From NCBI GenBank assembly GCA_023078555.1, contig CM041196.1, forward strand, positions 248,001 to 312,000: a DNA stretch of 64,000 nt, read 5' to 3'. Every line of letters begins with the position of its first letter. Position 1 is the first letter of the stretch. Under the pieces are notes generated by a model. The model was not told the DNA's origin and did not search any database. It saw only the letters and a list, made by a program, of their open reading frames with translations. The position numbers and the translations under genes are program-made. Below are positions 1 through 64,000 of the stretch, piece after piece. Origin of the DNA: Ulva prolifera (lineage: Eukaryota; Chlorophyta; Ulvophyceae; Ulvales; Ulvaceae).

Positions 1-3000
1 CGGCCACCGAAACATCATCGCCGCCCCCACCGCCGCCCCCACCGGGGAGTCCCTCGAGAAGCCAGCAAACCCCCCACTTGGAGGTGACGCCGCCATCTCG
101 TCCAGGGCCTCGGCACTGCCGTCAGCATCGTCAGCTGCGACAGCCGCCGCCGCGGCGGCCACACGGTCCGCGAGCTGGTGAGGGGTCGGCCACACGCGCG
201 TGTCTGTGCCGCAGCCGCAGCGAACGGCGGAGAGCGCGAGGTACAGGGCGGCCAGGGAAGCGGCGTGGGCGGCGATCGTCACAGCAACGGCAACGGTCGG
301 GGCGCGGGAGATGACGCCGATGCACGCCCACGCGAGCGCCGGCTGGTGTGCGTGGTCGCGCACGTACGGCATCTGGAGGGCGTACGTGAAGCACATCTGC
401 ATGGCGACCCACGCGGCGAGAGCCACGGCCTGCCGCGGCGCGAGGAGCGGCTCGAACGCAACGGAGCCACCTGCATGCGTGTGCCGTGGTGAAGTCAGGT
501 GCCTCCTGCTGCAGCTGTTCATGCTGCAACGCGGCTGCCAGCGCGTCAGCCGGGGCGCCGGTTCCCAGTGGTGCCCATTTCCGGGCCACCGTTGGCTTCC
601 GATAATGCTTGCGCGGAGGTTTTCAGCAACTTGCACTGGAAATCAACGATCAACGTTAAGCACCTGGTGCGCTCATCGCTAGAGCATTCACTGACGCAGG
701 CTGAGCATCGACGCAGTAGAGGCATAGCTCGCAAAGTTGCACTTGGCTGAGATGAAGCTGGTGATGTTATGTATGCATGTACCTCAGCACGTAGCATGGG
801 CGCTGCTGTCGACGAACGAGCAGTGCGCTTGCTGGACGCCAGTCCTCACAACAGGAGAGAGGGGGCTCAGACACGCACCGGCTCGGTCCGGGGGGACGAG
901 TGCCCACGCCAGCAGCCGCCAGACCATCACCCCTGCGGCCACGAGATTCAGGGGGGTCGGCCATAGCGCGCATGCCGCGACGACGAGCAGCGCGGCCGCC
1001 GTGCCTGCCACGGTGTGTGGCACCGCGGCGGCGGCCACGAAGAGGCGCAGGCCGCGCGCAGCACGCAGCGCGGCCAGCGGGTCGTACGCGGAGCTCTGCG
1101 GCCCTGCGGCCCGAGGGAGCATGAGGCTGCAGGCCTGCACGCCGCTGAGCGAGCAGCACAGCGCGGCCGGCAGCAGCACCTGCACGCAGCACGCGGCGCC
1201 GCTGATGGCATGCGTGTTACAAGCACAGAGGCGGCGAGGCGGGCGGCGCCGCGAGCACAGCGAGCAGCTCAACGTGTCCAAACCATCGCAGTTGCACCAC
1301 AGCCACAGCCATGAGCTAGCGGTGTGTATGCGAGGGCAGTGCAGAGCCGATGCCATTACACGTGGGTGTGTGCACATGCCAAGGTAGACCCGCGTATGGT
1401 GCAGGTGTGGCACTCGCTGTCGTTGATGGGGCCGTGTATACAAACCTCCGGGGGGCACGAGGCATACATGGTTGAAGGAAGATGGGAAGCTTTCGCATGC
1501 TGTGAGGTGCACAAAATGAGGCGGCGCCTACTTGAGCAGTTACTGAGGGGCAGCCGCAGATGCACGAAGCATGCATGCATGCCTGCATGCATGCGCCAAC
1601 AATATGCCTTGAGCGAGGACGGCGGTGCCGAGGCACACCCTGTGGTGGGGGAGTGTTCAGGGCCCGGATGCACCTTGGCGAGGGGCGGTCGCTTCAAGCA
1701 TGAACCGACACGCTGCAGTGGTCCATGCATGGCTGCTTCATCGAAAACACATGTGCGTTTCATCTCTGTGGCACGCCTTGTGCATGCATGAGTCACGGGC
1801 GGCTTGTGGAGGGCCTCAGCTCAGGTGCCTGCCGAGCTGATGTCCATAACAGGCCAGGCCAGGCCAGCAGGTACATGGCATGCTTAGATCGTAAAGTAGG
1901 CATATGCCACGTGCCCTTGGACCGGCTTGATGCTGCAGCGCAAGGCTGCGACAGGATGTGGCCTGGGCGACATGATCAGACAATGTTGCCAGAGTTGGCC
2001 CGATTGACATGGCCACGGTATCATGCCTACTTGCGGGCACAGGTGTGCTGCCCTCATGTTTGCGCGAGTGCCCGGTCCGCGTCGGGGTGGCTGCGGGTAC
2101 AACACGCAGAGGTGCCTGGAGTGGCGGCAGCCCAGAATGTTGCGCACAGTGGCAGGCTGCGGCCTTCGGCGTGGCTGCAGGATGCTGGGCACATCGGCAG
2201 GCGCCATGCACGGACACAGCGGCTACGAATCGGATCTGTCTGACAAAGGTTGGGGGCTGCCTGAGCTGTGAGATGAAGCAGGCATCGTTCGGCCTGACTG
2301 CATGCACGCGACCGGCAAGGCCAGCTGCTGCATCGTGCCTCAACGCAATGCATGGATGGTGTAAATGGTGTATCTGTATTTACAAAGGATAGTGTAAATG
2401 TATGGATGATGCACCGGTGGGTGCCTGAGCATCCGAGCACGCAGGTCTATGCTGCTCTGGCATTGCGGCAGCACACATGGCGTGGGTTTGAGAATGCAAA
2501 ACAGGCGCAAGAAACAACCAAGGTTACACTGCTGTGGACTGCCACACGACTCAGGCTTGCAAGTTTTGAGTGCACTATGTGATGCAATGACCTGGAACTT
2601 GTCTGGATAGTGATGTTGATGGGAGTCAGTGTCTTTGTGGTCTGGATGGGCGTATGCGATCATTGACGGCGTCAGATGTGCGTGCCATGCCGTGTATACC
2701 TTATGTGATGCACCATGTGTCTAAACGTTCTGGCCTGAACTTTATCTGGTACAGTGGAAGGGCTGCAGTGGGGATGCAGGGCAGCTCACCCTGGTGGCAC
2801 ATCATGTGTAGCAACAGCGCACCTGGAGCTTTTGAAGGGAAGGCTTGTTGGGAAAGCCAAGGAACGCCAGCCATTCTGGACTCCTGTCAGTCTGGATGTA
2901 TATCACTTGGGCTGTGAGCTGGAGCGCAAAGTGCACGGCTGCAAGAAGAGCGACCAGCACCCACAGTATATAGCGAGTAGTACTTCTTCCCGGAGGCCTG

Positions 3001-3046
3001 ACCCATGTCGCCCCCCACCAGAAAAAAACGCCTAGCCATATGAATC
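1..3046 (-). CDS. PIEZO: PIEZO-like mechanosensitive channel, N-terminal part (runs off left edge)
   Basis: Three exons read on the minus strand with compatible phases: 3046-2823 (acceptor catgcag, donor CAG|gtgcgc), 1179-879 (acceptor cgtgcag, donor gtgcgtgt, ends phase 1) and 470-1, which leaves the window. The first encodes a hydrophobic pair followed by WLAFLGF. The second encodes VLLPAALCC and then a membrane segment with CALWPTPLNL. The third has the membrane stretch AMQMCFTYALQMPYV followed by a second hydrophobic hairpin. The order of helix pairs, the ALxLxxxVIY...LGF stretch and the Y-x-L-Q-M-P motif resemble the N-terminal blade repeats of PIEZO proteins, from recall only. The start codon and first helices should lie beyond 3046 and were not found. 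Intron 1180-2822 holds nothing I recognise. PIEZO channels are large plasma- or vacuolar-membrane cation channels opened by tension. An unrelated multipass protein remains possible. Confidence 0.58.
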
Positions 3047-4184
3047 CTGCATGGGGAACACCAGTAGTGTCGAAAGGTTGCAGGTGTTTGTGCTCCTGGA
3101 CCTTGGTCTCGGCAGAGGTTGAGAAGCCACGGAGGATGCCTTTGCCGCGCCGCACGCTTCCTAAAATCTCTTCAGCATTATCGCATTTGAGGTTTTCGGC
3201 TTCCGTCGAGCCAACCATAGCAAAAACGCCCCGGGAAAGCATCAACCAGACACGCCGAGCAGTGATGACTGGTTCAACCGCTCGTATGTCGGCAGAGCAC
3301 ACGTGATTCGGCAGAGCAGATTCAAACAAGCAGATGAGAGGACAGAATCATTTAGGCACATCGTATATGGGCGTTGTGTGCAACAGGGCGCACCGAGGAG
3401 CGAGGGCACCGACGCTGCGTGAATGAGAAACGCCGCTGCGACGACGCATTCCCACCCGCTATATCGCATCCTAGCTGCTGTCAGGATACAAATGTTCCGT
3501 AGACAAGCATATCTAGCGTGTCGCGGTTCAGGGCACCAGTCCAAAGTCAATCATTCGGCACTGATGTCGGGTCGAGGACATTTGCGGCCATTTTGGAGAC
3601 TCTTCAAGTTCCAACGTCATCTACGGTCACACAATAGCACTGATAGTACCATTCAAACTGATGGTCTTTAGATAGTGCGCCATATGTCAAGTCGCGCACA
3701 AGGCGTTCACAAGCTGCCGGTAAACAAATTGAAAGTGGCGCGAGCGCTACGCACCGGCGGTCAAGGTGCACGCGGCTCCCATTGCCAACTGTACGTGGCT
3801 CGACAACGCCGGCAATGCTGTCAACGCAGATCTGCCTGTCGATGTCTGCTTGATCCAGGTGCATTGCAAGATCCTGGAACGCAGGATGCGTTTGCGCGGG
3901 AAGAGTCCCCATCGCCACTTAGTACACCATACTGAACGGCCTCAAATTCTCTGCTTTGATACGGTTGCGAGCTATGAGAAATCCACATGTCGAAGTGTTG
4001 AGATGAAACGGCGTTGAAGATCTGCGTCCAGGTGCAACTCCTCGAACCTCGTTTGACCGTCCACGCTAGTGCTGCACACCTCCAGTACAGTTTCACAGGC
4101 TCTGCGGAGCAGATTCGTCTGTCAGCACGTCACTAGACCGCACTTCACCTGGTATAGATCAATTGCTCAAGAAGCTATACAGCC
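3047..4184. other. Intergenic: presumed upstream regions of the PIEZO-like gene and BCAT
   Basis: About 50% GC, with only short overlapping frames on both strands. The missing first exon(s) of the minus-strand PIEZO-like gene probably lie here, but no start codon could be chosen. The last 45 bases lead into the BCAT start. Confidence 0.4.
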
Positions 4185-7100
4185 ATGGCTGAGACCCCTG
4201 ACTGGGACAAGCTGTCCTTTGGGCTGGAGCACACGGCTCCGGTGCGCATCATTCTACAGGAGCAACTGTACTATGACACAGCTTTGTGATTCAATGTTCG
4301 GCCCTGGACAAAGTGATGCATCATGTAGTGCTCGCAGACGGTGCAGCGGTCGACTGCAGCTGCGCGTGCACCTTCTGGGCAGCGCGTGCGGCACATCCCC
4401 GAAGTCACGTCTACGCAGTCGGCATGCTTCCGAAAGCGAATTCACACAAGTTGACCAGTACCACTGGTGATGCACGCTGATAGTGTGTCTTTCGCAAAAT
4501 GCATGTGCGCGGACAGTAACGCAACCCTCTGACGTTATGCACGAGTCTTAGCCAGGCCGTTTCACGGCCGCGACCCACGTCATCAACCACCGCTATGCAG
4601 TACATGTACGTGGCCAAGTGGACCGCTGAGAATGGCTGGAAGTCCGAGGGCGTGAAGCCGTACGCGAATCTCTCGATGCCCCCCTCGGCCACAGTCCTCA
4701 ACTACGGGCAAGCGCTGTTCGAAGGCATGAAGGCGCTGACCAGCGCAAAGGGCAGGCATGTCCTGTTCCGTCCTCTGATGAATGCGGAGCGCATGCGGGC
4801 TGGCGCGCAGCGCATGTCAATGGAGGAAATTCCAGAGAAGGTGTTCCTGCAAGGCATCAAGGAACTTGTCACAGCGAACACCAGCCACGTACGCCTCCAC
4901 GCAGCACCCCAGACACACCATTTGCCATGCACTTCTTGCACGCCACAGTGCCAGGGACTGCATGGCTGATGTTGAAGCATGTACTGCAAACATGGCCGTG
5001 GCCAGCAGCCACACCATCGCCCCATGTGCCTTCCCTATTGCAGCCTTGACCGCCAGTGTTGACAGGCTGCGCTGCCACCTTTCGACCGCAGTGTCTACTG
5101 TGGAGTTTCGACAACGTAATCTGTAGCTCGAAAGCAGCAGACATGCAGTGCCGATGACTCGCATCTTCTACAGCAATCGCTCTTCCACTGCATTCTGTGT
5201 TGTGCATGAACGCCCTGTGCATGCACGCCAGGTCATGCTGGACGTCTTTCGACGCCCTGCAGCCACGAATGCGGGTGCCATTCTGCCCCACGTCCACGCT
5301 GCCGCCACAGGCGCCAGGCGTGCTGAGAACACGGATAGCATGGCGCCACACCCACCCACCCACCCACCTCATCCGTGTCCGGCAGCCCACCGCCCCACAC
5401 GACGCCGTGGTGCCCTGCACCAAGTGCCGCCGTCATGCATGGTGCTCATGCATGCTCCTTGCGTGCAGATCCCGCCGCTCGGCAAGGGCTCGATGTACCT
5501 GCGGCCGCTGCTGCTCGGAACCGGCCCGACACTCGGCCTCGCGCCGTCGCCGGAGATCACGTTTGTCGTGTTCTCCGCGGCCGTCGGCTCCTACTTCGCG
5601 GGCGGCCAGCTCACGCCAATCGACCTCAAGGTCGAGACGAAGTACCACCGCGCCGCGCCGCTCGGCGTCGGCGCCGCCAAGTGCGCCGGTGTGCACCCGC
5701 TCGCACGCATGCATGCCCGCGCGCGGCGACAAGCTCATCCAGCTGGTGTCGTGTGGCGGCTGCATACGTTCGTCTACGGTGATTGCGCTGTAGCCGCATG
5801 CGTTTCCCCTTCAGCGCATGGGACGTTGGCATGCACTGTACGGACTTGCACCCAAGCCCTCACCAGCGGAGGCCAGTGGCCCGGTCATCAGCCCAGGGCT
5901 CATCTAGCCTGCACTGTGCGCACTGCCTCCAGCTGAGGGCCCTCGTACAGCCGATTGGAGCCTGGCTCTGTCTTGAGGTGCTCAAATTGAGCTCGAGATC
6001 GTGTCCTCTGCGAACACATCGGTCAACGGGATGATTGTGTTTATCAAGCAACGGCGGTGGGGGTGCAGGCAACTACGGCGCGGGCATCCAGGCGCTGATG
6101 AAGGCGAAGAAGGAGGGCTTCACCGACGTCGTGTACCTCGACGCGCGCACCGACACCAACCTCGAGGAGCTCTCCGCCGCCAACATCTTCTCCGTCAAGG
6201 TGCGCGCCAAAATTTCGTCACTGCGAGTTGGGACTGTGAGCTGGCTGTGAGTCGGCGGAGCTGGTGTCGTGCCTTGCCCCCGTGTCCCACAGCCCACTGC
6301 GATAGCTTGCGGCGTGAGCCTCAGGGTGTGCACAACAGTGTTGGGTCGCTTTGCAGCATTTCCGGGGCTGCCATCCAGAAATTAGACCTGTATGTTCGGA
6401 GTTGTTCTATGTAATCGGGCCCGATGACCAAACACTGGTGCACGTGAGTAAAGATGACTGCTGCATCGGCACACCATGGCATCATCCTTTGAGAGCTTGC
6501 CTGTGTCTGGTGGTGCCGGTACCGACGGTCCCAGCACCAGTGGACTCCACAGCAACATGCATCACGTGGCCACACTGCGGCCACACTGGCGATATCTGAA
6601 CCTAGTCAACCACACACCAGAATTTCAGCATGATTGGGCCTCCAGTGCACCTATGCCATGAAAACGGGATCGTTCATCGATTCACAGTGGCTGCGGTGCG
6701 CTGGGGGCGTGCAAAGGGTTCTGTCGTAGCGCGGCTGCTTGAGAATGGGTCAGAGTTCAGGCTTGTCGATGCTCTGGAATCCGAGTGCCCGGCCGATGGC
6801 ATTGCTGTCACTGCCTCTGTCACAGTTAGGCCGGACGCGTGTAGACACCTGCTTCTGAAACCTGTGCCGCATCCGGGGTCGCGCCACACTTCGGGGGAGC
6901 CGCCATAAATCTGTCCTGCACCCGCTCATGCGATCGGGCTGCATTCAGGTGGCGCGGTACCTACAACTGGTCATTTTGTAACCTGTGGTCCCAACACACC
7001 CAGCGCATGGTCCAATTTGTGCTGTGTATCAATTGACTGCCGCTTATGCGTGTGGGGTGCGATGCAGGGCAAGCACATCAGGACGCCGCCGCTGAACGGG

Positions 7101-8151
7101 ACCATCCTGCCGGGCGTCACGCGCGCCTCCATCCTCGAGCTCGCGCCCTCCCTCGGCTTCACAGTCTCGGAGGAGGCCGTGCCCATCGAGGAGGCGCTCG
7201 CCGGCGACGAGGTCTTCACCTGCGGTCCGCCCCCATTTCTCCCCCCCCCCAACATGACCATAATCTCTGCAACTTCGAGTAACGAATGTCCCTGCGGATA
7301 TGGGTGGGTAAGCATGCATGCATATAAGTTCCTGCTGTGTGCGTAATGCTCCGCTTTTCCAGCGCCCACATCATGTTCTTTTTGTTCGGCCTCCAGCCTG
7401 GACACACGCGCTCAGTCGCTCCCGGCGGCCGAGTGCTGCCAGACCAGAGGCCGCTTGCTCACATGTCCCATGCATACCTCGCGAATGACATCATGTGTGC
7501 GTCCGATTGAGGTTACCTTCAACCGCTGGTGTGTGACTCGTGTGCCGTTTGGTGTGAGATGGTGGCAGTGCGGTGCGTCACAAGGGCAGGCGTGAGGAGG
7601 CAGGGGGCACTGCAGAGGCATCCTGCCGCACACGCTCCGGAACAGCAACACAGCACACACAGCACACACAGCACACACAGCACACACAGCACACACTGCA
7701 CACACTGCACACACAGCACACACAGCACACACTGCACACACAGCACACACAGCACACACAGCACACACAGCACACTCAGCACACACAGCACACACAGCAC
7801 ACTCAAGGCACAGCCAGCGTCCCACGTGCCTCATGCGTAGCCGGCCAACTCCATCACACCACCATGCAATGCCCTGCACTGCCGGAGTGCGGCGCACCCA
7901 CAGCCATGCATACAAACACTCACGGTGGCGCGCGGCGTGCAGGCACGGCGGTCGTGGTGTGCCCCGTGGGCAGCCTGACGTACAACGGCGAGCGCACCGT
8001 CTTTGGCGAGGAGGGCAAGCCGGGGCCGGTGTGCCAGCAGCTGTTCGACGCGCTGACGGCGCTGCAGACGGAGCAGGGCGAAGACGCGGGCGGCTGGGTC
8101 GTGCCGCTCGACGAGCTTGACGCCGTCATCGCCGCCGCCCCCGCCGAGTAG
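4185..8151 (+). CDS. BCAT: Branched-chain amino acid aminotransferase (complete, 6 exons)
   Basis: PLP-dependent fold-IV transaminase that interconverts Leu, Ile and Val with their 2-oxo acids, using glutamate/2-oxoglutarate. Exons 4185-4241, 4601-4888, 5469-5688, 6069-6199, 7068-7224 and 7943-8151 keep frame and give 353 aa, the usual length. The start ATG sits in a good context (cagccATGGct) and gives [10 protein letters not shown], the family's WD-x-L-x-FG entry. Family hallmarks in order: [49 protein letters not shown], the expected PLP lysine at about residue 186 in [21 protein letters not shown], and [14 protein letters not shown]. No transit peptide is visible in this model, so a cytosolic form is implied unless an upstream exon exists. 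Donors are gtgcgc, gtacgc, gtgtgc, gtgcgc and gtccgc. Intron 4 holds a dispersed-repeat copy and intron 5 a long microsatellite. Confidence 0.95.
6365..6429. repeat. Degenerate dispersed repeat, copy 1
   Basis: Aligns without gaps to 54566-54630 with 52 of 65 bases identical. The best-conserved part is about 28 bases, from 6402 onward, around tctatgtaatcgggcccgat. It lies in intron 4 of BCAT; the other copy lies in an intron of the Ala/Lys-rich plastid protein gene. Confidence 0.6.
7648..7803. repeat. 9-bp microsatellite, unit AGCACACAC
   Basis: About 17 near-perfect copies of a 9-base unit, with occasional substitutions (agcacact, tgcacacac). It lies in BCAT intron 5, upstream of the last exon. 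The unit is a multiple of three, so both strands stay open and give artificial His-Thr-Gln or Cys-Val frames that are not genes. Confidence 0.95.
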
Positions 8152-8461
8152 AGGCGCCCCCGGCAAGCGCGAGAGGGCCCAGGCCGCCCTGGGGGGTGTG
8201 GCGTGGGTGTGGTGCTGCAGCTCGCCTGCTGCTTCTGGCGAGGCTTGTTGCGCGGCCGCCTGGGTGAGGGCAACGCCATGATGCTTGCGCAAACACATGC
8301 GGACCGAGGATGGCGCGCTGTCAAGTGGCGTTGGGGTGGCATGCCACCACGTGGGTCTGCTGGGAGGGGCGGACGCCGTCAGCTGAAGGTGTTGCGACGG
8401 GTGTGGAAGGCGCGGCTGCAGGTTGTTTGTAAACAATTCCCGGTGGTGTGTTGTGCTGCGT

Positions 8462-8507
8462 GTTGTTTTGCATGACTGTTGCCAGTGCCGCTCTGGCCAT
8501 GTTCAGG
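8462..8507. repeat. 46-bp imperfect direct repeat, left copy
   Basis: Matches 8554-8599 over 46 bases without gaps (40 identical). It starts gttgttttgcatgactgtt and ends ggccatgttcagg. All six differences between the copies are transitions. Confidence 0.8.
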
Positions 8508-8553
8508 GCGCGCTGCCCACATGCATGTGGTGGCACGGTGTGGCTCCTGCGTT

Positions 8554-8599
8554 GTTGTTTTGCATGACTGTTACCGGCGCTGCTCCGGCCATGTCCAGG
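8554..8599. repeat. 46-bp imperfect direct repeat, right copy
   Basis: Second copy of the repeat at 8462-8507, offset 92 bases. Confidence 0.8.
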
Positions 8600-10495
8600 T
8601 GTCAGGGTGCGGTGAGCGCCCCCCGACAGTGGCACTGATGCCCATGCTGCCGTGTCATGCGTGTACTGTGCACATGGCCTCTGCTGGCCCCGCCCGTGTC
8701 CAAGGCCATGCTGCCTTCTGCACATCCCACCGTGCATCCACCTCTGGCGTCTGCCATCCGCTCGTCCACGGACAGCAGACTCGATCCGTGAACCTCTGCG
8801 GTGTTGTTATATGATTCATATGATATGAAGGATCCAGCGATCGAATCACACGAGAGCACGATCAGAGAAGCCAAGCCGGAACGCATGAAGACGGCCTGTG
8901 GGGGTTGCCGCGCAAATCCGTTGTGTAGACGCAGCTGTGCATGGCTGGCACAGTGTAGCGCAGCGCAGGATGTGAGATAACGAGGTATTAGTGCAGCTGC
9001 GACGATTGATCACACGCAGCCGAGGATTTCGCATTGTGCCCCCCTGCGAAAATGCTTGAGAAGACACAGCGCTGCCATGCAGAACCTCTGTCGCAGGCAC
9101 GACATGCTTCCAGCATCCACTGCCTGGACTGCCATAATTCCAACCGACACAAAGCCGTGAAGCCAAAACCTGGAGTCCACCTGTTTGAGGTCTTTTAACA
9201 CATATGCAATGTGTCATGGCAACTGCAACAACCTGATCTGCATCGATGTGGTCACATGACCACCTCTCAGCTCAGGCTCACATGGCATGCATTCTGCTTC
9301 ACGCTGACGCAGCTCACACCACAGTGCGATGCTGTGTGCGCGCTGTGGAGTCAATGCAGTCCCGGGTGAACACCACGCACTGCAGCAGAGGAGAACCTGT
9401 CTACTTAGCTCAAATGCCTGTACAGAATTTCCTATTGGGCCCCCCTTTGGAATATGTAATCCCGGTGATCTGGAGCACAACCTGCGGAGCGTGCAAATGG
9501 CCTCGCGTAAGTTACAATTGTTGTTCACTCTGCAGTGCAAGGAGCCTTGAAAATGCGTGCAGGACACAATCGCAACGCATGGCGTCACTGCACGCAGCTG
9601 CCCAAGAGGGCCTGGAAGAGGCAACACGGCGCGGGGCACCGAGGAAAACCAGCCCCGTACGGCTGGAGTCTGGAGGTTTGCCCAACGGAAAAGCACTGTG
9701 GGGCGGCGCACGCCCCCCCAGCCGCGCAACAGCGGCCCGCTGGGCTGCGCCACAGCCATCCAAAGCACGGCTCACCGCGACAAATAAACAAGGATAAAAG
9801 AAAGCTCAGGGGTACTGCTGCGCCGAGGCCCGGCCAGCATCAACCAACACAGCCACGCATGCCAAAATTGAGGCGGATTCCATCTGTGTGTCGGCACCTC
9901 GTGCCCGCCACGTCAGCGCCACCGTGGCAGCCGGGCGGCGACGCGGCCCTCCGCCGGGGGACCCCGCCGATACTGCTTTCTCACTGGCATGCATGTCTGC
10001 GGCGACCGCCCATCGTGGCGGGGGGCGGCCCGCACCATCATCATATCGCCGTTCTCCGGCACAACGGCATCAACTCAGCTATTGTTCAAGGTCGCCGAGG
10101 CAACAAAAAGTCCCACCGGTCTGAGAGCGCTCCGCCTTCGCAACGCCCGCAGCTCCCCCCGGTGAAGGACATCAGCACAAGGGCCAAAAGTGTTGACCAC
10201 ATATGTGTACTGGGGATAGCATCCTCTGCCGGCCTCATGCAGCCCTCACCCGCTGCCAGGACGATGAGCGGGATGGCGCCGAAGTGCCCCAGCCAAGCCA
10301 CTGCCGACGAGCCCAGCCATGAGCGCAGCCAGCGATCTCAACACGTCACCCGGAAAATCCTAGAAGCAACAGAGACACCCGCTGGCATGTGTGCCACCCA
10401 GTTGCAGCACGGCCCCAGGCCGCACCACGACTCGGCCAGGTCGACAAAAGTGGCTACAGGTGACACATCTTGCGGCGGTGTCATAAGGGGGGGTG

Positions 10496-13400
10496 TCAGG
10501 TGGGGGCGAAGGGGTCGTCGGCAGGGGAGGTGGGGGTGGCCGAGAGGATGCGCATGCAGAAGGCCTCAAAGTCGGCGAGCGGCATGCGGTGGCGGGGGTC
10601 GCGCGCGAGCAGCCGCCGCACCGGCTCGCAGCAGAAGCCGAGGCGGCTGCGCTGGCCGGGGGGCAGCCGCTCCTCGCTCCACGGCAGCGGCTCGCCCTCA
10701 CACAGCTGCTCCAGGATCTGCACCGCAGCCTCGATCGGGAATGGCAGCTTGGTCCAAAGGGCCGGCGGACATGCAACACGGATGATGGTGCACGCATCGG
10801 AAAAAAAATAAATAGATGCGGGCTTGCATGCTGTCGGCGAGGGCTTGCATGCTGTTGTGAGGGGCTCATGTTCAGAGGGGAGGGAAGTTCATGCATGATG
10901 ATCTGTGTGGATGATCTGGCGGGCAGGGGAGGAATGCAAGCTGCGATGCATGCAAGCTGGCCCTGGGAAGTGAGTGACTGGCTGGTGTGGTGGTGCATGT
11001 GTGTGGCCGACATGTCTGCAATGAGCATCAACGCCACGGTTGCCAGAGTATGCAGTTGGGGTGTTTCGGTGCTCCATGGGTGCTTGAACGTCACACCATG
11101 GCATGCACCGCATCTCAGCATTGCATGCAGCATGATAGCATGGGCCCAGATCATGGTTGGCTTGCTTTGACAGGTGACAGCTGCAGCCAGCAGAGATGCG
11201 CCCATGTGGCATTGTGCAAAGCTGCCACCTCCCAGGTGTGTGGCAGCAGCTCCATGGAGTGCAATGTGTATACAAGACCCGGAGGGATGCTGGGTGCCAG
11301 GCACCAGATTGTGGCAGGCCACAGTCATTTGCAGGTTCACAACTGTGCTCAGCATGCAGGGCTACAAATGCTGCAGCTGTTCACAGCTGTGCTGAGCTTG
11401 CAGGCTTGTGACTGGTGCAGCATGTGCAGCGCAGTTGTGCAGGAGCTTCATGCCACTGCCCTTGCAGTTCACAGACCTGGATGAGGCTGCCTGCACCACA
11501 CCTGAACAACAAATCTAACCAAACAAGCATCACACCCCACCCCACACCTACCAAAGCACCTGCGATGACACCGCACCCGACAACATGCACTGTGAAGTGC
11601 ATTTGCTGATGTCTGTGCAATGCATTTGTCTATTGTTTTGCAGCTGCACTGCTTGTGTATGCATGGCCAAGAGATGATGCATGATCCGCAAAGGCAAGTC
11701 AGCATCACCACCAATTCAGAATTACCACACTGGGTGCCACTTGGGTCACATGGCCGTGCCATGTCCTGCCATGCAAGGCCACATGACAGCACCACGCCTG
11801 CACTGCCTGAACCATGACCTTGCTGACCCAGTGGGCCAGAGAGGATGACAGAGGCTGTGTCAGAGAAAGGCAGCCGAAGCAATACGCATGCGAAGGACTT
11901 GTTCTGTGATTTGATCTGCCTTGGCTGGTGACGGCTTCGGCGTGGAGTAATTGGATATATTGTGCCCTGAGATCCTGTGTCTGTGTTGTTCTTTGTGGTG
12001 CTGTGCTGCATGCCTTTCATGCCTGGACAAATTGACCTTGCAAAACACGCCATGACAGCAGCACTGGGCCAATGATGTGGCCAGATGATCTGGATGGATG
12101 ATGAGGATGGGTGTTGGGAATGATGATGCAGACAGCTAATGCCAGACACACATGCTGCTGCTACATGCAGCCACAGGCTGTCACAGACAGTGGTTGTGGA
12201 ATTATGTGATGCCAGGCAGCGTGTGATCACCTAAACATGACACCAGTCAGTGGCACGGGCAGTGTGAGTCAGGCAGTGTGAGTCAGCCAGTGAGTGTCTC
12301 GCTCACACTGGCCGCCGCCTGCCTCAACCCTGATGCAAGCCATCAATCACCAGATTGGCAGATTGATCATGCCGCCGCAAGCTTGGGCGCATGGTGCCTG
12401 CAGGGCATCAGCCCTGGCATCACCTGGCTGAGCGGGCTGCTCAGCATCCACAGCAAGCGCCGTTACTGTGGTGATGGGGCAGCACCCGCTCCATCACCAC
12501 CAACACCACCACAACACATCGCTGCTGCCACCAGGGGGCTACATGCTCTAACAGTGCGCCATGCTGCTGCTCACCAGGGCGTGCAACAGTGATTCCGCAA
12601 TGTTCCAGCACTGTAGGTGTGCGGATGCTGGCAGACCGCCGGCATACAGCTCGCCATGCAAGCGTAATGGGTGGTAGGTGCTGAAGAGTGGCTACAGGTG
12701 CGCACCTCAAGCTCCCCTTCCTCCTCGAGATCAAACGCCGGAGTCCCCGTCAACAGCTCCCAGGCGAGGACGCCAATCGCCCAGCAGTCGAGTGACGCGT
12801 CCGCGATCAGCGGCCCCTCTAGCCACCACTCCCGCAAGCGGCTGTCGTCGCTCTGGCTGCAGCAGCCGATACCCCCTCGCCGCAGCGGCAGCAGGCGCGC
12901 GAGCTCCGGTGCTGCGTGCGGCATCGAGTAGCCGTCAGCGCGGCCGGGCGCAATCTGCGCGCCACGCTGCGCGACGTTGGTCACCCCTGTGACCACCCAC
13001 TCCCCCTGGCTCGGCACCCACATCACGTTGGACGGGTTGATGTTTGTGTGCACGAGGCCGGCCTCGTGGATCTCGCGGACGCTGTGGGCGACGTCGTGGA
13101 GCACCTGTGGTCACCCCACCACCGTCACGAATAGACGGCAGTAGATTGTGGGTTGGGGCTGGGGAGGCACGCATCTGCACGGGCATCAGGGGATGGAGGG
13201 GGGGGGGGGGGGGGGGGGCGCACGCGCAGGGCCATGCGCTGCTCATGCAGCCGCATGAGGCCGTTGCCGGAGCGCGAGCTCCGCAGCATCGTGTCCAGGA
13301 GGCACTCCCCCTCCTCGAGCACGACGCACGGCGGCAGTGGCACGCCAGCCGCGTCCGCCACGCACTCCTCATTCGCCCACACGCCAAGCACCTTGGGCAG

Positions 13401-16400
13401 GCTCGCCGCCGCCGGGCACTCGGCCGCGAGCTGTAGTGCGGCCTCGAGGCCGCGGCGGTCCGGGAAGAACTTGACCGCGTAGCCGTAGCCGTCGAGCATG
13501 CCCTGCGCGAGCTGCACCACCGACCGCCCTGCACCACGCAGCTGCGTCACGCGGACGCGCATGCATGGGCGACATGCGTGTGTGACACACGGCCGCGAGG
13601 GCGATACAGAAGATAGAAATGAAGGCGGGTGAAGGTCACGCATATGCAACAGTCAGGCAGAGTGGTGCAGGCGGGCGGGCGCGGGCGAGGTCGTGGTCTT
13701 GATCATCAGACGATCAAGTATGCAGCAAGAATATGCCTTTCCATTGTCTCCAGGCTTCTGATCAGGATGACCGTTGTGCTGCATGCTATGCTGCGTGCTA
13801 TGCTGCGTGCTATGCTTGCAAATTTCCTGGCTTTCAGCACTGGCGGGCGGCACAAGGTACAAGGCAGGACATCGTCCCGTTCCCAGGCATTTCCCAGGGA
13901 GGGAGTACCCGGGGACGTGACGGGCGCGGCGATGCGGGCAGTCGCGATTGCTCTTGTCACAGCATGCCTGTTGCAGTGAGTGGGGCTGTGCACGCTCCGG
14001 TTGACCCCGGCCACATGCGTGGCTCTGACTGCATGCGGCCAAGGCGCGTGTCAGGCCCCACAGTGCCTGACACCCCCACAGCTAAGGCATGACAGCCCAG
14101 GCCTCTGCTCAAGAGTACTGGCCTGATGAGTGACTACTCTCCCCACAGCCAATGGCATTTGACTGCATCCGGTGCCCGGTGACATTGCTCTGTAACAGCC
14201 CTCTATGCCCTGATAATCATCCCACATGACCCCACCAGCCACTGCTGTACTTGACTCACATGGTCATCGCTCTGTTCCTCAACAAGCATACAAAACCGCT
14301 GCTGGGGCCTGACTACACCATCAGACCCTGTAGCTTGCAGGATTGAGCGTATGATTGATGCATGATTGATGTATTTATGATTGATGCCCGCACAGTTTAT
14401 GTCACCACCTAGACAACAGGAGTCACAGCATCAGTCAACGCCCGGAGGCTTACATGCCCCGCAGAACACTTGCACTCCCAGTGGCTTGGGCGCACCCCCC
14501 GCAGCACCCAGCACGACACACCCCCCTCCCTCGCCAACGCCGATGTCCAAGTAGCTTCAGGTGCAGTGGACGCCACGCACACTCATGCACAGGCGATTCG
14601 TAAGCACGGTCCTCATCAGAAGCGGCATGAATGCATGCAACACCGTGCCACGTCGGCACAGGGCAGCCAGTGGACAGCCCGAGCATTCCTTCCGCTGATG
14701 CAAGAATACGACGGGTCAGAACACAGCGCAGCGCAGCGTGCTCTGGAACAAGCAGAGCGGCACACCTCCGGTGCGGCGAGTGGACCTCCAGCACAGCCTG
14801 AAGTGCTCATACACAGGGTTTCCGGCGCCGATCATGTCCAGCTGCTCCTCCAGCCGCGCCAGCGACGCCTCCTCCGGCAGCGGTATACTGTCGAGGATGC
14901 TGCCTCGGGACGCGTACCGGCTGGCCGGCCCGATGCGCGGCCCGCAGCACGCCCCCTCGCCCTCTGACGCTGTGTCACGGTCCGACTCGTACCCCCCCTC
15001 GTACCCCGCCTCGTGCACCCCCCACGCGGCCGCGTCCGCACTCACCGAGCTGCCATCACTGCCCACGTCGTCCTGCACGACGCTCAGCGGCGGGAACGGC
15101 GCGGCGTGCTGCACGCTGGCGCGCTGCGCGGCGGCCGCCGCCGCAAGGTCGCACGTGCCGCTATCGCCGTCGGTGTTGGGGGACGCTGGGGTCCACCGGG
15201 AGGCGCCGCTGCGGGAGGCGACGGTCGATCGCGACACGACGGCGAGCCGCGCCGTGTGGTCGACCGTCGACGCGGTGTGGCTACGGGCGGAGTCCGGGAT
15301 CGGCCGGGAGTTCACGGTCGGATTGAGTGTGATGAAGACCGCGGAGAGAGTGTCATCGCCGCGGCCGACGCGGCCGGACTGCGCGACGCTGACGCTGCAG
15401 CACTGCGCGAGCTCTGCGTCAATCTTGCGGGTGTCGTCGGATGGCTGGGTGCCGTTGTCGCTCAAGCCACTGTTGTCCGGCGTGAAGGAGGCGCCGGGGA
15501 CGGGCGAGGGGGAGCGGGAGAGGGTCGTGCGGGACACCGGCGAGAAGACGGGGTCGCCGGCGCAGCATGCATGAGCGGGCAGGTGGAGGCGCAGCTCTGC
15601 GCCGTGGGAGTCGCTGCTCGAGGCGCCGGGGCCGCTGCGGGGGGACGAGCTGGTGGTCGTGTCGGTGCGGCCGGAGGCGGGCCGCCGGCGGGTCCGTGTT
15701 GGCGCGGCGCGCGGGCGGGCGGGGGGCTGTGCTGGGGGGTTACGGGAGGACCGGCGGCGCTCGGAGGGGGGCCGGGGGGACGTGGGCGCGAGGTCCGGGA
15801 GGGGCGTCGTCAGGCTTTCGAGGAGTTCATCTTCAGGGTCCTGGTGCGCTTGAGAGACTGCCTGCACACACGGCCGCCGAGTCCACGTCGGAGCAGTGAC
15901 GGGATTTGGTGGTGATGCGGCAGGTGTGATGCACTGCGCCGCAACCCACAGCCCACCCGGCGTGCGCGGGACGAGGACGGCACATGGCCGTGTTGCGTCC
16001 CTGGCCCCAGATTGGCCACACATGCGGCTTCTTGCAGCGGCCGGCACCACTGCGTCCCTTCAGCTAGCTTTAGCTGACGCCACCCACGGCATGCATGTCA
16101 AGCACGGCACTTATTGCGCCGATGTGCCGTGTGCGCCGTGTGCGGCCCCGGGGCGACCCCAATGCATGGCAGGCACTAGATGCATGATTTGCGTGGCTGC
16201 AACAACATGTTGAACACGTAGCAGCAATTGATTATTTTGATGCAGATCTAGATGACAGCGTTTTGAACCCTGCATGTTCTAACTCGCATGCAGCGTCAAT
16301 CGGTGTGCATCGGTTGTTGGAGCCGGGTTGCAGATGGACCCGTCGATGCGGGATGATCATATTGTACACAGAAGGCGAGACTACGTCTCAACAAGTTCAC

Positions 16401-17122
16401 ATACATGCCCAGAACATGTTATTTAACATGCCACAGTACAAGCGAAGCTGTGGCATCAAAGCTACTGTTCAGGCTCCAGTAGCCAGGAGAACAGATTGGC
16501 ATCGCGGATGCCGTTACAGCATCAGGATTGACATGTGGTACGTGCTAGTCAAATCAAGGCGTCTGCTACCTCTGCTGGATGATGCACGGGCTAGACTTTG
16601 GATCTAGCTGTGCGATGGGTTCATTCAATGGCTGCACAAGTCAGGAGTTAAGCAAGCCTGCACTGCAAGTCCGTGCACTACACCTGACCGAACGCTGAAC
16701 CACAGCAGTCCGCAGATGATTTGTTCGATGTGCGACGTGATGAAGATGCGGACGGGCTGCACTGGCAGCTGCACGCACCTGAGAGGCTGCTCGTGGCTTC
16801 TTCCCTCTCCTGGGCTTCCAAAAACACATCAGCGCGTTGGCCAGGCTTGCGACAGCAGCAAGTAACAGAACGGACGCCACCACTACAACCGTGATGGAGC
16901 CTGCTTGAGCGCCCGCCGCTGGGACTGCTCCAGCTGAGGGAGCATCGTCCACGGCTGTCAGCGCTCTGCTTCGTCTGTGCAGTGTTCTGTCTAGGCAGTC
17001 CCGCAAGCGCAGATACCGGCGACGTTCCGAGGCAGCCAGATGAGTGTCAACAGCTGATTGCTTCCTCTCGCTACAGCTGTTCACGCACTTGCAGCTGGGC
17101 TGCCGCTTCCGCAGGCTTGCGC
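10496..17122 (-). CDS. Single-pass membrane protein with cytoplasmic pseudokinase domain
   Basis: Five phase-compatible minus-strand exons: about 17122-16779, 15861-14766, 13528-13224, 13104-12706 and about 10747-10496. The first, whose 5' end is unproven, encodes a short Cys-containing stretch (PSCKCVNSCS), one transmembrane helix (ITVVVVASVLLLAAVASLA) and the basic stop-transfer KPRRGKK. The second is about 365 residues of Ser/Pro/Arg-rich juxtamembrane sequence, probably disordered. Exons 3-5 form a kinase fold: degenerate glycine loop (TGGRSVVQLA), the lysine motif YAVKFF, HTNINPSN where HRDLKPEN is expected, WVVTGV where DFG is expected, then AAPEL, DCWAIGVLAWELLTG and a C-lobe with LLARDPRHRMPL. 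The catalytic Asp, the catalytic-loop Lys and DFG are all absent, so phosphotransfer is unlikely and a scaffold or allosteric receptor role is inferred. The N-terminal ectodomain and start codon lie upstream and were not found. Intron 3 begins gtgcgc and runs straight into a 21-C tract on the coding strand. Confidence 0.72.
13198..13218. repeat. Homopolymer run of 21 G (C on the coding strand)
   Basis: Sits a few bases inside the 5' end of pseudokinase intron 3, just after the donor at 13223-13222. Confidence 0.95.
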
Positions 17123-20100
17123 CTGGGGCCTAGCGAACGGCACCTAGAGCTCAACAACTGCCCAACTGCGACTGCCAGTGCGACTTCATGTACTCTGCAA
17201 ACACCTCAACGATTGTAGCTGAAGTACTTGGTGTTCCGACTGTGACGAATGGTCAGTAACGCGGCCTTAGAAGAGCTACAAGTGCCACGCGAGCTCTCGG
17301 CAAGCAACAGCTGGGCACCGATACGTCCGCTGTGCACATGCACTACAGCACAGTGTGTGTGCACCACTTGCACATTGTGTACACCCTTCGCTGCCTACCT
17401 GCCTCCGACGAATTGCATGCGCAGAGCGTCGAGTCTGAGGGGCAGTAGGCGCCGTATAGATGATTACCACTGAGTGGCATACAGGGCCATGTCCACGGGA
17501 TAACTGGGAGGTATTATGAGTGGTTTGCCAGCTAGGAGCTTATGCCGCATGAGCGGTAAGGGCTGTAACACATGGTCGCCACGATACTATTACTGTCCGT
17601 TCGACAGCGCACATCGATATCACACAGGAGCTTCAACCTTAACGACGTCGTACGATCCGTCGAAGCCACCTAGACAGCGTCATATGATTCGATATTAGTT
17701 CCCAAGTGTGATTGGCAGCGGTGGATGATTTCGCACGACGGTGCTCTCTGGCCTGGCAACCTGATCGGGCGTGGCAAACCTCGCGCTCCTGCACGTGCCC
17801 TAGCAAACACACGGCGCTGGCCGTCAGTGACATGCTTTCTAGGATGACCGTAATGTGAGAAATTTCGGTATATCGTTTCTACCGCAAGGTTTCAACACGT
17901 GAGTAATTCCGGGCAGGTGACTCAAGCCCGCTGGCGAAGCGGTGCTCGTCTGCGGTTCTCACCTTTGCTTCGATTTCAATCAGCTTAAACTCTTGAAGGG
18001 ATCATCAATGCAAAGAAGCCAATGATTTGGCGCGAGTGACCACGCGAGGGGGAAGTGTTCAAGACATCACGCAGCAGGCCAGCTGACATGCGCACTAAAG
18101 AGCAACTCGTGCGGAGATCCAACAGAAACACAGCTGCTGCTGCACCTGAAGAGTTCGTTGACTCGCATTGACGTTCCGACATCAGCAAGTCTGGGTTTCG
18201 ATGGTACACGTCTGTGGAATCCCCGCGGCAGCAAGCGCGATTCAAACGCGGCGTCTTGCGACGTGGTGGCGACCTCGCTGAGTCATTCCGCCCTATTATA
18301 TGGATGGCAGGGCTATGCGCCAGCATAAACCCAGCTGCAGGTATTGCTGTTGTTCTGTTTCCTGTTTTAAAGCCTGCTATCGTGCGTTAGTTGATGTCGC
18401 ACTTTCATGAAGCACATGGCAAAGCTGGCCATCGCTTCGGGGGAGCCGCAGGCCAGTCTGCAATGCAGGAAGCTTGCATACGAATTCATATTCTTATGAG
18501 CACCTACTGGTGTACAAGCTTTTGCTTGTCCTGATAGAGGGTGGTGGTACGTCACAGTTCAGTTCCTGTCGGATGTAAGCGTTCGTGCCCTCGACCATAC
18601 AAAGGCAGACGCTGTTCAGTCTTAGCTACTCTTCGGCTGTAGTTGCTTGCATGATTGTATACAGCCTGTGCGTGCTGCCGCTTGTGCGGCATCACCTGCA
18701 CCAGACTGCGCATGCAACAGCATCTCTGACGCGCGTCTCCGTGAATCAGGATAGCTTGCAGGCAATGCATGTGCGACAGGGTGTAAGTCAGACACGTAAA
18801 ATCTTGCTTCCGGATGCTTCCTGTGTGCAACTTCGATGCAACAGAGCGTGCGAAGCTTCGCCGTGAAGCGATGCAGGAAGTGGCGATGCATCGCGATGCC
18901 CGTAATGCCTGCATATCTCCAAAGAAACAACCTGTCAGTGCAATCGTTGCGGGCCCCGACCCCGTTCAGGTGTCCTACACAAGTTTGTACCCCTGCAGGG
19001 CCCTGGTCAATGGGATGCATGCCAATAGATCGTCCGCCTTGTTCATGCACCTCTGAGGTACGTCTTGCCATGGTGTGTGTTCTCATTGACCTGCGCAGCC
19101 CAAATCGGTCTGACAGGTCCTCCATTGTCCTCACATTGTCCTCACATCGTTATACAACAATGGAGATGATGTGAATCAGCATGTTCAGTTCAGCATTGTT
19201 GACACCTGGTATATTGATCACACCTGCACAGGCTCAGGCATACCTATAGGCTCCTCTTGTCAGTGCCATTGCTCACACGTGCCAGTCATGTCTTTGCATG
19301 GGTGCCGTTGTCATGGAATTCTGAAATCCCCAGAGGTGTGCGTGATTGCTGCCCTAGTTGATGTGCACAGTTTCCAGAGAGTTTAAGTTGACTGAGCTCG
19401 GCTGCCCTGAGACACCTGCAGCCATCACCCATCACCTGCAAGTATCTCGCATTTATCCTTGTAAATCCTTGTACCACCTGCAGCCATCACCTGCAGCCCC
19501 TGGACCACAATTCGCCCTCAATGTAAGCACGTTGTGAGCACCTGCAACTTTGTCTGCAATGGCAATGCAACTGAGTCTGCAATGGCAATGACAAGAGGCA
19601 GGCGGCACAGCAGGCAATGCTGCAGCTGTGCAAGCTTCAGCCTTAAGGGTGACACCTGCATGGCCGGGGAAGCACCACCAGCATCACCAGTGCATGGCTG
19701 GCGCATGGCTGGTGCATGTATGTGGGCCAATCCGTGTGCGTGTGCATGGGCATGTGTTACAAGGACAAAGCAAGCGAGGCAGGTGGCACCGCAAGCAAGA
19801 ACCAGGGGAAACCGCACACAACGCAACAAGCCACACGCAGCACACACCAAAACACCCACGCAACGGCATTACCCGCGCCGGCCACAGCCACACAGCCACA
19901 CAGCCACACACGTGTGCATGGGCATGTGTGCCAGAATGGGTGCATGAAGTTGTTAACAATTGGTGTATGAGTGCATGTTGCAAGGATAAAGGCAAATAGG
20001 CGGTATCGGGCATTACCGCATCACAATCATAACCTGGCTCAACACACCCGCGGGTGGTGTGTGTGTGCTGACAGGCTGCTGTGTCTGGGTCCTGCATCGA

Positions 20101-21443
20101 CTGGCGCTGGCGCGCGTCGAGTCCCTGCCGCAGTCACCAAGCCCCTCACACACATCAGGCTGCGGGATCCTATCCTCACATCAGGCCTCCGTTCAGGCCA
20201 TGCCTGCCGATGGCAACCCGCATGGAGGCACGTTGGCTCAAGCCCTCCAACCAGGCTTCCACTCGGCCTTCATCACACACACGTGTGCACGGCGACTGTC
20301 CCGTTGGGCCGGCGACGGCCGGGCTGCTGGCTTGGGCCGCCGCAGCCACGCGGGCGGCGGGGTCGTTTTGCGGGAGGGCCCGGGGCTGCAGGTGTGCGGG
20401 GTTGGCGACCGGGCAGGTACGCGGGTGTGGTGTGCGTGTATGTCCGTGTGTGTGCGCGGGTGCGTGTTCGGTGAATGGCGCCGCATGTGCCGTGTTTGGG
20501 GTTACCCGTGGGTGGTGTGTTCGGGGTTCGCCATGAGTGCCGTGTTCGGGGCTGGGTGAGAATCTCCTGATGTGCACGCATTGGGGAGTTGGCGTGCTTG
20601 TCTGTTGCCCTGGTGGGCGGTGCTACCTCGCACCCTCAGGCCACAAACCCACCACCCCGATTTCATGTACAAGCCACAAGCCACAAGCCATGAGGGTTCC
20701 CCCCCACCCTGGGCAGTCTGGTTGGTCATATAGATACCCAAGTGGAATGGTCTTTATGTCAAGCAAAGCACATGCATGACGCTAGCAGCTGTGCTGCACT
20801 GCGCCCACTCTATCTCACTGCAACACTGAGTCAGCAACCAGGTCAGGCAACATCAAGCTTGGAGCAAACGTCATGGAGAAACGCGGCTGCCCTGTGGCTT
20901 CACCACCCTGTGGCATGGAGCTGTGGTGTGCACCACCTCAGGGCAGGGTGCTGCACTGGTACAGCTGTGCCTGCCATGGAATGCCATCTCCGAATGCCAT
21001 GTATGCCATGTCCGTGCTGCGTGGTGCTGGTTAGATAGCAGGCACTGCCCACTTATGAGAATGTGAACGGATTTGCTTGCAGTCAGATGGTTGAGGCATG
21101 TCAGCGCCATGCTGCCACTGACTGTTGTCCATGTGGCTGTTGTCCATGAGCATGTGCCCCAGTGTCCCTGACTGTGCTTCAATACCGTACCTGTGATTTG
21201 GTGTGAGACTGGGTCCTCATGGCAGTGGAGTGCAGTGGGGATCCTAAATTGCGACTGTGTCCGACAGTGCCATTTGAGTTGATTCGAATTGCTGGGAAGG
21301 GGAAGGGGGGGGTCAATGGTGCAGGAGCATATGGAGTATGAGGAATCTGCAGACAAAGCATCACTACAGGGCCGGCATGGCTGCTACTATGTGTGCTTCC
21401 AGCACCAACAACACTCACCTGTCGTGGAGGCACCTTTCAGCGT

Positions 21444-21491
21444 CCAAGTGCATCCTTGGGGCAGTGTCCAAGTGCATCCTTGGGGCAATTA
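21444..21491. repeat. 24-bp tandem duplication
   Basis: Two adjacent copies of a 24-base unit containing gtccaagtgcatccttgggg. It lies in the gene-poor region. Confidence 0.85.
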
Positions 21492-23043
21492 TGCTTGGCA
21501 GGGGCCAGGAAGGGGCCCTGAATGCAGTGCGTGCTCGCTGCAGTATGTGCATCATGTGGTCTTACTACTATCACGTTCATGTGTATGCACACCGCATCTC
21601 CTGGCAAACTCCGTGAAGCTTTCTTTCCATGCTGCAAGGTCCAGCAGCGAGGTCCAGCAGTGGCCGCTCAGGGCGTTTAGTGCAACAGGACTGCCGCACG
21701 CGTGTACACGTCCTGAGAAAAACTTCAAACAAAGTGCTACCAGCATGACATTACCGTGCTCGGTGGACACGGACCATGGTACAAAGCTGCGACACGGCCG
21801 TGTTCTCGAAGCTGACGACACAACCTGCTTGTTGTACGTAGCACCTGCCAAGCTTACTAGGCGTATCCATTAAATGATTGCTGCGCCTTCAAGCAACGCT
21901 GGGTATACTACATGTGGCCAGGATCCAACAAGACTGTGCCGTGCCATTACGAGTCCACTGGAGCTTGCTTGCGACTGCCACGCGTGCATGCGTGCCCACA
22001 AGCTAGCGCATGACTGTGGAACTTGCTACAGGATCTGTTTACCGCAGCTGTTCAGCCACGTACAATGTGTCGTGCTGCAACTGCATTGTGGGTAGCGCAA
22101 GAACGTTGCAGCTGCGCAACGTTCCGATCCCGCCTGGGCGGCAGTGGATCATGGCTGAGCATGACCATGAACATGAGTCTGTATCCATGTCGTCGGCTCA
22201 TGCAACGTCGGTGTCTGCGAAATGAACCTGGCAGACTGCCGCATGGCACCATGTGTCGTGCGGGGAAGTCTTGGTGTGTACTTGACGCGTGTGAATAGGA
22301 CAACATCTGCGACGAGCAGCAACCTTTGAATTCTGATGATTCGGTCACGCAAGGTGAATGGTGGTCTTCGGCTTGTGTTTTCCGGGAGACCGGAAGCAAC
22401 GAGCAGATACAAATAATCGAGCTCAAGCGAGCAATTGGTTGAGAAGCTTCTGGGAGTTGACGTTTCGGGTCCGCCGTCAAGTATACGTATGAACGGTTTG
22501 CGCGCAGGTACACAGCTCATATGATATACATGCATGTAGATGCGAGCCGTGAGACTGACGCAATGCCGTGTCCACAGGCAACGAGTAGAGCAGACTTTTG
22601 TCTGCGATACTGTGTCCAGACAACTGCATCAAGGTCCGCACAGCCGACTGGAGCTTGGTGCACAACTGCAGAGCCGCTGTGACAACGTAAGCACGAGCAC
22701 CTGCATGGGCGCACTCGCAGCTGTATACAGCAACAACGCCTGCAACAGTGCATTGTCTCATCTGCCAGCATTCACCTGCCTCAGTGTCCTGCAGGGGTCT
22801 GGAGCTTGATCGGTCAGCCTTCTGGTTTGCAATTGTGCTAGGAGCAACATCCTGTATGCTCACATTGGTAGTGCATCAGTTCTGTCACTTGCAACGCTTC
22901 TGGTATTGCTGTGAGACATGCATGCAGACAGGCCAAAGCGGACCTGAAGGCATTACTGCCAGACATCTAGTGAAGCTGCTAGAATATAACCTCTTCACCT
23001 GTGATGTCACCAGTGCATGGAAGAAGGTCACTCTGAGAACAGA

Positions 23044-23318
23044 GTAAAGTAAAGTAAATCTAAATTTACTGAGCCGTATCCTATTGGACATTGACAACTC
23101 CGAATTAACGGGACCACATATGCCGAAGGGGTAAACCACCTGGAAACCCCCCTCAGACGACCGTACGCAACTCACAGGGCCTCCTCCTGTGCTAAGCGAG
23201 GTGGTCACGTGCAGCCGTTTCGATTCCCCAAAGCGCACGCAGAATCGAACCCACGACCTCCTGAAACGGAGGGGGTAGCTTTTAATCCGTCCTCAACCCA
23301 TTGGACCCAGAGTCACCA
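23044..23318 (-). mobile_element. tRNA-derived SINE-like element (fuller copy)
   Basis: Read on the minus strand. The head (about 23318-23240) has an A-box-like stretch, tccaatgggttgaggac at 23306-23289, a potential 5-bp hairpin cctcc/ggagg with a six-base loop, and a near-consensus RNA polymerase III B box, gggttcgattc at 23252-23242. A body and a short (TTTAC)n-like tail at 23060-23044 follow. The body plus tail (23044-23194) is repeated at 61925-62075 with 147 of 151 bases identical. Head, conserved body, simple-repeat tail and a 5'-truncated sister copy are what tRNA-derived SINEs look like. No folding to a functional tRNA was found and no target-site duplication could be assigned. Confidence 0.65.
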
Positions 23319-23356
23319 GAGTCACCAGACAGAGTCACCAGACAGACTCACCAGAC
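23309..23356. repeat. Short tandem repeats, unit about agagtcaccagac
   Basis: Four imperfect copies of a 9-13 base unit abut the 5' (tRNA-like) end of the SINE-like element. They could come from the element's own 5' end (ggtgactctg on the minus strand) by slippage. Confidence 0.75.
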
Positions 23357-24962
23357 TAAGTGCTATTGCCTGCGTGCGTTGTGCAGCTAGCGGTGCTGCC
23401 ACGGATTGTTAGCATGCATGTACAGTGGCAGCTCAAGCGGAGACCGGGGGAGATGCAGTCATTGCTTGCTGCTGTTCAGCAGCCCAGTAGGTTCTGGAGG
23501 AGGTGGAGCACGCCATGAGGCCGGGCTGATATCAATCCATCCAATTTCACAGCAGCAACGTCATCGCAGAAGGCTGTGCCTCTGTGCTGCAGAGCGCGGC
23601 TGCTGGGGCTGTGTCCAGTCCATTTGACAGGCTCGGCCCGCACCAATCCCTCCAACGCCCGAATTTGCTTCTGCACGCCTGCCATACATAGGGGTTGCAA
23701 CCCGAACCGAATGGCCCACTCCCTGGCACTGCCCCACAGCTGCGGGCGCAGCCGCGTGCGTGTAGTAGGCGATTGCAGATTGGGCTGCCTCGTTGCCATG
23801 GCAGATGACCGGATTCCTGAGGCACCGTAATCTGCCGTCTGTATTCTGTTGTGACGAGGCCTCGACAACGCAGATTTCGGGCCACCAGTCAGGCGAGAGC
23901 GGCACTGCGGCACTGCATGCAGCTAGTCTGCTGTGACTCTGCCCTGGGGCTCGAGCGCAGTTGCTCAGCACGGCCGAGCTCAGTGCGGTTCATGGCAACG
24001 GGCAAATGCATGGCAGGACACGGGAGCATGTCAGTGATCAAATAGAATGAATCCTGATCATATACCAAGGGCCCCTCGACCCTTTGGAAGCAGAATGCTG
24101 TAGCTGCAGTCCTCAGACCGCCACCAAGACCGGCGCGGCATATCGCTCTGCGTGGTGGCCCCATAGACACATGTGAAGAGGTAGCAGCGGCCTTTCCTGA
24201 GGGGCCGTGTATGCTGCTTGTTTCAGGCTTCACATGACTCCGAAACATGCATGTTTTGGAGGGGGGCAGGCTCATGACTGTAGTGCTGCCTGGGCCAGAC
24301 CTGCCAGTGTCGAGAGCAAGCCTGCGGGAACGTGTCCAGCTGGAATCCTCCTGCACCTCCTACACACGTGTGGCCTCTTGCGCCGGCCATCAGTAGCTGC
24401 TTCCCCAATGGTTCCGGTCTGGCCGGATTGTGCCATACTTCAGCTGAGTGTACTTGCTCATCCGGGAGGCCTGCCCAACCATTCAACGGCAATGCTGGGA
24501 CACTTTTGCACACAGCAGTCACAACACGGTACCACGGTGGCTAGTGTACGGTCGCAACCATCGAGTCTGGATAGCCAGAGCTCGTGCATGCGAGCTTGCG
24601 GGCCCTGCCGCGCCGATCTCAGAGATCACACCAGGTGGAGACAGCATCGACTCCGGCTGCCCTGGCTGACACGCTGAAACCCGCCGAGCACGCTAGATGT
24701 GGTCCGGAATGTGTGGACGGCCGGGATGCTTATCCAGTGGCCATCCGCAAATTTATTTACCGCGACATGTCCTTGACCTGCGCTGCTCACATCAGCACGT
24801 CCGAGCCCTCCAGAAGGGACGCCACTAGCGGTACTTTGTGCGCTGCATGGATTATCACAATCTCGAATTCCGGCTTGATGATATCATCACATGCATCTGG
24901 TCACGGCCACACTATGCAGGCTTCCCAACCAGTAGCGTAGAATTCTTCAGCCACTCGTCGCC

Positions 24963-24969
24963 TATATAT
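24963..24969 (+). promoter_or_regulatory. Possible TATA box of the reductase gene
   Basis: TATATAT 169 bases before the reductase ATG. The position is plausible if the 5' UTR is about 130 bases; nothing else supports it. Confidence 0.22.
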
Positions 24970-25137
24970 TGACCTCTCGACCTGGCGTGCACTCCATAAC
25001 CAGCTGTGTATCGTATGTTCGTAACGAGGACATTCTCGTCAGCATCGCGCGTTTTGAGGTCGTCCCACAGTCGAACTCCGCATAGAGCCTTCTCAGTCGG
25101 CAGCGCCATACGTGCCTGGTTCAAATCCAACAAGACC

Positions 25138-27278
25138 ATGGGTCCATTAGCTGAGGAGAAATGGTGAGCTCAACACATTGTTCCGAAATTTGGCCCGGAC
25201 GACAGCGTCAACGCAACGCACGCATTCGAATTGAGATGTCAAACTCGTGTCCAGACAACCACAGCGTCAATGTCACGAAAGAACACTTGCGATCCCGACA
25301 AAATGTGTGAAACATGTGTGTGAATGCATTCGGCGGCTGGCAGGAAGGTGCACACTGGTTGGGGCTATAGGAAATCCGATGACTCGTTTTTTGTAGGTGG
25401 GATGCCAACACCGTGGCACTGGTCACCGGCAGCAACAAAGGCATCGGCTTTGCAATTGCACAGCTCTTCGCCGAGCAGGGCATCTCTGTCATTATTGCCG
25501 CGCGCAACGCAGACCTTGGCAACTCAGCTGTCGCCAATCTGAAGAAGGCGGTCCCCGACGCCACAGCGACATTCTGCCAGCTGGATATCACCGACGCAGC
25601 GTCAATTTCAGCCTGCGCCGAGCATGTCCAGCAGAATTTCGGCAAGCTCGACATCCTGGTGAACAACGCGGGTATCGCGTACAAGGGTAACACGTTTGGC
25701 GCGGAGGAGGCAGAGACGACGATCGCCTGCAATGTGAAGGGCACCCGCGCGGTCTGCGAGGCCATGCTGCCGCTCCTCAAGGCGGCCGGCGGCGGCCGCA
25801 TCGTCAACCTCTGCAGCCGGTGCGCCACCTCAGCGTCTCTCATGCCCTGCGTCAAGAGGAGCCCCCCACCGCACACGCAACACCTGCTGCATGTGGGCCC
25901 CCCGCCACCGCAGGAGCGCTGCTGCAGTCCACACAGATAATCGCCCAGAGAGCTGCACAAGGGCGTGCACAAGCACTTGGCTGTGTAAGTCCATGCACCG
26001 GCCAATTGATCCCGTCAGAAGTTGCAACATACCCCAGCAACGCAGTCACCGGCACGAGTACTCTCCCACGCTGCCATGCCACAGCCACTGCTGCCCCGCC
26101 ACGTTTCCACACTCCTCCAACTCTCCCGGTAGACGTCGGACCCCCCCACCCCGCGCCGTGTTGTGTCCATGTCAGCAGAGCTACAGCGTGCTGCGTGCTG
26201 TGCAGGGCGGGCATGCTGCGGCAGCTGAGCTCGCCGGAGCTGCGCGCCGCGTTCGCCGCCCCCGAGTCCGCCGACGCCGTCGCCGCGCTCGCCGACTCCT
26301 ACGTGGACGCCATCCGCAGCGGCGACCACCAGCGCCTCGGCTGGTCGAATTCGATGTACGGCGTCTCGAAGCTCGCAGAGATGTCGTACACGCGCTGCCT
26401 CGCCTCGCAGCTGAAGCCCGAGGCGCGTCCCCCTGCACCCCCCCGCAGCCCGGCCCGCTGTGCCTGGAGCACTTGTGGTAGCACTTGCAAGACCTAGGAG
26501 ACATGCGCATTTGGATTTACAGCTGAGCCGACGGGTATCAACAGACACTGCGCAACAGGCTGGCCATGCATGCGTACATGCGTAGTGGCCGCAGTGCTCA
26601 GTATGTAGTTACAAAGGACAGAGCGCGGGCAGCGAGCCGTGTCTCGGAATCCAGTCGCAAATCCACTCAGTCATGGCACTAGGCCGCGCACGAGCGCGCG
26701 CCATCGCCCTGCCGGTAATTCCAGGCAAGGATTGGAGCCCCGCACGGAGCACACAAGGATTCCCTTTTGCACAAAGCCACACTCAGCGGGCGCAGGGCAT
26801 TCGTCACAAACACAGCACGGTTCACCACACCACACCGAGACGCGACCTCCGCCAGCCGATTCAAGTGATCCATAGCAGGCTGTCCCAAGCGACCATGCGT
26901 CTCATGCGTATGTATATACACAGTAAATATGCATGTAGTTATGTATGCATGCCGTGTATGCGCACGCATCTGCAGAGCATGCAGTGTGGCACAGCAATTG
27001 CGGAGGCCTCACTGCGGCGTCCGTGCCTGCAGCTGACCAGGGCCATCCATGGCGTCCGAGCGTGGACTGCGGAGCCGAGGGTGGGTGCATGCATGCAGGG
27101 CATCGCGGTGTACGGGTGCTGCCCGGGGTACGTCGTGACGGACATGACGAGTGGCCGTGGCGCCAAGACGCCGCCGGAGGGCGCGGACACGCCGGCGTGG
27201 CTCGCGCTGCAGCCCATCGGCAGCATCCCCCAGGGCGGCTTCTTCGGTGAGCGCCAGGAGATCGACTGGGAAGCATAG
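25138..27278 (+). CDS. Short-chain dehydrogenase/reductase, carbonyl reductase/menthol dehydrogenase type
   Basis: Four exons (25138-25163, 25397-25819, 26206-26422, 27099-27278) give 281 aa. NAD(P)-dependent reductase of the classical SDR family; the substrate cannot be read from sequence. Cofactor motif VTGSNKGIG, the LDI site, LVNNAG, the CNVKGT helix, GRIVNL, the catalytic YGVSK, CCPGYVVTDM and the terminal GGFF...IDW are all present and correctly spaced. Exon 1 codes only eight residues plus two bases, but MGPLAEEKWW joins in phase to DANTVALVTG as in plant relatives. The third intron must start with GC (GAG|gcgcgt at 26423) to join KPE to GIAVYG in frame. No transit peptide is seen, so it is probably cytosolic. 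Confidence 0.9.
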
Positions 27279-28417
27279 GCGCGGCTCCTCCAGGCAGGGA
27301 GGGAACCGGCAGCTGCCAGTTGGCTTTGCTGCGCACCCCTGACCCCTATACACGGGACGCCTGAGCTGGGATGGCAGTTGCGATGTGTGCGTGCATCTCC
27401 GGCTTGAGGCGGCCTTGTGGACAATGATGTGAAGGCAGGGCGAAGAGGCTTGGGGCAGCCTGTGCTATAAATTGCAATCCCAGCTGTCAAGATGCTGTGC
27501 GTCTGTTCGGGTGTAGGGTGCACGTGGGCGTGTGGCCTGCGGTGGTGCATACTGTAAACATCGGTTGTTTGTGTTCTGCTTCCCATTGCTTGTTCCAGCT
27601 GTGTGCTGTGTGTGGGCTGATGCTTTTGCTGCCACTGTGGCCTGGGCCATTGCAGCCTGGGGAAGAAGTAGAGCGCAGCAATTTTACTGCTGTTTGCTCG
27701 AAATGTGGCACGATTTGCAGTGTACTGTAAAGCCTGTTGGCTAACAGCTGTCCTGATAAGATTTGAAGGCCTGAAACACAGCTGCAACCACTCAGGTAGC
27801 ACAGATTCAAACCCGGCAGATGCACGGAACAATTTGTGTCAATAGGTCTAACATCTTCCAAGACATACTATCAAACAACACTGTACTAACCCCAAAAACA
27901 AAAAAAGGAACACCATGCCTCCACGCAGCCTGCCTCTACCGATGGCCTCGTGACTCAGACCTGACCGGCGCCAGCGCAGCCGAGTTCCGAGGCATGCGAT
28001 ACCACGTGCTGATGAAGCACCACGGCACTGCTTGAAAGCAGGCGACCACAGCATAATGGGCGTACATGCCGCCGCCAGAAGTGCTCGTTGGCGAGAATCC
28101 GATCAACCCCCCCTAGATAGGATACACATGTAGCATACCATGCATAGCCAACAAGGTCGCATTCCCTGCAGCGACTGCAAGGCCGTCTCGGTACCACTTC
28201 CTACGAAGCACTCAACACAGCCACCGGGAACAACACCATCGGCATGCATGCGGACATGCGCCGCCATGCCGCCGACCGCGGCAACACACATGCATTGCAT
28301 CAGCACCGCCGTCGCCTGCCTCTTGACTTGGAACAGGCACAGGCAACGCCACGCGTTGCGACGCACTTCGCCGGCAGGCGCTCGCATGCGGTGCCCTCGC
28401 GTGGAGCGCCAGCGGCG
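27279..28417. other. Convergent intergenic region
   Basis: Lies between the reductase stop and the stop of the minus-strand coiled-coil gene. TGTAA words occur at 27550 and 27726. No coding signal was recognised. Confidence 0.5.
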
Positions 28418-29544
28418 TCACGCACGCGCGGCCGCGTCGTGCTGGGCGCGCTGCGCCTCGAGGCCGTCCAGCTCCGCCTCGACGCTGCGCAGCGCCGCCT
28501 CGGCCCCCTGCAGCGCGTGCAGCAGCTCCTCTTCCTCCTGGCCGCTGTCCGCGCTCACTGCCGCGGCAACGATGTCCTGCATGCATGCGTGAGGGTGGTG
28601 CCCTTTGCGTGGAGGCCACAATACACTGCGCAGCATGCTCTCCACCTGCCGTGCTCCACTGACCAGCTCCAACAGGCGGTGCATGCAACTCGGAGTCCAA
28701 AACACATCTCATGTACAGCAATGCATGTCTGCTTGGTCCAGCTCAGCATGGCCTGGCATAATCAAAGGGATGTCTGTGGCACAACGCAGCACTCAGCCAC
28801 CTGCACTGGGCCTCGTGATGCTGGCGCACAGCTACAGCGGCGAGACCCAAGAATAAGCCGAGCCGGAGTCGCGGCGTCGGCGGAGGCCGCAACACACACC
28901 TGCGCAAACGTCGCGACGGCAGCCGCCTGCTCAGCCTGCGCCCCGCATCTCTCCGCGAGCGCCTCGTTCAGCGCCTGTAGCCGCCGCAGCTCGCCGTGGA
29001 GGCCTGCGAGGTGGCCGCGCAGCGCCGCCCGCAGCTCCCCGGCCGCCGCCGCCACCCCCGCGACCGTCGTCGCCGCGCGCAGTAGGGCCGCCCCTCCCGC
29101 CGCGGCCTGAGAGGCACCCCCGCCGGCTGATGATGCCGGGCCGCTACCCGCAGCACCCGCATGCTGCGGTGCCTTGCTTGTGGTGGACGCTGTGGCTACC
29201 GGTGATGTCGCGGCGAGAGACCCCTGCTCCGCGTGTGCCCTTTCATTGAGCGCTGCTGGGGAGTTATCGCGAGGCGTGGTTGTGCTGGGTGCTATGCTGT
29301 GGCCGGGGGGGCTGTTCGTGAGCTGCAGTGGGGGCGCGTCGCTGCTGTCGTGGGCAGGTGCATGGGAGGGCACCGCGGTGTCGCCCTGTGCCTCGCGGCC
29401 GCTATGTGCTGAGTCCATGTGGGGAGCGATGGCCGCAGCTGGGCAGCATTGGTGCTGCAGCCGCGGCTTGGGCAGGCCCTGTTGCGAGCCTCCCAGTGGC
29501 TGAGCTATGAGGGCTCCTGCAGTCAACTCACGTGGGGACCGCAC
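28418..29544 (-). CDS. Small coiled-coil protein, family not recognised
   Basis: Two minus-strand exons are supported: a large one ending at 28902 (FAQ|gtgtgtgttg) and the last at 28580-28418, after the acceptor gcatgcatgcag, joined in phase 0. The protein is Ala/Ser/Pro-rich and probably disordered at first, then has two heptad-like helices. One contains ELRAALRGHLAGLHGELRRL and the other LLHALQGAEAALRSVEAELD; the stop follows directly. The 5' end is unsure: the frame is open to a GTG at 29544, and a strong donor (ccccac|gtgagt at 29532) may end an upstream exon that starts at an ATG near 29579. It could be a small subunit of a coiled-coil complex, but no motif decides this. Confidence 0.55.
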
Positions 29545-29579
29545 TTCTCATCGAATGGAGGCGCCGCGGATGCTCCATA

Positions 29580-30576
29580 TCGTGGTGCTGTTGCTGGTGT
29601 TTGGTAACAAGTCAAGTCAGAAGGGCGCCCGCAGGGAATGTCGGCAGGATCGTGAACAGTGCAGGACCATCGCAGAATCATAGAACCCCATGACAGTCAC
29701 AGCCTAAGCATAAAAGATGTGGGTATGTTGATTCAATGGCATGAAGCAGTTTGGTCTGGTAAAAGTGAATTTGGGCAGTAATAAGCAAACACAGCTGGCA
29801 CCACAAAGCATCATGAACAGGTCGCTAAGGCGGAGTTGCTGTTGCTAAGGCAAAAGTGAGCATGTGTGCAGCTTCAACAGATGATGTGATCAGTGTTAAT
29901 CGTCTAGATAAACATGCACACGAAACACCTCAACTTCAGGAAGAGCGTGGTGAGATTTGACAGGTACTGATGAAAAGGCCAACTCACAGCGCCTACACGT
30001 ATGCCGTTCGGCATAATTAAGGGAGCACATTTAAGCCATCTCAACGTGTCAGTGCTGCACCTTGAAAGGCTGGAACCTGTGCTGCAGACGATGCGAACAA
30101 GGGCTACACTCAATTGTACCACCGTCCCGAAACAACCCTGGGTACAGACAGCGTAGATGAGAGAAAGACCAATGACACCGTGTCCCTATTTCGTTTCAAC
30201 GTGATCCCGATCGCGAGGAATACCCTCCCGTTAAGCGCGCGTTCAACGTCATATGTCGAGGCATGCGTGGCGCTCGAGTTCACGGCAGCCCACCATGCAC
30301 GAGGAATCCTGCTGCGACGATTAATTCTGCCTCAGTGCGCCGACTCAGATGTCTGCCTGTCGTCTAAGAGCCGTTCGTGTGCCTCAGAAGCGTGCATTCG
30401 TAACGCTGTGGGTTTTCCATTCCGTAGTGCTTTGGTTTGCAGGTTGATACCTAGCGAGCACTGTACTGTGACTCCGTAGCTGGCAGGACCAATCGCTGTG
30501 TTGTGATCCTGATTTGATCGCTGTTCTTGCTTTGTTGGCGACAGCCGTTCTTGCGTACAGAAGGTGTTGCACGAAG
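29580..30576. other. Divergent intergenic region upstream of UBL5
   Basis: Lower GC, with no supported exon on either strand. It presumably holds the promoters of the coiled-coil gene (minus) and UBL5 (plus). Confidence 0.45.
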
Positions 30577-31117
30577 ATGATCGAGGTTGTCCTAAACGAT
30601 CGCCTGGGCAAGAAGATCAGGGTCAAGTGCAAGTGAGAAGCTCTTCATGATTGCGAATTGCTGTTCTCTCCTGTTCTCCGGCAATTGGATATTGATCACC
30701 TGAAGTCTTCACTCTGCTCGCAGTGCTGCTGCGTCCCTGTGCGGGATCACACTCAGCATTTGTTTTAAGGAATATCTACCATTTAGCTTTGAGCATGTTT
30801 GGTTTGCGCGCTGTTGACTTGCGCGGGCCACACGATGTTGCAGGAGCATGTCTGAGCGTCCTCAGCAGCCATTGCACCGATAGACAATCGCGCTTGTACC
30901 TACAAATCCGCAACAACTATGTCTTGCGTAACATGGTGCAGCTCCATGCAGTGAGGATGATACCATTGGCGACCTAAAGAAGTTGGTCGCAGCACAAACT
31001 GGCACCAGGCCAGACAAGATCAGGATACAGAAGTGGTACAACATCTACAAGGACCACATCACGCTTGGTGACTATGAGATTCAAGATGGGATGGGACTTG
31101 AACTGTACTACAATTGA
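30577..31117 (+). CDS. UBL5: Ubiquitin-like protein 5 / Hub1
   Basis: Two exons, 30577-30632 and 30952-31117, give exactly 73 aa, the invariant family length. [19 protein letters not shown] joins over the intron to [11 protein letters not shown], then [17 protein letters not shown] and the C-terminal LELYYN. As in all Hub1 proteins, the tail is a tyrosine pair rather than the diglycine needed for conjugation. Known role: non-covalent binding to HIND elements of spliceosomal proteins (Snu66, Prp38), which helps use weak or non-canonical 5' splice sites in yeast. The donor gtgaga is close to canonical. The exons are about 50% GC, lower than BCAT or PRP6 internal exons. Confidence 0.97.
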
Positions 31118-31384
31118 GCTCGTTGTCCTGCATCACAGTATGGGACATCCGCTGGCAGAGTCCAGGCAGACCGGGGAGGTCAGGACCTGCTGCATCACGG
31201 ACGCCTGTTGCACTGATAAAGCGCAGTGTTGCACACATAGCCACGCTGTCGGCAAGAGCTGCATCGTCTGCTCAGCACAGGCTGCATTGCATCTGGTGGG
31301 ATGTGGTGTTCACCCCGCTCGTCGATTCGTGCCTAGGCGCGGTCATCCTGTACCTGGTCGACCGCAGAATGTTATGCCTTGTGC

Positions 31385-31401
31385 TGTAAAATAACATGTA
31401 A
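31385..31401 (+). terminator. Putative TGTAA polyadenylation signals of UBL5
   Basis: Two TGTAA words (31385-31389 and 31397-31401) lie about 270-285 bases after the UBL5 stop. TGTAA is the usual green-algal signal. Inferred from motif and position only. Confidence 0.3.
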
Positions 31402-32190
31402 GTTTTGGCTGAGAATTTTGTGTCTTGCGGCGTTGTCCAGGTGGATGCCATCAACACAAGACGCCAATCACAGTTTCGAATGACATGTGCTGGTGATGCC
31501 ACAGGCAAATGACTCATACGATGCATCTGTGCGTTGCTCGTGTTCTTACCCACACTAATACGGTAGCATATCCTAGTTCTTTGCAATGGCATTCTTTTTA
31601 CACATTTCTGCACAGAGCCCTGACATGGTGACACAGGCCCACAAATAGTCAGCTGACACGCAACAGCCTCAACTGTGGAGCAGTCTATTCCAGACTGCTC
31701 CCTCAGCCCCCTTTTGAGCGAGGTGGGCACTTCCACACAAGCACATTCAGACTCCAGGCGAGCTCCACATGGCATTGCCTGGCGCCACGCTCTGAACACA
31801 ACCGCCCAGAGGCCACAACAGATATAGAACAAGACACTCTCATCGAGTGGCAGGCATGCTGCAAGCACGATCCCATCCGCCCAAAATGAGCTACTTCCAC
31901 AAGCTATCATCAATCTACAGTAATTGGACCCTCGCCTCGGCCACCGCCGGTGGCCGTCTCGCGGCTGTGCATGCCTTCGTGGCTGTGCATGCATTCGTGC
32001 ACCCCCTTAAACATGCTGGACGTTTAGCTAGCTGTCAGCACTACCTCAGCGTTTCCCAGGGCGGTAGTGCGGGTGGCCTGAGCTGGTACCTGCACCGCTG
32101 CCTCGTCAGCGTAATACGTTGCTGCCGAACCCGCAGCACGCACGTCTGCATCCCCCCAGGCCACTGCCCTCCGGCCGAACACTCAAACAC
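31402..32190. other. Convergent intergenic region
   Basis: A 240-codon minus-strand frame (31994-31272) is open here, but it shows no domain, has atypical composition and overlaps the UBL5 3' flank. It is not called as a gene. Confidence 0.4.
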
Positions 32191-33250
32191 TCACACGTCA
32201 ACCTGCAGCCTGCGTGTGGGCAGCGCTGAGGGTGCCACGGCTGTGCTTGGTGCAGCATGCATGCCGAGCATGCGTTCGAGCGCAACGCGCGCCTGCGCCT
32301 TGGCCTCACGGCACACCGGCGCCTCCCCCAGGTACAGGTCAAACACGGCCTCGCAGAGCTTGGGGCTGTGCACGGTGGCCACGGCCGCGCCGTCCGCCGT
32401 CGCGCACAGGCGGCCGGAGCGCGACCGCGAGAACAGCAGCGCGCTGCCGCGGCGGACGCAGCCACGGCGTGTCACGCCGACGGGCAGCGCGGCGGCGTTG
32501 AAGCAGGATAGGAGTGTCTGCAGGGCGGGGTCGTCCGGGGAGCCGCCGACGGCACGCATGCGGCGGCGGAGGATGCGGCCGTGCTCCGCGCGCAGCATAA
32601 GCAGCGGGAGGTCGCGTGCCGGGCGCACGTAGAGGGACATCGACACGTCTCCTGCTGCAGCGCGGACCTGGCTGGTGAGGCTGGGCTGGGCGGGCGCACG
32701 GGTGCGGACTGCGCTGCGGAGGCCATGCCCTGGTAGCCGCCGGAAGATGAGACGGCGGCGTGACCGTGGTCGCTGTGCTTCTGCGAGAGCTTGTGAGCCA
32801 GCTTCGTGTACACGTGCTGCAGCTGTGTCGTGCAGCTGTGGTGAGGAGAAGGTGGCGGATACGTGGCTGGGATTGGCGTACAGCGCGAAGTCGTAGACCT
32901 TGACTCGGAGAATTCCCTGCCGGTCCCACTTGGGCACGAGGTCCTTGGTCCCTGAGGATACGAGCGTCTGCAAGCGGGAGATGGTGTGTCGCTGCACCTG
33001 TGCTCCAGATGTGGCTGCAGCTCTGACAGATGTGCATGCAGGTGGATGTGGCATGTCACACCTGTGTGCTGCACGGGCTCTCAGCTATGTTGGGCTGCAG
33101 CGTCAGTGGGAATCCTTTTTGGCAGCGCTGGCCAAGCAACGGTCTGTTTGGCTCGATGAACTTCGCTGCAATGAACCTCGAGGCTTGCTCGACACTGCAG
33201 GTGCATCGAAACAGATGAATCACCGATGGGACCCCGGCAGGCATGCCCAC
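32191..33250 (-). CDS. Chalcone-isomerase-fold protein (CHI-like / fatty-acid-binding type)
   Basis: Two minus-strand exons, 33250-33062 and 32997-32191 (donor CAG|gtgtga, acceptor gcacag, phase 0), give about 331 aa. The fold is recognised from the strand ILRVKVYDFALYANP, then DVSMSLYVRPARD, the helix ALQTLLSCFNAAALP, RRGSALLFS, and the family-typical LCEAVFDLYLGEAPVCREA. An insertion of about 60 low-complexity residues after the VYDFALY strand is unusual and might be a retained or misread intron. Bona fide chalcone isomerases need specific active-site Thr, Tyr and Arg residues that I cannot place here, so a non-catalytic plastid fatty-acid-binding or CHI-like protein is more likely. The start (33250 or 33244) is a choice. 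No clear transit peptide is visible. Confidence 0.68.
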
Positions 33251-35292
33251 CCGCTGTTAACTGCATACGCTACATGTTTGGCGCTTGCCTAGGCCAGAGG
33301 GAGGAGTCCCGATGCCTCAAACATGCCCGAGGGACTGCTAATCTGCACTGGCGTTGCAGCGTTCGAGACACGCACAGATGCACGAATTCGGATTCTCGTT
33401 CTGCATGGAGTTCTATCAGATGTGTACAGATTATCGCAGTCGTAAGCTGGACTTTAAACACACGCAGCTTGGATCAGCATCACTGGCGTGTCGATGGTGT
33501 GTCATCGACAGCTTCCAGGACCTATGCAGGGAAACAGTGCAGAAGCCGCTGCAGAGACGAGACACGCCTTGTATTCAGCTGAATGAGCGCATGGCTGAGC
33601 GCTGGAAGGCACGAACGTAGTTGCTCTGACGTGCGCACTGCTGCCGAATGTTCACGCTCCGAATAGGCACATGGCACGGCTGGATCTCTGCCACGCCTTC
33701 TCAGCATGATGATCGGTCTGGACACGAGCCACCTCAGCTTTCTGAAGGGGCGTTGGTTGCGGAGCCCATCCATATTTCGCATCGCCCGTCAACGCCGTTG
33801 ATCCCAAGGCTGACTGGAGACAAGCTGCAGCGCTGGTGGAGGTCGCGAGGTCGGCAATGGCCACTGCCTTGCAGATGTTGGCAGCGAGATGCAGTCCCAA
33901 GATGATATATTGTGGGAAAACAAATTCAGGGCTCTGTGGTCCTTGGTGCCAGCTGCAGCGGCTGGACTGCCTGCATCAGGCTTCAAGCGTACAGCACCGT
34001 TCGGGCACGTGGACTGTGACATGTGCCATGTCATTCGAATCTCATATGCAGCTTCGGATCAGACCTGTATGAACAGATGTCGATAGCATGACGGCACAAA
34101 AGTCGCGGGGATACACATGGTACAATGTGATGTAGGGACACGGACAAATGTCTGCAATTAGCCCATCGCCTTTTTCGAAGATATCTGTGAGTGCGCGCGC
34201 ATGCATGTGAACTTCTGCGCCGTCCCATGCACCGATCGCTCAAAACCCCTTGACATATCCAGAAAATCGCGGACATTTCAGGTTCGAGTACCCGGACGCC
34301 GCATGCATCTGGGACCTAATGGTAGCCCAGGCGCAAACATGAAGCGAAACCCCGGACAGCACCACCAAAGGTCTTCCTCGTCATCTTCAATAGCTATTCT
34401 GAGCATGTACCGTACCGGTAGTACGTGCAGGACAGCGTTCTGGCTATTCTCAGGCCTAGCGGATAGGCGTTTCGGGTAGCCCTTTCATTTTTTGCTAAGT
34501 TTATACCACTCAAATCAAGGAAGGACTTTCCACAAGCAGGGGTGCGTATTTGTGTGTGTGCATCGTCTCCCTGTTCCTCGGCATCGGCTGGTGCCTCCGG
34601 AGGGCAGTGTCACGGACGTTCGTCGTACAACGCGCCTTGGGAGGCAGCCTCATGGCATATACAGCTGGAAATATGGAGATTTGACCATTCTGCAGGTATT
34701 GTTGGCAAGCCTTCAACTCATTCAGGCGTGATTGGTGGATACAGCGTGAGCGCATAACATCTGCACTAGCACGCAGTCCCAATGCGGCTGCAGCTACTGA
34801 AGGTACAATTCTGTTCTTGATGATGTACTTGTCGCGCTTTGCTAGCTGTTGCGTCCTGTCTCTCGTGTCAGCTTGCTCGATCACCGGAGGAGCAGCCCAG
34901 TCGTCGTTGGTTCCAGCGCAGGGAGCTAGCTCATTATCTGTATAAGAAAAGCGTCTCATCAATTCGAAGATCACCCCCTGTGGAGGTCGACAATCGCAAA
35001 CATGCCCCGATGTTTTCCGTGCCTGCACACGTAAAATTTCGGGTTGATATAGCGCCCGTTCAAAGTTGAACATCGTGCAGCGTTCAAATGGTCGCGAGGG
35101 GTCAAAGTATGCGAAGTCCTGCCCGGTTCTGGCCACCTCACCGCGAACTGTGGCCAGGCTTGTCTCGGCTCACATTCGTTCCACAAACGGAACGGCCTAC
35201 TGGGGAAGTTCAACTGGCAACGGGGTGCGCACTTCCTTTCTGCGTGAGCGAAGCTTTCAATATGAGCGTCTTTCTTAAGCGTTCGCCTCGTC
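33251..35292. other. Divergent intergenic region
   Basis: About 50% GC. It contains a 208-codon minus-strand frame (35136-34510) that is long for its GC but shows no domain, and other short frames. Promoters of the CHI-like gene and the downstream coiled-coil gene should lie here. Confidence 0.4.
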
Positions 35293-37313
35293 ATGTTTGT
35301 GCTATCCATTCCTGCTGTGCCCATGTACACCTCTCAGATGACATCCTTAGGTATTTCTGTGCAGGCTACAGCACAAGCGGAGAAGTCACGCACACAGGAG
35401 CTTTACGTCGCCGATCTAGATATGACGGTCGATACTGGTGATGAATCATACGCAGATAGGCCAGCCACAACCAGACAGGTCCCAGACCCATCGGCGCTCC
35501 GTTTTGGGCAATCCCCCAATGGTGCTGACGAGAACACTGCTATGGTTCGAGGCAGCAAAGCGCTGCAGGTACATTTCCTTCTCTTGGTTGCATGTTCAGC
35601 AACTGTTGTAGCTGCGTCATGCTGCCTGCACCCAGGCACCCACGTCTAGCAGGTCACTCGTTGACATTGATACGGCGAAGCGCTGCATCTTCATTGAGCT
35701 GGGTCATGATGTCAAGCATGCTATAATGCCAACGCATCAGCATATGGAATGTTGAACTCAGCTTTGCATCGAGCACGACATGGCCACAGCCAAACCCATC
35801 TAGCGCAGTTCTAGCAAGCAGCCTGGTGTGACCTCACCCCACCGCTACGTGTGGGACCCTCTGATTGAGGATAGCGACTTGAAAAGGCCATGCACTGCAT
35901 GCCTTCTCATGGGAAATGGCACACTAGCTGACTGGCTGGGCTGCAAGGATTGCGCTGGCCACTGTAAATCTGATCATTCCACACAGCAGCGCTGAACGAG
36001 TCTTCAGTGGACAATGAGCTTGCTGCAGGCGGAGCTGGCGTCAGTGCGAGATGAGCTGACGGTCACGAAGCAGGAGAACCAGCACCTGCAGATGCAGCTC
36101 GCAGAGAAGGAGCGCACGCTGCAGGCCACAAAGGCTGACCTGATTGAGACGCGCCTGGAGCTGCAACGCACTGAGTCCCGCCTCACAGTATGCCCCCCTT
36201 CCTCCCGAGGCCCGCAACCACGCCGTTCCCTGCCTGCTTGCTTGATCCGCTACCTCCCTCCCAGTTCTGCACGGCACAGTCGCTAGCTGCCGTGGATGGC
36301 AGTCATCTAGCTGAGATGCTGTGTCTGCCTTGACACCGGACCAAGTCATCAGCTTCGTGTTGCAGCTCCGCTGCGTGGATTACTACGTCCACATGACTAC
36401 AGCTTGACTGCGAACGTCCAGGCGACATCTGGCACAGCCAGGTCATCCTTCTTGGGCTGCAGCCATCACGGGGGTGTCCCCACTGGTTGAACTCTGCTGC
36501 GGCTGCGGCACGCGCACTGCTATCTACGCGGTGTTGTGTTGCGCGCAAGACAGAGGCCGGAGGGGCTGCATGCCGTTTGCAAGCCATGGTGATGATGTGG
36601 CGGCGCTGACGTGGCTGAGGTGGTGCAGGAGGTGAACGACCGGCTGGAGACAGCAACGAATGAGCGCAGCGAGTACCGGCAGTACCTGCTGGAGGCGCAG
36701 CAGGAGCTTCAGCAGACCCGCGAGGAGCTACTCGAGTGGAGCGAGGGCCTGCAGGTGCGCCGCCCACCGCCTCTGCCTGCATAGCGGAGGCCTGGCCCTC
36801 TGCATTGGCAAACTGCTGTGCTCGCCCACTATTCACAGCATTCATGGCTCTGTGGCATGAGGCAGTACTCGGATACTCTGTCTCTAGAGATAGACGACCA
36901 TGCGGGCTGATGGGATGTGACGCTGTTGACGCAGCACGTTTGACATTAAGGCATCGTGCAGGAGCTTAAGACGGTGATGGAGGACCTGGACGGCGACCTG
37001 ACAGACCTGTTTGGGGAGGGCGACTGGACTGCGGTGTCGGACGCGATCGAGGCGACCCGGCAGCTCCGTGGCCCCTCTGGTATGTGCCCCCTCCCCCACA
37101 TCCCTCAAGCGCATACACATGGGCATGCATACGCGCATGTCTGGGGCTGGCGCGTGGTGACAGTGGAGCCGATGTGCAGAGGAGTCAATGGATCTGGCTG
37201 TGCCCGAGGGGGAGCGCTCGCAGTCGTTCGCCGCAGCCCTCGAGGACCTCCACAACCTCTCAGCCGAGGTGCTGCGCCAGGCAGAGGAGGACCGGCGCCT
37301 GTTTGGCCTCTGA
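35293..37313 (+). CDS. Coiled-coil protein, family not recognised (5 exons)
   Basis: Exons 35293-35568, 36008-36187, 36629-36754, 36962-37079 and 37180-37313 join in phase to about 277 aa. The N-terminal 90 residues are polar and Thr/Ser/Asp-rich. Exons 2 and 3 form an almost continuous coiled coil (ELASVRDELTVTKQENQHLQ; LETATNERSEYRQYLLEAQQ; ELQQTREELLEWSEGLQ). Exon 4 gives an acidic helix (ELKTVMEDLDGDLTDLFGEG) and the last exon ends in a helix closing RLFGL. Donors are gtacat, gtatgc, gtgcgc and gtatgt. The start is uncertain: translation could begin at 35293, at 35323, or at 36014 if the first exon is not used. No membrane or targeting signal is seen. Confidence 0.68.
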
Positions 37314-39077
37314 GCAGCTCCATATCAGCCGCCGTGGGCCGCCCAGCCCACTCGCCCACTGGTGTTTGGGGGAGCGTAGCTTGCACAGCACAGCCGCACA
37401 CGCTCCGGCAGTGCACCGGGGGCACAATACCGGAAGCTTCACGGTGTGCCATGCTTTGCTCTGTAGATGCATGCCGGACGTGTGGGGCATGGAGTGACGC
37501 AGCTGCGTTCGCACGGCTGGGTATGGATGCTCACCGGTGCATACCGTGGGGGGAGTGCTGGTGGTCTGGTCGGCGGCCCTGGCCTGCTCCCAGGGATCGG
37601 AGTCTGCCCCCGGAGCTGCGAATGGCCGATGGTTATCAGGGATGGGTGTCAGGGCGGTCGTGGGTGCTGCCGCGAGACAATGGCGAGGCGAGGTTGCAGC
37701 CAGCTTAAGCTCCTGGCCACCCGGCCACTGCGAATATTCTTGTTTACGGGACCATTTTTATCTCTTGTTTCGCTGGATCCATTGCGCGAATTCTACCCTG
37801 GCTGCCATGAGCTGAGGCCACAGATGTACGGCTGTCGGGGGGGGGGGGGGGGGGGGGGTCAAGTTGCGGGGGGTGTTGATGTTGAGGTGTGGGAGCTTGT
37901 GCATGTGGGGCATGGGTGAGTGAGAGTGTACGGAACCCCGGGCTAAGGCTGTGCACGCCTAGTGGAGTCGTGGCTGTGGGTTCCCTCCAGTGCTTCTGCT
38001 GGTATTAGCTAGTGGCCAGCCTGCTCCGCTCGAACCGAGTTCACAGGGGTTGTCAGTCGTGCAGCAGGGAGGGTTAAAAAGGGCACATCCTGTTGACCGA
38101 TGGTTGTGGAGATCTGTCCATTTTTTTTATATATCCATGAAGAGTACTTGACATCTTGCGTTACGTGTAAAATCTATGTTCCCGGTTGCAGATTTGCTTG
38201 TATTCGGGGTGGAAATTTGCAAAATTATCTTGGTATGATCGGCACTGCAATTCGCATATGCGGACGTGGCGGCACTGTGGCTCACTGCACTGCACAATGT
38301 GGGGTCTCCTGCTTGCACGCCACACAGGGGCTCGGGTTCTGGCTTGCTGAGGCTACAGAGTTGTCGTATGAAACCATCAGATGCCTGGTTTCGATTGTTC
38401 GATCGTTGTCTGGTTTCGGAGGTCGGACTGCGTTGCGTGAGCGCTGACCATCGTGCATGTTGGCATGGGTGATTATTTCGGGAGTGCATGCGAATGCGTC
38501 CACCTTGCCAAGCCATGCACAGCCAATTGCTTACAAACTACGTAAGTGCACTCGGACTGACAGAATATTTCACTTTGTAGCATCCGACACTGGCATCCGT
38601 AGTGTTCTGGCAGATTGATCCGTCTATATAAGCAGTGACACACGTCGCCGTGTTCCGTCGACTCCCCCACGGGGACTTGAAGGTAAGTCGCCATGCAAGG
38701 TCCCGAGAACATGCAACTCTTTCTCGATCTGCATCATGGGGTAGTGGCACAGGCGCGGATGCGGATTGGTCCTGATTGGCCGTTGTAGCTGCTCAGATGG
38801 GCGTCCACCGAGTGCGCTCATGAATGGTCCATGATGCATCGGCCAGCCTTCACCGGACACGACAACTTCGCCTTCAAAAGCAACGCCTGTCGCATTACAT
38901 GAACAGTTTTAACTGATCCAATCTCCCAGAATTGATGTATAGTCTGTCCAAATTGCTCCGACAGCGGCAGGCGGGACGGAAGCAACACTACGGAGGTCAA
39001 ACGGGGAACGCCTGAATTTATGTCAGGTACAGCCTGTAAGGATATCTTGATGTAGTGCAGGGCATTACCTGGCAAGT
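37314..39077. other. Intergenic region with a long homopolymer
   Basis: Holds a 22-G run at 37837-37858. The second half is AT-richer and is presumed to include the HIG1 gene promoter. No exon is supported. Confidence 0.45.
37837..37858. repeat. Homopolymer run of 22 G
   Basis: Uninterrupted G tract about 520 bases after the stop of the coiled-coil gene. Confidence 0.95.
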
Positions 39078-39666
39078 ATGGGTGACAACACGCCGAAAAC
39101 ACTGTTCCAGTCGGCAGGAAACTATCAAGACTTTCGAGTCTGGCTGACCAACAACAAGTTGCAGGCCCTGGGTGCGTGGGAACGCCGATTGGGACACACC
39201 AGTTGGTATACGGTATTGTGTGCTTCAGGGGATTGTTGCCAGCTCATCATTGCCACACTGCCACATCGCGACAGTCAATGGACTCGTGCAGGAGGAGCAT
39301 GGCTAACCGCAGTCGCCGGTAGCTTTGGCGTGCAGATGCTATACAACACACCGATGACTCTCAAAGTGTTCCAGACACGAATATACGCCCAGGCATTCAC
39401 ACTGGCTGCCTTATGCGGCGCAGCGGCGATCACCATATCAGATGACGAAGCAAAAGATAAGGTGCAGTCTACTGCCAATGTGACTGCGGTCTGGACCATG
39501 CATGCTTTTGGCTGAAGTTCAAGAAGTTCACGTAGTGTAGTATCCAGATTCTGTGCCAAATTTGTGGCGTTCAAGTGTCCTTGACACATTGCACCACCAC
39601 CTGACATGATTCCCAAGACACTGCTTCTGTAATGTGCAGGATGATGATGATATATTCAAGCGGTGA
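39078..39666 (+). CDS. HIG1-domain protein (mitochondrial respiratory supercomplex factor type)
   Basis: Exons 39078-39171 and 39292-39461 encode a short protein with a polar N-terminus, then GGAWLTAVAGSFGVQMLY, a basic loop (TLKVFQTRIYAQAF) and TLAALCGAAAITIS. The two short hydrophobic segments around R-x-Y-A-Q-x-x-T-L-A-A are the HIG1 domain, which sits in the inner mitochondrial membrane and stabilises complexes III/IV. The 3' end has two readings. A donor (AAG|gtgcag at 39462) joins in phase to a 27-base last exon, 39640-39666, coding DDDDIFKR, for 96 aa. Without splicing the frame closes at 39515. An alternative acceptor at 39769 would give another tail. I prefer the tiny exon because of the acidic-basic tail and the classic tgcag acceptor. 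Confidence 0.75.
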
Positions 39667-41172
39667 TGGACGTGTGGGGATAAATTACATTTCAGTACAT
39701 AGTTGTCCTGGGCTGGTGGCCCAAGCTACGTGGCGTATCTCTTGCCTCACGTTTACATGCGTTTCACAGGAAATAGCAGCCCTTGCGCGTGTTGTAAATC
39801 TTATTCGATGTGCCTGAAATATTGACTCTGTACTGTACTGGCGTATGTGGAAGACATTTACATGGATGAGTGTGGTCCTCCACTTCCAGGCGCTGGATCC
39901 ATAGTCAGAACTGTGAATCTAATGGACCAATCATCTTGTCTCCAAATCTACGGCAGAACCGCTACCATGATGATATTGCTGTTCACTGATTGAGCTTGTT
40001 CCAAATTTGATAGTTTAATGCGGCTGTGAACTATGTGTGGCCCGCTCGTGTGGTGTGTGGGTGCCAATGAACATCAAGCAACATCGTTTCGAGGCGAGGG
40101 TAGGTCGTGGATTGTGAAACAACGAAGCCACAGCCCTTTGACGTATCGGTCGTCGTCCAGTGGGAAACAGCAGGGCATTGCTGGCTTTGACTGGACATCC
40201 AAGGTACTACAATACACTGGCTGGCAGGGTTTGTTACGCTGCACTTACATGTCAGCTGACTGATCTGAAGTTATGTGTTGCGTCAGAATGCTGTGACGTC
40301 CCACCGTTAGGGAGCTTTTGCATTGTCACACTTTTCAATTCTCGTGGTGGAGGATGCCTGGTCCGCTGAGGACAGCCTGCAACAAAACTGACTACATTGG
40401 CACCAACAGTGTTCAAATGTGCTTAAGCACACGACATTTATATCGTACCGACGACCCCGATGTTCATTTCAAAGCTTTTGACTTGACACCAGTTCTGACT
40501 GCTTGCAAATGGGTGAGAAACTTCTGGCTGTTATTGTTGGGCATTCGCAACAGTATAAGAAACAGTACGAGGAACTCCCTGTGTGCAGTCTCGTGTGACG
40601 CTAGGACGAGGAAGCTGGGCCTGCCATGCACTCAAGATGATGCAGGTGTAGAGGCTTGCCTGTCACACCTCGGCCTTACAGATGAGCTGTATACCAAGAC
40701 AACGGAGTATCTGCACTGTGTGCTGCAGGTTATGCATTGTGATTACTGCTTAAAACAAAAGAGTGTGTGCACTATCACACCGATGGCAGCTCATAACACA
40801 CAACATATCGAGACTCTGAAGCAGGACGGAGAATTTACACTTTTGACTCACTATTTACATAGTGTTGATTATGTGAGAAAGGCCTTGAACTGCAAACTGG
40901 ACGGCTTGGTAGCTACCCCAGAGCAGAAAGGTCGACTTGGGAATCATTCTTTGGTGCAAGACGATGTATATACGTATTCAGTGACTGCACAACGGTTTCC
41001 AATGCCAATCGCATGAAAGTCGGTGCATACAGCCACGGCGTCTGCCGTGCCCCTCAGTGCACGCATGTGCACAGTTGAACACCCACAGACCACGCAGGAC
41101 ACTCCTTGAATGGGCAGTCACCAGCCTGTCAATGGACATCTCCGTGATAGCGCACGCTACGCCTTTCACAGG
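39667..41172. other. Intergenic region with an unexplained long frame
   Basis: About 47% GC. A plus-strand frame is open for 232 codons (40318-41016), longer than expected by chance at this composition. Part of it (VEACLSHLGLTDELYTKTTE) looks helical and protein-like, but no family or consistent exon chain could be named. Confidence 0.35.
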
Positions 41173-43135
<1,963 letters not shown>

Positions 43136-43760
43136 CGTGTGCAGCTCCTTGATGTATTATCAAACGCGTGGTCAGTAAAGAGATGTTGAGCGTGTAGGCT
43201 GACCAGTCAAGTGCGTGGTGATGTCGTCGACGATGCCGTGACCAAGTTGAACAGCGCTATGGCAGTCGACGCGAGTAAGACAGCATGCGCCGAGGCACTG
43301 CAGCATGGGCCGGCAGTCGAAACATGACCAGCTTACAGAACAGCACACTCCTTCTCGGCCCCATGATCGACAATTCGGCAGTGCGGCAATTACAACTGCA
43401 ACATCGCACCCACGCCACACATCTTCCAGGCCTCCTCATGAAACAGAGCAGTCGCGAACGCCATAGCCGCAACGAACGTGCTGTTCATTGATTTCAGTAA
43501 CTGTTTCGGAATTTCTTTCAGGCCCTTGCGTCAAATTTTGCCGATCATTCTCGAGCCACAGGGCTTGCACAACGTGATCATTGCACTAGCGCAGCAGCAT
43601 TGCGCACATACAGCAGAGGATTTTTACAAAGTACCTGATGTGAAACTATGTCAAGCTGTGTACTAGCGATTTGGCTGTTTGAGCACGCCCAAACACATAC
43701 CAGAATGTTGTGAAGTGTGTTCAGTGCAGAGGACTGGGCCTGCTGCCACCACGGTCCGCG
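43136..43760. promoter_or_regulatory. Shared upstream region of RPN11 (minus) and PRP6 (plus)
   Basis: 625 bases between two divergent start codons with no supported exon; a bidirectional promoter is inferred. No TATA box is obvious. Confidence 0.45.
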
Positions 43761-46700
43761 ATGGCGTCCCACAGACAGCAGCAAACATCTCGAGTAGAGT
43801 TTTGGAACTCTATCAAGCCCGATCCCAATTATATCCCAGGACTTGGCCGAGGAGCCCAAGGTTTCACCACCCGATCGGACATTGGGCCGTCCAAGTTCAC
43901 TCCCACCGTTTCCAAATCGGTGAGGTGCCGCCGAAGCTGCCGCAGTACAGTCTGATTGCTCAAGTTGAAACCTTGTGTACCTGTAGAGCAGCCGACCTTC
44001 CTTGGCCTGAACACTGTCGGCTGGGGGGCATGGAGGTCACCAACCCAAGAAGTGGGCAAATCTCCGCTCACCGCTGAGATGTTGTTCATGTGTAGGCTCC
44101 CAAAGAGGAGGATCCTAATGCGCATCAAGAGTTTGATCAGTTCCTGGGGAATGATGCTGGCGCCTTTGCTTATGGTGACTATGATGAGGAGGACAAGGAG
44201 GCCGATGAGGTGTATGCCCAGATAGAATCCGTCATGGACGAGCGCCGCAAGGTAGGGCTACCGCTCATGTTCACCTTAGGTATCCTGGTGGGCCTGCTGC
44301 TGACCTGGCGGCCGTGCTGCGCAAGTGTCGGCACGGCCGCTCGCAACAGCATGCACCTGCCAGTCAGCCTTGTTCCAGCAGCTCCTCATACAACACACAC
44401 CATCAGGCAGTTCTAGAACCATAGAGCAGTGTCCATGGCTGATGGAGGCCTGTTCTGCTGGCCTCGGCGGGCTGTGTTTGCTTGACCCGCTGTCGGCGCC
44501 AGCTGGCGCCAGCGCCACGCTGCACACCTGTCTGCATCGCAGGTGCTCTGCCTATGCAAGCCATTGCCGGCACCTACCACGTCCGCAGAGCTTCAGCCCC
44601 ACGTCCTCTTGCCTCTGCGCCGCCTCCCGCCAGTCTAATGCACCCCACACGCTGCGCTGCAGCACTGCTGTGAAGAGCTGCATGCCCCCGAGCAGCGCCC
44701 AGCCGGCCTGCGCTGTCAGCAGCATGGCATTATGACAGTGTCCGATACTTGCATGTGCGTCGCTCTAGGCGGTGCTGTCCAACTGAAAACAGTTATGCAT
44801 GCATCGAAACTCATGTAGCATGCCGGTAATATTTGATCACACACTTATCCTCACTGAAACGCAATTCGGTGTGTAGTGCACTCTATAACCGGGCCGTGGC
44901 TGCCGCTGCAGCGCTCGCGTGCCTGTATGTCCAGCACTGCCGGACACCGACGTGAAGTGAGATAGCGCACGACCTCATGCAACTGTTCAAGACATGCATC
45001 CGTCGTTCAATCTGCCCCAGCAGCGCACAGCACGCACAGCACGGGGCGCGGCCGGCGGTGCAGGCACAGCGCGAGAAGCGCGAGGAGGAGGCGTCGGTGC
45101 GCTTCCGCAAGGAGAACCCCCTCATCTCGGAGCAGTTTGCGGACCTGAAGCGCGGCCTCGCGGACGTCTCGGAGGCCGAGTGGAAGGCGATCCCGGAGAT
45201 CGGCGACTACACGATCAAGCGGCGCAAGCGCTTCGAGACGTTCAGCGCGAACAGCGACAGCGCGCTCGCGGGCGCGCTCGCGACGGCGACAGGCAACACC
45301 GGCAACACCGCCGCCGGGGAGGCGTCCGCGCCCGGCTTCATGACTGACCTCACCGCCCTCGGCCAGGGCCGGAAGCAGATGCTCGGCGTGAACCTGGACC
45401 GCATGGCGGACAGCGTCAGCGGCCAGACAACGGTCGACCCGACGGGCTACCTCACCTCGCTCAACAGCAAGAAGGTGCGCCCGCCGCGACGCATGCATGC
45501 CTGCTGCACCGCCCCTTCTCCACGAGCAGTCCAGGCGGTGTGTGCGAGGGCACGCGGGAGAGGGTCTATGCATACGGCTGCTGTGAGGCCGGTCTGTGTG
45601 GCGTGGCGGCCGCCCGCACGGCCCTCTGCAGTGTTGCGGATGCATGCCCCCCAAAACACACCCAAGCCACAACCCCCCGGCGTGGTGTGTGCAGGTGAGC
45701 TCGGCGGCAGAGATCAGCGACATCAAGCGCGCGCGCACGCTGCTCAAGAGCATGGTGACGTCCAACCCGAAGCAGGCGCACGGGTGGATCGCGTTTGCGC
45801 GCGTCGAGGAGATCGCCGGCAACCTCAAGTCTGCGCGCACCATCATCGCCGAGGTGCGGCCCCTCCCCTCCTGCAAGCCCCCCCCCCCCCCCCCCCCCCC
45901 CCCGAATAGGAGCACGCTTTGCCGAGCCCGCCTTTCTTCAGTGCACGTGGTGGCTGTGATGGCGCGTGCAGCAGCGGTGTGGGCGATTGGTGCCGCATGT
46001 GAGAAGGCGGCAGTCCAATCGGGGAGCATGGCCCCGCACCGGCACCTGCCACCAGTGTCGCGACTTGTGCCGGCAGCACGGCTGGGCCACACAGGCGTTG
46101 GACAGGCACAGGCCTCGGGCGACACACAGGGTCCGTGAGGGGGGCCCGGGATAAAGTCTCCATCAGATGCGTGACGCCGTGTGAGGCCGCCGTGCAGGGC
46201 ACGGAGGCGTGTCCGCAGAACGAGGACGTGTGGCTAGAGTCGGCGCGGCTGCAGACCCCAGACAACGTGCGCTCCGTGCTCGCCCGCGCCGTGCAGACGC
46301 TGCCGCACAGCGTGAAGCTGTGGCGCCAGGCGGCGCGCGAGGAGCCCGACACGGACGGCAAGCAGCGCGTGCTGCGCAAGGCTCTCGAGCGCAACAGCAG
46401 CAGCGTGGTGCTGTGGAAGGCGCTGGTGGAGCTGCATGGCGAGGCTGAGGCGCGAGCGCTGCTCGCCCGCGCCGTCGAGTGCTGCCCGGACCAGGTCGAG
46501 CTACGCGTCGCGCTCGTGCGCCTCGAGCCGGACTTCACGCAGGCCAAAAAGGTGTGTGCGATGCGCGCTGCCTGCTGTGTGCTGCCTGCTGTGTGCTGTG
46601 TGCTGTTTGCCCGACGCAGCCGGGAGAATCATAGGTCTGCCCACGATCTGTCCGTGGCATGCGTGCTGTGCGCTGCTCTGGAGCCGAGGAACAATGCACA

Positions 46701-49677
46701 TGTCAGTGCGAGGGGTGGGGTGATGCCACGCTGGACTGGAGCTGGGAGGGATCGGGCGGGGTGTCGGCATCCGCCGCGGCTCGTGGCCCAAGACCGCGTG
46801 CAGCTTACCCCGTGTCATCAGGCGGGGGGTGTTGCAACACAGCGGCCCCGTCGCGGCGGCATGTGCGGGTGGCACTGGTGGGCGCGCACACACCACCGCG
46901 CCATAGCGCAATCACGCGAGCCGTTGACGGGCCGGCGCCGCTGCGCAGGTGCTGAACAAGGCGGTGAAGGAGCTGCCGACGGAGCCGGTGCTGCATATCA
47001 TCGCGGCGAAGCTGCAGGAGGCGCAGGGGACGAACCCCGGCATGGTGCGTCGCATCATCAGCCGCGCGATCAAGGACAAGCTGCCCAAGGCGGGCGTCAT
47101 CATCGACCGCGAGACGTGGCTGCGCGAGGCCGAGACGGCGGAGAAGGCGGTGCCGCCGATGGTGGAGACGTGCCGCGCGATCGTGAAGGAGGTCGTGGAC
47201 GTCGCGGTGGACGAGCACGACCGCAGGGACACGTACCACCGCGACGCGGCCGAGTCGGCGGACCGCGGCTGCGTCGAGACCGCCCGCGCCATCCTCGAGC
47301 ACGCCTGCGAGGCCTTCCCCTCCAGCGAGACGTCGTGGCGCGCCGCCGCCGACCTCGAGAAGCGCCTCGGTGCCGCCCCGACATACGCACGCTATACATG
47401 GCATGCATGCATGTGGACAACGCTGACCGCAAGATGCGCGTCAGTGCTGCTGCAGGGGATGCGCGATGCGCTTGCACATTGATAGGCGCCACGGCGACAC
47501 GATTTCCTCACGCCACAGCCGGCGCAGCTGTGGCTAATGCAGCTGCTGTCTCAGAGCTGCGGTGGTGCATTGCATGCAGGCACGTTCGAGACACTGCAGG
47601 GCGTGCTGGGCCAGGCGGTCGCGGCATGCCCGGACTCCGTCGTGCTGTGGCTAATGTACGCAAAGGAGTACTGGCTCGCCGGCAACGTCGCGGCGGCGCG
47701 GACGACGCTTGAGGCCGCGCACCGCCACGTTCCGGAGTCGGAGCAGGTCATGCTAGCGGCGTACAAGGTCGAGTTCGAGAACGGCGAGCCGGAGCGCGCG
47801 CTCGCACTGGCGCTGCGGGCGAAGGAGGTCCTGCCGGAGCCCAGCGCGCGCGTGTGGATGAAGGCTGCCATCGCCGCGCGGGAGCTCGGCCGTACCAAGG
47901 TACTGAAGGCTCCATCGTGCATACATACAGAAGGGGGGGGGGGGGGGGGGGGGGGGCGCCGCCAGCGGCTGCCCATCGACTCCTCCACCTCCTCCACAAA
48001 ATGTCCGTCTCGGCTGTTGGGAGCAGTGTCACCCTGTACAGATATGAGTCATCAGGCGGTCCACTCAGCACTGTGCCCGATGCTGCCCGTGCGACCAAGC
48101 GTCCTCCCCGCGGTGTGCACAGTCTCAGAGCGTGGGCAACGCTGCCACACCGCTCCCCTCACACGTCTGCCCCCACAGCCACCGCCACGGTTGGCCGCGC
48201 TGACCCCAGCGCCGCAATGCAGGAGCAGCGTGCGCTGCTAGAGGAGGGCATCGCGAAGTTCGGCGACGCGCCAAAGCTGCACATGATGCTCGCGCAGCTG
48301 GAGGAGGCCGCGGGCGCGCCCGACGCAGCGCGCGTCGCGCTACAGGCAGGCCTCAAGGCCTCCCCAAAGAGCGTGCCGCTGTGGGTCATGCTGGCGCGCC
48401 TCGAGGAGCGCCAGGGCAACGTCCCGACTGCACGCGCCATTCTCGAGCAGGTGCCCCGTCCCCGCCGCCTCGCCTCCACCTGCCGCCTGAGCTCCGACAC
48501 ACTACACGGTATCAGAATTGCACGCATGGTTGCGCCGCTGTCATGGCCGGCCACCCACGTTACCTGTGGCGCTGCTGGGGTTGTTGCAGCGCCATGCTGG
48601 TGTGAAGGCGTGCAGCGTGGCGGAGGGCAGGAATTTGTGCTGGAGTTTGACGGTATTGCTGTGCTGTAGGCGCGGCTACGGATCCCGCAGTGCCCGGCTT
48701 TGTGGCGGACGGCCGTGCGGACCGAGCTGCGCGCCGGCAACGACGCCGCGGCGGCCGCGGTGCTTGTGCGGGGGCTGCAGGACTGCAAAGACGTGGCGGG
48801 GTCGGGTGGCGTGGGGGCGCTGTGGGCACAGCACATCGCGCTCGCGCCTCGCGCGCAGCGCAAGGGCCGCATGGCGGAGTGCGTGCGGCAGTCGGACGAC
48901 TCGGCCGACATCTTCGCGGCGTTCGGCACGCAGTTCGCGGCAGACCGCAAGTTTGACATCGCGCGGCGGTACTTCCGTCGTGCAACGGCGCTTGACGGGG
49001 ACGTCGGGGATGTCTGGGGCCTGTGGATCGGTGCAGAGACCGCAGACGGCCAGGCCGACAGCGCCGCGGAGGTGCTGGCGGCGGCGCAAAAGGTGCTGAT
49101 CCCGCCTGTACTGGTGTCTGCTGTCCTTGTGACCTGTAGCCACATGCGATGTGCACAACTCCTCGAGCCACAGCAGTGGCCGCGGCACAGGGCCAGGCAC
49201 CTGGAGCAGCACAGCACGGCAGCTGATATTCGTGAGTGTTTGGTGTTTGGGTCGGATGGGACAGGCAGACGATCCCTGCTTGGTCAGGGACTGGCTACAC
49301 CCGGGTGTTGCATCAGTGTTCACCCTGCCAGGTTGTGCTTACATTGGGACGCATGATCGCAGCATGCCCTGTGTGCTACTCAGAGACTGCCGAGCATGAT
49401 CGTAGCTGTCCGCTATCCTCTGCCGGGATTGTGTTCCATGGCGCAAACCACGTGTCATGATGGTAATCCCTCAATTTGCTGCCACGAATATTTGATCTGA
49501 ACGCAAAAGCCCCATGAACTGCCATGAGGTGATGCTGGTACTGTGCAGGCGGACCCCCACCATGGAGAGCGGTGGTGTCAAATACGCAAGAACCCATTGA
49601 ATGCACACAAATCGTTCGAAACTCTGATGAAGCTGTTGGTGGTAGATCTGGAGACTAGGCCAGACAAAGATTTGTAA
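43761..49677 (+). CDS. PRP6: U4/U6.U5 tri-snRNP scaffold PRP6 (PRPF6/STA1), complete, 10 exons
   Basis: Exons 43761-43919, 44096-44251, 45064-45474, 45695-45853, 46198-46551, 46949-47369, 47580-47899, 48223-48450, 48670-49092 and 49549-49677 keep frame and give 919 aa. Exon 1 has the PRP1 N-terminal motif NYIPGLGRGAQGFTTRSDIG; exon 2 ends VMDERRK; exon 3 has DLKRGLADV, IPEIGDY and DSVSGQTTVDPTGYL. Exons 4-10 are a superhelix of HAT repeats (DIKRARTLLKSMV, CPQNEDVWLESARLQ, AVECCPDQVEL, ILEHACEAFPSSETSWRAAA, VLWLMYAKEYWLAGNVAAAR, KASPKSVPLWVMLARLEE, ARRYFRRA). The terminus HHGERWCQIRKN...ETLMKLL matches the family end. It bridges U5 and U4/U6 in the tri-snRNP in the nucleus. Donors are gtgagg, gtaggg, gtgcgc, gtgcgg, gtgtgt, gtgccg, gtactg, gtgccc and gtgctg. 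Exons 3-9 are GC-rich; exons 1, 2 and 10 are near 50% GC. Confidence 0.97.
45878..45903. repeat. Homopolymer run of 26 C
   Basis: Lies 25 bases into PRP6 intron 4, after a C-rich lead-in. Confidence 0.95.
47933..47956. repeat. Homopolymer run of 24 G
   Basis: Lies about 33 bases into PRP6 intron 7, on the coding strand. Confidence 0.95.
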
Positions 49678-50731
49678 GCAGACGACGAGGCAAGGCAGTA
49701 TTCTGTGCATTGACATTTCACGCTTGAGCGCTGTGTGTTCCCGAGTTTAAGTCAAAGCATGGCCATGTGCAACATACACAGTCACTGGATCACTGCATCA
49801 TTCGCTGGCGTAGTCAATGTGCAAATTTTCTTCATGTGCTTGCTGGGATTATCACACAAGAATTGCCTTGCACTGTGTGGTAGGTGTGATGTAAGTATGT
49901 GCGTTGTGTGCGTTGTCTGACACAGGCAAGCTCACATGCTAGACAACAGTGTCGTTGTTTGCGCACCGTTGTGATGTTTCTGTGACTTACCATAGAGAGG
50001 CCCCACCGATATCCTGGTAGAACATTCTGTGTATTGACGCATTTGCTTGCTTGCGCGTGTTGACTTCTGGTGTGCTCACCATTCAGTATTGTTGGGGTAT
50101 TGATGACTCGTACACAGTCAACACCGTTGCAAGCAGCCTCGTGTGCTTAGCTTTGATGTCCACAAAGGATGAGGAGCTGAAGGTTGCAGGAAGCAGGTTT
50201 TGCAGGTGCACATGTCAAATTCCCTCAGCAAACGACTCTCTATTCTATTAGCCCCACATCGTACACCTACTCTACCTCTATGCGTGGTTTGCACGAGCGT
50301 GGATTCACAAGAGACTCGTGGGGACCGATAATGCAGCTGATGCTAATGTGCGATTCTGCCATGGATTACCTTGTTTACAATGTAAAACCATGTACTCTTG
50401 TACTGTACAGTTGCAACCACTGGCACGCTTGCAGACGCAGCCTGCTCACAGCAGAGGTGGCACATAATGGTTCACACTGCCAGAGCGCCACGGCACACGG
50501 CTGCAGGGGCACTAGACACAACGACTATAAGCCTTCTATGCCATTTTGGATGGCTGCCTGTCAAGTGCGCCCTAAACCTGATCTAAGACATAGACGTCAT
50601 ATGACATGGCTGAAAACTCTCGCGTGGGTGGCGGCCATATATGGCTGGCCAGGCCAGGCAACACGTGTCTGCTCATTGCTTGTAGATGTGTGGATGGAAC
50701 CTGCCCTTGCCCCGAGCCCTCATACGGGAGC
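49678..50731. other. Convergent intergenic region
   Basis: Low-GC stretch between the PRP6 stop and the stop of the first plastid helical-protein gene. No exon was recognised on either strand. Confidence 0.5.
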
Positions 50732-52196
50732 CTACTCAGCGGTTGCGTATGCGACCGCGTCGGCGACGGCGTTTTCGGCCGCAGACTTGGCGTCAGCCGC
50801 CTTCTTCAGCGCGACCTGCTCAGCCTTCTCCGTCTGCGAGACCAGCTTCTGTGCGTCCTCCTTGCCGGGGCCGATGACGCTCGCCGCGTCCTTCACGGCC
50901 TTGATGCGGGCGGCAGTCGCCTCCTCTGCGGCGGCCTTGGTCGCGGCGGCCGTCTTGGCGAGGTCGTTTGCCTTCTTCTCACCGATTGAAGAGGCATCGC
51001 CGAGCGCATCTGAAGCCTCGGTCTGAAAAGCAGGTCCACAACCAGGTCACCGGCGAAAACATGTGTGCATGGCAGCGGGGCTGCTGTGTCCTTCCGAGGA
51101 GGCTGCAGGGAGGGAGGCCAGAGGGGAGACCAACACCCAGGAGGAGACAAACACGCAGCACAAATATACTGACAAACAGTCTATATTAGAAAACCACAGC
51201 GCAGGACAGCCACACGCTGATGTGTGCCGTGTAATCGTACGGACGCAGTAAAAAAAACTTCTGTTTGTGGTTTGTGGCAAGGCCAGCAAGGCCTGAGATG
51301 CGGATGGAAAACCACAGCGCATGACGGTAGCCAGCCTTGTGGCTCAGAGGTTGTGGCAGCATATGCGCATGTCTGTACTACATAAGTATATGTGCACAGC
51401 CATGCGTACGGCGGAGGGTTGGGGGGGCGCACTGCCTTGGCCGCCTCCTGCTTGGCACGCCCGATGGCCTCGTCAATGCCCTTCTGGGCCCCGGTGACGT
51501 AGCTCTCCTGGGTTGCCTTCTTCAGGGGATCATCAACTGGCGACTGCACACATGCCTTCATGAGGTGGAGCAGCCGAATGCAATTGCAGTTTCCCACTCG
51601 AGGATGTGAGGTGAGAGATGTCGCAAGTCTGAGGCCAATCGCTTGATTGCAGTGCTGTGCAGAGTGATTGGTGTGCTAATTTGGTGTGTTAATTTGCGCT
51701 TGAGTGGTGTGCCAATCGAACTGCTGTAACTAGACTCAGTGGCAGATCCGCTGCTGTCACCGGCACATAAGCTCAAGTGGTGCTTCTGTTAGAGCAGCCT
51801 TGCACGGCACCGGCTTGCTAGACAGTGCTGTCTCAGTACACGCTCGGCCAGCTATCAAAAATGGCAAGTTGCAACGATAGTCGGCGAAAATACTGACACT
51901 GCCATGTGGAAAGAGCCTGCATGATTTTGAACCGAGGTAAAAACGCGTCAGGTAGAGAACTGGCGTAGGCCCCCGATGGTGCTCACCTTGCTATCAAACA
52001 AGTTCTCGATCTTGTTAGCCGCCTTCTCGATGGGGTTCTGTTCCAGAGTGACTGCAGTGGCAGCGTTGCTGAGGACCGCAACCTGCAGCGCAGCTCCGAG
52101 CACCACTGCCGCGGTCTTGTTACGCAGAGACTTCTTCTCATGCGAGGCGCATGCAGCAACAGAGCGGCCGCGGGCTACTGGGGTCTGAGACTTCAT
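50732..52196 (-). CDS. Plastid, probably lumen-targeted, helical protein A (array member 1)
   Basis: Three phase-0 exons (52196-51987, 51543-51433, 51022-50732) give 203 aa; an in-frame ATG two codons upstream (52202) is an alternative start. The N-terminus MKSQTPVARGRSVAACAS is Ser/Arg/Ala-rich with no acid, like a chloroplast transit peptide. Next come a basic patch, a hydrophobic segment (TAAVVLGAALQVAVLSNAATA) ending in an A-x-A type site, and the motif NKIENLFDSK. That motif recurs in the two neighbouring genes. The rest is Ala/Lys/Glu-rich helix (KKATQESYVTGAQKGIDEAI; EKKANDLAKTAAATKAAAEE) ending ADAVAYATAE. There is no twin arginine before the hydrophobic core, so a Sec-type lumen signal or a membrane anchor is inferred. 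No enzyme motif or known family is recognised. The 3' exon is much more GC-rich than the first. Confidence 0.8.
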
Positions 52197-52202
52197 GAAC
52201 AT

Positions 52203-54333
52203 CGTGACGCAGAAGTTTTGGGTGAGGGCTGTAACAGAGTATGAGTATGGAATGCGCGCTGCGTGGTATCGATGCAAGTGTTGTGGCCTTCATTGCGCAC
52301 GAACGGCTATTTACATCGCATCGATCATGAGTACTCATGCTACAACTTTGCGAGCGGGCGAAATTCAGAATTTTTGCCTGTTCGTTTGCGTGTGGCCGCA
52401 CGCCCTCGACTGCGCAAACAGCGTGGACAGGAATTGCCTGCAGCTTTGCCAGCTGCATGGACCACAAATACGCGGATACTCAGATTCTCCACGCCCTAAA
52501 TATGCGTTTCGCGGCTGCATGGATGGTAGTGGTCGTCGTGCCTGGTTTAGTTCAGGCCATGTGCTCGGCATCATCTGGCGCGCGGCTTGATGCATGACCA
52601 TCTTCGAAGAGTGGCGGAGATCAAGCCTTCCGCGGCGAGATCTCGCGACAGAGCGTGGCCTCGCGAACTGCACGTGGCGGTGTCACATGATGATCGCGGT
52701 CACTCTCTCATGAGATCTCATCGCGGGGTCCTTCGTGCGTTGGATTGTCCCGTGGCTAGGTCAACGTTGTGTTCTGGCTCCCCAATGGAGAGTCCCCGCT
52801 GGACTCCCCATTCGTTAGCTGGCACGTGTCCATCGCCTACATGGTGAACAGAAGGGTGCTGCAGCTGTGCGTAGATACGCTGCGACAAGTACAGTCAAGA
52901 TGTGGAGGCAACAAGGCGACGGCACCAGCCGCACTACTGCAACCGCACGTTTGCTGTCCACGTAGCAACCATGAGGTATAGCACATGTACCGTCATCTTC
53001 ACACGGGGCTGGACGTGTGGTGCAGTGACCGGCGTCTACAGAATGCACCATGCCATATGGCAGCGCGACCTCTTGGCACCGGTTTGCAATCTGTCGATGC
53101 CAGTTACTGTACCATGGCAGCGGTGCGCACACTCGTCTGTGACAGCAAGGCAGACATGCCCATCTCTGAGATACGACAAGACTGTCTTCCTGGCACGTGC
53201 CGTACGAGCCACACTGCAGGCCAATTACAGCGAATCCTGCGCGACCAGCGTTGAACCATGTGTCCGCATGCTTGACCCGCGCCACGCAATAGTCGCCACT
53301 TTGACTGTGTACCTCCCCGCAATGGGATCCTTGTGAGCATGCAAAGCTTAAAATAGCTCAGAGGACGCAGCCGTTGACTACATACGCATGTTATCTCACA
53401 GCAACTGCAGATGCAGCCTTCCATAGGAGAGCCTTACAAGTAGCCTGCAGCTGGGTCAGCCTGACCGTTGGCAGTGCAGATCGACTGAAGGAGGATCAAG
53501 CCCAGCTGCCCACAGTGGCAGCCGGGCACCATGTGCAGTGCACCACACCAACTGCTGAGGCATAGGTGGATGCAGCAATGGCACCTGTCAGGCAGATTGC
53601 CACGCAATGCATGCAGCCTCACTGCACGCTCAGTCATATGCAGCAGCTGTGTAGAGGATGGCTGAGAAGGCAGCAGTAGATGTGTGCCTGAGCAACCATG
53701 GCCAGCATTGACCACGTAGCGCTAACACCAAAGACAGCTCCGGCACATGTCCCTGTGGCTGCATAACGTGATGCTGCTTTCCAAAGTGCTCCCCCCCCCC
53801 CCCCCGTCAGGAACCACCACTGCCAACAGCATAACGCACTCTCGACGCCGCCTATTCATGTACCACACAGCACCACATCCCCTGAGCTGTGTCGGGTCAT
53901 ACACACACCTCTTTCAAGCAGCCGAGTTATCGAGCCCTATCGTTCACAACATCCCTCATCTCCTAGGGCTAACGCTACGAGGCGCTGGCCCCGAGACCAG
54001 AACTCCAGCACACTCGCCAGCACCTCTATGCAGATCATCACCCCCGCTGCACAGAAACATCACCGCCTGTGTCCTGCACCTCAGGTGCTGCAAGGCACCA
54101 CCAACGCCACCACGTCTCAGCGGCTGCGCAGCCGCATCTCTCAGGCTGTGTAGCACTCACGTCGCTGAGCAAGCGGCAGGCGGCACACCGCAACCCCCCC
54201 CACAGGCTCCGATGGCGGTGCTCTAGAACTCCGGCGGTGCGCAGGGACAGGCATCACCAGCCGCTGCGAGCAGCGGCCCGCCGCGGCGGCGCCGGCCGCA
54301 AGCGTGTGCGGCCTTGTTACGCGAGGCGCAGGC
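52203..54333. other. Intergenic region within the plastid-protein array
   Basis: Presumed promoter of gene A on its left and 3' flank of gene B on its right. It contains a 15-C run at 53791-53805. Open frames on both strands lack recognisable features. Confidence 0.45.
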
Positions 54334-57300
54334 CTAGCTCGAGGCGGCCTTCTTGGCGCGCTCCTCGGCGAGCTTGCGCATGAACTCCGACGCGCTCGCC
54401 TTGTCCTCCTCCACCTTCTTCGCCGCCTGCGACGCCGCTGACTGCGCTGCGTCCACAACCTCCTGCACGAACGGGTTGGATGTTTGCGTACGAGCGTGCG
54501 AAAGTGAGGGCAACAGATTCCTGTGCATGGAATCCTGCTACTTCGTTCTGCCATGACCGTGCTTAGGGCTGCCACCCAGACAGTAGTCCTGACAAATCGG
54601 GTTTGTTCTATGTGATCGGGCCCGACGACCCGGCACGGCTGCACACCCGCAGCGTGCGTGGCCACCGGCGTCCGCACACCAGAGGCAGTGCCCGTGCGTA
54701 CACACGGCGCGTGCGGGGTGCGCAGCAGCCACAGCGCAGAGCGTGTGGCTGCGGCGGGTGCTTGGTGAACGGGTGACACCCGCATCATCGTCGCAGGGAT
54801 GGCAGCCGGGGTTTGGCGTGTGGCCGTGGCGCCTCCGCTCTGCGTGGCTGTGCGTGCAAGTGAGGGATGGCCGCAGGTGTGAATTAGCATAGCCGTGTTC
54901 CATCCCAGAATTGCGGGGGCATGGCACTGCGGAAGAGCAGAGCACGTCATTGAGCCTGAGCAGAGAAATAGCACTGCCTGAGCACTCGATGGTGTGCTGC
55001 ATGGTGGCGCGAGACCCGGGCGGCAGCTTGTGGGCTGGGTGGTAGATGTATGGACCATTCCGCCGCGGTGGGCGCAGCGACGTCCCCGTCCCGATCAGGG
55101 GACGTTTCCATTCACTAGCGCAGGAGGAGCTGCCGAATGCGGGGTATCCATTGTGGGACATAGAGAGATGAGGGCTGCACACCGCGGCGGGCTGAGCAGC
55201 TTCCTCAGCAGCCTTTGCAGCAGCAGCCTTCACTTCTGCGGCCTTGTCAGCAGCGGCCTTCTCGGCGGCAGCCTTCAAATCTGCGGCCTTGTCAGCAGCA
55301 GCCTTCTCGGCAGCGGCCTTATCAGAAGCAGCCTTGTCTGCGGCAGCCTTCTCAGCAGCAGCCTTCTCGCTCGCTGCCTTGTCAGAAGCAGCCTTTTCAG
55401 CAGCAGCCTTGTCAGCGGCAGCCTTCTCGGCAGCGGCCTTATCAGAAGCAGCCTTGTCTGCGGCAGCCTTCTCAGCAGCAGCCTTCTCGCTCGCTGCCTT
55501 GTCAGAAGCAGCCTTTTCAGAAGCAGCCTTGTCAGCAGCAGCCTTGTCAGCAGCAGCCTTCTCGGCCGCGGCCTTCTCGGATGCAGCTTTATCCTTAGCA
55601 GCCTTCTCGGCCGCAGCCTTCTCAGAAGCAACTTTCTCGGCAGCGGCCTTCTCGGCAGCAGCCTTCTCGGCGGCCGCTTTTTCTGCCTTCGCCATCTCAG
55701 CCGCTGCTGTCTCAGCAGCGCTCTTGTCCGCAGCTGCCTTAGCCTCAGCGGCGGCCTTGTCCGCGGCTGCCTTCTCGGCGGCTGCCTTCTCGGCGGCGGC
55801 CCTCTCGGCGGCCTGCTTCTCAGCAGCCTCCTTGGCCTTTGCAGCTGCCTCCTACACCCCACCAGCACGCCCTTCCATCTGACGTTTGCGCACATGCCGC
55901 GCTCCAGCCACACTGCAGTTGCCTCAGCCACAACGCTTAGCCGAAGAGGGAAGATTGTGCAAGCCATGCCACCTGCGAGGCCCCGACGGTCCCAGCGTAC
56001 GGCTCACACGTAGCCAGGAAAGGCGCTGAACGCTAGCGAGTCCACTACACTGATCTGTGGCGCTGTGTGGTGTGAAGAGTGCTGTAGCAGGCAGTGAAAG
56101 GGAGGGGGGGGGATGGAGGGCGTACGGCCTTGGACTTCTCCTGTGCGGCGCGCTGCTCAGCCTCGGCCGCCTTGCGCTTCAGCGCCTGCTCCTGCTCCCG
56201 CAGCTTCGCCTCTTGCACCGTCTCCTGCTGCGTCAGCTGCTGCAGCACCTTGGCACCCTGTGCCTCCACCTGAACCACTCCGCCTGTCACGCCCGCAATG
56301 CATGGCGCTCCGGCTCGAAGGAGCGCCCGTGAACGCAGCGGCCGGCGGCGTCTCGCGACACCGGTGTTCAGACGTGTGCATGGTGCATGTGGGCCATGAT
56401 ACGTACAGTGAGGCACTGAGGCGCCGCTTTGGCAGAGTAGCACCCCCATGGGGCAGCCGCCACCGGAGAGGCTGCTGTGCACACACGGCCCTGTTGCTTT
56501 GGTTGCGCGCGTGGGCCGGGGTGCCGAAACAGAACATGCGGGGGGCGATTGGATATGCATGCGTAAGATGCGTTGTGACGGGCAGTAGCGGGTAAGGACC
56601 AAAGCAGCGGATGGCGGGGCATGCGCGGGTGTAGGGCGACACTCATGCCTTCTACAGCTGCGGCCCCGGCTAAAGCTTGCGGACATGGGTGCCTCCACGG
56701 GACGGTCGATGCCGCTGCAATTGTGCTTGGCTGTGCGTTTGAGTGTGGCTGGACTGGGTTTTGTGACGCAGTGAGGTGGCGGTGCGGGTGGCAGTGTGGC
56801 ACCTGCTCCAGGGCCTCCCCAAGCTTCTCTGCCTCGGCCGCTGCAGCCTGGGCGGCCTTGTTGTCACCGCGTTTGATCGCACTGTCAACGGCAGCGGTAT
56901 CTTCCTTGATTTTCATTTCAATGCGCGATTCTACGGCGGCAATGTCTTTCTTGACGGCCTGCATTACTGGCGGGCCGTTGCTTTTCGGACACAAAGCCGG
57001 CGAGACTTAGTCACCGGTCTCGGTCTCGATCGCGATTCGCGGCCGTGGGGTCCGCACAACTCACAGGGCTGCGTTGATGGCGACACGAGGTTGGAATGTT
57101 GTGTACTAGTGTCTCATTACGTGATCATCGACCAGCGTCAGATGTGCATATCTGGAACGAGTGGAACGCTTCGACCTGCCACCGGCTTGCTGTGAGACGA
57201 TTTGGTGGCGTCGGGCCGCATCCTGCACTGAAGGTACAACAAAATGTAGCAGGTGCAATTTTCATGCAAGAAATGCGCGGCATTGCGGAGCTCAAGACAC

Positions 57301-57784
57301 AGGGTGTTGCCCGGGTATTCGCAAGCACAAGATTCGATTGACTCGAGTGCATATGTGAGGAACGCAAAGTCACGCAGATGCAGCCCATCCAATAGAATCA
57401 GCCAAAAAAATCGCGTGTCATGTTGTGTTAAACTCGATGACGTTGTGATTGCGTTGCGGCATGGTCTGGGGCGTGGGCTGCGGCACGCGAGGCATGCGAT
57501 CTCACCTCTTCCTTGCCTTTCGCAGTTGCCTTCGCTGCGTTCATCTGTTGCTCCAGCAGGTACTCTAGTTTTGATGACTGGGCTTCATATGCTTTTTTCT
57601 GCTCCTCAACTTTTTCTGTGAAAGACGCGGCATCGGCCGGCCCGCCACTAGCGACAGCTACCGCTGCTCCCATACCCAGCAGCACCATCGCGCCCTTTTG
57701 AATCGGCGTCTTCTCACCCTTCGCGGCACATGGTGTAGCCAGACGCCTTGTACCACGGGTCGGCTGAACGCTGAAAGACTTCAT
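54334..57784 (-). CDS. Plastid, probably lumen-targeted, Ala/Lys-rich repeat protein B (array member 2)
   Basis: Five phase-0 exons (57784-57506, 56958-56803, 56269-56126, 55851-55183, 54462-54334) give 458 aa. The transit-like N-terminus [20 protein letters not shown] is followed by the hydrophobic core [22 protein letters not shown]. The mature start [20 protein letters not shown] then aligns ungapped with gene C (10 of 20 identical). Exons 2 and 3 are charged helix ([40 protein letters not shown]). Exon 4 is 223 codons, mostly KAA[AS][DE] pentads. The last exon ends ERAKKAASS. The long Ala-Lys-Glu helix recalls LEA-like or TolA-like spacer helices by composition only. Function is unknown; membrane protection or a rigid spacer are guesses. 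Exon 4 contains a 120-base internal duplication. Confidence 0.8.
54566..54630. repeat. Degenerate dispersed repeat, copy 2
   Basis: 80% identical to 6365-6429 over 65 ungapped bases, in the same orientation. It lies in intron 4 of gene B. Confidence 0.6.
55298..55520. repeat. 120-bp tandem duplication inside the pentapeptide exon
   Basis: Bases 55298-55400 are identical to 55418-55520 (103 bases). With the diverging remainder the unit is 120 bases, or 40 codons, exactly eight pentads, so the frame is preserved. The surrounding exon is built of 15-base units. Confidence 0.9.
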
Positions 57785-59554
57785 GGTAAACATTTTGGAA
57801 CAAGTGAACACTGAGACCACGTTCAAATCGCACTTTCGATGCCGCTACTCACGCATCGCAGTCCTCCAGATATTGGAAACTCTACAAACTTCCGCATGTA
57901 TAAGCATGTTGTGCTGCTTCGCTGCCGTGTGATTGGCAAGCGTGCCAAAACCTCGACATGCATGCGTTGTGGTACCACACACAGTCGTTGCCCTGGCAGG
58001 GCTTCATGGGCATGCAATGGCAAACTGCCGGAAGAAGTTGGAGTAATCATGTTCTGCGTCTTAAAGTCTATACATTTCCACGACTTGTGTCTGGTAGTGG
58101 TTTGGACGCAATTGCAATCATGCTAGCGTATTGTTTGCTCGTTTTGTGACAGACGCAGGTGTGTCATGGGCGCTGACTCGATTACGAAACCAGTGACTGC
58201 GCAATCAAGACAACAATGTACTACAGTGGTAGCTATTGGAACGCTTTGACCACCATCGCATGATGTCGCTGCTGGGCTGGTAGCAATTTGCTGGAGGTCT
58301 GTGTTTGTAGTCAGACCATCGCAACAGGATGCACGGACGTACCAATCTTCCAGGAGCCCGTGGACATCTGAAGCTCCTGCGCAATCGTCGGAATTTGGCG
58401 GTGAGATTGCACATTGTTGATTACACAATGGCTTTGTACTTGCTGTATTCAGCCTGGTCAATGACCATGGAGATGGATGGCAATGCACAACTGCTGCACA
58501 CGTGCACAGCATACTTACAGGCAGTGAACTGTCTGTACGTGGACAAATCAATGGCTGTGGGACTCTTTCTTTATTTAGACATGTGGAGCGGTGGGCCTTT
58601 CGTCAACATGTCGACATGCGTAAAATTGGCAGTGTGGATTCATGGTGCATGCACAATCCCTATCATCTTTCACCTCGATCAGTCGGATCAACTCGACCTT
58701 ATACTGTGTAAGCAGTTGGTGAACACAGCAGTGGTCATTTGCATAGTGCATAGCATTGTGTGACACCGATATGGGCCCTGTGATTGAGAACAGGAGACAT
58801 TGTCATTTGTTTCTACTCAGATGATTGGTCGGGAGTGTGTGGTACAGTAGTCTACAAGTCTCGTGCTTAAATGTTGAACCATGAATGATTTCGATGGTCA
58901 AAAGCATGCAACCTTAAGCATCAGACATTTTTTAATATGGAAGCACCATTTTCCAGCCGCCACAGACTGCCCCAACATCGTGTACAGTATTATTACTCAG
59001 ATGATTTGTACTCATCATAAACCACGTCCTCTTTCACCATTGTACAATCTCAGGATGATCATTCGGGCATGCACATTTCAAGGACATTCATTACGAAACC
59101 ACATGCAAGGCAAAAGCCACCTGATATATCATTCTGGCGACAACCAATGAGGTAAAATATTTGTGCTTGAATGGCAGGAGCAACGACTGCATGCTACACA
59201 TACAGGAATGTCGATCTCTGTGGTCTGATCTGTTCCAAGGCAAGGCACGACGACCACATCATGTCAAACCCACGAGCAAACGGATAGCTGAAAATTAAAA
59301 CAGCATCTTCGCGACAGCTTTATCAACAAGATTCATGGGATCCGATTCAGTAAATATCTTGCATCTAAACGCTGTCCAGTGTCGGAATGAGTCACCCCGG
59401 GTTGACACAGGCGAGACCATCGATGCCAACTGTCGTTACACAAAAAATGAAGAGGGTCCTTCTCCTCGTACTGGTACCATTGTTTACTTGCACTGACTCA
59501 GACTACCTACGGAAAATTGTGCAGCGGGAACCCCGTTGCTCTCAGGCCACAAGT
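57785..59554. other. Intergenic region within the plastid-protein array
   Basis: AT-richer DNA between the gene B start and the gene C stop. No further array member with a hydrophobic signal segment was found on either strand. Confidence 0.45.
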
Positions 59555-59872
59555 CTAGTTCACGGCCTCCTCCACCGTGCTGGCGGCTTTTGCAATCACC
59601 TTTTGCGACTTCTTGATCTCTTGATCGAAGATCTTCTCCAGCTTCGACAGCTGCAGCGCCTCTGCGTCTTTCTTCGCTTGTACCTTGGCCGCGAAGTCGC
59701 TGGCATGGCCCATGGGAGGCACGGTCAGGAGCACTGCGCTGGCTGCCCCGAGAACCATCATGCGGACTTGAGACGCTTTAAGGGCTGATGCTTGCACGGC
59801 AGACCGGTTGCTGGCGCATGCCCGGACGGGCGCCGCTGCCACGAAAGACCGTTGTGTGCAGAAGGAGTTCAT
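59555..59872 (-). CDS. Plastid, probably lumen-targeted, short helical protein C (array member 3)
   Basis: Single-exon gene of 105 aa. The N-terminus MNSFCTQRSFVAAAPVRACA is transit-like. The hydrophobic segment VRMMVLGAASAVLLTVPPMG ends at GHA before SDF. The mature part is one charged helix (FAAKVQAKKDAEALQLSKLE, then KIFDQEIKKSQ) ending STVEEAVN. It aligns ungapped with the mature N-terminus of gene B and shares the [SN]K[LI]E-x-[IL]-[FL]-[DE] motif with genes A and B. It is thus the minimal form of the family: a targeting region plus one helical module of about 50 residues. The ATG at 59872 matches the start context and length of its paralogues; a longer upstream frame (to 60013) looks like 5' UTR and promoter. 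The absence of introns distinguishes it from A and B. Confidence 0.8.
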   Translation of the reverse strand: MNSFCTQRSFVAAAPVRACASNRSAVQASALKASQVRMMVLGAASAVLLTVPPMGHASDFAAKVQAKKDAEALQLSKLEKIFDQEIKKSQKVIAKAASTVEEAVN

Positions 59873-59957
59873 CGTGCCTGGGAGGTAGGGAATCAAAGTG
59901 GGGAAGTGGAAATTTTGATTGTAGGAGGGGACTGAATAGTGCTGATGGTCGAAGGCG

Positions 59958-59964
59958 TATATAT
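59958..59964 (-). promoter_or_regulatory. Possible TATA box of gene C
   Basis: TATATA-type word (aatatatac on the minus strand) about 86 bases upstream of the gene C ATG, a suitable distance for a short 5' UTR. Confidence 0.4.
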
Positions 59965-62900
59965 TCGGACCATCCTCAGTTTCAGCGCAGCACTGCGGTC
60001 GTGCCTCGCCCAAGGGTGCGCGCCGTCAGCTGTGCACGTCGCGCCACGTATCCTCAGCCACAACCAGACAGCTACGAAAGTGGCGCAGTGGCAACGCCCT
60101 TGTGCGGGCACGCTGCCCGCACGTGGCCTGCGCTCCCGTGCCTGTGGCCGACGATACACGAGGGATGTGTGGACGATACGCACGTGATTCCCATGCATGC
60201 GGATGGTGTCGTCAACCACACGATCACTCTTGCAGAACTCTGTGTACGCAGGTATCTGTGCATAGTGTTCTCCGTCAGGGAACAATGATACATAAGGACC
60301 GATGATGCGTGCCACCGCTGAACATGTCACATGTGGTCAGACGTTGTTGCATCAAATATCTCTCAACTGGCCTGCAGGCCTTTACATGTAAAGTACAGAG
60401 CCACCTAGCGAAGGTCACCCAGATACAAATCCCGGCCTCTGTCCTTTGTAACTACATGCAAATCTTGGCAGGTATCTGCGCTCCGGAGACGCATGCATGA
60501 GGGTTCTGAGAACTGCATATCCTCACTTCTGCAGCATACTGGTCATTTACACAGCAACGTGCTGATGCAGACCATATGATATTGACACGGTCATCTGCCT
60601 AGCAACAGAATGGTCCTGGGCCTGCATGCATGTACTTTCATAGAGGCAGGGACGTCCGCTGCAATGGCTGCGGCCTTAGTTATGGCCGCCTTGCTGCCGT
60701 GCTAGAAGGGGTCTGACCTGGTGACGCTGAAGGGGGTTTGCTCCGGCATTGCAACGTCTGCTGCAGCTGTGATCGAAGGGCAAGCGGGCTGGGCCTCAAG
60801 CTCCGCAGTCCCCAGGATTGGATGGCATGCTTCGGCTTGTGTGACTGCTCGCAGTGCCACGGCGTCGCTAGCTGCCACACCCATTGGAGAAGTGTCAGGT
60901 TGAGGCGCATGCCCTGTTCTCTGATTCAAAGCAGCCCGCGGCTACGTCGGCCTGCTGCATGCATCCGCACATGGCCGCAGCTGCAGCGCTGACATGCACA
61001 GTACGCCACAGCAACGGCGTTCATGTACTGCTGCCGTGGGTGGCCCGGGAGCAGTGACATCCGTTTCCAGGACAGGGCTTTGTTGTGCCTGCGGCGCTCC
61101 ACGTCCGTCTGCTGCTGTTCTCTACCAAAGCCTTGAGTACAACTCTACCAACAGCTGGCTGGAGGGCTCTGGCAGCCTGGCACTGTGAGGTCTCCTCAGC
61201 GGTGGTCCATTGTGCCTTTACTGTCAGATGACAAACTATGCACGAGCGGGGTACAGGCTGTCATAATACAAACATTAAACCGAACGTTCATTGGAACTCT
61301 AAAACGAATGACCACAATTTGGGTTGTAGAACTACACTGTCTAGATCGACTGTGTGCCGTTTCAGGCACATGTCCACACAGCAGCGACGGTGATCGAGTT
61401 GCTCACATGTGTGCATGTGCTGCATGCTCATGCCCACAGCCTGTACCTGTGTGACTGTGGCTCTGGAGATGCTGTAGACCACAACAGCCGCTCGGATTGA
61501 AACGCTTTGCCATGGATTGCCGCTCCGCTGAGGTTTCTGGTGACTCATCCAGCCCTGCGCATAGTGGCTGCTCCGAGCTGCTGTGCACAGCCTCTGCCAC
61601 GCCTGGGGGCAGCGCTGATGGGCCTGGCTTGCGCTGTGCTACAGTGCTCCCTGCCACTTTGACTGCGCCCTTGTCGCACAGGCTCTGCTCCCTGGATGAT
61701 GCCCGCAGCAGCATGATGTGCCAGAGCAGGCTAGGCCGTGTGTCCAGGCCGCCCAACAGGCTTGTGTCTGTCGGTCTGATTTGCACTGCATGCATGTTGA
61801 GCGTGGCCGAGCAACTGCTTGCTCATGGGTGCATACCAGCCCGCACTGCGCGTACGTAGTGTTAGCACATAGATGTGCATTTTGGCAAAATCAGTACGTG
61901 CATTCGCCGATGCTCTTGTGCACTGTAAAGTAAAGTAAATCTAAATTTACTGAGGCGTATCCTATTGGACATTGACAACTCCGAGTTAACGGGACTACAT
62001 ATGCCGAAGGGGTAAACCAGCTGGAAACCCCCCTCAGACGACCGTACGCAACTCACAGGGCCTCCTCCTGTGCTATGTCTAGATCCTGGCAGGCCAGGTG
62101 TCTTCGCGTTACAGTTGAGGATGTGGCAAGAATTTGTATTTGAGTTCAGAGGGCATTGGTGCAGACAACAGAGCTGTGCTGCCTCGCACCAGGCCAGCAG
62201 GGTGCCGGGGCTATGCTCGTGGCACGCATTGTGAACAATAAATATCCCGGAAGCTGCGGGAACACTGCCTCAGAGCATGCAGTTGCCCTCCTGAACCAAC
62301 CTTTGCACACAGCGCCAACGCTGGCTGCCGGATTGTTTTCTGCCTCAACACATGCTGCAATATCATCGACCATGCAGGCACACATGCGTGAGCCGCATGT
62401 GAGATGCAATGTGGACAGTCAGTGTCTGATGATTGCACAGGTGCATCGCAGTCAGCAACACTCTGATTCTAATCTGTACCATCACACCAGCCAATGGAGC
62501 AGCACCACATCCAAATTCAAGGCAGTGGCAATGAGCTCGGTCTTTCACTGCATGGCTTGCAGACCGTAGCCCACGGCTCGATGCGGGGGGCGGGGACGGG
62601 CATACAACCTCCGGCCTCTGGCGTGATGGGCATCAAGACCTATAGCAGGCGAATGAAAATGAGCACATGAGTCGTAAACATTCGCTGGAGTAAGATCATG
62701 TCGATGTCAAGTGAGTCGCTACCACGGCAATGCTGCTCTTCCACGATCAGCTTGTGCACAAAGCAATTCACTCAGCAAGATACACAATAGCGTAACAAAT
62801 GCATATGAAAATACTCTGCTACAAATGCACGTGCTTGTCTGGGGGAAGACCGGTGAAACCGGGTCCCGCCTAGAACGAGCGTCACGGGCCACAAACACCG

Positions 62901-63392
62901 ATCGCTGCATGCCCAGAGACTTCAAACCAAGCCCTGGTGCCCGCAGGCGTCAATACGTACCAGATATCAGCTGAGCACGCCTCTACATAGCTGTACATAT
63001 TCAGATCGTTCATCATTGCTTCTCGTCGGCCTGCCCGTGTATCATCGGCTTCTCGTAACGCGCAATAGGTGCACGCATCTGCTTGGCGTGAAAACAACTC
63101 CGCCGGTCACAAGACATTGATATTGTTCGGTCTTCTATTTGCGTTGTACCCGTCACTCCTCGCGCTATCAATATGATGTTCTTGTCCTCGTCCTCCAAGG
63201 GACAGGCATGCCTTCGGTTTCCCACTTGACTGCACATGCGTGTGACTATCGCGAATACGTCGCTAAAGTCACATATTGTGTGCAGGTATCGCGACCACTT
63301 GTGGGGGCTGGCCTCAGGACGCCACGGGTGCGAACTGATCCAGACGCGATGCCTCAGCGGCTGCGTCCGGCAGGCCCTTTGAAGAAAGAGAT
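59965..63392. other. Intergenic region between the array and the rubredoxin gene
   Basis: No supported exon, apart from the likelihood that the transit-peptide exon of the rubredoxin gene lies at its right end. It contains the truncated SINE-like copy at 61925-62075. Open frames near 60.7-61.9 kb overlap on both strands and show no family signature. Confidence 0.45.
61925..62075 (-). mobile_element. SINE-like element, 5'-truncated copy
   Basis: 151 bases matching 23044-23194 at 147 positions, including the (TTTAC)n-like tail. The tRNA-like head seen in the other copy is missing; similarity stops abruptly after tgtgcta. Loss of the 5' part with retention of the tail is typical of incomplete reverse transcription. 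Confidence 0.7.
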
Positions 63393-63753
63393 ATGTGCAT
63401 GCAGGCAGCAGTCACAACGAAGAGAGTGTCCGTTCAAGCGGAGCCCAAAGAGAAGGATGTTTCTGCGGCCGCTCCTGAAATCGAGGTGTGGCACAGGCAC
63501 TCGATGCCATCACTTACGAAGCTGCTCAGGCCACATCAGGTGAACAGGCAAGCCTACTGCGTCAAATATAGTGCCTATGCAGAATCCAGACTCCGAAATT
63601 AACAGAAAAGCGAGGGAGGTCGAGGAGCTGAGGGCTCAAGAGAAGTTCATGAAGGTCGGTACTGGTGAAGCCGACTGCATCAGCTGTGGCTACCACTACG
63701 ACCCAAGCAAAGGCGATCCAGAGTTCCCTGTTGCACCTGGCACCAAGTTCCAG
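63393..63753 (+). CDS. Plastid-type rubredoxin, N-terminal part (runs off right edge)
   Basis: Two exons with compatible phases: one ending 63485 ([20 protein letters not shown]|gtgtgg) and 63583-63753 ([20 protein letters not shown], then [29 protein letters not shown] and GTKFQ|gtatga). The C-x-x-C-G-Y knuckle with a following Y-D and the GDPxxPVxPGT loop are the first half of a rubredoxin iron site. The second C-P-x-C-G knuckle must lie in the next exon beyond 64000. In plants and algae this type (RBD1-like) is anchored to the thylakoid and needed for photosystem II assembly. Whether this copy has the C-terminal membrane helix cannot be seen. The start is unsure: ATG 63393 gives almost no transit peptide, so an upstream exon is likely, joined at an acceptor such as gcatgcag|GCAGCAGTC. 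Confidence 0.88.
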
Positions 63754-64000
63754 GTATGATCATACTGTGCTTTCAGACCATCATTCATCAGTTCAGAAGC
63801 ATGCGCCTGCCAATGGTCCTCACCTGCACCTACCTTGGCATGTCAACTCACACTGGCTGAAATCGTTTTCCTTTGCCTGTCATCAGATCTGATGGGCAGA
63901 AGTACCATCTTGCTGGGTTCCATTAGCAACCACTTCAGTGGCTTCAGCTCTCGAGAACCTCGAGTATGGTCAGGCAAGCAGGCCCGACTTACCTGTCTCA

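What the first reader, a model, noticed from the sequence alone, without database searches (positions are those of the whole stretch)
50732..59872. Same-strand array of three related plastid/lumen-type helical proteins of very different size
Genes A (203 aa), B (458 aa) and C (105 aa) are consecutive, all on the minus strand. All three have a transit-like N-terminus, then a hydrophobic segment with an A-x-A type end, then a charged helix carrying [SN]-K-[LI]-E-x-[IL]-[FL]-[DE] ([24 protein letters not shown]). B and C align ungapped over 20 residues at the predicted mature N-terminus (10 identical). I know of no named family with this layout. They look like one module duplicated and then expanded with Ala/Lys/Glu-rich helix, perhaps a lumenal or membrane-surface structural or stress-protective set.
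Basis: partly seen in the sequence, partly recalled or inferred. Interest (0 to 1): 0.8.

Follow-up and report, generated by a model that had tools for sequence, protein, structure and literature searches.

The report
Three tandem chloroplast helix-protein genes
A seaweed genome carries three neighbouring, apparently related genes whose products look as if they are sent into the inner compartment of the photosynthetic membranes as long helical rods, perhaps to protect those membranes when the alga dries out at low tide; function is untested.

Summary
Three consecutive minus-strand genes read as 105 (C), 461 (B) and 205 aa (A). The genome is a green alga: its mature plastocyanin matches PDB 7pcy at 98 of 98 residues (recalled as Ulva prolifera). 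Each protein has a basic presequence, hydrophobic stretch and A/G-x-A end, like that alga's plastocyanin. B and C are homologous in the mature part (0 of 5000 shuffles). A is linked only through its presequence, to B (15 of 6000 shuffles; plastocyanin controls negative); its mature part is not significantly similar. No Pfam, NCBIfam or PDB relative passed a cut-off. B's exon 4 codes A-A-[ED]-K-A pentads that vary mostly at third codon positions and is modelled as one 217-residue helix. Best reading: a tandem set of thylakoid-lumen helical proteins working like COR15/LEA dehydration protectants; location and function are inferred. No algal proteome was searchable, so how new or widespread the set is stays open.

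The parts
59555..59872 (-). Gene C, single exon with stop codon, 105 aa
   Evidence: GC3 0.74
59702..59872 (-). C presequence, residues 1-57: basic N-terminus, hydrophobic 38-54, G-H-A end
   Evidence: KD17 1.76; 5 K/R and 0 D/E before the core
59558..59701 (-). C predicted mature helix, residues 58-105 (48 aa, no Gly or Pro)
   Evidence: composition; AlphaFold2 helix 57-104, block-mean pLDDT 66-88 over residues 61-105 (whole model mean 60.2)
59624..59647 (-). C motif SKLEKIFD
   Evidence: alignment
57506..57793 (-). Gene B exon 1: presequence plus module shared with C
   Evidence: B-C mature homology 0 of 5000 shuffles
57629..57793 (-). B presequence, residues 1-55, ending A-D-A; similar to that of A
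   Evidence: A-B 15 of 6000 region-keeping shuffles
57551..57574 (-). B motif SKLEYLLE
56803..56958 (-). B exon 2, modestly amphipathic segment (52 aa)
   Evidence: moment reached by 28 of 2000 shuffles
56126..56269 (-). B exon 3, charged segment (48 aa)
   Evidence: not significantly amphipathic, 307 of 2000
55183..55851 (-). B exon 4, 223 aa, pentads A-A/S-[E/D]-K-A
   Evidence: TRF period 15, 41.3 copies; codon-position test; AlphaFold2 single helix 2-218, mean pLDDT 90.1
54334..54462 (-). B exon 5, C-terminal charged segment with stop codon
51987..52202 (-). Gene A exon 1: presequence (residues 1-50, A-T-A end) plus NKIENLFD
51993..52016 (-). A motif NKIENLFD
   Evidence: mature similarity to B or C not significant
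51433..51543 (-). A exon 2
50732..51022 (-). A exon 3, Ala-rich segment (96 aa) with stop codon
   Evidence: helical moment reached by 26 of 2000 shuffles

Best explanation
A tandem set of nuclear genes for thylakoid-lumen proteins that are little more than helix: C about 48 mature residues, A about 155, B about 406. Shown by sequence: B-C common ancestry, A-B presequence similarity, lumen-type presequences, helix-forming composition, protein-level conservation of B's repeats. Inferred: import into the chloroplast, export across the thylakoid membrane (probably by the Sec route, as A and C hold no Arg-Arg before the core and B's lies some 17 residues ahead of it), cleavage at the A/G-x-A site, and a role as LEA/COR15-like protectants. 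In that role the modestly amphipathic segments (A exon 3, B exon 2, perhaps C) would lie on lumen-side galactolipid membranes or on exposed lumenal proteins when the lumen loses water, while the non-amphipathic pentad rod of B (217 residues, about 32 nm) would act as a soluble spacer or shield that keeps membranes and proteins apart. Scarcity of glycine suggests that they may be helical even when wet.
For: Gene models with GT-AG sites in one phase; B-C homology, reciprocal best genome matches 1.8 kb apart, A-B presequence link with negative plastocyanin controls, two-member profiles that rank the held-out third first among non-members. Photosynthetic green alga: 38 LHC matches; plastocyanin 98 of 98 identical to 7pcy. 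Presequence layout like that of the alga's plastocyanin. Ala/Lys/Glu-rich, Gly 0 of 48, 4 of 406, 7 of 155; no Trp or Cys. Helix models for C and for B exon 4. Pentad units vary mostly at codon position 3 (228, 154, 923 pairwise differences; Lys 28 of 28, acid 27 of 28). Analogy: COR15A/B, a tandem pair of chloroplast proteins classed with LEA_4, GRAVY -0.55 and -0.54, neither above the Pfam gathering threshold (PMC2292704, passages); raising COR15A helicity improves membrane stabilisation in vitro (PMC6468432, abstract and passages). Ulva is exposed to drying at low tide (PMC3749462, passages) and its lumen is proposed to shrink on drying (PMC3764160, passages; the authors' inference for Ulva pertusa).
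Against: No expression, localisation or stress data. No LEA model matches the proteins; the genome-wide LEA_4 search was empty but uninformative, as nothing rang in the controls either. GRAVY -0.44 to -0.66 is milder than many LEA proteins tabulated in PMC2292704. B's main helix is not amphipathic (1986 of 2000 shuffles reach its moment), and the shared module is not significantly so (647 and 500 of 2000); the positive segments are modest and ten were tested. Of the differing codon pairs in B's repeats 599 are synonymous and 440 are not. A's mature part is not demonstrably homologous. The neighbourhood is housekeeping as far as looked at and says nothing about function.
Confidence: 0.4

Rival explanations
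1. C, and by extension the N-termini of B and A, are small thylakoid-complex subunits: the hydrophobic stretch is kept as a membrane anchor and the conserved helix binds a photosystem; A and B carry grown tails.
For: C resembles in layout known small subunits with one membrane helix, such as PBA1 of Chlamydomonas (99 aa, 36-residue predicted transit peptide, 63-residue mature part with one predicted helix, co-migrating with PSII; PMC8730698, passages). Hydrophobic stretch KD17 about 1.8.
Against: No similarity to any chain in the PDB for C, A, the first 196 residues of B and the three-row profile, apart from two chance hits for B at E 0.73 and 1.8, although the PDB holds many green-lineage light-harvesting chains (seen). 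The stretch is Ala-rich and ends in a consensus cleavage site like that of plastocyanin; a 406-residue tail would be odd for a subunit.
Confidence: 0.17
2. Only B and C are paralogues; A is an independent lumen-targeted helical protein, similar through shared presequence style and Ala/Lys/Glu bias.
For: A's mature part does not score above shuffles against B (2363 of 5000) or C (603 of 5000); the B+C profile finds A at E 0.011 with the next, unrelated frame at 0.057; A exon 1 finds no relative in the genome.
Against: A-B presequence match 15 of 6000 region-keeping shuffles, while the three plastocyanin comparisons give 848, 1849 and 4140 of 6000; same strand, neighbouring, same intron phase, MKS near the start of both.
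Confidence: 0.25
3. The proteins go elsewhere (mitochondrion, secretory path or stroma), so the 'lumen' reading is wrong.
For: No targeting predictor could be run; layout was judged against one in-genome control only.
Against: Basic, acid-poor N-terminus ahead of the hydrophobic core in all three, as in the alga's plastocyanin; A/G-x-A ends.
Confidence: 0.15
4. Artefact: the repeats of B are a neutral minisatellite and the exon chains are wrong.
For: Exon 4 is a 15-base tandem array; no transcript evidence was available; splice sites were chosen by hand to keep the frame.
Against: Third-position variation dominates among repeat units; each of the six introns holds at least one in-frame stop.
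Confidence: 0.05

Closest known systems
COR15A/COR15B (classed with LEA_4, Arabidopsis chloroplast)
   Same: Tandem gene pair, plastid-targeted, hydrophilic, helix-forming, neither above the Pfam LEA_4 gathering threshold, similar GRAVY (PMC2292704, passages)
   Different: COR15A is stromal, has seven glycines and is disordered when wet (PMC6468432, passages), whereas these have a lumen-type signal and little glycine; one member here has about 406 mature residues; sequence relation to COR15 was not tested
LEA_4 (PF02987)
   Same: Charged, Ala-rich helix
   Different: No match; B exon 4 has period 5 residues, not 11
Single-helix Ala/Glu/Lys rods (designed (KAAAE)n peptides; TolA middle domain), recalled
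   Same: Pentad with Lys and acid 4 apart; long uninterrupted helix
   Different: Pfam (E up to 1) and NCBIfam (E up to 0.1) list for B only hits under their cut-offs: Extensin_1, HC2, RNR_N and a histone-H1-like model; plastid-type presequence
PBA1-type small PSII-associated proteins
   Same: Size and layout of C (PMC8730698, passages)

Membership tests
LEA_4 / group 3 LEA | Match to Pfam LEA_4 above cut-off | tested here: not met
   no LEA family at E up to 1 for A, B or C; genome-wide search empty but uninformative (controls silent too). PMC2292704 itself keeps COR15A/B in the group without such a match
LEA_4 / group 3 LEA | 11-residue repeats | tested here: not met
   B exon 4 self-identity peaks at offsets 5 and 10 (0.69, 0.67), not 11 (0.35); period 15 bases. 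Not tested for A and C
LEA_4 / group 3 LEA | Induction by water loss; disordered when wet, helical when dry | not testable with these tools
   no expression or spectroscopy data; AlphaFold2 gives helix but does not speak to drying
Hydrophilins | High glycine content and strong hydrophilicity (glycine named in PMC2292704; thresholds recalled) | tested here: not met
   Gly 0 of 48, 4 of 406, 7 of 155; GRAVY -0.44, -0.66, -0.48 (C, B, A)
Thylakoid-lumen proteins | Bipartite presequence: basic acid-poor part, hydrophobic core, A-x-A-type end | tested here: met
   side by side with the alga's plastocyanin; sequence layout only, C has G-H-A
Thylakoid-lumen proteins | Found in the lumen | not testable with these tools
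   needs import assay, proteomics or tagging
One paralogous family A+B+C | Significant similarity between members | tested here: inconclusive
   B-C mature met (0 of 5000); A-B presequence met (15 of 6000); A mature to B or C, and B-C and A-C presequences, not met
PBA1 | Sequence similarity to Chlamydomonas PBA1 | not tested
   its sequence was not held; only the paper's description was seen

The most novel reading that the evidence does not exclude
A dedicated lumen 'strut and shield' system: helical proteins of graded length (about 7, 23 and 60 nm if fully helical) made from one anchor module, of which the pentad rod of B holds thylakoid membranes or lumenal complexes at a distance when the lumen of an intertidal alga collapses on drying.
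Probability: 0.1. Interest if true: 0.7.

Novelty: new variant of a known kind. Interest (0 to 1): 0.4.

Why it matters
LEA-type protectants are known from the stroma and other compartments; the Arabidopsis LEA survey consulted here has no occurrence of 'thylakoid' or 'lumen' in its main text (PMC2292704), and I know of no lumenal one. The lumen is proposed to shrink when Ulva dries (PMC3764160). If these proteins act there, they would give a testable protein basis for desiccation tolerance of thylakoids in intertidal green seaweeds, and a natural long (KAAAE)-type helix with a known address.

Tried and rejected
Tried without result: PDB sequence searches for C, A, B's first 196 residues and the three-row profile (two chance hits for B at E 0.73 and 1.8). 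Pfam and NCBIfam: for B Extensin_1 (E 4.3e-13, 49.9 bits, cut-off 105), HC2 (5.6e-6, under cut-off), RNR_N (0.52) and a histone-H1-like model (0.09), read as low-complexity or chance; for A HrpB2 (0.085, under cut-off), chance. Viral contigs (268 pattern matches, 0 relatives) and prokaryote genome contigs (152 pattern matches, 0 relatives). More members next door: a profile search of the window plus 30 kb of flanks gave nothing better than E 0.43. Further genome paralogues: besides B-C and the contig-6 match, nothing better than E 0.7. Rfam (gathering threshold) and tRNA scans of the window were empty. DNA similarity between the gene blocks: below E 0.01 only B-A, in the helix-coding exons (best 84% over 38 bases), taken as composition. 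Literature: in the listings (20 of 282 listed; 20 of 21; 20 of 60) I saw no paper on such a set; titles and abstract openings only, except for the papers cited from passages. One search (genome size) found no paper, none on this genome. Fold search was not run because a lone helix matches anything. Rejected: secondary-plastid host (the N-termini do not read as signal peptides by eye; plastocyanin points to Ulva).
Full report
WHAT WAS CHECKED. The three genes were rebuilt by hand from the minus strand. C is one exon (59872-59555, 105 aa). B has five exons (57793-54334, 461 aa). A has three (52202-50732, 205 aa). All six introns are GT-AG and all exon boundaries are phase 0; the sites were chosen to keep the frame, so this agreement is partly by construction. 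Each intron holds at least one in-frame stop, and G+C at codon positions 1, 2, 3 is 0.61/0.44/0.74 (C), 0.71/0.51/0.65 (B) and 0.65/0.48/0.77 (A). There is no transcript evidence.

ORGANISM. The window lies at G000:C1:248001-312000 of an 88.9-Mb genome in 44 contigs. It is photosynthetic (38 LHC matches). One LHC frame of the 38, compared with the PDB, has green-lineage LHCII chains among its best matches; two longer 9vfj chains, by length polyproteins, score above them, the first with two matched stretches added up (60 of 100 matches shown; organisms of those entries are mostly recalled). The plastocyanin gene found in the genome codes a mature protein identical at 98 of 98 residues to PDB 7pcy; I recall 7pcy as Enteromorpha (Ulva) prolifera. 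So this is Ulva prolifera or a close sibling, an intertidal seaweed.

ARE THEY RELATED. B and C: the mature parts score 54 against a shuffle maximum of 52 (0 of 5000), the whole N-terminal regions 77 against 63 (0 of 5000). Their presequences alone do not match (921 of 5000; 1385 of 6000). In the whole genome each is the other's best non-self match, 1.8 kb apart, at E 0.017 and 0.031. Against this: a second match for C, on contig 6 with two stops inside and covering mainly the presequence, has E 0.0186, and searches with the mature parts alone retrieve only themselves. If the best match were random, it would fall within 10 kb of the query with a chance of about 2 in 10,000 (arithmetic on genome size). 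A: its presequence matches that of B (3 of 5000 plain shuffles; 15 of 6000 shuffles that keep basic and hydrophobic parts apart), not that of C (1164 of 5000; 1376 of 6000). Plastocyanin, a generic lumen signal of the same alga, does not match any of them in the same test (848 with B, 1849 with C and 4140 with A, of 6000), so the A-B link is not just signal style. A's mature part shows nothing significant (603 of 5000 with C, 2363 with B). Profiles built from two members, presequences included, and run over 2257 frames of the window plus 30 kb of flanks rank the third first among non-members: C at 6.6e-7, B at 1e-4, A at 0.011, the last with an unrelated frame at 0.057 close behind. No further member was found in those flanks or in the genome.

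TARGETING. All three start with a basic stretch (5-7 Lys/Arg, 0-1 acid residues before the core), then a 17-residue hydrophobic core (KD 1.76-1.81), then GHA, ADA or ATA. Plastocyanin of the same genome gives 1.94 and ANA. This is the layout of a bipartite lumen presequence. No predictor was available and no location is shown.

THE MATURE PARTS. All are charged, Ala-rich and poor in glycine (0 of 48, 4 of 406, 7 of 155 in C, B, A), with no Trp or Cys. AlphaFold2 with an alignment of C and the first exons of B and A models C as a helix from residue 57 to 104, with block means of 80 and 88 around the conserved motif, the residues before 57 nearly all below 50, and a whole-model mean of 60.2. B exon 4, folded alone, is one helix of 217 residues with mean pLDDT 90.1 (five models 75.2-90.1), about 32 nm at 0.15 nm per residue (recalled). 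Confidence values for single helices of this composition say little beyond helix propensity. The array has a 15-base period. In the 28 in-register units examined (140 codons of the 223-codon exon, chosen as the regular part), Lys is kept in 28, the first Ala in 28 and an acid in 27; pairwise differences by codon position are 228, 154 and 923, differing codon pairs are 599 synonymous and 440 not (mostly Ala/Ser and Glu/Asp positions), and 19 distinct units occur as DNA. The pairs are not independent events, but the pattern is that of a protein under selection rather than of a fresh minisatellite. The pentad places Lys and acid four residues apart, as in the helical (KAAAE)n peptides (recalled), and has no hydrophobic face: 1986 of 2000 shuffles reach its moment. 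B exon 2 (28 of 2000), B 56-196 (8 of 2000), A exon 3 (26 of 2000) and A 51-109 (23 of 2000, at 87.5 degrees, off the ideal helix) are modestly amphipathic, C 58-105 is borderline (101 of 2000), and C 58-90 (500), B 56-96 (647), B exon 3 (307) and B exon 5 (177) are not; ten segments were tested.

FAMILY. Pfam and NCBIfam give nothing for C, one chance hit under cut-off for A (HrpB2, E 0.085), and for B only hits under cut-off, of which Extensin_1 (E 4.3e-13) and HC2 (5.6e-6) fall on the repeats and are read as low complexity. No PDB chain matches C, A, B's first 196 residues or the profile, save two chance hits for B. This does not show that the family is new: no algal proteome or metagenome was searchable here. 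Viral and prokaryote contigs gave no relative.

FUNCTION. Likeliest is a role like that of COR15A/B, a tandem pair of chloroplast proteins classed with LEA_4, of comparable GRAVY and below the Pfam gathering threshold (PMC2292704, passages), where more helix means better membrane stabilisation in vitro (PMC6468432, abstract and passages). Ulva experiences drying at low tide (PMC3749462, passages), and authors working on Ulva pertusa propose that the lumen shrinks then (PMC3764160, passages). The step from helix to protectant is inference; LEA_4 (Pfam match, 11-mers in B) and hydrophilins were tested and not met, so this is 'works like', not 'is a'. The main functional rival is a small membrane-anchored subunit such as PBA1 (PMC8730698, passages), which could not be compared by sequence. 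The neighbourhood gives no functional clue: of 108 open frames of 150 aa or more, ten were searched and six matched Pfam (PRP1 N-terminus, two TPR frames, RPN11 C-terminus, chalcone-isomerase-like, short-chain dehydrogenase).

VERDICT. Real, coherent, probably a tandem-duplicated set with no name, of moderate interest; location and function untested.

Noticed in passing
window 44956-48238: Plus-strand frames with PRP1_N and TPR repeats: a Prp6-like splicing factor gene next to the array.
   Followed up: partly
window 41176-41751: Minus-strand frame with the RPN11 C-terminal domain of the proteasome lid.
   Followed up: no
window 32194-33084: Minus-strand frame matching Chalcone_2 (chalcone-isomerase-like, E 3.2e-7).
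   Followed up: no
window 25383-25937: Plus-strand frame of a short-chain dehydrogenase (adh_short, E 2.7e-34).
   Followed up: no
L026 1327-1719 and L025 1513-1680: Plastocyanin gene whose mature product equals PDB 7pcy at 98 of 98 residues; used to identify the organism and as presequence control.
   Followed up: yes
L012 6068-6664 and 7114-7764: Minus-strand frames that look by eye like a RETICULATA/DUF3411 plastid envelope protein (recalled); not searched.
   Followed up: no
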